A stretch of DNA of 36,144 bases from a virus. A program made the translations under genes and the position numbers. Below the pieces are notes generated by a model. The model was not told where the DNA came from, searched no databases, and saw only the letters and a list, made by a program, of their open reading frames with translations. Below are positions 1 through 36,144 of the stretch, in pieces; positions within the stretch are counted from its first letter, which is position 1; each line of letters begins with the position of its first letter. The stretch covers positions 1 through 36,144 of the IMG/VR virus record IMGVR_UViG_3300032323_003043; one strand, 5' to 3'.

Positions 1-1489
1 CTTCCACAGGTGTACCATTAACCCAATACTCATAAACAGAGTAAGGTATAATGCTGTGAGATTTGTTCTTATGAAGTGGGATATCTTTGTACTCATACTT
101 GCCCTTAGTTTTTGTTTTACCATTAGTGTAAATTGCTACATAGTTATTAACATCACTTATTATCATTTTCTGATAGTCTACAAACTCAAGTTCCAATTTA
201 GTAAGTTGTTCCCACTCTTTACAAACAGAGCTATAGACTTCCTCATACTCTCTTGGAATTGAGACCTCAAAACCATCTGTATTCATCATAACAAGGTCTA
301 AAGGAATCTTCTCTGCAAGCATCTCTAGTAACATAGTTAACAGGAGCTGGCCATTAATACAAATAGATAGAGTTACTGCTCTATCTCTTAGGAAACTATA
401 CTCATCATTTGTTAAACCATAAGTAGAATTTAACAAAATTTTAAGTATATAGTTTCTAGGATCACTCTTTGGTATACTTCTTCTTTCATTAAAGAAACCC
501 TCATACAGTGGAAGAAAGACATCATTAGGCAGATGTGCCGGACATAAGTTATTCCTAATCATAAGATTAGGATAGAAACTTACTACATCTAAACTTTTTA
601 TAATCTTGTTCTCATCACTTTCAAAGATTTTATTTTTAGGAGCAGCATGTATACCACCCAATCCATATACTATTGGGATACCCTTGTAAGTTACTGCCTT
701 CTCAAAGTTAGCTTTATTCTCAAGCCTTAAAGTTTGAAAGTGAGCAAGAACTTCTTGAAAGATAGGCTGTTGAAAGCTTACATATGGAAATATAATATCC
801 TTGACTTCTACTATATCTCTTATAGTAGACATACTCTTCAAGTCATTTAAAGGTATTCTCATTGCCTTGGATAAATACTTACCAAATAGTTTCTTAGCCA
901 TATCAGGTTCTGTACTATTCATTACATTAATATTATCCCTCAGAGTTATAGCTCTGCGAATATCTATCTCATGCTTGAATCTAGTATACAGTTCCTTAGT
1001 AGCAATTACATCATTCAAATTGTAAGAAAGCACCATTTCCTCCCAATTATCACCCTCTCCTTGAGAAGGCATATCCTCAATATTCTCTAGGTCCATCATA
1101 AATTCACACCACTTCAAGCCAGTTCTCTTGGCTTTAGTAGAGAGGGATAAGCTCCTGAATAGGTCTAGTTGTGGGATTCTAAATTGCCATTCAGCCACAT
1201 CAGGTCTTCTATTATCCTCTGAAGTTATAATCCTAGCATACCTCTTAATGTCTTGTGGAGTACAGTTAGGATTCCTAAACATATACTCTATTACTTGACC
1301 ATCAAAGTGTACACTATTGTAACCTATAAGTCCACTAACCTCAGTCTTTAAGAAAGCAAATAGTTGCTCTCTCTCATCTTTACTCTTACTAATGACAAAG
1401 ACTCTGGTTTCATCAGAGTCTCTATCTATAAAAGTTGCAGTAAAAATGTCTAAGGTTTCTAAATCATATACCCAAACCTTTTTGCTCAT
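1..1489 (-). CDS. Family B DNA polymerase (5' part, cut by window edge)
   Basis: Replicative DNA polymerase with 3'-5' proofreading exonuclease. I translated 496 residues from the ATG at 1489; the frame stays open to base 1, so the C-terminus lies outside the window. The exonuclease domain has motif I YDLETL (D9, E11), motif II NSVHFDG (N58, D63) and motif III YNLND (Y156, D160). The polymerase domain has motif A DVVSFYPN (near residue 305), motif B LLNSTYG and motif C MNTDGFE (near residue 400, the YGDTD equivalent). The start overlaps the end of the upstream zinc-ribbon gene by 26 bases, which suggests coupled translation. crAss-like phages carry either a family A or a family B polymerase; this one has B. 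No intein or intron is visible in the part seen. Confidence 0.93.
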   Translation of the reverse strand, partial: MSKKVWVYDLETLDIFTATFIDRDSDETRVFVISKSKDEREQLFAFLKTEVSGLIGYNSVHFDGQVIEYMFRNPNCTPQDIKRYARIITSEDNRRPDVAEWQFRIPQLDLFRSLSLSTKAKRTGLKWCEFMMDLENIEDMPSQGEGDNWEEMVLSYNLNDVIATKELYTRFKHEIDIRRAITLRDNINVMNSTEPDMAKKLFGKYLSKAMRIPLNDLKSMSTIRDIVEVKDIIFPYVSFQQPIFQEVLAHFQTLRLENKANFEKAVTYKGIPIVYGLGGIHAAPKNKIFESDENKIIKSLDVVSFYPNLMIRNNLCPAHLPNDVFLPLYEGFFNERRSIPKSDPRNYILKILLNSTYGLTNDEYSFLRDRAVTLSICINGQLLLTMLLEMLAEKIPLDLVMMNTDGFEVSIPREYEEVYSSVCKEWEQLTKLELEFVDYQKMIISDVNNYVAIYTNGKTKTKGKYEYKDIPLHKNKSHSIIPYSVYEYWVNGTPVE

Positions 1490-1850
1490 GCCTGTACTTT
1501 AACTCACTAGCCATTAAATTAATAGTTCTAGGATTATTATTAGACTCAGTGAGATAAGTAATAATATTTAAAATATGATCAGTATCTAAGTCTTTTAGCA
1601 ATCTTTCTACAGGAGGAATTCTCTTCATATTTTTATCATAATTAGAGGTCCAAGTAAATACTTCTCTAATTTCTTCTATAAGATCAGAAATCTCACCTTC
1701 CCTTATTTCAGCATCACCAATAGTTCTGGAATATAAGTCTTCAATATCAACCCCAGACTTATTGCAAGTAGAACACCAAGCCATTTCATGGTGTTTAAAA
1801 TTGTGCAGACTTGTTTGACAGGTTTTGCAGTAACCATACTTTATTTTCAT
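1464..1850 (-). CDS. Small zinc-ribbon protein next to DNA polymerase
   Basis: 128 residues, function unknown. The N-terminus has a treble-clef or zinc-ribbon signature: CKTC (C8, C11) and CSTC (C26, C29), with a histidine pair (H20, H21) between. The rest is predicted helical and acidic, with EIREGEISDLIEEIREVF near residue 50-70. It overlaps the polymerase start by 26 bases and the preceding gene by 56 bases, so it belongs to the same leftward operon. The position suggests a replication or transcription accessory role, but this is inference only. Confidence 0.8.
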   Translation of the reverse strand: MKIKYGYCKTCQTSLHNFKHHEMAWCSTCNKSGVDIEDLYSRTIGDAEIREGEISDLIEEIREVFTWTSNYDKNMKRIPPVERLLKDLDTDHILNIITYLTESNNNPRTINLMASELKYRHEQKGLGI

Positions 1851-2160
1851 TTTCTAATTTTTTAATCTTATCTCTAAGTTCTATTTGAGATTTCCAATAT
1901 TTGTGGTCATCAGAATATTGATAACTTTCATCAAGAAAATTACTAAGATAATCAATCTCTTCTTGCAGAGATGCTCTCTCAACAATATACTCTATGCCTC
2001 TGGAAAGATGCAATATTAGAAAATTACTGTGAGCTTCCCAACTATTAAAGGCCATTTTAAAACTTAATTTAAAGTCTCCAATATACTTGTTATTTTTAGG
2101 AGGCATAAGTTCTTCAACTACTCTTTTAATATCATCAAGACTATAAAAAACTTTATACAT
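1795..2160 (-). CDS. Hypothetical protein, helical C-terminus
   Basis: 121 residues that I do not recognise. The C-terminal half (YWKSQIELRDKIKKLENENK) reads as a short coiled coil. No signal peptide or membrane segment is seen. The start lies two bases after the stop of the upstream gene, and its end overlaps the zinc-ribbon gene by 56 bases. Such a tight arrangement supports a real gene in the operon that leads into the DNA polymerase. Confidence 0.7.
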   Translation of the reverse strand: MYKVFYSLDDIKRVVEELMPPKNNKYIGDFKLSFKMAFNSWEAHSNFLILHLSRGIEYIVERASLQEEIDYLSNFLDESYQYSDDHKYWKSQIELRDKIKKLENENKVWLLQNLSNKSAQF

Positions 2161-2161
2161 A

Positions 2162-2383
2162 TCACATTTTGTTTATTTGTACAATAGAATTTTGATTCAA
2201 TGGACTAATACCCATATACTTAGCTAAAAGATGTTGTGCTTGATAAGGATCATTTAAGCATGTACCAACATACCAAATAAAATTATCCATATGTATTAAA
2301 CAATAGTTTTCTTCTTTTAAGTATGCAATCTCCTCAAACTTAGGATATTGTTTACCTATTTCTAATACAAAAATATTAATCAT
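2162..2383 (-). CDS. Hypothetical protein, 73 aa
   Basis: Small protein with no motif I can name. It is rich in aromatic residues (NFIWYVGT, KYMG) and has no clear membrane segment. It overlaps the upstream lipoprotein gene by four bases (ATGA type) and is followed by the next gene at once. The coupling supports expression; function is unknown. Confidence 0.65.
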   Translation of the reverse strand: MINIFVLEIGKQYPKFEEIAYLKEENYCLIHMDNFIWYVGTCLNDPYQAQHLLAKYMGISPLNQNSIVQINKM

Positions 2384-2625
2384 TTACAATCAGTTGAGAG
2401 TACCTTAGTATAGATGGTATCACCTATACTATCTCTATAAATCTTAACTTGTTCTCCAATCCAATCATTATTTGGACCACAAGAATTATATGTAGCAGAT
2501 GTAGTTTTAGGATATCCATCTCTTCTTGGAGAATAATGTTCAGATAGTATTTGAGTACAAGTCTGACATTCCTTCTCACAAGAAGAAAATAAGATTAAAA
2601 TTCCTATTAAACTACATTTGTACAT
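2380..2625 (-). CDS. Small phage lipoprotein
   Basis: 81 residues from the ATG at 2625; a TTG 12 bases upstream is less likely because it would put extra residues in front of the signal. The N-terminus MYKCSLIGILILFSSC is a lipoprotein signal with a lipobox-like LFSSC, so the mature protein would start at the cysteine and sit in a membrane. The mature part has further cysteines (ECQTC, NSC, DCK) that could form disulfides in the periplasm. It overlaps the end of the M15 peptidase gene by 14 bases. Small phage lipoproteins often act in superinfection exclusion (for example T5 Llp) or as outer-membrane spanins; either would fit next to an endolysin, but neither is proven. Confidence 0.72.
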   Translation of the reverse strand: MYKCSLIGILILFSSCEKECQTCTQILSEHYSPRRDGYPKTTSATYNSCGPNNDWIGEQVKIYRDSIGDTIYTKVLSTDCK

Positions 2626-3073
2626 ATTTTGTTCCAAAAGTACCTTTTACAGCCTTTAATATGTGTCCTCGTTGAGGGCCTGAAGTATTATAAGACACAT
2701 GAACCCAATCAGGATTGCTATTGTTTCCATATTCCCAAATTAATTGATCAAAGAAAAGATTATCTCTAATATATTTAAAAACTTGTACGTTAGTAACATG
2801 AAGATGTCCATCCATATCAATATCCATAGCCTCACCACTAAGATGTTGAGAATTTCTAGCTCCTCCAATCTTTTTATTTAAAGCTGCACTTCTATAACCA
2901 GATGAGATATAGATAGGTACACCAAAATGTTCTCTAATTGGTTGGAATATCTTCTCAGCAAGTACCTTCATATTCTCAATATGCTCAGGAGTAGGTTGAT
3001 TGCTAACTCCTTTTCTTTTTGCCATATCACTCCTTATCATTTCAAAGAGTGTTAAATTTTTACTTAAGTTCAT
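2612..3073 (-). CDS. M15-family peptidoglycan peptidase (endolysin)
   Basis: 153 residues, a zinc D-Ala-D-Ala carboxypeptidase/endopeptidase fold. Zinc and catalytic residues are readable: the SQHLSGEAMDID motif gives H77 and D84, WEYG gives the likely catalytic E114, and WVHVSY gives H125. The preceding SGYRSAALNKKIGGA is also typical. The length fits a single-domain phage endolysin of the M15_3 type. No signal peptide is present, so it would need a holin or other route to the periplasm. It overlaps the secreted-protein gene before it by 14 bases and the lipoprotein gene after it, forming a likely lysis or envelope cassette. Confidence 0.9.
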   Translation of the reverse strand: MNLSKNLTLFEMIRSDMAKRKGVSNQPTPEHIENMKVLAEKIFQPIREHFGVPIYISSGYRSAALNKKIGGARNSQHLSGEAMDIDMDGHLHVTNVQVFKYIRDNLFFDQLIWEYGNNSNPDWVHVSYNTSGPQRGHILKAVKGTFGTKYVQM

Positions 3074-3446
3074 ATCTTATTTTTAAATCTGCATATTTAA
3101 TTTCAAATTCACTTTTATTGTATCCATTTCTATCTAATGAGAAATCAATGGTACATAAAACTTTATCTTTATCTTGACAATAATACCAATAAATTATTTC
3201 CCCTTCATTAACAAACCTTTCAGTTTTATGTATAATGTAAGTTTGTAACTTATTAGTATAAATAGTAATAATACTTGCAGCACTATCAATCTCAATATTA
3301 GCATCTATTAATTCTTTCTCAGACCATGGAGTCCATCTCTCATCTCTCTTAATTGTACAGAAAGAGAAAGTCTTAGCTCTATGATACTGTTGAGAGTAAG
3401 AAATAGTACTTACAAAGAATAATAATATAAATAGTAATTTCTTCAT
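3060..3446 (-). CDS. Secreted protein of unknown function
   Basis: 128 residues from the ATG at 3446. The frame is open further upstream, but that part runs into the tRNA-like element at 3464, and this ATG opens directly with a good signal peptide, MKKLLFILLFFVSTISYSQQ, typical of Bacteroidetes secreted proteins (cleavage near SYSQ). The mature part is beta-rich and has two cysteines. It overlaps the endolysin start by 14 bases. It could act in the periplasm at lysis or alter the infected cell's envelope; no known family was recognised. Confidence 0.72.
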   Translation of the reverse strand: MKKLLFILLFFVSTISYSQQYHRAKTFSFCTIKRDERWTPWSEKELIDANIEIDSAASIITIYTNKLQTYIIHKTERFVNEGEIIYWYYCQDKDKVLCTIDFSLDRNGYNKSEFEIKYADLKIRYELK

Positions 3447-3463
3447 ACTTGTTTTACGATTAG

Positions 3464-3545
3464 CAGTCAAGATGAGATTCGAACTCATGACTATGCAACC
3501 TTATAGGATGTGATGGGCCCCTTTCACATTACGCATTACTTGACT
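3464..3545 (-). tRNA. Atypical tRNA-like element 1
   Basis: The ends are tRNA-like: a perfect 7-bp acceptor stem (AGTCAAG with CTTGACT) and a canonical T arm, ATGAG-TTCGAAT-CTCAT. The 48 bases between acceptor and T arm do not fold into normal D and anticodon arms. Instead they hold a 6-bp hairpin ATGTGA/TCACAT with a 10-base loop, and ATGC can pair with GCAT across most of the region. No anticodon can be assigned with a U33. It could be a degenerate tRNA, a tRNA mimic or an interrupted tRNA. CCA is not encoded. Confidence 0.45.
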
Positions 3546-3825
3546 ATAAACAACCCACTAAACTCTCGGTTTTCACAAGTATAGGGTTGTTGACCTAAGA
3601 AGACTATTCTTAGGGATGAAACCGATAATGAAGAACTCTAATTTTTCCAACTTACAAGTTCTATGGCTGTCCTCTTTACAGAGTTAGGAACAGACTTAGT
3701 TTGCTGTCTTACCAACAAATACAGATAGTCAATCTGAGTGAAACCAACTTTCACTACGATACTCATATAGGAATCACCCTATTCTATCATATTGAGCATA
3801 CTATCCATTGATTAGATGGAGTCGT

Positions 3826-3912
3826 AGTCAGGGTAAGAATTGCACTTACTTCGTCCTTCCAGATATTACTATCCTTACAATGAAGGGTGTTACTTATATA
3901 CACCACCTGACT
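3826..3912 (-). tRNA. Atypical tRNA-like element 2 (long anticodon loop)
   Basis: 87 bases with a perfect acceptor stem (AGTCAGG/CCTGACT), discriminator A at 3825, a D stem GTGT/ACAC and a T arm GTAAG-TGCAATT-CTTAC. A perfect 5-bp stem CCTTC/GAAGG sits where the anticodon stem belongs and is followed by exactly five variable-loop bases (ACGAA). Its loop is 22 bases instead of 7, that is, about 15 extra bases. The 5' side of the loop (ATTGTA) would give U33 and anticodon TGT (Thr) if the extra bases were removed. The D loop lacks the usual GG. Function is uncertain. Confidence 0.45.
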
Positions 3913-4010
3913 AATAAATACTCAGGGACTAATAGGAATTTACACCTATAAGTTTGAGTATTTATATAATTGCAACTTATTTTTTCCAACAGGAGTTGCC
4001 AACCTTCGGT

Positions 4011-4122
4011 AGTCAGGGCAGGACTCGAACCTGCAAGTTGTGTTACTGTGGTTCACTAAGATTACCCACACCTTCACACAGCATTATTGTCTTATGCGTG
4101 TCTGCTATTTCACCACCTGACT
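4011..4122 (-). tRNA. Atypical tRNA-like element 3 (112 nt, Leu-like 5' end)
   Basis: Perfect acceptor AGTCAGG/CCTGACT, discriminator A at 4010 and a strong T arm GCAGG-TTCGAGT-CCTGC. The 5' part (GTGAAATAGCAGACACGC) resembles the D arm of a tRNA-Leu. The length, 112 bases, is 20-30 longer than a class II tRNA. The middle can form ACACGCAT/ATGC(T)GTGT and TGTGG/CCACA with a 14-base loop rather than one clear anticodon arm. It shares the first 12 bases of its 5' end with element 2, which suggests duplication. Confidence 0.45.
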
Positions 4123-4127
4123 AACAT

Positions 4128-4180
4128 TTGTCGGGAATCCCTATTTATTGTCGGGAAACCTTAAAAAATGTCGGGAATCA
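4128..4180 (+). repeat. Three TGTCGGGAA repeats at exact 20-bp spacing
   Basis: Copies begin at 4128 (TTGTCGGGAATCC), 4148 (TTGTCGGGAAACC) and 4168 (ATGTCGGGAATCA). The spacing is exactly 20 bp, close to two helical turns, so a protein would bind one face of the DNA. The array lies between the stop region of the 60-residue gene and the tRNA-like cluster, and ends 9 bases before the 5' end of element 3. Read on the minus strand the core is TCCCGA, also seen once each at 6275 and 9511. Confidence 0.7.
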
Positions 4181-4360
4181 AGAGTTATCCTCTATTAATT
4201 CCTCAATACTTGCTATACAAGAATCTACTTCTGATTGCTCAGATCCACCTTCATCTATCTCAGATAAACAAAGATAATATAATTCCATTATATCATTTTT
4301 AAGAGAAGGATATTTTTCCTTCTTTTCTTTAATAAATTTTTCTAAATATTCTAAATTCAT
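4178..4360 (-). CDS. Small acidic helical protein
   Basis: 60 residues from the ATG at 4360, which overlaps the stop of the winged-helix gene in an ATGA. The frame also has an ATG three codons upstream, but the coupled start is preferred. The sequence is lysine-rich at the N-terminus and strongly acidic at the C-terminus (DEGGSEQSEVDS, EELIEDNS). No motif is recognised. Coupling to a DNA-binding protein suggests a partner or modulator role, which is speculation. Confidence 0.65.
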   Translation of the reverse strand: MNLEYLEKFIKEKKEKYPSLKNDIMELYYLCLSEIDEGGSEQSEVDSCIASIEELIEDNS

Positions 4361-4722
4361 ATGTCCCAAATATAACCAACACCTTTAATAGTTCTAATAG
4401 GAGCAATACTTATCTTACTCCTTATGTGTCTAACATGAACATCAACAGTTCTATCTTCTACACATACTCCTAACCATATTCTATTAAGTAATTCCTCTCT
4501 AGAAACTACTCTGCCTGCATGTTTTTGCAAATACTTAGCTACTAAAAATTCTTTTTTAGGAAGATGTAATTTCTTACCACTAAAAGATGCAGTATAATCA
4601 TCAGATAAAAGATGTACATTAGTAGATGGAGGATTAAGATATCTCTCCATCCACTGTGCACCAGCAATAAATGCATCTGGATTCTCAGAAAATTGAGAAG
4701 CTTCAATTAGTTCTTGCCTCAT
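4357..4722 (-). CDS. Orphan OmpR/PhoB-type winged-helix DNA-binding protein
   Basis: 121 residues. The C-terminal two thirds (about 45-121) match the transcriptional regulator C-terminal domain of response regulators: LPKKEFLVAKYLQKHAGRVV, SREELLNRIW, then the recognition helix region DRTVDVHVRHIRSKI and the wing IRTIKGVGYIWDI. There is no receiver domain; the N-terminal 40 residues (with AGAQWMERYLNPPS) are unlike CheY. It would thus bind DNA without phosphorelay control. It is coupled to a small acidic protein by ATGA. Candidate target sites are the 20-bp-spaced repeats just downstream, since this family binds direct repeats, but the usual half-site spacing is about 10-11 bp. Confidence 0.88.
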   Translation of the reverse strand: MRQELIEASQFSENPDAFIAGAQWMERYLNPPSTNVHLLSDDYTASFSGKKLHLPKKEFLVAKYLQKHAGRVVSREELLNRIWLGVCVEDRTVDVHVRHIRSKISIAPIRTIKGVGYIWDI

Positions 4723-4747
4723 AATTTCTTAATTTCTTGCTAATATG

Positions 4748-5065
4748 TTAAATAAAAAATGGTCTTATTGTTATTACACCAAGGCCAAAACCAAAAGCAA
4801 AAGCAGTAGCTATCATTAATCTTTCTTTAAAGGTTTTTGATTCAATATTAAAATGATTCATTGGAAGGCATAAAAATGGATTTATAAATACCATTAGAAA
4901 CATTCCTATCCAATTCTTATCCATTAAAAATTTTAAGCCTGCAATTGAGTTTAATTCTAATATGTATGCTGTAAAAAATACTATTAATAATTTATATTTA
5001 AAATTTAACATATATACTTTTTTATTTGCTATAGGTATTTTTCTAATCTTACTTTTCTTTAGCAC
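4748..5065 (-). CDS. Small integral membrane protein
   Basis: 105 residues from a GTG that directly follows the stop of the upstream gene; an ATG at 5011 would give a shorter form starting MLNFKYKLLIVFF. Three hydrophobic segments are visible: YKLLIVFFTAYILEL, WIGMFLMVFINPFLCLP and MIATAFAFGFGLGVITI. A short, basic-tailed, three-segment membrane protein near cell-wall enzymes is a holin candidate, but the family was not recognised. Confidence 0.6.
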   Translation of the reverse strand: MLKKSKIRKIPIANKKVYMLNFKYKLLIVFFTAYILELNSIAGLKFLMDKNWIGMFLMVFINPFLCLPMNHFNIESKTFKERLMIATAFAFGFGLGVITIRPFFI

Positions 5066-5233
5066 TCATACTTTTAAACCTTTTTTTAGGTTTTTTGCCA
5101 TTCTTTCATATTCTAATGCAGCATCTATAATATTATCAGTTTTTTTTAAAGCCATTCTCCTTAACTTTCTTGAGGAAAAGGTTTTTGGACCATGATCTTT
5201 TGATGCAAAATTGGTTTTATAATAATGATTCAT
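5066..5233 (-). CDS. Small basic protein, 55 aa
   Basis: Translation starts at 5233 with MNHYYKTNFASK and ends in a TGA at 5066-5068. It is lysine- and arginine-rich (SSRKLRRMALKK, MAKNLKKGLKV) and has no membrane segment. It overlaps the end of the 3D-domain gene by the classic ATGA and is followed with no gap by the membrane-protein gene. This three-gene coupling is the main evidence for it. Function is unknown. Confidence 0.6.
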   Translation of the reverse strand: MNHYYKTNFASKDHGPKTFSSRKLRRMALKKTDNIIDAALEYERMAKNLKKGLKV

Positions 5234-5784
5234 ATGCTTATGTGTACTGAGTCTACATTTAATTTATCATATACTAAGAAATCTATTTTATTAGTAAATC
5301 TTTTATTCATAGTATCTTCAACCTTATAAATTCCTCTAAGATGTACAGGTTGATGTACATATATTTCAGAACCATAGGGATATATTTTAAGCAAATCTCT
5401 AGAGAGTGCTACAACTTTAATAGTTTTATTCTTAAGTTTCCTTAAGTTAATTTTATATCCGGAACCTGTGATAAGAGGAGTTTTATCACATTGTCCTTCA
5501 GTAGGATTATAGTAAGTAGCTTTAACTTTCCTAAATAAAACTTCTTTAACTACTACTGAATCCTGTATAATCTTAATTTCTTGTTTACCACTCTCATATT
5601 TATCCAATACTATATTTAGATGTAAAAAGAATAAAAGAATTGCACATACTGCAGAGAATGCATTAAGTGCAGTCCTAATAGGACTCTCTTGTTTAAGAAT
5701 ATATACTTTAATATAAGATTCTATACCGGTGATTGTAAAACTTAATGCTGCTAGGGAAACTAATAACTCAATTATTGTACTCAT
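5230..5784 (-). CDS. Membrane-anchored 3D-domain protein (cell-wall hydrolase-like)
   Basis: 184 residues. Two hydrophobic segments lie near the N-terminus (about 4-20 and 40-58: LNAFSAVCAILLFFLHL), then a charged linker, then a 3D (double-psi beta-barrel) domain at about 88-172. Its signatures are ATYYNPTEGQCD, the ITGSGYKINL turn, VALSRDLLKIYPYGSEIYV and GIYKVEDTMN followed by NKIDFLV; D157 and D168 are two of the usual conserved aspartates. This fold occurs in MltA-like lytic transglycosylases and RlpA-like proteins. It overlaps the sigma-like gene by 17 bases. It may cut or bind peptidoglycan during lysis. Confidence 0.8.
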   Translation of the reverse strand: MSTIIELLVSLAALSFTITGIESYIKVYILKQESPIRTALNAFSAVCAILLFFLHLNIVLDKYESGKQEIKIIQDSVVVKEVLFRKVKATYYNPTEGQCDKTPLITGSGYKINLRKLKNKTIKVVALSRDLLKIYPYGSEIYVHQPVHLRGIYKVEDTMNKRFTNKIDFLVYDKLNVDSVHISI

Positions 5785-6217
5785 GCCATTTAATTTTTAA
5801 TTGTTTATTGAGCTCATTGTAATCTTGCATAGATATCTGGAGCTCATTACAGATATCTTTGACACTTTTATCATCAGATTTTAAGAGAAAGAACATATAT
5901 AATGGTGTACCCATTAATGTCTCTTTAAAACTCTTAATGTCTATATTGCTTTCATCATTGTGCTGTAATCTTTCTGGTATATCATCAACATAATCAGGAT
6001 GTTTCTTCCTAATATATTTATCAATGTAGTGGTTTCTAGCTACATTATTTATCCAGGTTACTGGTGCACTTTTATTTGGATCAAAGAGATGTTGTTTAAG
6101 AGTTGCTTTAAGTAAAATATCTTCTACAAAATCATCAAGATCCTCATCTTTTAGTTTGAAGTTGTTTTTGGCAAATCTTTTTACTTCTTTTTTATGTTTG
6201 TAAAACTCAAAATTCAT
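5768..6217 (-). CDS. ECF-like RNA polymerase sigma factor
   Basis: 149 residues. Region 2 is clear at about 15-72: LDDFVEDILLKATLKQHLFD, then APVTWINNVARNHYIDKYIR and KKH, which matches the core-binding and -10 recognition helices of ECF sigma factors (WLyrIArNlaiDyyR type). Residues about 100-145 (DDKSVKDICNELQISMQDYN) resemble the region 4 helix-turn-helix. It would redirect a host RNA polymerase, or less likely a phage one, to phage promoters. It heads its transcript, directly after a terminator and a TACATTTG promoter box. Confidence 0.85.
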   Translation of the reverse strand: MNFEFYKHKKEVKRFAKNNFKLKDEDLDDFVEDILLKATLKQHLFDPNKSAPVTWINNVARNHYIDKYIRKKHPDYVDDIPERLQHNDESNIDIKSFKETLMGTPLYMFFLLKSDDKSVKDICNELQISMQDYNELNKQLKIKWHEYNN

Positions 6218-6227
6218 TTTACAAATG

Positions 6228-6235
6228 TATAAAAA
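6228..6235 (-). promoter_or_regulatory. Bacteroidetes-type -7 box before the sigma-factor gene
   Basis: TACATTTG on the minus strand matches TAnnTTTG, the -7 element used by Bacteroidetes primary sigma factor. It lies about 10 bases upstream of the ATG at 6217, so the leader would be very short. A TTTG at suitable -33 spacing was not found; a TTTTTG lies about 33-39 bases further upstream in the TCCCGA motif block. Confidence 0.5.
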
Positions 6236-6261
6236 AATAAGTTAACATATTAAATACCAAA

Positions 6262-6284
6262 TTAATCAAAAAGTTCGGGAGTGG
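6262..6284 (-). promoter_or_regulatory. TCCCGA motif site upstream of the sigma-factor gene
   Basis: On the minus strand this reads ACTCCCGAACTTTTTG, with GAGT just upstream able to pair with ACTC. A near copy, ACTCCCGAAAGTTTTTG, lies at 9501-9519. Both sit just after an intrinsic terminator and before the next leftward gene, so a promoter or binding site is likely. Confidence 0.45.
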
Positions 6285-6300
6285 TATTACTCAATTTTTT

Positions 6301-6340
6301 TATAAAAAAAGAAAATAGGGAAGAATATCCTCCCTATTTT
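6301..6340 (-). terminator. Intrinsic terminator after tRNA-Arg
   Basis: A 10-bp stem AAAATAGGGA/TCCCTATTTT (6312-6321 with 6331-6340), 9-base loop, followed on the minus strand by a T-rich run. It ends the transcript that carries tRNA-Arg and separates it from the sigma-factor operon. Confidence 0.88.
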
Positions 6341-6376
6341 ACAGAACTATTTATTCACAATTAACCAAAACACATG

Positions 6377-6450
6377 TGATTCCAACAAGAATCGAACTTG
6401 TAACCTACTGCTTAGAAGGCAGTTGCTCTATCCAATTGAGCTATGGAACC
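6377..6450 (-). tRNA. tRNA-Arg (anticodon TCT)
   Basis: A canonical 74-base cloverleaf. The acceptor GGTTCCA pairs with TGGAATC (one G-T), the D arm contains AGCTCAATTGGATAGAGC, the anticodon arm is ACTGC-CTTCTAA-GCAGT with anticodon TCT for the AGA codon, and the T arm is ACAAG-TTCGATT-CTTGT. CCA is not encoded and the discriminator is A. AGA is a very common arginine codon in the AT-rich genes of this window, so the tRNA likely supports phage translation. It lies just downstream of a small protein gene and before a terminator. Confidence 0.97.
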
Positions 6451-6462
6451 ATAAGGTGTTTT

Positions 6463-6819
6463 TTAATGCACCTTATTATAATTTATTCTATCCCTTTCAA
6501 GAACAAATTCTAATGCTTTTTCTAGAACATCAGTTGGGATAGTAATCAAGAGGTTATGAATCTTCTCTTCATAAGAATGAGAAGCTTCCATCTCACCTCT
6601 TGCAACAAGAACTCTCTCACATTCAAGTTTCTTTTGGTTAAAGATTTGAACAGAGGCTGTCTTTTCACTAATTCTTTTTTCAATCTCAGGAAGGAGAACC
6701 TTCTTGATTTTGACACTTGGCATTGTAGGAATCAGCTCCATAGAGCCGTCCTTATGTTTCCAGAGTTGTTCTGGTGTAAAGTTAACACTATTACTTGTGT
6801 CTTTAATCTTGTTTTTCAT
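6463..6819 (-). CDS. Hypothetical protein, 118 aa
   Basis: No family recognised. The N-terminal part has NSVNFTPEQLWKHKDGSMEL; the rest is helical, with basic and acidic stretches (EKRISEKTASVQIFNQKK, LEKALEFVLERD). No signal or membrane segment. The start overlaps the preceding gene by 17 bases, so the two are probably translated together. tRNA-Arg follows 12 bases after the stop. Confidence 0.65.
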   Translation of the reverse strand: MKNKIKDTSNSVNFTPEQLWKHKDGSMELIPTMPSVKIKKVLLPEIEKRISEKTASVQIFNQKKLECERVLVARGEMEASHSYEEKIHNLLITIPTDVLEKALEFVLERDRINYNKVH

Positions 6820-7195
6820 GAGACAATCTTGAAATTTTTAATTTGAATAACTTATTAAATTTGATAAACTTGTATCTAAGACTTCCTATTTTCTCAAGAA
6901 CATAAACGTTCTTGTTTTCTTTAGGAACATACTCATCAGGAAACTTAATGTACTTGTTTAAGTACTTATATCCTCTCTTCTCATCATATGAGAATCTAAT
7001 GCCGTCATTGGTAAACTTATACCACACATCAATGTAGTAAAAACTTTTATCTAAAAATGCATTAGAATAACCCCATTTATTAGTCTGAACAGTGAATACA
7101 GGTTTATTCTTAATAAACCTTGCTACTCTCCATTCTTCTACTAGTTCTGGGAGTTTAACAACTGGTTCTGCAACCCACTTCTCAGCTAATTTCAT
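6803..7195 (-). CDS. Hypothetical protein, 130 aa
   Basis: Aromatic- and lysine-rich protein (for example FYYIDVWYKFTNDGIRFSYD, YKYLNKYIKF). It looks like a soluble alpha/beta protein, with no motif I can name. It begins just after a strong terminator, so it must have its own promoter within 7196-7240 or rely on read-through. It overlaps the next gene by 17 bases. Confidence 0.65.
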   Translation of the reverse strand: MKLAEKWVAEPVVKLPELVEEWRVARFIKNKPVFTVQTNKWGYSNAFLDKSFYYIDVWYKFTNDGIRFSYDEKRGYKYLNKYIKFPDEYVPKENKNVYVLEKIGSLRYKFIKFNKLFKLKISRLSHEKQD

Positions 7196-7200
7196 AAGAA

Positions 7201-7230
7201 TAAAATAATAGGGGAGATTTCTCTCCCCTA
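7201..7230 (-). terminator. Intrinsic terminator with GAAA loop
   Basis: On the minus strand TAGGGGAGA-GAAA-TCTCCCCTA forms a 9-bp stem with a GAAA tetraloop, followed by TTATTTTA. It lies 10 bases after the stop of the 131-residue gene. Confidence 0.88.
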
Positions 7231-7239
7231 TAATAAAAC

Positions 7240-7635
7240 TTAAGCTACTACTAATGGATTAGCATTAACTACTGGAGTTCCTGCCATTGTAGCAGTTTCT
7301 GCAGCACCAAAGCCAAAGTCATCCATAGATGCTCTAGCTGCACCTACTAGGTGAGAACACACTAGCAATGGTGTAGTTTGACCATCTTTAAGGATAGCAG
7401 AACACAAATATGTGTTACCTGCAGACATACCTTTTTGGTAGTTTGCTTCATTAATGATGCATGTAACTGCAATCATTTGTCCTTTGAAATTCTCAAACTG
7501 AACTGTGCCTACTCTGTAGTACTTACCACTTGGAAATTGTCCAACTGGTTCTGGAGAAACATCAATCAGTTTAGCCTGAAACTGAGAAATTTTTTGCTGA
7601 CGCTCAGCATCATAAGAAAATTGAAACTTTGACAT
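7240..7635 (-). CDS. Hypothetical protein, possible OB-fold (ssDNA-binding-like)
   Basis: 131 residues. The core GKYYRVGTVQFENFKGQMIA followed by VTCIINEANYQKGMSAGNTY reads as a small beta-barrel; an OB fold is possible because the strand pattern and GNTYLCSAI segment resemble phage ssDNA-binding proteins. The C-terminus is not the acidic tail of SSB: it is alanine- and valine-rich (AAETATMAGTPVVNANP). Placement in the block with DNA polymerase makes a replication role plausible, but the evidence is weak. It ends at a strong terminator, and its leader holds three TAGTATT words. Confidence 0.6.
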   Translation of the reverse strand: MSKFQFSYDAERQQKISQFQAKLIDVSPEPVGQFPSGKYYRVGTVQFENFKGQMIAVTCIINEANYQKGMSAGNTYLCSAILKDGQTTPLLVCSHLVGAARASMDDFGFGAAETATMAGTPVVNANPLVVA

Positions 7636-7695
7636 AAAATTTGTTTTTTAAAAGATTAAATAAAATTAAATACTAAAAAGAATACTAAAACAATA

Positions 7696-7941
7696 CTAAT
7701 TTATAGCCTGCTCCTCATATTGTGCATTAATAGCATCAAAGTGAGGAAGCCTAAATCTGCTAACTTTATATCCTCCATAAGGAAGACTGATTTGAATTTC
7801 TTGGAGTATAAAATACTCCTCATGTGTAATCTTGTTTACACCAACTCTAAGGACAGTATATTCCTGTCCTTCAATGAGCCAAGAGGAAGTTGGTACTTCC
7901 TCTGGCCTACAACTAGCATCAATGCATACAACCTTAAACAC
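7696..7941 (-). CDS. Hypothetical protein, 81 aa, SH3-like
   Basis: Small beta-rich protein: FKVVCIDASCRPEEVP, SSWLIEGQEYTVLRVGV, EEYFILQEIQI and SRFRLPHFD. The pattern of a residue-rich turn followed by GxxYTVLRV resembles small SH3-barrel proteins common in Bacteroidetes phages and mobile elements. Its start overlaps the end of the preceding gene by eight bases. Function unknown. Confidence 0.65.
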   Translation of the reverse strand: MFKVVCIDASCRPEEVPTSSWLIEGQEYTVLRVGVNKITHEEYFILQEIQISLPYGGYKVSRFRLPHFDAINAQYEEQAIN

Positions 7942-8266
7942 GATAAACCAGTTTAGAAGTTAAAATCCTGTTTATATCATCTCTAGATACAAGAGCTTCA
8001 TCAATAAGATTATCTAATGCATTCTCAAAAGAAATCTTATAGAAATCTTTTGCAGCCAAAACAAACTTTTTTTTGTCTTGTGTACCAAAGTCTATTACCA
8101 GTTTTTCTTTACCATTCTTGTCTATTACTTTGTAGTAATCAGAATAAAGAAGACTTCTTTTAATAATACTTTCTGTTTTTAAATCAAAGTTAAAAGCAAC
8201 TTTGATTGTGTGGAATTCAAACCTATTAATTCTTGAGGTCTTAATTCCGTATACTTTTGTGCTCAT
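7934..8266 (-). CDS. Hypothetical protein, 110 aa
   Basis: Soluble protein, lysine-rich, with no family recognised. It starts MSTKVYGIKTSRINRFEFHT and has a helical C-terminus (FYKISFENALDNLIDEALVS). It is coupled to the 81-residue gene by an eight-base overlap. It begins downstream of the lipoprotein terminator, and the 5' region 8267-8346 is AT-rich without a clear TAnnTTTG box. Confidence 0.65.
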   Translation of the reverse strand: MSTKVYGIKTSRINRFEFHTIKVAFNFDLKTESIIKRSLLYSDYYKVIDKNGKEKLVIDFGTQDKKKFVLAAKDFYKISFENALDNLIDEALVSRDDINRILTSKLVYRV

Positions 8267-8345
8267 GATAGTAAATTGTTTTAATTTGAGAAATAGAAAG
8301 AAATTTGAAATTAGTTGAAGGGAAATACTTGATGGTCAGTTGTTG

Positions 8346-8380
8346 TTTAAAGAGTGGTGATCTGTAAAACCACCACTCTT
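8346..8380 (-). terminator. Hairpin terminator after the second lipoprotein gene
   Basis: A 10-bp stem AAGAGTGGTG/CACCACTCTT (8350-8359 with 8371-8380), 11-base loop, then a short T run on the minus strand. The stem is strong but the T run is only three or four bases, so it may also work as an RNA-protecting hairpin. Confidence 0.65.
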
Positions 8381-8400
8381 GAGCTTTCTTAGAATCCATA

Positions 8401-8664
8401 TTACTTATTAATTAATACTACTGTAGTATAATCAACATGTTTAGGATGTGGATATGCCCACTCATGTTTGGGCATTTGATTATAGGTAATACGCAGAGTA
8501 TCACCTATTTTGTACATATCCTTGTGCAGAATTTCTGCATAGTGGATAGGAGAACAACAAGTTTCTTTTACAAGAACACTTGGTGTAATAGTTTCTTTTT
8601 CTTTAGTACAACTACTAGCAATAACTGCTAATAGTGTACAAATAAATAGGATTTTTTTTCTCAT
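8401..8664 (-). CDS. Small phage lipoprotein 2
   Basis: 87 residues. The N-terminus MRKKILFICTLLAVIASSC is a classic lipoprotein signal (basic start, hydrophobic core, lipobox IASSC), followed by charged TKEKET, as in Bacteroidetes lipoproteins. The mature part has a CC pair and KIGDTLRITYNQM. Its start overlaps the 40-residue membrane peptide gene in ATGA, so the two are translated together. A membrane peptide coupled to a lipoprotein recalls spanin or superinfection-exclusion pairs. Confidence 0.78.
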   Translation of the reverse strand: MRKKILFICTLLAVIASSCTKEKETITPSVLVKETCCSPIHYAEILHKDMYKIGDTLRITYNQMPKHEWAYPHPKHVDYTTVVLINK

Positions 8665-8783
8665 TTTGCAGCAATCATTAATATTTTACAAGTGATTACA
8701 AAGAGTGCAAGAACAAATCCTATTGCACAAATTAGATCATAGAGAAAGTTTAATCTCTCATGTTGTTTAAAGAAATTTGACAT
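8661..8783 (-). CDS. 40-residue single-span membrane peptide
   Basis: I translated this from the ATG at 8783: N-terminus MSNFFKQHERLNFL, then one hydrophobic span YDLICAIGFVLALFVITCKI and the end LMIAAK. The stop TGA at 8661-8663 overlaps the lipoprotein ATG. The coupling and clean membrane span support a real gene despite its size. It is too short for a normal i-spanin, which has a periplasmic coiled coil; it could be a small holin, an antiholin or an inner-membrane partner of the lipoprotein. Confidence 0.62.
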   Translation of the reverse strand: MSNFFKQHERLNFLYDLICAIGFVLALFVITCKILMIAAK

Positions 8784-8835
8784 TTTATTAATTGGTTTAA
8801 TTGTTATACAAAAGAAAAAAGAAAATAAATGTGTA

Positions 8836-9131
8836 AACTTGCCAAGTTCTAAATAGCCTATAACACTAAATCGTGTTTGCTCTAGGCAAATAATAGAGGG
8901 CTTTAATCCCTTGGAGTATACACAGCATAACTCTGTTTAACTCTACATTGGAGCTGCATGATTGCTCCTAGAGATAGCGAAACGCATATCCCAACCTGTT
9001 AATTCAGGTACTGTGTCTATTAATCGGCTAACCACATTTAATTTGCCCCTCTGCACTCAGTTGTAAGGTAGGTAGTCATTTTATCCTTATCTCAACTGCC
9101 AGTCCTTGGGAAACTGGTTATGGTGCATTAA
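8836..9131. ncRNA. Candidate structured RNA, strand uncertain
   Basis: No ORF of note in a gap of 384 bases (8784-9167). Nearly all of it can pair: AACTT/AAGTT (8837-8849), GCCTA+ACAC/GTGT+TAGGC, AGAGGGC with GCCCCTCT about 145 bases away, a multibranch domain closed by ACACAG/CTGTGT that holds CTCTA+GGAGC/GCTCC+TAGAG, GATAGCG/CGC(A)TATC and CCTG/CAGG, then a domain closed by TGCAC/GTGCA that holds CAGTTG/CAACTG, TAAGG/CCTTA and CCAGT/ACTGG. Loops and bulges are A-rich on the plus strand, which favours that strand slightly. It does not match tmRNA, RNase P RNA or group I core sequences that I know. Confidence 0.5.
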
Positions 9132-9154
9132 CAAAAAGGAGTATAATACTCCTT
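9132..9154 (-). terminator. Intrinsic terminator after the 68-residue membrane protein
   Basis: A near-palindrome AAGGAGTAT-(A/T)-ATACTCCTT (9136-9154) followed on the minus strand by TTTTTG. It lies 14 bases after the stop of the gene at 9168. Confidence 0.8.
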
Positions 9155-9167
9155 AATTTAACAAAAG

Positions 9168-9374
9168 TTATTCTTCGTCTAATGCATAGGTTAAGTACAT
9201 TACTACAAAGACAATTGTTAATAATCCTTCTGCCATCCAGATACCTGAATGGTTTAGTTCTTGAAAGTTTACATTGAATAGTAAACTTAAAATCCAATTA
9301 AATAGCACAAATAGTGCTATAATGGTAAGAGGAAGGATTGTAAATCCAAAGACAAATTTAAAGAAGACTTTCAT
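9168..9374 (-). CDS. Small membrane protein, two spans
   Basis: 68 residues with two hydrophobic spans: KFVFGFTILPLTIIALFVLF and MAEGLLTIVFVVMYLTYAL, joined by NVNFQELNHSGI, with an acidic C-terminus LDEE. It stands alone between two terminators and so should have its own promoter in 9375-9533. A holin-like role is possible from size and topology; no family was recognised. Confidence 0.65.
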   Translation of the reverse strand: MKVFFKFVFGFTILPLTIIALFVLFNWILSLLFNVNFQELNHSGIWMAEGLLTIVFVVMYLTYALDEE

Positions 9375-9500
9375 TGGTTTGTGAAGAATAAAGATTTGGC
9401 TATAATTATTGATTGAAACAACAACTAAGGAATAGCATATACTTAGAAGTTGAGTGATATAGGATTAGTGTGATTATCAACCACTTACATTCATTAACTT

Positions 9501-9519
9501 GCAAAAACTTTCGGGAGTT
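9501..9519 (-). promoter_or_regulatory. TCCCGA motif site, copy 2
   Basis: On the minus strand ACTCCCGAAAGTTTTTG, with GGAGTT/AACTCC able to form a 6-bp hairpin just upstream. It is nearly the same as the site at 6262-6284 and likewise follows a terminator and precedes a leftward gene (start at 9374, about 130 bases on). Confidence 0.4.
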
Positions 9520-9533
9520 GCACATAACTCCTC

Positions 9534-9562
9534 CATAAAAAAAACTACCTTTTGGTAGTTTT
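9534..9562 (-). terminator. Intrinsic terminator that contains the stop codon of its gene
   Basis: On the minus strand AAAACTACC-AAAA-GGTAGTTTT forms a 9-bp stem directly followed by a long T run. The TAG stop of the gene that ends at 9545 lies in the 3' arm of the stem, so a terminating ribosome would cover the hairpin. Confidence 0.85.
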
Positions 9563-9748
9563 GAGTTGGTTGTAAGCCTCCTTCTCACACTCCATCTCTA
9601 AGAGACAAAGGTCACTTTCACAGAGATTTTTAGTGTTTTCAGCAAGCCTCTCATGATAGAGTTTTTCAGCAAGATGTTCAACCTTAAGATCAAAGGCTTT
9701 CTTACACTCCTTAACATACTCATCCCATTCTCTTTTAGACATAGACAT
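9545..9748 (-). CDS. Small helical charged protein
   Basis: 67 residues from the ATG at 9748 (MSMSKREWDEYVKECKKAFD). The frame has an ATG at 9808, but a form starting there would read through the hairpin terminator at 9768-9802, so the later start is preferred. The sequence is almost fully helical and charged (LKVEHLAEKLYHERLAENTK, LLEMECEKEAYNQLK) with four cysteines. Function unknown. It ends inside its own terminator hairpin. Confidence 0.6.
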   Translation of the reverse strand: MSMSKREWDEYVKECKKAFDLKVEHLAEKLYHERLAENTKNLCESDLCLLEMECEKEAYNQLKTTKR

Positions 9749-9767
9749 ATATTTAAGTATTTGGTTA

Positions 9768-9802
9768 CAAAAGAAAAATGGTGGGAATCCCGAAGGACTC
9801 CC
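9768..9802 (-). terminator. Intrinsic terminator with UUCG tetraloop
   Basis: On the minus strand GGGAGTCC-TTCG-GGATTCCC forms an 8-bp stem with a cUUCGg tetraloop and one G-U pair, followed by CATTTTTCTTTTG. The G-U pair and UUCG loop exist only on this strand. It lies eight bases after the stop of the gene at 9810. Confidence 0.9.
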
Positions 9803-9809
9803 AACCATA

Positions 9810-10145
9810 TTAACCCCAGAGGTCGGAAAGTTTTACCCAGTTACCACCATCTTTACGAGATAGTTTCTGTCTTTCCTCACCCTCAGGAGTCACATACAAA
9901 GTCACATTATGCTTATCAAGAAATCCCTGAATGGAATTCTCATCAAGCACAACATTTTTTGCAGCCTCAGCAGCACCCTTTGACAGGTACAGATTAATTG
10001 CATCATTCTTACCTTCGGCATTAGGCCTTATGAAGGTAATGAATGCATAGCCATTTAACTGAGAATAGCGTAGTTCTGGTACTACGTTAACCAGTCTGTT
10101 TTCTGCCGCCCAGGCAGAAACAGACAAGACTCTTGTCTGGTTCAT
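9810..10145 (-). CDS. Hypothetical protein with raised GC content
   Basis: 111 residues from the ATG at 10145 (MNQTRVLSVSAWAAENRLV); the open frame extends further only with a TTG start. The protein has an alpha/beta look (YAFITFIRPNAEGKNDAINL, KHNVTLYVTPEGEERQKLS) with no family I can name. The gene is visibly richer in G and C than its neighbours and uses codons such as GCC, CCC and CGG that are rare nearby, which suggests recent acquisition. Its leader holds GC-rich hairpins (GCAGG/CCTGC; GGGGGA/TCCCCC), and its end has a UUCG terminator. Confidence 0.75.
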   Translation of the reverse strand: MNQTRVLSVSAWAAENRLVNVVPELRYSQLNGYAFITFIRPNAEGKNDAINLYLSKGAAEAAKNVVLDENSIQGFLDKHNVTLYVTPEGEERQKLSRKDGGNWVKLSDLWG

Positions 10146-10287
10146 ATTGTGAATATTACAGCAGGAAGCCCCTGCCGGCAACGCTAAGTAATAGGGGGAC
10201 TGTTGATTGGAATATCCACTCCCCCCATACAGTAAAAAAATTTTAAAAAAATTTTAAAAATGTAAAGTAAAATACTACTTTTCTGTA

Positions 10288-10317
10288 AAACAAAAAGGTA
10301 GTAACTTAGTTACTACC
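10288..10317 (-). terminator. Strong intrinsic terminator
   Basis: On the minus strand GGTAGTAAC-TAA-GTTACTACC forms a perfect 9-bp stem followed by TTTTTGTTTT. It ends the operon that starts at 10906, or the small RNA candidate inside the gap. Confidence 0.92.
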
Positions 10318-10406
10318 CCTGATTGCATATGCTATACAATGCCTCTTAGATTCTATTTACAGTACACCCAATACACCTTAAAGATGTATGTAATTACTTT
10401 AAGTAA
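10288..10406 (-). ncRNA. Candidate small RNA between a TCGTATAA motif and a terminator
   Basis: The gap 10146-10433 holds no credible ORF. On the minus strand a TTTTTCGTATAA motif (10407-10419) is followed by a perfect 9-bp inverted repeat TAATTACTT/AAGTAATTA (10391-10409), about 80 bases of sequence without a useful frame, then the terminator at 10288-10317. Promoter-like motif, operator-like palindrome and terminator in this order suggest a separate transcript of about 110 bases. The rest of the gap (10218-10287) is A/T runs. Confidence 0.42.
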
Positions 10407-10419
10407 TTATACGAAAAAT
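10407..10419 (-). promoter_or_regulatory. TCGTATAA motif, minus strand
   Basis: Minus-strand TTTTTCGTATAA, the same core that precedes several late genes on the plus strand. Here it overlaps one arm of a 9-bp palindrome and points into a gap that ends in a terminator. Confidence 0.45.
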
Positions 10420-10433
10420 AAATGACTTTATAT

Positions 10434-10568
10434 TTACCTTCCTTGTCCAGCATAAGGTTTTTTATATCTCTTACTTCCTTTAGACAAACTATCTTTCTTA
10501 GCATGTCTACCAAGAGATACTTTATACTTTTTCTTGAAAGTGTTCTCCGTTACTTTGTTCTTTGCCAT
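10434..10568 (-). CDS. Small very basic protein, 44 aa
   Basis: Translated from the ATG at 10568: MAKNKVTENTFKKKYKVSLG, then RHAKKDSLSKGSKRYKKP and the end YAGQGR. About one third of residues are K or R, so nucleic-acid binding is likely. It overlaps the gene before it by 47 bases. The ending YKKPYAGQGR looks like a conserved tail in small proteins of related phages, from memory and not checked. Last gene of the operon that starts at 10906. Confidence 0.58.
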   Translation of the reverse strand: MAKNKVTENTFKKKYKVSLGRHAKKDSLSKGSKRYKKPYAGQGR

Positions 10569-10719
10569 AATTATCTAGTAGTTCTTTTATTCTTTGCATT
10601 GCTTGTTGAGATCCTGAATCTCCTTTTATTACATCTAGAAAGTCTTTATTTTTCTTAACAAAAAGATCATACTCTTTCTTCTGCAATTTTTCCATTTTTC
10701 TCCTGTATTGTCTATTCAT
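10522..10719 (-). CDS. Small charged helical protein, 65 aa
   Basis: N-terminus MNRQYRRKMEKLQKKEYDLF, strongly basic and helical; the middle is DFLDVIKGDSGSQQAMQRIK, then ELLDNYGKEQ. No motif recognised. It overlaps the gene before it by eight bases and the 44-residue gene after it by 47 bases in another frame. The coupling supports translation. Confidence 0.58.
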   Translation of the reverse strand: MNRQYRRKMEKLQKKEYDLFVKKNKDFLDVIKGDSGSQQAMQRIKELLDNYGKEQSNGEHFQEKV

Positions 10720-10906
10720 ATACTATTTCTTTACTGTCTATTTCTTTATTATCTATTTTCTCAAACACCTCACTTAAGTAGCTTAATGTATTATTAAGTA
10801 ATTTTCTTTTTAGAAGAATATTTTTATCTCCTTCTTCAAACTCAAAGACAAACTTAAGAATTTCTTCCTCAGAATTCTTATTATTTTTTTTACTTGCCTT
10901 TTTCAT
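10712..10906 (-). CDS. Small charged protein, first gene of the leftward operon
   Basis: 64 residues: basic start MKKASKKNNKNSEEE, then an acidic-hydrophobic helix (ILKFVFEFEEGDKNILLKRK) and an acidic tail (FEKIDNKEIDSKEIVYE). No motif is recognised. It begins 22 bases downstream of the palindromic promoter box and is the first gene to the left of the divergence, so it is likely expressed early. Function unknown. Confidence 0.6.
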   Translation of the reverse strand: MKKASKKNNKNSEEEILKFVFEFEEGDKNILLKRKLLNNTLSYLSEVFEKIDNKEIDSKEIVYE

Positions 10907-10919
10907 AACTTATTTTAAG

Positions 10920-10935
10920 TATATTTGCAAATATA
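10920..10935. promoter_or_regulatory. Palindromic bidirectional promoter box at the divergence
   Basis: TATATTTGCAAATATA is a perfect 16-bp palindrome. Each half is TATATTTG, a match to the Bacteroidetes -7 box TAnnTTTG, one per strand. Spacing to the first ATG is 12-13 bases rightward (10948) and 13 leftward (10906). A TTG lies 19 bases upstream of the leftward box and another 23 bases upstream of the rightward box, in the region expected for -33. Confidence 0.7.
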
Positions 10936-10947
10936 ATACGAATAAAT

Positions 10948-11346
10948 ATGAAGACAATAAAATTAAAACTGTTAGTATTTGAGGATTCACTAAAAGATTC
11001 TAAAGGAAAAAGCATAACACATGATATTGCTGATATGCTTAGAGAAGCAGGAGAGGAAGTTATAGAAGGAGAAAACTTAGCTTATAAAGATATTACCTTT
11101 GCCTTTAATACACTACCTCCATTTATCCTTATTGGTAATCAAAAGTCCCCTCTAACTGAGCATACCTTTACTATTATGCAGGGACTTACTGAGGATATTA
11201 TGTTTAACTTCTTAGAAACTCCTGAAGAGATTATGTCTCTTATTAATGATGCTGAGGAAAAACACCTTGCTCAAGAATTAAGTTCCTTTCAACTTAAGAT
11301 ACCTTTTAATGATGGAGAAACAGAGATTAATAGCAGTAAAGGGTGA
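10948..11346 (+). CDS. Hypothetical protein, first gene of the rightward block
   Basis: 132 residues. It opens with a beta strand (MKTIKLKLLVFEDS) and continues as an alpha/beta fold: ADMLREAGEEVIEGENLAYK, TLPPFILIGNQKSPLTEHTF. The C-terminus is acidic and helical. No family is recognised. It is the first gene after the bidirectional promoter and overlaps the next by 38 bases. The leftmost gene of a packaging operon is often regulatory, but nothing here shows it. Confidence 0.7.
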   Translation: MKTIKLKLLVFEDSLKDSKGKSITHDIADMLREAGEEVIEGENLAYKDITFAFNTLPPFILIGNQKSPLTEHTFTIMQGLTEDIMFNFLETPEEIMSLINDAEEKHLAQELSSFQLKIPFNDGETEINSSKG

Positions 11347-11662
11347 TACTTATCACAACTATATGAAGGTTATGGCATTAAACTTTAACCTTACTGAAAC
11401 AGAAATAAAAGTTGCTGCAGAGTTACTTAGAGAATATGAGACATTTCTTACTCAAAGTACACCTGAGATTGCATGGGAGTTGTTAAACTCCCCTAAAACT
11501 AATAAGAAGATTAAAGATAAACTCTCTCTTAAGGATGCTTCTTACAACAACATTAAAGCATCTCTTAAGAAAAAAGGATTACTTACTACTTCTGGCTTTA
11601 GAAAAGGTATATATCTAGCAGATATTAAATTTATTTTTAGTGAAGACACAACAAATAATTAA
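11309..11662 (+). CDS. Winged-helix-like protein
   Basis: 117 residues; two adjacent ATGs (11309 and 11312) are possible starts. The helical pattern NLTETEIKVAAELLREYETF, then KLSLKDASYNNIKASLKKKG and LLTTSGFRKGIYLADIKF, looks like a helix-turn-helix followed by a beta wing, as in small winged-helix DNA-binding proteins. It would bind DNA, perhaps in packaging or transcription control. It overlaps its neighbours on both sides (38 and 23 bases). Confidence 0.62.
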   Translation: MMEKQRLIAVKGDTYHNYMKVMALNFNLTETEIKVAAELLREYETFLTQSTPEIAWELLNSPKTNKKIKDKLSLKDASYNNIKASLKKKGLLTTSGFRKGIYLADIKFIFSEDTTNN

Positions 11663-11867
11663 GGAAGTAGCTGATAATCTTGGACTTTCGTACAAAGATG
11701 TCAATGATATTGTAAGATTTGCTTTTGGTTCTGCTGCTACAAGTATGAAGAATAATGAACCTAAGATAACTGTAAGATATATTGGTACTTTTACTAAAAA
11801 GCTCTCTAAAAAAGAGAATTATAAAAATTACTTAAGAATAAAAGATGAGAATAATAGAGATAAATAA
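11640..11867 (+). CDS. HU/IHF-family DNA-binding protein
   Basis: 75 residues from a GTG at 11640, inside the end of the upstream gene. The sequence KTQQIIKEVADNLGLSYKDV, then NDIVRFAFGSAATSMKNNEP and ITVRYIGTFTKKLSKK follows the HU/IHF layout: two N-terminal helices and a beta region with the (x)GTF turn. Length is a little short because the arm and C-terminal helix are reduced. crAss-like phages keep an IHF-like gene in this area. It may bend DNA for packaging or transcription. Confidence 0.8.
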   Translation: MKTQQIIKEVADNLGLSYKDVNDIVRFAFGSAATSMKNNEPKITVRYIGTFTKKLSKKENYKNYLRIKDENNRDK

Positions 11868-12363
11868 TGCTACTGTAACACTTCATGAAGCTTGCCTCTT
11901 AGTTCCAGAGTTTAAAATAGTCTATCAAAAGTATAAACAAGATAATGGTATTCAAGCTTTTAAGTACATCTACTTATTTGCTGATTATAACTCTCCTTAT
12001 AGAGCTTATGATGAGGAACAAAAGATTGCAGCACTAGAGAAGGATTTAAATATTTCCTTAACACCGGAACTTAAGAGTGCAATTGAAAAATATAGAGAAC
12101 TTAATTATACTTTTAACATGAGGTATCTACAAGATGCCCTTCATGCTGCCAATCAAACTAGGGCTTACTTTAGAAATGTAGATTATGCACTACTAGACTC
12201 TAGAGGCAATCCTGTTTACAAGGTTAAGGAGGTTACAGATGCACTTAAAAATACTCTGCAAGTAATTACTACCTTAGAAGGCCTTAAGGAAAAAGTAGAA
12301 TCTGAGAATGTAGCACAAAATAAAGTAAGAGCAGGAGCAAAAATTAACAAATGGGAACAATAA
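11845..12363 (+). CDS. Protein directly upstream of TerL, candidate small terminase
   Basis: 172 residues, mostly helical: ACLLVPEFKIVYQKYKQDNG, QAFKYIYLFADYNSPYRAYD, ALHAANQTRAYFRNVDYALL and a C-terminal coiled stretch (LKNTLQVITTLEGLKEKVES). It overlaps IHF-like by 23 bases and TerL by 13. The position just before TerL and the helical build would fit a small terminase subunit, but no recognition motif is readable, so this is inference from context. Confidence 0.68.
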   Translation: MRIIEINNATVTLHEACLLVPEFKIVYQKYKQDNGIQAFKYIYLFADYNSPYRAYDEEQKIAALEKDLNISLTPELKSAIEKYRELNYTFNMRYLQDALHAANQTRAYFRNVDYALLDSRGNPVYKVKEVTDALKNTLQVITTLEGLKEKVESENVAQNKVRAGAKINKWEQ

Positions 12364-14399
12364 GAAATGCTAATGGTATATGGATTAATACTGAGCCTTT
12401 TAGAGAGGCTGGTAATAAGTTTATTACTACTGGTAGATATACTGATGCTCTTCCTGGGACTTTGGAATTTGATAGGTTTTGGGATCAAGAGTTTACTAGG
12501 TGCATGGAAGGCTATGAAGTCTCAGGAGCTAAGATTACTGGTAAACATTATTTCTATTTAAACTATTGCCTCATTAATAAGGTAAATTTGACTGATGATA
12601 ACAGAGGTAAAAGAAAGGTTTCCAAAGGATTTTTACTTCCTGACTTTTGGGATGGGGACTTTGAGTATTTTTGGTTTCTAGAAATTGCAGAAAATGGTAT
12701 AGACCCCTCCTTAATTCCAACTCTACATCTAAACAATAAAGTCCTTTGGACAGAAGGAGGTAAAAGTATGATAGTAGGTAAAGCAAGAAGAAGAGGATTC
12801 TCTTATAAGAATGCTGCTACTATTGCTTGGGAATATACTTTTATTAAGAAAAGTCTTACCCTAGTTGCTGCTTATGATAAGAAGTATCTATTCTCAGAAA
12901 TTGGTATCTTTACTAAGGTTATGGATATGCTTAACCACCTCAACACCAATTGCCCAGCTTTTAAAAGAAGCAGGCTAGTTAATAAGATAGCTGATGGTAG
13001 AATTAAGAGTGGTTATATTGAATATACTGATGATGGTACAGAACTTTCTAAAGGACACCAAAGTGCTATTACTTGTGTATCCTTTATGAATAACCCTGAT
13101 GCTGCAAGGGGTGCTGATGCAAGCAAGATTATTGTAGAAGAAGCAGGTACCTTCATTAATTGGAATGAGAGTTATTATGCTATGGAACCTTCTATTAAAG
13201 CTGGTGATTACTATACTGGGATGATGATTGTTTTTGGTACTGGTGGTGATATGGAAGCAGGTACTATTGACTTTGCAGAAATGTATTATAACCCAGACAA
13301 TTATAATATGATGCCCTTTGAGAATGTATGGGATGAGGATGCTTTAAAAGAAAAATCTGCAGGATTCTTCTTTCCTATGTTTCAAAACTATGAAGGAGCT
13401 TATGATAAAGAAGGTAATTCTGATATACCTAAAGCTAAGGAACTTCTTACTAAACTCAGAGAAAATAAAAAAGCTAAAGCAAAATCTCCTGATGAGTATC
13501 TTAGACATACTACTGAGTATGCTTGGTCACCGGCAGAAGCCTTTCAAATAATCTCTAATAATGTATTTCCTACAGAAGACCTGCGTAGACAACTTGGACT
13601 TTGTATGACTAAAGATGAGTATAAAGGTATTTGTGGTAAAATGGCTTATGATGAAAGAGGTAATCCAGAGTTTGTACCAGATTTGTCTCTTAAACCTTTA
13701 GAATATAGAGATAAAAGTTTAAATAAAAGTGGCTGTATACAAATTTGGGAAAAACCAACTCCAGGTACATCGTATAACTTATATACTGGAGGACTAGATC
13801 CATATGCTACCGATGAAGCTAATTATAGTGAGTCTCTTGGCTCATTGTTTATCTTTAAAAGATATGCTATTGGGGAAGAAACCCATGATCTTCCAGTTGC
13901 AGAATATACAGGTAGGCCACAAAACTTCAAAGAGTTCTATGACCAATGTATCCTCCTGATTGAGTACTATAATGCAAGTTGTCTATATGAAAATAACATC
14001 AACAATTTCAAAACTCACTGTGAGAACAAACATAAGTTACATTTATTATCTAGAACCCCAAGCATTGTCAAGGCTGCATCTAACCAACACTCAAACACCT
14101 ATGGTATCAGAGTTGTTGGCAATTCATATTCCTCTGTTAAAAATGAACTCATTACCTATGTAAATAACTGGTTAAGAGAGGAGTATGAAGATGGTAAAAC
14201 TAATGTATATAAGATAAAAAGTGTAGGTCTCTTACAAGAACTTATTACTTATAATAGTAGAGGTAACTTTGATAGATTTATATCTTTCTCCTTATCTCTT
14301 ATTAGAAGTATAGAATTAACTAGAATACAACCTGCTTTCAAAGACTCGTATAAGAAGAATGGCAGAGATTTCTTTTCTTCCAAATTATTTAGTAACTAA
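12351..14399 (+). CDS. terL: Terminase large subunit
   Basis: 682 residues, the DNA-packaging ATPase and nuclease. The N-terminal ATPase has an arginine-rich Walker A-like loop VGKARRRGFSYKNA (about 142-155) and Walker B with catalytic acid SKIIVEEAGTF (about 258-268). The C-terminal RNase H-like nuclease begins with the acidic motif YTGGLDPYATDE (near 477-489). The start at 12351 overlaps the upstream gene by 13 bases; the stop overlaps the portal start in TAATG. Two TCGTATAA motifs lie in its 3' half, the second 46 bases before the portal gene. Confidence 0.95.
   Translation: MGTIRNANGIWINTEPFREAGNKFITTGRYTDALPGTLEFDRFWDQEFTRCMEGYEVSGAKITGKHYFYLNYCLINKVNLTDDNRGKRKVSKGFLLPDFWDGDFEYFWFLEIAENGIDPSLIPTLHLNNKVLWTEGGKSMIVGKARRRGFSYKNAATIAWEYTFIKKSLTLVAAYDKKYLFSEIGIFTKVMDMLNHLNTNCPAFKRSRLVNKIADGRIKSGYIEYTDDGTELSKGHQSAITCVSFMNNPDAARGADASKIIVEEAGTFINWNESYYAMEPSIKAGDYYTGMMIVFGTGGDMEAGTIDFAEMYYNPDNYNMMPFENVWDEDALKEKSAGFFFPMFQNYEGAYDKEGNSDIPKAKELLTKLRENKKAKAKSPDEYLRHTTEYAWSPAEAFQIISNNVFPTEDLRRQLGLCMTKDEYKGICGKMAYDERGNPEFVPDLSLKPLEYRDKSLNKSGCIQIWEKPTPGTSYNLYTGGLDPYATDEANYSESLGSLFIFKRYAIGEETHDLPVAEYTGRPQNFKEFYDQCILLIEYYNASCLYENNINNFKTHCENKHKLHLLSRTPSIVKAASNQHSNTYGIRVVGNSYSSVKNELITYVNNWLREEYEDGKTNVYKIKSVGLLQELITYNSRGNFDRFISFSLSLIRSIELTRIQPAFKDSYKKNGRDFFSSKLFSN
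14346..14353 (+). promoter_or_regulatory. TCGTATAA motif before the portal gene
   Basis: The motif lies in the terL coding sequence as a Ser-Tyr-Lys codon run with the rare serine codon TCG, 46 bases upstream of the portal ATG at 14399. A further copy lies deeper in terL at 13770-13777. Confidence 0.45.
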
Positions 14400-16795
14400 T
14401 GATTCCACCACTTCCAGAACAACGAGTCCCTCAAAAAACTAAGGAAACCTTAGATTGGCAGAAGAAATGCATTATTGCACTAGTAGGTAGAGCATACTCT
14501 AACCTATCTGGATCTCGCACTTCTAGAGAGGCTAAGCAAATTAATTATGATCTCTTTAATTCTATTGTCAACATTGAAGATTTCTCTTATGTTACTAAGC
14601 CTTATGGTGTTGATATTCATGATAGTATTGGCAATCTTCCTGCTAATTTTCAGGACTATAATATTGTGCGCTCTTCAGTTTTACAACTGGTTGGTGAAGA
14701 ACTTAAGAGACCATTTGGTTATAAAGTAGTATCTACTGCAGGAGAAGGTTTTAATCAATATCTTCAAGATAAAAAAGAAGCTTTAGAAAATTCTTATCTT
14801 GCACTTCTTAAGAATGCACTTGGAGAAAAAACTGAAGCAGAAACACCTGAGGAAGTAGAAAAATACTTTACTAACTCTTATACTAATAATGTAGAAATTA
14901 CTGCTAATAAACTCTTACAACATTTAGAAAAAGCTCTTAAACTTAAAAATCATTTTATTAGAGGTTTTCAAAATGCACTTACTTGTGCAGAGGAAGTATA
15001 TTATGCCGGTATCTTTAACAATGAACCTGTGTTAATTCCTTGGAACCCAATACATTTTGAGTGTGATAAAAACCAAGACTCACTTTTTATTGAGGATTGT
15101 GATTGGGCAGTAGGAAGAATGTGGTTAGATAGAGGACAAATACTAGATTGGTTTGGAGACAGACTTACAGATAAAGATAAAGAGAACTTAAGAAGTGCAG
15201 AAATATTTAACGCAACAGCATCATATGGACAGTCCCCAGAAGTTATTACAACAACATACCCACATTACAACTACACAGGTACCAAAATTCTCATGCAACT
15301 TGTCACATGGAAAAGTGAGAAGAAAATTGGGACTGCAACTTATCTTGACCAAAATGGGCAAGAACAAAAAAAAGTTGTTGATGAAAATTTCAAAATTCCT
15401 GCAGAACTTAAAGGGGAAATTAAAGTTGAGTGGAACTGGATACCAAGGACATGGATTGGAGTGCAAGTTGGGCCAACAATCTTCTTTGCTTACGAGAGTC
15501 CCTATCAATTCAACACAGTGGATAACCCATACAAGTGTAAACTTCCATTCATTGGTAGAATATTCAACAACATCAACAGTAAACCGACCTCACTTGTTGA
15601 TCTCATTAAGCCCTATCAGTACCTCTACAACATTATCTGGTACAGACTAGAGTTAGAATTTGCTAAAGCAAAAGGTAAGAAGTTTGTAATGGATATTGCT
15701 CAAATCCCTAAATCTAAAGGATGGACAGTAGAGCAATGGATGTATTACTTTGATACTCTGGGTATTGCATTTGTAAACTCAGCAGAAGAAGGTAGAGAAG
15801 GAGATCCATCTTCTGTATCTAAGTTTAACCAGTTTACTGGGATAGATATGACTCTTAGTAACTCTATTCAGGGTTACTTCTCAATGCTTTCTAAAATTGA
15901 GGAAGCAGTAGAAAATATTACTGGTATATCTAGACAAAGAAAAGGACAAATTAATTCCTCTGAAACTGTAGGGGGTGTAGAAAGATCTGTAGTACAGAGT
16001 AATGCACTAACTGAGATATATTTTCATGAGCACTCAATGGTTAAGGAGAAAGTGCTTGAACATCTTCTTGAGATAGCTAAAATTGCATATGCTACTAGTG
16101 AGCATGGAAAATTAGTATTTGATGAATTTTCTAGAACACTCTTAAATACCAAATCTCTTATTAATACAGATTTTGGTCTTTATGTATCTGATAGTATTAA
16201 AGATAATGCAATTCTTGAAGGATTGAAGAATATTGCTAAAGAAGGAATCTCTTCTGGAACTCTACAATTTTCTAATCTTATTACTCTTCTTAAAACTAAC
16301 TCAATTTCTGAAGTTGAGAATGATATTAGAGAAGCTGAGAAAAAGAAACAAAAAATTCAAGAACAACAATCTGCTACTCAACAGCAACAGATTGAAAGTA
16401 ATGAAAGGATTGCTAGAGAAAGAATGGATAGAGAAGAAACTCAGAAACAACTTGATAGAGAAGCAAGACTTAGAGAAGCTGAGATTAGAGCTCTTGGAAA
16501 TATTGGTATGAGTAATCCTGATATGAATCAGAATGCTATCCCTGATGTAATGGAAGCTACTAAACTCTCACTTCAGCAATCTAAAGAACAATTTAATCAA
16601 GTTGAGAAGAAGCAAAAAATAGAACTTGAGAAATCTAAGATGCAATTTCAACAAGAAATGCAATCTAGAGAAAATGCTCAACAAAATAAAATGCATGCTG
16701 ATAATATGAGGCTTGAACAACAAAAACTAGCTCTTAAAAAACAAGAACTTGATGTTAAAAAGAAAGCTCTTAAGTATAAACCTAAAAGCAAATAG
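14399..16795 (+). CDS. Portal protein
   Basis: 798 residues, forming the ring at the capsid vertex through which DNA passes. The N-terminus (YNIVRSSVLQLVGEELKRPF, GYKVVS) and the central PFIGRIFNNINSKPTSLVDL, IKPYQYLYNIIWYRLELEFA segments match the layout of crAss-like and other phage portals, including the helix KIEEAVENITGISRQRKGQI followed by SSETVGGVERSV. From about residue 650 the tail is a long Q/E/K-rich coiled coil (IQEQQSATQQQQIESNERIA), likely inside the capsid. Position directly after TerL supports the call. Confidence 0.93.
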   Translation: MIPPLPEQRVPQKTKETLDWQKKCIIALVGRAYSNLSGSRTSREAKQINYDLFNSIVNIEDFSYVTKPYGVDIHDSIGNLPANFQDYNIVRSSVLQLVGEELKRPFGYKVVSTAGEGFNQYLQDKKEALENSYLALLKNALGEKTEAETPEEVEKYFTNSYTNNVEITANKLLQHLEKALKLKNHFIRGFQNALTCAEEVYYAGIFNNEPVLIPWNPIHFECDKNQDSLFIEDCDWAVGRMWLDRGQILDWFGDRLTDKDKENLRSAEIFNATASYGQSPEVITTTYPHYNYTGTKILMQLVTWKSEKKIGTATYLDQNGQEQKKVVDENFKIPAELKGEIKVEWNWIPRTWIGVQVGPTIFFAYESPYQFNTVDNPYKCKLPFIGRIFNNINSKPTSLVDLIKPYQYLYNIIWYRLELEFAKAKGKKFVMDIAQIPKSKGWTVEQWMYYFDTLGIAFVNSAEEGREGDPSSVSKFNQFTGIDMTLSNSIQGYFSMLSKIEEAVENITGISRQRKGQINSSETVGGVERSVVQSNALTEIYFHEHSMVKEKVLEHLLEIAKIAYATSEHGKLVFDEFSRTLLNTKSLINTDFGLYVSDSIKDNAILEGLKNIAKEGISSGTLQFSNLITLLKTNSISEVENDIREAEKKKQKIQEQQSATQQQQIESNERIARERMDREETQKQLDREARLREAEIRALGNIGMSNPDMNQNAIPDVMEATKLSLQQSKEQFNQVEKKQKIELEKSKMQFQQEMQSRENAQQNKMHADNMRLEQQKLALKKQELDVKKKALKYKPKSK

Positions 16796-16803
16796 CGTAT
16801 AAA
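16795..16803 (+). promoter_or_regulatory. CGTATAA motif before the 95-residue gene
   Basis: GCGTATAAA overlaps the end of the portal stop codon region and lies about 20 bases upstream of the ATG at 16822. Confidence 0.45.
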
Positions 16804-16821
16804 AAATTAAATAAAAATATT

Positions 16822-17109
16822 ATGGCAAAATTGTTTAAAAGCAAAGAAGAGAATGTAGAAACTTCATTTGTACCACAAGTTAAAGAAGAAAAAGAAGTTA
16901 TTCCTGCTCCTGTAGTAGAAGTAGTTAAAGAAAAAGAAGAAGTTGTAGCTCCTTTTAAACCTTCTGTTAATAAAGAAGATATTGTAGCTAAACTTGGAGA
17001 ACTTGCAGGTATTTTTAGAAATATGTATGGAGAACAATTAAATCCTGTATTTGCAGAGATTCATAAATCCCTCTCTAATGCACAATATAAAATTATGCAA
17101 AACCTTTAA
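16822..17109 (+). CDS. Small virion-module protein with E/K/V-rich linker
   Basis: 95 residues. The first half is a low-complexity linker rich in E, K, V and P (VKEEKEVIPAPVVEVVKEKE), the second half is a helical domain (NKEDIVAKLGELAGIFRNMY, EIHKSLSNAQYKIMQNL). No family recognised. It lies between portal and the 850-residue protein; a flexible tether bound to capsid or portal is possible. A CGTATAA motif lies in front. Confidence 0.65.
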   Translation: MAKLFKSKEENVETSFVPQVKEEKEVIPAPVVEVVKEKEEVVAPFKPSVNKEDIVAKLGELAGIFRNMYGEQLNPVFAEIHKSLSNAQYKIMQNL

Positions 17110-17122
17110 TTAAAAAATTAAA

Positions 17123-19675
17123 ATGAAAAAAAGCAAGTTTATTAAATATGATGATGGCAGTAATTCTTTGCTAAATACTGCTGGTCCAAGAATGACTAAT
17201 ACTCAAGGTGAAAACTTTGGATATACAGTTAATCCTGCTTCTAAAACCTCTTCTAAGAAAGCTCCTATGGGAGATTCTAAAGTTAGAGCCTTTCAACAGA
17301 AACTCAAGAATATGGGTTATGATATTAAAGTTGATGGTATGTGGGGTAAAGAAACTCAAAAAATTTATGAGGGGTATAGCAAAGACAAAGCTGCAGATGC
17401 ATCTAGAAGAGGTACTGTAAATACTGGACAAGGTCCTACAATACAGAATCAAAGAAATTTAGTACCTGCAATGTCAGGTAAAGTTCTTCCTGAAGTTACA
17501 GTTAGTGCTCCTGCTAAAAAATCTTATAATCAATTTGATAGTCCTGTATTAAGAGGAGCTTCTGCTGATACTCAAGCTAGAATAAAGCAAGAACAAGCTG
17601 CTGCTAATGCTAGAGCAAAAGCTAGACAAGTTGAGGTTGCTAAAAACTCACAATCTCTTCCTTCTGCTACTTCTGCTAATAGATTTACATTTAATGCTTC
17701 TGATAAAGGACAAGGTCAAGATATGACTACTGCTCAAAATGAAGCTCTTAAGAAAAATAAACTTGTTGGAACAGGAGAAGGTATTTCTGCTAATGGTAGA
17801 GTACAAACATTTGGTCTTGGTACAATGGCTGCTAAACTTTTTGGAGGTAATACTAGTAGTGCTGTACCTAAAATGCCAAGTAAACTTCCAAATAAAATGG
17901 GATCTCCAATGGTAAAAAAAGGACCTTCTACTCCATTTAATCCAATGGCTGTTATTAATAAAAAAATGCCATCACCTCTTAATATATCATCTCCTTCAAA
18001 GCTTCAATTTGCAGATGGTACTAAAAAAGTTTCTGGATATAGTAAACTAGATGCTAAACTTGGAGGTATTCTTCCAGGAGGTGTAACTAGAGCTGAGGCT
18101 AAAGCTATGAAAGCTTCTAAAAATGCTACTCCTGAAGGTAGCGTAGGTCCAATGGCAGGAGGTTATAAACAAGCTCCTAAACCTACTGAAGGTGTAGGAC
18201 CTCTTGCTGGAGGATATTCTAAACCTGCTCCAGATTTGAGTAAACCTGTAGGTCCTATGACAGATGTTAGAAGATATACTAATGCTGATAATATGCCTGC
18301 TAGTTCTCCTGCTAAAAAATCTCTTAAGCAACAGTATGATGAGAATAAAGGAGGTTATGCTAGAGCTCTTAAAGGTGGTAAAAAAGATGCACAAGGTAAT
18401 CTTGTAGATCCTAATACCGGTCTTGCTTATAAACAACTTCCTACTAAAACTGGAGGAACTGGTGGTAAAGCAACTACTGCTACTAAAGAAAATTCATTAT
18501 TTAAAAATGGTGTAGCTGTTAAGAATTTTAAAGATCCTAAAACAGGTCGCACTTTTTATACTAATGGTAGAGTATTTGATGAAAAAACTGGCAGAATGGC
18601 TAAATATTCTCATGATGCTAAAAATAAAAAAGTAAATCTTCAATGGGATAAAGCTAAACCTAAAAAAGGTGATGATACCTACATGGATGAAATAATTGAC
18701 TTTGGTTCAAGAGCTGCAGGTTCTATTGGAGGTGGTGCACTTGCTGGAGGTTCTACATTTGGTGTAGGTACTGCTGCTGGGGCTATTGCTGGAGATATGG
18801 CAGGTAAAAAGTTTGGTAACTGGTTAAATAAAAAATTGGGATATAGAGAAGAAAATGATACTTCTCAAGAAGGATACTCTATTGGTGAAGGAGCAATGGC
18901 AGGACTTGGTGGTCCTATTGCAGGTAGAGTTCTTAAAGCTGCTGCACCACTTGCTAGTAAAGCTGGAGGAGCATTAATTAAGTTTGCTGGTAAAGAAGGT
19001 CAAAAAATTGCACAAGCCCCATTAGGTAAAGCAATATCTTCTATTGCTAAATCTAAAGCTGGACAAGCTGTAGGTAATGTTGCTAGTAAGGCTAAAAATG
19101 CTGTAACTGGAGGAAGTAAAGCTGCTGCTCAAACTGCTTCTCAAGCTGCATCACAAGGTGCTAAGCAATCTGCTAAATTAGTTAATGCTCCAGGTTCTAT
19201 TAGTAAAGTAACTCCAACTGCACAATCTTCTTTATCTGTTGGTAATCTAGGTAAAGTTCCAACTAAAGCAGTTAGAGGACAAGGAGGTAGATTTGCAAAA
19301 AATCCTGCAAATACTCCTGTTAATACTACTCCTAGAAGTGCTAAAATGGTACCTGAAAGACCAAATAGATTTAATCCAGATAATGCTGTTATAAGACCAA
19401 ATGGACCAACAGCTTTAGATAAAATAGGTAGAGCTCCAGGTACTTCTAAAGCTTCTGAAGCTGCAGCAAGTTCTTCTGCAAAAGCTGTACAAAATACTGC
19501 TAAAAGTTCAGTTAGTAAAACAAAAGCTGTAGCAAGACTTGCTAGACAAAAAGGTAAAAAAGCTATTAACTATGCACAAAACAATAAGAAAAAAGTTGCT
19601 CTTGGTGCAACAGGTATTGGTGGTTTAGTTGGTGGTGGATATGCTCTTTCTCAAATGAGAACTAGTAGTGAATAA
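17123..19675 (+). CDS. Internal or cargo-like virion protein with peptidoglycan-binding domain
   Basis: 850 residues. A peptidoglycan-binding (PG_binding_1-like) domain is visible at about 52-86: KVRAFQQKLKNMGYDIKVDG, MWGKETQKIY. Then follow long, low-complexity stretches rich in A, K, G, P and S; a FADGTKKVSGY motif near residue 295; a short repeat pair (GVGPLAGGY type); and a glycine-zipper region at about 526-580 (GGGALAGGSTFGVGTAAGAI, AGDMAGKKFGNWLNKK) that could insert into membranes. The C-terminus is basic and alanine-rich. The mix suggests a protein ejected with DNA to cross the host envelope. Confidence 0.72.
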   Translation: MKKSKFIKYDDGSNSLLNTAGPRMTNTQGENFGYTVNPASKTSSKKAPMGDSKVRAFQQKLKNMGYDIKVDGMWGKETQKIYEGYSKDKAADASRRGTVNTGQGPTIQNQRNLVPAMSGKVLPEVTVSAPAKKSYNQFDSPVLRGASADTQARIKQEQAAANARAKARQVEVAKNSQSLPSATSANRFTFNASDKGQGQDMTTAQNEALKKNKLVGTGEGISANGRVQTFGLGTMAAKLFGGNTSSAVPKMPSKLPNKMGSPMVKKGPSTPFNPMAVINKKMPSPLNISSPSKLQFADGTKKVSGYSKLDAKLGGILPGGVTRAEAKAMKASKNATPEGSVGPMAGGYKQAPKPTEGVGPLAGGYSKPAPDLSKPVGPMTDVRRYTNADNMPASSPAKKSLKQQYDENKGGYARALKGGKKDAQGNLVDPNTGLAYKQLPTKTGGTGGKATTATKENSLFKNGVAVKNFKDPKTGRTFYTNGRVFDEKTGRMAKYSHDAKNKKVNLQWDKAKPKKGDDTYMDEIIDFGSRAAGSIGGGALAGGSTFGVGTAAGAIAGDMAGKKFGNWLNKKLGYREENDTSQEGYSIGEGAMAGLGGPIAGRVLKAAAPLASKAGGALIKFAGKEGQKIAQAPLGKAISSIAKSKAGQAVGNVASKAKNAVTGGSKAAAQTASQAASQGAKQSAKLVNAPGSISKVTPTAQSSLSVGNLGKVPTKAVRGQGGRFAKNPANTPVNTTPRSAKMVPERPNRFNPDNAVIRPNGPTALDKIGRAPGTSKASEAAASSSAKAVQNTAKSSVSKTKAVARLARQKGKKAINYAQNNKKKVALGATGIGGLVGGGYALSQMRTSSE

Positions 19676-19710
19676 AAAAATCTAATAAATAATATTAGAG
19701 AACATAATAA

Positions 19711-19723
19711 CTTTCGTATAAAA
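19711..19723 (+). promoter_or_regulatory. TCGTATAA motif before the scaffold-like gene
   Basis: CTTTCGTATAAAA in a true intergenic gap, about 22 bases upstream of the ATG at 19743. A near-identical string lies at 25187-25199. The gap also has an AT hairpin TCTAATA/TATTAGA just upstream. Confidence 0.6.
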
Positions 19724-19742
19724 ATTAAAATTAGATAACAAC

Positions 19743-20729
19743 ATGTTTGGTGACTTTGTAGAAAATGAAGAATTAGAAAATCAAAAACCTATATCTGAAG
19801 AGACAGATGTAGAGGAGGAAGATTCTCAAGAAGAAGGTTTTTATCAAGAATATGATGAAGACCTTATTGAGGATAGCGGAGAAGAGATTTATGATGATGA
19901 AGATAAAACCCCCTACCAGATTCTTATGGAGGATCTGGTAGAAAAGGGGGTCTTGTATGCAGATGAGAATAAGGAGTATGACATTAATGAAGATGGCATT
20001 GAAGAACTCCTTGAAGATACTGTAGATGCAAGAATTGGTTCTCTTTTTGAAGAGAATGAAGAACTTGCAATGCTCTATGATGTAGTACAAAATGGAGGTT
20101 CAATCCAAGATGTAATGGAAATCTATGGAGATGTAAACTACAGTGAGTTAGATATGTCTGATCCAGATACTCAAGAACAAGTAGTAATTGATTACTATAC
20201 TTCTAAAGGTCTCTCAGAAGACAAAATTGCTCGCCTTATTGATAGTTCAAAAGATGATGGAAGTTTTATTAGTGAGGTTGAAGAAGCATATTCTAACCTT
20301 GTCTATTCTCAAAAAATGCAAGTTCAAGAATATCTTGAGTCTTTAGAAAACCAAAGAATTGAAGAACAAGAATATGCTATGGAACAAATGGCAATTCTTA
20401 GAAATACTATTGATAGTATTGAGGAGATTCAAGGTTTTCAATTGGACAGAAGAACTAAAGAGGATTTCTATAACTATATGACACAGCCAACTAGAAGTGG
20501 TATGACTAGGTTACAAGAAGATGCTCAAGATTATGAAAAACAATTGGTAATGGCTTTTATGTATTATACAAACTTCAATGCTGAAGATATGCAAAATAGA
20601 GCTACTACTAATGTTGCTGATAAACTCTCTAGAGCTTTGAAGAGTCAGAAGGATGCTAATATTCGTTCAGGTTCTTCAGGAAGTAAGAGAAACTTAAATA
20701 TTGATGACTTTGATGACATCATTATTTAA
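19743..20729 (+). CDS. Acidic helical protein, probable capsid scaffold
   Basis: 328 residues. The N-terminal 60 are extremely acidic (TDVEEEDSQEEGFYQEYDED), the middle is helical with coiled-coil character (VQEYLESLENQRIEEQEYAM), and the C-terminus is basic then ends DDFDDIII. An acidic, coiled-coil protein directly upstream of the major capsid gene is the usual place and look of a scaffold. It has its own TCGTATAA motif. No protease domain was recognised. Confidence 0.72.
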   Translation: MFGDFVENEELENQKPISEETDVEEEDSQEEGFYQEYDEDLIEDSGEEIYDDEDKTPYQILMEDLVEKGVLYADENKEYDINEDGIEELLEDTVDARIGSLFEENEELAMLYDVVQNGGSIQDVMEIYGDVNYSELDMSDPDTQEQVVIDYYTSKGLSEDKIARLIDSSKDDGSFISEVEEAYSNLVYSQKMQVQEYLESLENQRIEEQEYAMEQMAILRNTIDSIEEIQGFQLDRRTKEDFYNYMTQPTRSGMTRLQEDAQDYEKQLVMAFMYYTNFNAEDMQNRATTNVADKLSRALKSQKDANIRSGSSGSKRNLNIDDFDDIII

Positions 20730-20776
20730 GAAAAAAAAAATAAAATTGTAAAAACTTTAAAAACAAATAAAATAAA

Positions 20777-22237
20777 ATGGATGTTAATGTAAATTCCAGT
20801 AGTCTCCCTAGACTCATTGATGCTAGGGCGGTCTCAGGTGCACTTACTGACAGCAATAAGCTTGATCAGTTGCTCCTTCGTAAACCTTTCCAATTTGGAC
20901 AGGTAGTGTCTTACCTTCTTGGTAAACAATATGGTCACTCTCTACAGTGTCTTACTGAGGCTCTTGGTAGAATTGAGGAAAAGGAAATTGATAGCAATAT
21001 CTATCAGTGGGATGTAGCTTACATGAATGATAGAACTATCAAAATTACTGGTACTACTTCTTCTACACTTTCTAATTTGGGTCTTAATTGTACTCCTGTA
21101 CAATTGACTTTGGAAGAAAAATGGTTTTCTAGCATTGATAAAGTAAGAACTGATAGTGGTGCTCTTGTAAACATCATTGCTGATCCTATTCAGACTGGTA
21201 ATGGTTGGCTTTATACTTTCCAATTCTCTGACCCTGCTCAATATTTTGATTCTAATGATGTTGTTGTAGGTGCTAAATTGAGCAGAGCTTATTCTCCAGT
21301 ATCTGAAATGTCAGATAGAGGTGGATGGGTAGATTTCTTCTCTCCTGCTAAGTTTGAGAACTACTTTACTACTCACAGAATTGAACATGCTATTTCTGCT
21401 GAAGCTATGAAGCAAAAGATTGCTATTGAGCTGACCAAGTCTGATGGATCTAAGACTTTTTCTTGGATTGAAAAAGCTAAGTGGGAAGCTATGGCTCAAC
21501 TTCTTAAGCGTGAAGAGATTGCTCTTATGTATGGAACTATGTCTAAGGGTAATGTTCTTGGACCTAATGGTAGACCTATCATTGAAGGTGCTGGTCTTCG
21601 TCAGCAGATTTCTAACAGAAATAAGCAGACTTACAACAGACTTTCCTATGATATGCTTCAGGATTACTTGATGAACCTATCTTGGATTGCTAATGGTCAA
21701 TCTGGTGGTGACTTCAAGTTTGTAATGATGACTGGTAGACAAGGTATGATTGAGTTTGATAGAGCTATCCAAGAAAAAGTAAAAAATCTCTCTATCAAAG
21801 TTTACGAAGGTGGTCAGTTTGTATCAGGTACTGGTATGAATATGAGCTTTGGTTCTCAGTTCAAAACTTGTATGTTCCCTAATGGTCTTGAGGTAACTGT
21901 AGTACATTGTCCTCTGTATGATGATGTCGTACTTAACAGACAACTTGACCCTGCTACTGGATATCCTTTGGAATCCTCTCGTTTTACTATCTTCAATATT
22001 GGTAACAATGCTAATGGTGCTAACCTTGTTAAAGTAACCCTTAAAGGTGCTCAGATGGGTTCAATCCAGATTGAAGGTATGACTGACATCAATGGTAACT
22101 ACAAGCAAGGATTTGCTCCTTCTAGCTCTGCCCTTGATGGTGCTCAAATTCACATGATTAGAAGGTCTGGTATCCTGTTGAAAGATCCTCTTTCTGCCGG
22201 TGAACTGATTCCTGCTAAGATTGGTAAGTTTGTCTAA
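20777..22237 (+). CDS. Major capsid protein (HK97 fold, crAss-like)
   Basis: 486 residues. The start MDVNVNSSSLPRLIDARAVS and the segment QYGHSLQCLTEALGRIEEKE are typical of crAss-like capsid proteins; the central KFVMMTGRQGMIEFDRAIQE and the late VTVVHCPLYDDVVLNRQL segments fit the HK97 A and P domains. The gene uses CGT arginine and other C-rich codons more than neighbours, consistent with high expression. A very strong terminator follows, which isolates its level from downstream genes. Confidence 0.9.
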   Translation: MDVNVNSSSLPRLIDARAVSGALTDSNKLDQLLLRKPFQFGQVVSYLLGKQYGHSLQCLTEALGRIEEKEIDSNIYQWDVAYMNDRTIKITGTTSSTLSNLGLNCTPVQLTLEEKWFSSIDKVRTDSGALVNIIADPIQTGNGWLYTFQFSDPAQYFDSNDVVVGAKLSRAYSPVSEMSDRGGWVDFFSPAKFENYFTTHRIEHAISAEAMKQKIAIELTKSDGSKTFSWIEKAKWEAMAQLLKREEIALMYGTMSKGNVLGPNGRPIIEGAGLRQQISNRNKQTYNRLSYDMLQDYLMNLSWIANGQSGGDFKFVMMTGRQGMIEFDRAIQEKVKNLSIKVYEGGQFVSGTGMNMSFGSQFKTCMFPNGLEVTVVHCPLYDDVVLNRQLDPATGYPLESSRFTIFNIGNNANGANLVKVTLKGAQMGSIQIEGMTDINGNYKQGFAPSSSALDGAQIHMIRRSGILLKDPLSAGELIPAKIGKFV

Positions 22238-22247
22238 TTTTTCTCAT

Positions 22248-22297
22248 GTTGTTGTAGGATAGGAGCAGGAATTTTTCCTGTTTCCTATCCTATTTCA
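22248..22297 (+). terminator. Strong terminator after the capsid gene
   Basis: TAGGATAGGA pairs with TCCTATCCTA (22255-22264 with 22283-22292), with an inner CAGGAA/TTCCTG and an outer TGTTG/CAACA that lengthen the stem. The T run after it is weak (ATTTC), so part of its role may be RNA stability. Confidence 0.8.
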
Positions 22298-22300
22298 ACA

Positions 22301-22308
22301 TATATTTG
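22301..22308 (+). promoter_or_regulatory. Bacteroidetes-type -7 box after the capsid terminator
   Basis: TATATTTG matches TAnnTTTG and shares the longer string TATATTTGCAA with the divergent promoter at 10920. It lies 27 bases upstream of the ATG at 22335 and just after the terminator, so it restarts transcription for the neck genes. Confidence 0.65.
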
Positions 22309-22334
22309 CAACAACAAGAAATAAAATTAAAATT

Positions 22335-23198
22335 ATGAAGTATAAATTAAGAAGTATCCCAAAATCATCTTGGGGATTTACAAAAGGCGGTAAAAAGTTT
22401 ACCCAATTTGATAAGACTAAATATAGGATTGTGGCATATAAAGATATGTCTAATAACTTTATTACTGGTCTTACTAAAGAAGATGAAAAATATTTTGAGG
22501 AGAAACTAGGTAAGCCTATGGGTTACTTTTCTCCTAGAAGCAACTTTTGGTATGATAGTCCTATTGAGTGCTTTGGAGAAATGCACAATGGTTTCTGGGT
22601 AGATTATGAAGTAAACTTAGATACAGAAGGTAAAGATACTGGTACAACTATTGAGACAGGAGAAGCTGATATTGATGAGGTATGGAATAACTTAAAAGTT
22701 AAGTTTATGATTGCTAATCCTTCTATTGCTTATAATAATCCTAACCCTTCATCCTCAGCACTATTAGAACTTACTTCTCTTGCAGAAGCTTCTAAGCAAA
22801 AGGTTGAGAATAGAAGACATAAAGCTGAGGCTTATGCTAAGTATCTTACCCTTACTCCTGAAGATAAGAGAAAGTATTTTACAGTTATTACTGGTAAGAG
22901 TACCTCTAATCTTCTAGATGCTGCTATTGATGAGAGACTTACAGATTATATTGAGGGTTCTCCTAAACAGGCAGATACTTTTGTAGCTTTGATTAGTGAT
23001 CCTACTGTAGATGAGAAGTATAAGTATAATCAACTTTTTCTCTCAGGAGCAATCATTAAAGATAATAATGGATACAAGTTTAATGGAATCCAACTAGGAT
23101 TTACATTTGATGAGATTTACAAGTTCTTAAAAGATAAGAAAAATCAAGAACTTAAAGATCTTGTTGAGAAAGCCTATGATAAGATTCTTACCGTATAA
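22335..23198 (+). CDS. Conserved virion-module protein after the capsid gene
   Basis: 287 residues, soluble. It has a beta-rich front (KYRIVAYKDMSNNFITGLTK, GEMHNGFWVDYEVNL) and a helical back (LLELTSLAEASKQKVENRRH, EIYKFLKDKKNQELKDLVEK). I do not recognise a family; crAss-like genomes keep a protein of this size right after the capsid gene. It opens a new transcript after the terminator-promoter pair, eight bases before the next gene. Confidence 0.7.
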   Translation: MKYKLRSIPKSSWGFTKGGKKFTQFDKTKYRIVAYKDMSNNFITGLTKEDEKYFEEKLGKPMGYFSPRSNFWYDSPIECFGEMHNGFWVDYEVNLDTEGKDTGTTIETGEADIDEVWNNLKVKFMIANPSIAYNNPNPSSSALLELTSLAEASKQKVENRRHKAEAYAKYLTLTPEDKRKYFTVITGKSTSNLLDAAIDERLTDYIEGSPKQADTFVALISDPTVDEKYKYNQLFLSGAIIKDNNGYKFNGIQLGFTFDEIYKFLKDKKNQELKDLVEKAYDKILTV

Positions 23199-23206
23199 AC
23201 TATACT

Positions 23207-23857
23207 ATGGATATTAAAGGTTGGCATAGAGCATTCAAAGTACAATTAGACACTCTAGATACTGAGAGTGCTCTACGTCTTCAACCTGAGGTAGTTGATG
23301 TATTCTTTAATAAAGCCATCAACAAGATTGTACAAGATGCCTATGAGGGATTTGAGGCTACACAGAAACTTTCTGATGTACTTTCTTCTCAAACTAAACT
23401 TGTTAAGTATCCAAATAGTACAGCTCCATTAACAGTAAATACCTTTGATAATAATCTTTATGGTTTTAATTTACCTAATGATTATTACTTCCACTTACAA
23501 TCTAATGCTACTATTGAGATAGGTGGACAAAGAGGAAATGTAAGAACTGTAAGACATACTCTTGATACAGAGAGTAAGGTGATAAGTAATCCATTTGAGA
23601 GAAGTGATGATACTGAGATTGCAATTTTCTTTAAGTTGTCTCAAATTCAATTCTACTTACCTAAGGATTCAAACTTAATAGAATTTGATATGGTTTACTT
23701 AAAGAAACCAATTGAAGTCTCGTATAAACAAAATATAGACTCAGATTTACATCCTGCTCTACATGAGCAAGTAATAAATTTGGCTGTAATATATGCACTT
23801 GAAACATATGGTTCTGAAAGAACTCCTGTTAAAGTGCAAATTAAAGATGTAAATTAA
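23207..23857 (+). CDS. Neck/ring protein (connector)
   Basis: 216 residues. The start (MDIKGWHRAFKVQLDTLDTE) and the segment HPALHEQVINLAVIYALETY near the C-terminus are typical of head-tail connector ring proteins of podovirus-type phages, where a terminal helix follows a beta-sandwich. The middle is beta-rich (NLYGFNLPNDYYFHLQSNAT). It would stack under the portal. A TCGTATAA motif lies at 23720-23727 in the coding sequence, 172 bases before the next gene. Confidence 0.72.
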   Translation: MDIKGWHRAFKVQLDTLDTESALRLQPEVVDVFFNKAINKIVQDAYEGFEATQKLSDVLSSQTKLVKYPNSTAPLTVNTFDNNLYGFNLPNDYYFHLQSNATIEIGGQRGNVRTVRHTLDTESKVISNPFERSDDTEIAIFFKLSQIQFYLPKDSNLIEFDMVYLKKPIEVSYKQNIDSDLHPALHEQVINLAVIYALETYGSERTPVKVQIKDVN

Positions 23858-23891
23858 ATAAATTTTATAACTAAAAAACAAATTAAAAAAA

Positions 23892-25127
23892 ATGGAACTT
23901 TTGAAAGTTTTCGTAGGTGATAGTGCAATTAGTGCTGCAGCTCTTAAAAAAAATGGAATGGTAAAAGGAGATCTTCTTCTTCTTGATGCCGACACTCATG
24001 AAGTAGCTACTTCTACTAGTCAAGCAGTAGTTATTGCTGCTTGTAATGATAAAGGAGTTTATGTATCTACTCCTATTACTAAAGCTGGTATTAAATATAT
24101 TAAATATCAATCACCTCAAACAGCAAATCAAGCAATTGTTACTGTTAGTATAGATGCAACTAAAATTGATGCTGGAGCAACTTATTCTCTTGGTATTCAA
24201 ATCAAAGAAGATTTGAGGATGGGTACTTACAACAAGAATACAGAAGTTATTGCTTCTCATGTTTGCCCATCTGTTGCAGCAGATAGTGTTTGGGCAGTAG
24301 CTTCTAGTCTTGCTAAAGGGTTTAGTGCTAACCCTCTTACTTCTGCAGGTTCTCCTTATCAACTTGTTAGTGTTGCAAGAACAGTTACAGGAACAGCTAT
24401 GACTGCTCTTGCTGCTAATGCTACTGTAACCCAAGGAGCAAGAGAAGTAGCTTGTACTGCACATGGTTTTACTGGAGGAGAGTTGGTAAATCTTGGAGGA
24501 AATCTTTACAGTGTTGAAGGTAAACGTACAGATAATATTTTTACTCTTGATACTGGTTATCAAGGTGCTTCAGCTACTCTTACTGCTGGTACTACTGCAG
24601 GCTCAACTGCTGCTGGTTCAATGAGTACAACTCAAGCTGCAGGTGTTAAATTTGTATTTACAGGAATTGCTCAATCTCAGAAAAACAGATATGATCAATT
24701 TAGAATGGTAGATTTTGTAGTAATTACTCCTAAAGGTAATGATGAAGCAATTTTTACTTCTGTTAAAACAGCTAATACCCCAAGATATCCAATGGGATCA
24801 TATTCTCAAATTAGAGATCTTGAAGAAAAAGCTTATACTAATCACATGCCTTTGATTAACTATAGAGAATTTCCTTTTGAAACATTCCCTATTAATGCAG
24901 ATCCATCTTTTACATATGCTACTTTTACAATTGCATACACCTCAGGTTGGGGATATAATATGATGCAATCTAATTCATCTGAGTTTTTGCAAACTGTAGT
25001 AGTTGCTGCTCCTGAAGCAATAAATGGTCAATTTGATTCAACTCTTGGTACAGCTAATGCTAGTAACTTTGCTACAACTTGGAATGTTTGGAATTCTGCA
25101 GAATATACTTTTGCTAATCTTAGCTAA
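23892..25127 (+). CDS. Virion protein, candidate auxiliary capsid or head decoration
   Basis: 411 residues, rich in A, T, S and G, beta-rich and without long helices, as usual for surface virion proteins. A small domain near residues 175-240 (ACTAHGFTGGELVNLGGNLY, SVEGKRTDNIFTLDTGY) matches a common phage beta motif (HGxxxGexVxxxG, YxVxxxxxxxFTL). The C-terminus has EFPFETFPINADPSFTYATF. It is followed by a strong terminator, which suggests high, separate expression. A head-decoration role fits but a tail role cannot be excluded. Confidence 0.62.
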   Translation: MELLKVFVGDSAISAAALKKNGMVKGDLLLLDADTHEVATSTSQAVVIAACNDKGVYVSTPITKAGIKYIKYQSPQTANQAIVTVSIDATKIDAGATYSLGIQIKEDLRMGTYNKNTEVIASHVCPSVAADSVWAVASSLAKGFSANPLTSAGSPYQLVSVARTVTGTAMTALAANATVTQGAREVACTAHGFTGGELVNLGGNLYSVEGKRTDNIFTLDTGYQGASATLTAGTTAGSTAAGSMSTTQAAGVKFVFTGIAQSQKNRYDQFRMVDFVVITPKGNDEAIFTSVKTANTPRYPMGSYSQIRDLEEKAYTNHMPLINYREFPFETFPINADPSFTYATFTIAYTSGWGYNMMQSNSSEFLQTVVVAAPEAINGQFDSTLGTANASNFATTWNVWNSAEYTFANLS

Positions 25128-25152
25128 AATATAACGGAGACTCACGGTTAGG

Positions 25153-25181
25153 GGGAAGAGAAATCTTCCCTCTTTCTTTTT
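25153..25181 (+). terminator. Intrinsic terminator with GAAA loop
   Basis: GGGAAGA-GAAA-TCTTCCC (25153-25170) forms a 7-bp stem with a GAAA loop, then TCTTTCTTTTT. It lies 26 bases after the stop of the 411-residue gene. Confidence 0.92.
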
Positions 25182-25186
25182 ATATA

Positions 25187-25199
25187 CTTTCGTATAAAA
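25187..25199 (+). promoter_or_regulatory. TCGTATAA motif after a terminator
   Basis: CTTTCGTATAAAA, identical over 13 bases to 19711-19723, lies directly between the terminator and the ATG at 25204. This terminator-motif-gene order is the best single argument that the motif is a promoter. The ATG is only 6-7 bases away from the motif, so the leader would be very short. Confidence 0.65.
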
Positions 25200-25203
25200 A
25201 CAT

Positions 25204-25860
25204 ATGTTACTATCTAAGATAATATATACCATTCAAGAGCTTAGGAGTAAGTTCTCTCAATCAGATGATAACCCACTTTCTGATAGACAAGTACTCTTTA
25301 TCTTGAATTATTATAGATCTTTTCTTATTAGACAGGATATGGAAAAAGGAAGACCTTTATCTCCATTCCTTATGCAAGAATTAACTTTAGATCTTGAGAA
25401 AGTAGATAAAGGTATTGGGTTTAATACTAATGATAAAATTCTTAGAACTACTATTGAGATTCCTAAACCTATTGAAGGACATATGCATGATTACTTAACT
25501 TATGTAGGTAGAGCAGACTTTGAAGATAGATGGACACAACTTGATTTACAGTCCCTAAAGTCAGTAGCTTATACTAGACATGCAGGTAGATTTCCTAGAT
25601 GGTTTGCTAGAGAAAGTAAGATATATGTAAAGTTTCCTCCTACTTGCACAGTAAGTAAAGTACTAGTTAGAGGAGTATTTGAAGAGCCAGAAATTGCTGC
25701 AAAACTTGCAGGTAAGATAGCTCCTTTTACAGGACAAGAGTGGGATTATCCAATCTCTAATAATATGCTATCTACTATTATAAAGATGCTTGAGGATTCG
25801 GAATTTAGGTTTACTTTTGCTATACCTAAGGACCATGAAAATGATGGAAGTCAACAATAA
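25204..25860 (+). CDS. Neck/ring protein
   Basis: 218 residues. The start IYTIQELRSKFSQSDDNPLS followed by DRQVLFILNYYRSFLIRQDM is a helical opening seen in crAss-like connector proteins; the middle is beta-rich and the C-terminus helical (NNMLSTIIKMLEDSEFRFTF). It heads a new transcript after the terminator at 25153 and is followed by two overlapping genes with similar roles. Position between capsid and tail genes supports a ring of the neck. Confidence 0.68.
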   Translation: MLLSKIIYTIQELRSKFSQSDDNPLSDRQVLFILNYYRSFLIRQDMEKGRPLSPFLMQELTLDLEKVDKGIGFNTNDKILRTTIEIPKPIEGHMHDYLTYVGRADFEDRWTQLDLQSLKSVAYTRHAGRFPRWFARESKIYVKFPPTCTVSKVLVRGVFEEPEIAAKLAGKIAPFTGQEWDYPISNNMLSTIIKMLEDSEFRFTFAIPKDHENDGSQQ

Positions 25861-26302
25861 GGGAAATTTCCTTATTGCTTATCCCCACTTAAAAGATTTA
25901 CCCTATGAGAAAATTCTAAAAGAATTTCAAAGGGTACTCTATGCACATCTGTTTAAAGGTAAAACTATAGAAACTCCTATAGGTAACTTTGAGGTAGTAC
26001 GCTTTAAACCTATGAGAGAATTTAAGAAAAAACCTATAGACTTTAAAGCAACTAAGGAAGAAGGGTTTACTATTAGACACTTAAATGAGCATACTAATGG
26101 TTATGCTTGTATGGTAAACTATACTCCTAAAGGTATTTTTAGTAAGTATAAGTTTAAGACAGTCAGGATATTAGCTAGGTCTCTAGCAGCTTATATACTT
26201 CAAAATAAAGACTCGTATAAGTTATATTATGAAGTTAGCAAATATAAACACAGTAATATACAGGCTAGAACAACTGGTAGTGGAGCCACTCCCAATAGCT
26301 GA
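25844..26302 (+). CDS. Small neck/tail protein
   Basis: 152 residues from the ATG at 25844 (MEVNNKGNFLIAYPHLKDLP); the frame is open further upstream, but that part lies in the coding region of the ring gene and reads as noise. It has YEKILKEFQRVLYAHLFKGK, a basic linker MREFKKKPIDFKATKEE and a helical region RILARSLAAYILQNK. The end overlaps the next gene by 74 bases in another frame. It may be a ring or adaptor protein; I do not recognise it firmly. Confidence 0.65.
   Translation: MEVNNKGNFLIAYPHLKDLPYEKILKEFQRVLYAHLFKGKTIETPIGNFEVVRFKPMREFKKKPIDFKATKEEGFTIRHLNEHTNGYACMVNYTPKGIFSKYKFKTVRILARSLAAYILQNKDSYKLYYEVSKYKHSNIQARTTGSGATPNS
26213..26220 (+). promoter_or_regulatory. TCGTATAA motif before the 269-residue ring gene
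   Basis: In the coding region of the small neck gene, as Ser-Tyr-Lys codons with the rare TCG; nine bases before the ATG at 26229. Confidence 0.42.
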
Positions 26303-27038
26303 TTGTTATGAATGGATAGCTGCTGCATTACAGCATATTGGTGGTGATTACCCACAAGTTCTAAAAGAGAAGACTCTTACTATTGAGAACTATAGAGCAG
26401 AGATTCCCTGTGATATGGTTAACTTCCTAAGATGGTTAAAAGTAGAAACTCCTGATGGGCAACAAGAAACTTTTGTAGAAGAAACTCGTCTTCCTAATTA
26501 TCTTGAGACCTCATACATCTATGCTAATAGGAGAGTAAACTTTTATGATTCTACACAGCAGTATAATCCTTTTAATAACTCTATCAGACACTCAGTTAAT
26601 AACTGGTTGACTCCTGAGGATGATTTGACTTGGAACTCAGTTCTTGATTATAGAATTGAGAATAATTGTTTTCTCTTTAATCTTGAGAAAGGAACTATTA
26701 CTATGCAATACTGGGCAGTTCCTACAGATGAGAATGAGTTACCAATGATTCCAGATTTAGAAGCTTTTATTGAAGCTTTAATGTGGTATTGCTGTAAGCA
26801 ACTTTCTTATCAAGGATACAAGTTTAAGAATCCTGAGTTTAAAATGATGTTTTTTGAGCAGAAGTGGAATAAGTATTGTCTGCAAGCTAGAACAGAAGGT
26901 AGAATGCCAGACATCCATATGCTGCAAAGACTTTCTAATGAGAATATGCGTCTACTGCCTATTACTAACCATTACTATACCTCATTTAGGTACTTGGGAA
27001 TTATGCAACAACAGAATAGACACGGAAGATTTAGATAA
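26229..27038 (+). CDS. Neck/ring protein, 269 aa
   Basis: The start MKLANINTVIYRLEQLVVEP, LPIADCYEWIAAALQHIGG fits the helical N-terminus of crAss-like ring proteins. The middle is beta-rich, ending in PMIPDLEAFIEALMWYCCKQ and KFKNPEFKMMFFEQKWNKYC, which resembles the usual terminal helices of connector proteins. Starting 74 bases before the upstream stop, it is translated from an overlap; no later ATG would keep this conserved opening. Confidence 0.7.
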   Translation: MKLANINTVIYRLEQLVVEPLPIADCYEWIAAALQHIGGDYPQVLKEKTLTIENYRAEIPCDMVNFLRWLKVETPDGQQETFVEETRLPNYLETSYIYANRRVNFYDSTQQYNPFNNSIRHSVNNWLTPEDDLTWNSVLDYRIENNCFLFNLEKGTITMQYWAVPTDENELPMIPDLEAFIEALMWYCCKQLSYQGYKFKNPEFKMMFFEQKWNKYCLQARTEGRMPDIHMLQRLSNENMRLLPITNHYYTSFRYLGIMQQQNRHGRFR

Positions 27039-27041
27039 AAT

Positions 27042-30000
27042 ATGGAAGGAGTAAATAGTTTTGAAAAAGGACTTCACAGAAGTAATAGTCCTGTTGAACA
27101 ACCAGAAGGATCTTATGTAGATGCTTATAACTGGATTAGAAATGATAGTGGTAGACTTGTTAACGAAGACTTAGAAAAAATTGTTCATACATTTTCTGAA
27201 GAGACTGTACTTCTTGGACATTGCCCAATAAAAAATGAGTTTATATGTTTTCTTAAATCATACAATACTGTTGATGGAATTTGGAATTCTATTATAGGGA
27301 CCTTCTCAGAAGGTGTATATACAGAAATATTTAATGATAAAAACCATTCTTATAAATTAAATTTTACAAACTCTATTGATAGTGTTGCTAGAGTAGTATC
27401 TTCTGGAAGTAGAGTAACTTATTTTGTTGAAAGAGATAATCCAATAAGAAGATTTGATTTAGATTTTTATCTTGGAAATCCTCAAAATTATAATTCTTTT
27501 GAAGATTTTAATTTACAACTAACTGTAAAATATCCTAAAGTTGATGTATCTGTAGTAGGACCTACATCTACTTCTACAGGTGGAACACTTTCATCTACAG
27601 TATACTCATTTGTTGTAAGATATATAGATTTAAGTAATAATAAAACTTCTTGGAATATTCCCTCAAGATTAGTGTCTGTTGTACCTGCAGATTCCTCAGC
27701 TCTTTTGCAAGAAGCTGATGGAGGAGCTGCTCCTGGAACTACAACTGATAAAAAAATAGTTATTAATATAAGTGATGTTGATTTAAATTATCCTTTATTT
27801 GAGATAGGTGTACTTAAATATGAAGGACTTACAAATGTTCTTGTAAGTAAAAGTCTTGGAACATTCTCAAATAATTCTTCTCAAACTATAACTTTTGCTA
27901 GTGATGATGATTTAAAAGAATCAATTGATTTAAGTAATATAACTGATGTTCCAGTTTATTACACTAGTGCTCAATCTATTGAACAAAAAGATAATATACT
28001 TCTTATCTCAAATTTAACTACAAAAAGTTATGATACTGATTTTCAAGATATTGCTAATAATATTGTAGTTACTTATTATATTGATAATACACTCTCATTT
28101 GATGATAAAAGATCTGTAAACTGTAGAGGAGTTGATGTAGCTAATAATACTTTACCTAATAGTAGTAATCCTCCTACAATTACTGGAAATTTAATAGGTT
28201 TTGGAACTACTGATGAATTTGGAGTTATTGACCAATGGTATGGAATAGATGGTTCTACATTTCCTATTACTGATGTATATCAGAATAATACTAACTTATA
28301 TAAAGACTCTACTACAAAAAAAGGATTTCAACCAGGAGAAATATACTCATTCTCAATTACTCCTATTTATAAAGACGGTAGTGTAGGATTTGCTTATCAT
28401 ATTCCTTGTAACCATACTGGCAATTTTGGAGTAGTACATACTACAGTTAATAATATTCCAAGATATAAAACAAAAGCTTATGTAAGTCAAGTAGATTATC
28501 CAATAAACTCAGGATATCCTCCTAATACTGGAATTAGACATCATGAGTTACCATATGATTTTGATCCTGTAACTTATGTCAATGGTGTACCTAAAGTAAA
28601 TATTTTAAGAGTATCTTTTCATAATATTAGTATTCCTGATGTTGTTAAAAGTAAAATACAAGGATATATTATTGGTTACCAAGAAAGAAATAAAGACTCC
28701 AATAAAAGAGTAATTGATGAAGGAATTGCTATTCCATATCTTTATTGGTCACAAAATCAACAGTTTTATAATTCTTTCTTAAATGGTTGTGGACGCTGGT
28801 CTGCAATGACAGGTTCTGGAACAACTTCAGCTTGGGCATATCCATATGCAATGTATTATTCTCCAAATACTGAATTGGGTTTAGAGATTAAAGAAGGGTA
28901 TTCTTTTCATGTATGGAAATATTCTCAAAACTATTATTATAATAACTTAAGTCCAGCAACAGATAAATATTTTACAAATAAATCTATCTTAAGGCATGTT
29001 AAAGATGGAGATGAGAATAGATATGATGTAGAATTTTTTGATGGAAATAAATTTAAATCTGTAAATGGAACAAAAGCTAAAATAAGTAAAACTGAAAAAT
29101 CACCTAATGTTGGAATAGCAACTCAAAATGCAATAAATGGAAAATTTAATATAACAGGTTCTTCAACATTTACACATATAGAATGTACAACCTCATCTCC
29201 AATATTTGATTCTTTACATAATACTTCTCAAGTTATTATTTATCCTCAATGGACAGATAGCAGTGATAATGTTGATTTACAAAAACAAGCAGTATCTATA
29301 AAAGGAGCTATAACACCTCAAGGAAATGGTCCTGCTAGTGGTACACAAACTTCTAATACTGCTATGGTTAGAATTACTAATGAGATTGATAATCAATATG
29401 GTAATTTACAAGATGCTACTTATGCAGTTGCTGAAATTGTTCAAGATATAAATAGTACAAGTTTAGAAGTAGAAGGGGATACTTATTACTATAAACATTG
29501 GTATAATATTCGTACTATTGTTAAAACTGATAGAGCAAATAGATTTTTTCAGTTTGATTTTATTGCTGGTATATGGCATAGATCTCAAAATAATTTAGCT
29601 CTTAGGCATGGAGAAAGTGGAGATGTTCCTTACTATCCAAAAGAAAAAACTTTTTTTGGTAATGATGTAGGAGGGAGTTATTCAGTATTTGGAGCAAATT
29701 GGTGGGAAAGAAGTTTAGGATATAATAGACAATATTCTGCTGCTAATAATTTTAAAGAAAACTTTCCAAAACCTTTATTGTTTTCTGAGAACACTTCCTT
29801 TCAAAATAGAACTATATACTCTAAACAAGCATTTGAGAGTGAGTTATCTGATCAATATAGAGTATTTCCTACACTTCAATTTCATGATATTCCTAAAGAT
29901 AGAGGAACTATTACTGATACATTTGTATTTAATAATAACTTCTATCATCATACAGAATATGGATTATGGCTTTCTTACTTTAATCCTAATACCACTCAGG

Positions 30001-31400
30001 CTACATCTCAAGGACAAGTAGTACTTGGTAATGCAGGATTATTTACTATTCCTTCCAAATTAATTCTTGATATTAAAGGAGGTTATATGGGTACTCTAGA
30101 TAAGAGTGGTATTAATACTCCTTTTGGTAGAATATTTATAGATCATTCTCAAAAGAAAGTTTTCTTATTTGATGGAGCAGCTCCTGTAGAAATTTCAGAT
30201 TTAGGATTATTCTCATTTTTTAGGGATAACATTTCTAAAGATAGAAAGTTTAATATAGGATATGATTGGAAAAATAAAAGAGTATTGCTATCCTTAATTA
30301 AGGAATACTCTAATGATTTAAGTACTGTTGTTAATAATGGTCCTGTTGAAGAAGTAAATGTTTTTTCTAATTCTTATACAACTCTTTCTACAGCTAAAAA
30401 CTTAGGTGAGTTAATTTTTCCTATTAAAATGAAAACTTATAAAGATATATTCTTTAAAGTAACTTTAGAAGAAACTAAATATATTATATTAGATCTTAAA
30501 ATTGCTAATCCTTGCACACTTAATATTTATAAAAAGATGTTTAGTGGAGATATAGAATTATTTAAGACTCAAGAACTTCCTTCTAGTACATTTACAGATA
30601 CTGTATATAATCCTGGAACTAATGCTGAGTATGTAGTAAGAACTTATAATTTTTATAGATTAATAGAAGAATTAGAAAAAGGTGAGTATTATATTGAGGT
30701 TTCTTATGAAGGAACAAATACATTCTTAAGAGAAATTAATTTAATTTCTAGAGTAAAAGAATACCCCTCAGAGTTTGCAATGTCATATTATCCTAAAACT
30801 AATACATGGACTTCTTTGCATAATTTTGCACCCTCCTCATATTTAACTATTAATAGTTCTTCTTATGCATGGAAAAATAATTCTTTTTATAACTTAAGTA
30901 ATGAGGATGGTATAAAGAAAAACTCTTATATAACTTTAGTTACAAACTCTGTTCCTGATGCATTTAAAAGATTTGATAGAATGGAAGTTAATACAATGTC
31001 AGGAGGGGTTGATGGAAAATATTCTCCAGGTTCTATAATGCAAGAAGAATATACATTTTTAAATGAATCTTTTACAACTATTCATTGTTGGACAGATAGA
31101 CAAAATAGTACTAATTTACCATTAGCATATTCTGATAGTTATGAGGATAATTTCTTAAATGGGTATGATGTTGATAAAGTACCTGTCAATTATTATAGAA
31201 GCTCCTTTCACTTAGAACTTCCATTAGATGCAGTAGTAAATCCTTATAAAAATATATTTGATCCTGAAAATTTAGATTTAGATGCAGATTTTCGTTCACA
31301 TTTAAAAGGAAAGTTTCTCTACACTAAGCTATCGTATAACAAAAATACTCCTTTAGTTCTTAATTACATTAAGACATTCTTTAAACCTTCTGTAGCATAA
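27042..31400 (+). CDS. Very large tail/muzzle-like protein
   Basis: 1452 residues. The start NSFEKGLHRSNSPVEQPEGS, then YVDAYNWIRNDSGRLVNEDL is typical of the large crAss-like tail protein, in which QPExxYxxAxNWxRN is conserved. Most of the chain is beta-rich, with KGGYMGTLDKSGINTPFGRI, FIDHSQKKVFLFDGAAPVEI near residue 1030 and a later SEFAMSYYPKTNTWTSLHNF segment, as in beta-propeller tail proteins. It probably forms the outer part of the tail (muzzle) of the virion. It ends in a TAATG overlap with the next gene, and a TCGTATAA motif lies 60 bases before that start. Confidence 0.82.
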   Translation: MEGVNSFEKGLHRSNSPVEQPEGSYVDAYNWIRNDSGRLVNEDLEKIVHTFSEETVLLGHCPIKNEFICFLKSYNTVDGIWNSIIGTFSEGVYTEIFNDKNHSYKLNFTNSIDSVARVVSSGSRVTYFVERDNPIRRFDLDFYLGNPQNYNSFEDFNLQLTVKYPKVDVSVVGPTSTSTGGTLSSTVYSFVVRYIDLSNNKTSWNIPSRLVSVVPADSSALLQEADGGAAPGTTTDKKIVINISDVDLNYPLFEIGVLKYEGLTNVLVSKSLGTFSNNSSQTITFASDDDLKESIDLSNITDVPVYYTSAQSIEQKDNILLISNLTTKSYDTDFQDIANNIVVTYYIDNTLSFDDKRSVNCRGVDVANNTLPNSSNPPTITGNLIGFGTTDEFGVIDQWYGIDGSTFPITDVYQNNTNLYKDSTTKKGFQPGEIYSFSITPIYKDGSVGFAYHIPCNHTGNFGVVHTTVNNIPRYKTKAYVSQVDYPINSGYPPNTGIRHHELPYDFDPVTYVNGVPKVNILRVSFHNISIPDVVKSKIQGYIIGYQERNKDSNKRVIDEGIAIPYLYWSQNQQFYNSFLNGCGRWSAMTGSGTTSAWAYPYAMYYSPNTELGLEIKEGYSFHVWKYSQNYYYNNLSPATDKYFTNKSILRHVKDGDENRYDVEFFDGNKFKSVNGTKAKISKTEKSPNVGIATQNAINGKFNITGSSTFTHIECTTSSPIFDSLHNTSQVIIYPQWTDSSDNVDLQKQAVSIKGAITPQGNGPASGTQTSNTAMVRITNEIDNQYGNLQDATYAVAEIVQDINSTSLEVEGDTYYYKHWYNIRTIVKTDRANRFFQFDFIAGIWHRSQNNLALRHGESGDVPYYPKEKTFFGNDVGGSYSVFGANWWERSLGYNRQYSAANNFKENFPKPLLFSENTSFQNRTIYSKQAFESELSDQYRVFPTLQFHDIPKDRGTITDTFVFNNNFYHHTEYGLWLSYFNPNTTQATSQGQVVLGNAGLFTIPSKLILDIKGGYMGTLDKSGINTPFGRIFIDHSQKKVFLFDGAAPVEISDLGLFSFFRDNISKDRKFNIGYDWKNKRVLLSLIKEYSNDLSTVVNNGPVEEVNVFSNSYTTLSTAKNLGELIFPIKMKTYKDIFFKVTLEETKYIILDLKIANPCTLNIYKKMFSGDIELFKTQELPSSTFTDTVYNPGTNAEYVVRTYNFYRLIEELEKGEYYIEVSYEGTNTFLREINLISRVKEYPSEFAMSYYPKTNTWTSLHNFAPSSYLTINSSSYAWKNNSFYNLSNEDGIKKNSYITLVTNSVPDAFKRFDRMEVNTMSGGVDGKYSPGSIMQEEYTFLNESFTTIHCWTDRQNSTNLPLAYSDSYEDNFLNGYDVDKVPVNYYRSSFHLELPLDAVVNPYKNIFDPENLDLDADFRSHLKGKFLYTKLSYNKNTPLVLNYIKTFFKPSVA
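31332..31339 (+). promoter_or_regulatory. TCGTATAA motif before the 449-residue cargo gene
   Basis: In the coding region of the large tail gene (Ser-Tyr-Asn with rare TCG), 60 bases before the ATG at 31400. Confidence 0.4.
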
Positions 31401-32749
31401 TGAAAACTAAACAACTTAAAAAGAGATATAAATTACAAACTGGAGTTCAGCAAATAGAGTTAGATACTCCTAGTTATAATAAGTATAATAACTTTTTAAC
31501 ACAAAAGTCTGGAGAAGAGAATGCTATTTCAGGAGGTATTCAAGCACTTTCAGGATCTAATGCAGTTATTGGACAAGCAGGTAATATGCTTGGAAATATT
31601 GTTAAGAATAAATCAAAAGATGCTAGGAAAGGTGCTATAGCAGGAGGAGCTTTAAGTATGGCTGGACAAGGAGCTGCATTGGGTGCTACTATTGGTGGTC
31701 CTTGGGGAGCAGCAATTGGAGGAGTTGGAGGACTTATAGCTGGAGGTATTACTGCTAAGAAAAATTATGAAGAAGGAGAAAGATTAAAGAAAATAGATGA
31801 GCAAGAAACTGCTGCTATTAATGAAGCTAAAAAATTTCATAGAGGCACATCTACTGATGTACAGTCTTCTTTGATTAATGATAAAAATATTAGTTATGCT
31901 AAGAAAGGTAAATATAAAGTAAAGACTAAACAACCACGTTTAATTGAGACTGAAGGTAGAGAACCTATCTTTTCTCCTAAAAAAGCCGATGGTACTAGAG
32001 ATCTTCTTTATTATAACCCTAATGATCCTACTCATGCAGAAGGTGGAGTAAAGGCTATGGTTATGCCTAAGAATAAGTATAATGATGGTACTAGTAATTT
32101 AATGCCTAGAAGAAGTAAATACTCATTATTAGGTTCTGGTAAGATGGAAGTAGGAGCTAAGCAACTTAAAGTTAATACTCTTAATGATGCTGCATTTTCT
32201 AGTAACCTTACTGATACTCCTTCTGCTAATGCTGCTAATAAATTTGCACAACCTTTAGCAGGTATTAATCAAGTAGCTAGAAATATTCCAGAAGATAGAA
32301 GACAAGAAAAAGTTAGGACAGAAAGATCACATAAAAAAAGTGTTAAACCTGTAATTGTAGATCCTCCAACACCTTATGAGTTAAAAGAAAAACCACCGTT
32401 GAGTAGAGTTAATAATGATTATAACACTAAAAACAACTTTAAGAAAGGAGGTAAGTATGTAAAAGTTTATGCTCAAGGAAGTAAGAGTGTATCTTTAGCT
32501 TTTAGTAGAGGAGAGAAAGATCCTAAAGGTGGACTTACTCAAAAGGGTGTGGACAAGTATAATAGAGCTACTGGTGGCAATCTTAAAATGGCTGTTACTA
32601 CACCTCCATCTAAACTTAAAGCCGGTAGTAAAGCAGCTAATAGAAGAAAATCTTTTTGTGCTAGAATGTCAGGAGTTAAAGGGCCTATGACAAAACCTAA
32701 TGGTGAACCTTCAAGAAAAGCTCTTGCACTTAGAAAATGGAACTGTTAA
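31400..32749 (+). CDS. Internal virion protein with glycine zipper and RRKSFCARM tail
   Basis: 449 residues. A glycine-zipper region lies at about 78-119 (GAIAGGALSMAGQGAALGAT, IGGPWGAAIGGVGGLIAGG), which could insert into a membrane. Two motifs of the ADG kind follow (KKADGTRDLL, KYNDGTSNLMPR). The C-terminus (LKAGSKAANRRKSFCARMSG, GPMTKPNGEP, ALALRKWNC) is a conserved phage tail domain that I know from many marine and gut phages (DUF6321, name from memory). The mix points to an ejected internal protein. Confidence 0.75.
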   Translation: MKTKQLKKRYKLQTGVQQIELDTPSYNKYNNFLTQKSGEENAISGGIQALSGSNAVIGQAGNMLGNIVKNKSKDARKGAIAGGALSMAGQGAALGATIGGPWGAAIGGVGGLIAGGITAKKNYEEGERLKKIDEQETAAINEAKKFHRGTSTDVQSSLINDKNISYAKKGKYKVKTKQPRLIETEGREPIFSPKKADGTRDLLYYNPNDPTHAEGGVKAMVMPKNKYNDGTSNLMPRRSKYSLLGSGKMEVGAKQLKVNTLNDAAFSSNLTDTPSANAANKFAQPLAGINQVARNIPEDRRQEKVRTERSHKKSVKPVIVDPPTPYELKEKPPLSRVNNDYNTKNNFKKGGKYVKVYAQGSKSVSLAFSRGEKDPKGGLTQKGVDKYNRATGGNLKMAVTTPPSKLKAGSKAANRRKSFCARMSGVKGPMTKPNGEPSRKALALRKWNC

Positions 32750-32761
32750 AATAAAAATATT

Positions 32762-33232
32762 ATGAAATTTAAAAAAGGAAATTCTGGAATATACATTAAG
32801 CCAGAGAACAGAGGTAAATTTACAGCTACTAAGAAAGCTACAGGTAAAACTACTGAGGAACTAACTCACAGTAAGAATCCTGTTACTAAGAAAAGAGCTA
32901 TTTTTGCACAGAATGCTGCTAAATGGAAACATGCAGATGGTTCTAAGAGTGTTAAATCTTTTCCTGATTTAAATAAGGATGGTAAGATTAGTAGAGCTGA
33001 TGTACTTACAGGTATAGGTGTACTTCCTGAAAAAAAAATGTGTGGTTCTAAGAGTATGAAGTATGCTGATGGGACTAAAAAAATAAAGTTTAAAAAAACT
33101 ATGATGAAGAGAGCTGATGGCAGTTATTCTCAAAGAGGTTTATGGGATAATATCCGTGCTAATAAGGGTTCTGGTAAGAAACCTACAGCTGAGATGCTTA
33201 AACAGGAAAAAAAGATTAAAGCCGGTAAATAA
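32762..33232 (+). CDS. Small basic virion protein with EF-hand/dockerin-like loop
   Basis: 156 residues, very lysine-rich. A calcium-binding EF-hand loop of the dockerin type is visible near residues 66-84: DLNKDGKISRADVLTGIG, with acids at loop positions 1, 5 and 12. Three ADG motifs follow each other: KHADGSKSVKS, KYADGTKKIKF and KRADGSYSQRG. The start MKFKKGNSGIYIKPENRGKF and the basic tail suggest DNA contact. It ends in a TAATG overlap with the zincin-like gene. Probably a packaged internal protein. Confidence 0.72.
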   Translation: MKFKKGNSGIYIKPENRGKFTATKKATGKTTEELTHSKNPVTKKRAIFAQNAAKWKHADGSKSVKSFPDLNKDGKISRADVLTGIGVLPEKKMCGSKSMKYADGTKKIKFKKTMMKRADGSYSQRGLWDNIRANKGSGKKPTAEMLKQEKKIKAGK

Positions 33233-33693
33233 TGAAGTTTTCTTCTAAAAATATAAAATTTAAAAAGAAAGATACTTCTTCCATAAAATCCTATGATATG
33301 GGAAAGTATATACTTATCTTAGGTAATAATGCTACAGATATTTTTACATTTTATAATGTAGAAGAGATGCATGGTTTAAATAAAAAAGATGCTCAAGCAG
33401 AAGAAGTAGATAAAACTAAAGGTAATGGAGTTTATATTTATGGATTGACTAACTATAATCCTGCAGATAAGAAGTTAACAGCTAAAAATCCATATAAACC
33501 ATTTTTGTTTTTAAATATGGGTGCTTTCAAGAAGTACAGCCCTGCAAAAAAAATTACTGCAATTATGCATGAGACTGTACATATGAGCATCTTACTTAAT
33601 AACTGGAAAATAACTGATAAAGAAGAAGAAGCAATTACTTATGCTGAAGAACAAGCTAATAAAATTTGGAATAAAGTAGGTAATAAATTATAA
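33232..33693 (+). CDS. Zincin-like metalloprotease (HExxH)
   Basis: 153 residues. The motif TAIMHETVHMSILL (HETVH near residues 114-118) is a HExxH zinc site; a downstream acidic stretch (TDKEEEAITYAEE) holds glutamates that could be the third ligand, as in gluzincins. The N-terminus is basic (MKFSSKNIKFKKKDTSSIK), like that of the other cargo genes. It may process virion or host proteins, at assembly or after ejection. It is coupled to the EF-hand gene by TAATG, and calcium-stabilised partners are plausible. Confidence 0.72.
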   Translation: MKFSSKNIKFKKKDTSSIKSYDMGKYILILGNNATDIFTFYNVEEMHGLNKKDAQAEEVDKTKGNGVYIYGLTNYNPADKKLTAKNPYKPFLFLNMGAFKKYSPAKKITAIMHETVHMSILLNNWKITDKEEEAITYAEEQANKIWNKVGNKL

Positions 33694-33697
33694 AATA

Positions 33698-35089
33698 ATG
33701 TATAGATATCTATCAGGAGCTAAAAGCGTAAAACAATATAGAGGAGATGAGAACCTCCCAGAAGCTAAAAAAGGTATGAAAAACTGTGGATGCAAACACC
33801 CTAAAAGTAAATATAAGTATGGTACTGGAGCAATAATGATTCCAGAAAACTCTGCTATTGTTACTGCTAAAAATGGTATGAATGAGGCTGCTGTAGATGC
33901 TCACCTTAGAGGTGATAATGAGGAAGTAGAAAGAATTATCAATAAGATGCCTTCTGATAATAAATATGGTAAGAAAACATATAAAAAACTTGGTGGAGTA
34001 GATGCTTTAGGTCTTCTTAAAAATGTTACTGCCCCTTCACAAGCAACTGTAAATAGTGCACAATATCCTTGGTTTAAAGCATTTACTTCTTCTAATACAG
34101 AAGCTGGTAGAACATCAACTACAGGACAAAATACTCTCTTAGATCCTAGTGATATTAACAATCAATATAATAATATTGGAGCTTTAGAAAAGAAAGCTGG
34201 TAGAAAGTTTTCTAGCATGGAAGATCTTCAAGGTTATATTTATGATAACATGAGTGATGAACAAAGAAATGCTATGTGGGAAAAATTTGGACCTACTCTT
34301 AAAAGTAGTGAAATGACTAGGGAAAACTTTGTAGACAAACTTGGTGGTGCAAGAACTGCTTATGGTTTAGCTCAAAGTGCTAAAGTTATTCCACAACTTC
34401 CTGGTCCTAATACTGGAGAAGTTATAGAAGAAAAACCTAAAGAAGAAGATAATAATAAATTTGGTTCAAGAAAAGGACTTAATATTGGACCAGCAGCTGA
34501 GTTAGCATATAGACTAAAACAAGGTCTTGAGAAACCAGAAGAAACTCCTAGAAATTTCTTAAAACTTAATAGGTATAAATATGTTTCTAATTTACCACAA
34601 ACTACTAGAGATATTGAACTTGCTGATAAATCTTTTAGAGAAACTGCAAGAGATACTGTAGGAGGAGATGCTGGTAGATATTTAGCTATGGCTGCACAAT
34701 CTTCTGCTAGTAGACAAGATCAAATTTCTAGAGCAAGGCAAATGGATACACAAGCTGCTACAGAAAATCGTAATAAAAATACAGATTTAAGTAATTTAGA
34801 ACTTCAAACTAATAGATCTCTTAAAGATCAATATAATGCTCTTGATGCTCAAACAAGAGCTAATGTTTCTGAGAATAATCTTTTTGCCTCTCAAAAACTA
34901 GATAGCATGCTTGAGAATTCACAACTAATGCGCAATCAAAAGTTTATGGATCAACAGAGATTAGCAATGTTGAAAAGTGCAGCTGATAGTGGTAATTATA
35001 ATATTACTACTAACTCTGATGGCACTATGTCTTACACTGCTAAAAAAAGAGCAGGTGCTAAAAAATTAAAGACGTATAAAAGAAGATAG
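33698..35089 (+). CDS. Internal virion protein (cargo-like)
   Basis: 463 residues. The N-terminus MYRYLSGAKSVKQYRGDENL, then a cysteine motif (MKNCGCKHPK) and GAIMIPENSAIVTAKNGMNE, AAVDAHLRGDNEEVERI is a block I associate with crAss-like internal proteins. The C-terminal half is a long helical, Q/N-rich region (TARDTVGGDAGRYLAMAAQS, ENRNKNTDLSNLELQTNRSL). No catalytic motif. It lies in the run of internal proteins between the muzzle gene and the next large gene. Confidence 0.65.
   Translation: MYRYLSGAKSVKQYRGDENLPEAKKGMKNCGCKHPKSKYKYGTGAIMIPENSAIVTAKNGMNEAAVDAHLRGDNEEVERIINKMPSDNKYGKKTYKKLGGVDALGLLKNVTAPSQATVNSAQYPWFKAFTSSNTEAGRTSTTGQNTLLDPSDINNQYNNIGALEKKAGRKFSSMEDLQGYIYDNMSDEQRNAMWEKFGPTLKSSEMTRENFVDKLGGARTAYGLAQSAKVIPQLPGPNTGEVIEEKPKEEDNNKFGSRKGLNIGPAAELAYRLKQGLEKPEETPRNFLKLNRYKYVSNLPQTTRDIELADKSFRETARDTVGGDAGRYLAMAAQSSASRQDQISRARQMDTQAATENRNKNTDLSNLELQTNRSLKDQYNALDAQTRANVSENNLFASQKLDSMLENSQLMRNQKFMDQQRLAMLKSAADSGNYNITTNSDGTMSYTAKKRAGAKKLKTYKRR
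35072..35080 (+). promoter_or_regulatory. CGTATAA motif before the last gene
   Basis: ACGTATAAA lies in the last codons of the preceding gene, 12 bases before the ATG at 35092. Confidence 0.4.
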
Positions 35090-35091
35090 TT

Positions 35092-36144
35092 ATGGCAATT
35101 AATGCATATACCAAATCTATCCCTATAAGGGAAAGTCAAAATACTTATGTACCTCTTCCTTTTGAAGAGATGTACAAAACTTTGCAGTATAAGCAAGAAT
35201 TGTATGATAAAGCTGATGCTTATGAAAGAGAACAGAAAAAACAAATTTCTAGTTTATCTTCTCCAATAGCTGCGCATAATGAGTATCTTACTCAATATAA
35301 AAATAAATTTCTACAAGATGCTATGACATTACATAGCAGTATTCCTGATAAAGGTTCTGCTGTATATCGTAGAAAATTACAAGATTTAGTAGATGGTTAT
35401 GCATCTGATCCCAATAGACTTTTAATTGATGAGTCTAATGCTGCTTGGGCAGAAAGAACTAAGATTGTAACTAAACAAATGTCAGAAGGCAAATATTCTA
35501 AAGCAGCTGATATGCCTTACCTTGGTTTTACTGGCTCAAATCCTGATGGAAGTTTAAAGAAATTTGTATTTGCTGGTATTAGAGAAAAGAAAGATTGGCA
35601 AAAACTTCTTAGAGAAACTATAGATAAGGTTCCTGAACAAAGGTCTTCAAGAGATTATACTGATAAAGAAACTGGAAAAAGAACTAAAGTTGATGTTACT
35701 AGTAAAAGTTCTAGTGCTATTGCTAATAGCCTTTCTACTGTTTTAGGAATGGATCCAGAAGCTTTACAGGATATGCAAGTAGAGTTGGGTATTACTGATC
35801 CTAAACAATTTAAACAGCATATTTTAGCTCTTGCTCGAGATAATGCTAAGTATGATACTGAAAGAGTAGATGGATGGGAAGGTTCTCTTGTTAAGAGATC
35901 TGATGAGAATGCTGAAAAAGCATCTATGGGAGGAAGAGATTCACTTGGAACTTATGGTAATCCTGGCTACAATGCTGATGAGATTAGTAGTTTGATTTCT
36001 GAAGATGGTAAAATTACTTCTTCTAGAAGTCTTTTAAGTGCCGGCATCTCAATGCTAAATCCATTTGATAATACTAATCCTGTAGAAGAAATTAGAAAAC
36101 TCTTAAATGAGAAGTATGGTTTGGATAAAGTATTTCAAAATTAC
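35092..36144 (+). CDS. Large internal virion protein, N-terminal part (cut by window edge)
   Basis: 351 codons are open from the ATG at 35092 to the window end with no stop. The start MAINAYTKSIPIRESQNTYV, PLPFEEMYKTLQYKQELYDK resembles the N-terminal domain of crAss-like cargo proteins that enter the cell with DNA. The rest is helical and charged (FLQDAMTLHSSIPDKGSAVY, RRKLQDLVDGYA), with QDMQVELGITDPKQFKQHIL later. In related phages giant genes, including the virion RNA polymerase, follow this area, so the full protein may be very large. Confidence 0.7.
   Translation, partial: MAINAYTKSIPIRESQNTYVPLPFEEMYKTLQYKQELYDKADAYEREQKKQISSLSSPIAAHNEYLTQYKNKFLQDAMTLHSSIPDKGSAVYRRKLQDLVDGYASDPNRLLIDESNAAWAERTKIVTKQMSEGKYSKAADMPYLGFTGSNPDGSLKKFVFAGIREKKDWQKLLRETIDKVPEQRSSRDYTDKETGKRTKVDVTSKSSSAIANSLSTVLGMDPEALQDMQVELGITDPKQFKQHILALARDNAKYDTERVDGWEGSLVKRSDENAEKASMGGRDSLGTYGNPGYNADEISSLISEDGKITSSRSLLSAGISMLNPFDNTNPVEEIRKLLNEKYGLDKVFQNY

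Follow-up and report, generated by a model that had tools for sequence, protein, structure and literature searches.

Bacteriophage T4 produces RNAC (species 1 RNA) and RNAD, late RNAs that were detected by Northern blot and whose function is unknown (PMC9697503). RNAC is encoded in a tRNA cluster. Its acceptor stem has 7 bp, one of them G-U, its T arm is CCGGG-TTCGAAT-CCCGG, and no anticodon arm was seen in its last 92 nt. Parts of this architecture occur in other RNAs as well. The tRNA-like domain of tmRNA has an acceptor stem and a T arm with the anticodon arm absent, and the bacterial Y RNA YrlA is a noncoding RNA with a tRNA-like module. Furthermore, some phage tRNAs counter tRNA-targeting defences; these are phage-made tRNA-type RNAs found near tRNA clusters, and they are decoding-competent and restore the tRNA pool (PMC10264068, PMC11555353).

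Here we describe three tRNA-like elements, termed E1, E2 and E3, in a window of 36,144 nucleotides, which is the whole stretch of DNA analysed (positions 1 to 36,144 of the IMG/VR virus record IMGVR_UViG_3300032323_003043). They share the acceptor stem and T arm with tRNA (RF00005), including class II tRNA-Leu, and the class of E3 also has a Leu-type D arm, but the window elements have no normal anticodon arm and fall below the gathering score. Unlike in tmRNA, pair 3-70 of E1 in the window is U-A instead of G3-U70 and there is no tag frame, and neither Rfam nor ARAGORN called a tmRNA in the window. For YrlA there was no Rfam match, and a Ro/TROVE gene was absent from the 19 phage contigs examined. 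Unlike the defence-escaping phage tRNAs, the present elements cannot decode. RNAC has no sequence relation to E1 and was scored by model R1 at 14.4 bits, through the acceptor stem and T arm only; moreover, RNAC and RNAD are single RNAs, present in hundreds of T4-like records, and form no arrays with variable centres. Judged by these sequence tests, RNAC is the nearest known RNA, similar in kind and not a homologue. The literature searched, which included few subscription papers, held no description of such elements, and priority is not certain.

Three tRNA-ended elements on one strand

A preliminary description of this DNA had reported three elements with tRNA-type ends, perfect 7-bp acceptor stems and lengths of 82, 87 and 112 nt, and our analysis bears this out, with all three on the minus strand. 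E1 (3464–3545; 82 nt including a discriminator G) is an anticodon-less tRNA-like RNA consisting of the acceptor stem AGTCAAG/CTTGACT, a 4-bp inner stem, within which are a hairpin resembling a D arm and a stub of 2 bp, and the T arm ATGAG-TTCGAAT-CTCAT. E2 (3825–3912; 87 nt) has the acceptor stem AGTCAGG/CCTGACT and, as first described, a 5-bp anticodon-type stem (CCTTC/GAAGG) with a 22-nt loop, followed by a variable loop of five nucleotides (ACGAA). E3 (4010–4122; 112 nt) has the same acceptor stem, which agrees with the earlier view that elements 2 and 3 have common ends, together with a Leu-type D arm and the T arm GCAGG-TTCGAGT-CCTGC. Its enlarged centre is made up of a 4-bp stem with a 9-nt loop and then a variable region of 42 nt; a TAAGA/TCTTA match in E3 was noticed by eye. 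The D loops of E2 (ATATAAGTA) and E3 have no GG pair. A 7-bp acceptor stem and a T arm, as in tRNA, were found in all the elements; the T arm is standard in E1 and E3, as claimed before, but not in E2, whose T loop (TGCAATT) is unusual. A normal anticodon arm (5-bp stem, 7-nt loop, U33) was found in none, again in line with the first account: E1 has a 2-bp stub, E2 a 5-bp stem with a 22-nt loop, and E3 a 4-bp stem with a 9-nt loop.

Of the searches proposed at the outset, ARAGORN at standard settings and Rfam at the gathering score called only an intact tRNA-Arg(UCU) at 6376–6450 (minus strand) and missed E1, E2 and E3, and Rfam at a loose threshold returned nothing credible in the window. With introns allowed, ARAGORN reads E2 as a tRNA-Thr(UGU) with a 15-nt insert (GGATAGTAATATCTG; 3860–3874, minus strand), which is able to form GATA-GTAA-TATC and has an identical sequence in L002, L003, L082 and L092. 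Scanning for 7-bp acceptor stems with an adjoining 5-bp T arm gave three matches in the 36-kb window versus one per 741 kb of dinucleotide-shuffled sequence, so the three matches are not due to chance. The complete 667-nt stretch has a better fold than 20 shuffled versions of it (z −3.7), and the folding energy of the single elements is unremarkable (z −0.6, −2.3 and −1.4 for E1, E2 and E3). There is good support for the three elements being structured RNAs.

The phage is best called crAss-like. Its large terminase, a match to PHROG 6681, shares about 35% identity with those of Flavobacterium FPSV phages, and the 158 terminase matches also include Bacteroides phages and crAssphage records. Comparison with the relative L002 gives the elements their strongest support: between it and the window, E1 is 98.8% and E2 98.9% identical, better conserved than every neighbouring gene measured (four genes at 78–91% and the tRNA-Arg at 71%), and the spacers are hardly alignable. 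The array starts with the E3 position in the window and in L002, but the centres there are unrelated. Normal tRNAs with these ends, named in the preliminary description as contrary evidence, were not what the relatives carried; they have the same abnormal elements.

E1 as an RNA family

Two strict patterns for E1 yielded 16 and 13 contigs in IMG/VR and a relaxed pattern yielded 39; one of the 16 (L086) resembles coding sequence, not E1. The alignment (A2) contains 28 distinct IMG/VR sequences. In its consensus, the 7-bp acceptor stem is followed by the 4-bp inner stem, inside which lie a hairpin (ATGTG..CACAT), whose AA..GG loop resembles a D loop, and a CC..GG stub; the T arm comes last. In the covariation check that had been proposed, 99.1% of pair cells were standard and 12 of the 23 pairs showed compensatory changes on both sides, with a covariation score that none of 500 shuffles reached. 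RNAalifold, unaided, predicts the identical fold from these 28 sequences. The acceptor stems differ with compensation (CGGGCAG, TATTGGG, TGTTAGG), the T-loop consensus is kept, and the discriminator base varies among relatives. The inner domain is near-invariant, which is partly an effect of the search pattern, yet positions free of the pattern are constant too. A pseudogene or decayed tRNA as the source of E1 is ruled out by the covariation.

Proteins near E1 in the hosting phages are often only 44–75% identical, and some E1 contigs have no crAss-like terminase, several of these being fragments. Elsewhere, E1 immediately follows a tRNA-Met or a promoter, or is next to tRNA-Arg, with the other parts of the locus absent. 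Since in other phages it is solitary or has ordinary tRNAs as neighbours, E1 is a unit of its own. No gene travelling with E1 was seen in the neighbourhoods read. E1 is absent from Rfam, and its relatives score 28.7 bits or lower against RF00005 (gathering cut-off 29). It was found neither by BLAST in the phage collection nor by pattern in 84,980 bacterial and archaeal species (one genome each). By comparison and covariation, E1 is a conserved new RNA family of a known kind, tRNA-like RNA.

Variable centres, spacers and neighbouring tRNAs

The E3 class includes 32 elements with the acceptor stem AGTCAGG/CCTGACT and a mostly Leu-type D arm, and many E1-bearing phages carry additional members of it. 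The element scan set no requirement for an AGTCAGG acceptor, and the normal tRNAs at the same loci have 65 different acceptors in 70, with AGTCAGG in none. The centres are about 16–105 nt long, and their similarity is no higher than that of shuffled sequence. In a 208-kb phage contig, 14 E3-class elements lie within 12 kb, all 14 on one strand, among ordinary tRNAs of the same strand; their 5' 25 nt are 82% identical and their 3' 24 nt 94%, and the centres are 42% identical versus 40% when shuffled. In other phages, the 5' ends are 77% and the 3' ends 86% identical, with centres at 36% versus 36% when shuffled, and matches among centres were confined to near relatives. The folding energy of the centres is no better than shuffled (mean z −0.12; real tRNAs reach only −0.45 in the same test), and no k-mer is clearly common to them, TAGTGAA in 5 of 31 being equal to the shuffle maximum. 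Some E3-class relatives pass the RF00005 gathering score, with up to 44 bits. We rate arrays of constant-ended, variable-centred elements as being without known counterpart.

Guides and loop-loop pairing were considered for the centres and rejected. The longest exact matches of centres to their own phage genome were mostly shuffle-like, with 3 of 14 centres exceeding the best of ten shuffles by 1–2 nt, and loop-loop pairing gave a single match of at least 5 bp.

Abnormal tRNAs are present in related phages as well. An identical 26-nt insert (CATTCCATTCTGAGGAATGGAGAGAG) follows the anticodon of tRNA-Arg(UCU) in two different tRNA bodies (L018 4115–4213, L006 4321–4419 and L007 4881–4979), so insertion into phage tRNAs does occur in this group; by pairing with the anticodon, the insert forms a long continuous rod. 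Related phages also have a Leu(CAA)-like tRNA containing 18 additional nt. A tRNA-Met with a hairpin insert of about 19 nt in the D loop lies directly upstream of E1 in two contigs (L084 3219–3307 and L090 9449–9537), at the place where the relative L080 has a normal tRNA (3227–3296). In Flavobacterium phage immuto (L095, MW353175), which has been isolated, the annotated tRNA-Cys at 3059–3144 is 86 nt long; its centre is abnormal, apparently owing to a hairpin insertion in the D loop, and ARAGORN makes no call there.

The spacers of the window, on the same strand as the elements, contain structured modules. Directly 5' of E1 is an 85-nt module (3546–3630; 88% identical over aligned positions) in which, by eye, the pairings CGGTTT/AAACCG and AACAACCC/GGGTTGTT cross, next to a hairpin CCTAAGAA/TTCTTAGG; a pseudoknot is possible. 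In L002, the module stands before and after E1 (3787–3870 and 3950–4033), and the second copy has taken the place of the final bases of the E1 acceptor, so that this copy of E1 may be damaged. From E2 to the 85-nt module extends a spacer with hairpins (3631–3824), which is 62% identical to L002 where the two align, with roughly one third gaps. Between E3 and E2, a hairpin module (AAATACTCA, an AATAGG-type stem and TGAGTATTT; 3917–3970) has a 37-nt match at 91.9% in immuto, just upstream of the abnormal 'tRNA-Cys'. Another spacer RNA (GTGTTGTTCCCTTGAGAnAGGAA...CAACACAGAGG..CCTC) recurs in unrelated phages (L002 3658–3800, L113 5020–5110, L126 1539–1626 and L155). A leader hairpin, in most cases with TGAC in front and with a loop of the GAAAGA type, was found just upstream of 12 of 138 elements versus 60 of 40,000 random positions. 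It lies within 34 nt upstream of tRNAs and tRNA-like elements in L004, L005, L006, L018, L083, L114, L115, L119, L122, L129 and L155. The Rfam freshwater-1 RNA (RF02979) occurs in the same phage tRNA clusters (L155 1885–1947 and L119 2073–2134, both minus strand).

Upstream of E3, TTCCCGACA is repeated three times at intervals of about 23 nt (4126–4185, minus strand). Such repeats also lie upstream of the first element in L002 (3140–3190) and of E1 in L079, in both cases followed by a TAnnTTTG promoter box, and are possible control sites. The box TAGTTTTG, which we take to be a Bacteroidetes-type promoter, ends a few bases before E1 in L079 and also precedes the first element in L002, a placement that fits separate expression of small RNAs. 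Directly upstream of the RNA locus, 4357–4722 (minus strand) encodes a protein of PHROG 731, a group with no listed function, with, by eye, an OmpR-type DNA-binding domain, possibly a regulator of the locus; used as a search query, it found no relatives.

A possible role and its alternatives

Among the interpretations offered in the preliminary description, tRNA mimics fit best. We tentatively propose, with somewhat less than even confidence, that E1, E2 and E3 are genes for non-decoding tRNA-like RNAs that mature as tRNAs do and mimic host tRNA. They would be transcribed on the strand of the phage tRNA. Since an acceptor stem and a T arm are present, the 5' ends would be cut by RNase P, and the 3' ends would be trimmed and given CCA, which the elements do not encode, by host enzymes. 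At the level of sequence, the elements fold the upper half of a tRNA and have no usable anticodon. E1 is the constant member, its near-invariant inner domain and compensating stems being as for a specific binding surface, although binding itself is putative. In the E3 class, a constant tRNA frame holds a centre that differs between phages and between copies, which may point to a target that changes, as it would in an arms race. The mimics would most likely act in trans and might occupy or mislead host tRNA-handling factors, candidates being processing or modifying enzymes and tRNA-targeting defence nucleases, and the variable centres might set the target. Counting against mimicry are the folding energies of the E3-class centres, which do not mark these as structured, and the absence of a gene accompanying E1 in the neighbourhoods read. 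The published cases of phage tRNAs in defence, moreover, require working tRNAs, not mimics (PMC11555353).

A larger ornate RNA with the tRNA-like parts as domains, another of the early options, is kept as a rival that we consider unlikely. The unusually good fold of the whole 667 nt speaks for it, as do the recurrent noncoding modules that spacers of unrelated phages have in common and the 85-nt module on both sides of E1 in L002, but E1 occurs elsewhere without the other parts, and ROOL, GOLLD and OLE gave no Rfam match.

It is improbable that these are tRNA genes with very short introns, spliced to working tRNAs. Removal of 15 nt would leave E2 with a plausible tRNA-Thr(UGU) anticodon arm, and the tRNA-Arg(UCU) and Leu(CAA)-like tRNA with additional nucleotides point in the same direction. 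However, this early option is not supported for E1, where an anticodon arm that an intron could interrupt is absent, or for the E3 class, whose centres have no common exon-like stem halves; it is unlikely for E2, given the odd T loop and the D loop without GG. By eye, the rod formed by the 26-nt insert is not an archaeal-type bulge-helix-bulge, and RtcB and RNA_ligase were found in none of 13–14 relatives, many of whose contigs are incomplete.

We give little credence to decayed tRNA genes whose ends were kept by chance or through recent origin. The mutually unrelated E3-class centres, folding no better than shuffled, would agree with decay, but E1 covaries across very different phages, which excludes it for E1, and E2 is conserved where the spacers are not. 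Decay would strike the ends too, and these stay 77–94% alike across phages.

Very improbable is an action of the constant ends as DNA, namely as sites of recombination or attachment at which cassettes would be moved from phage to phage: attachment sites are commonly found in tRNA genes and constant ends around unrelated centres look cassette-like, but DNA sites have no need of compensatory pairs in E1 stems or a kept T-loop consensus, and the elements lie on one strand together with tRNAs.

Along with mimicry of host tRNA, we regard it as possible, if rather unlikely, that the phages carry arrays of RNA payloads on one tRNA frame, each centre for a different host target, with E1 as the constant partner. 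The constant ends would then serve processing and stability, and the centres would be interchangeable and fast-changing.

Ordinary annotation misses such RNAs or lists them as tRNAs (some are Gln, Tyr or Pro according to ARAGORN, and that of immuto is annotated as Cys), so that the family is overlooked and the tRNA counts of these phages are inflated. The elements also offer a comparative handle on T4 RNAC, the function of which is still listed as unknown. If they are indeed mimics, they would represent RNA-based phage interference with host tRNA handling or with tRNA-cutting immunity, and arrays of payloads, if this is what they are, would correspond, at the RNA level, to an anti-defence gene island.
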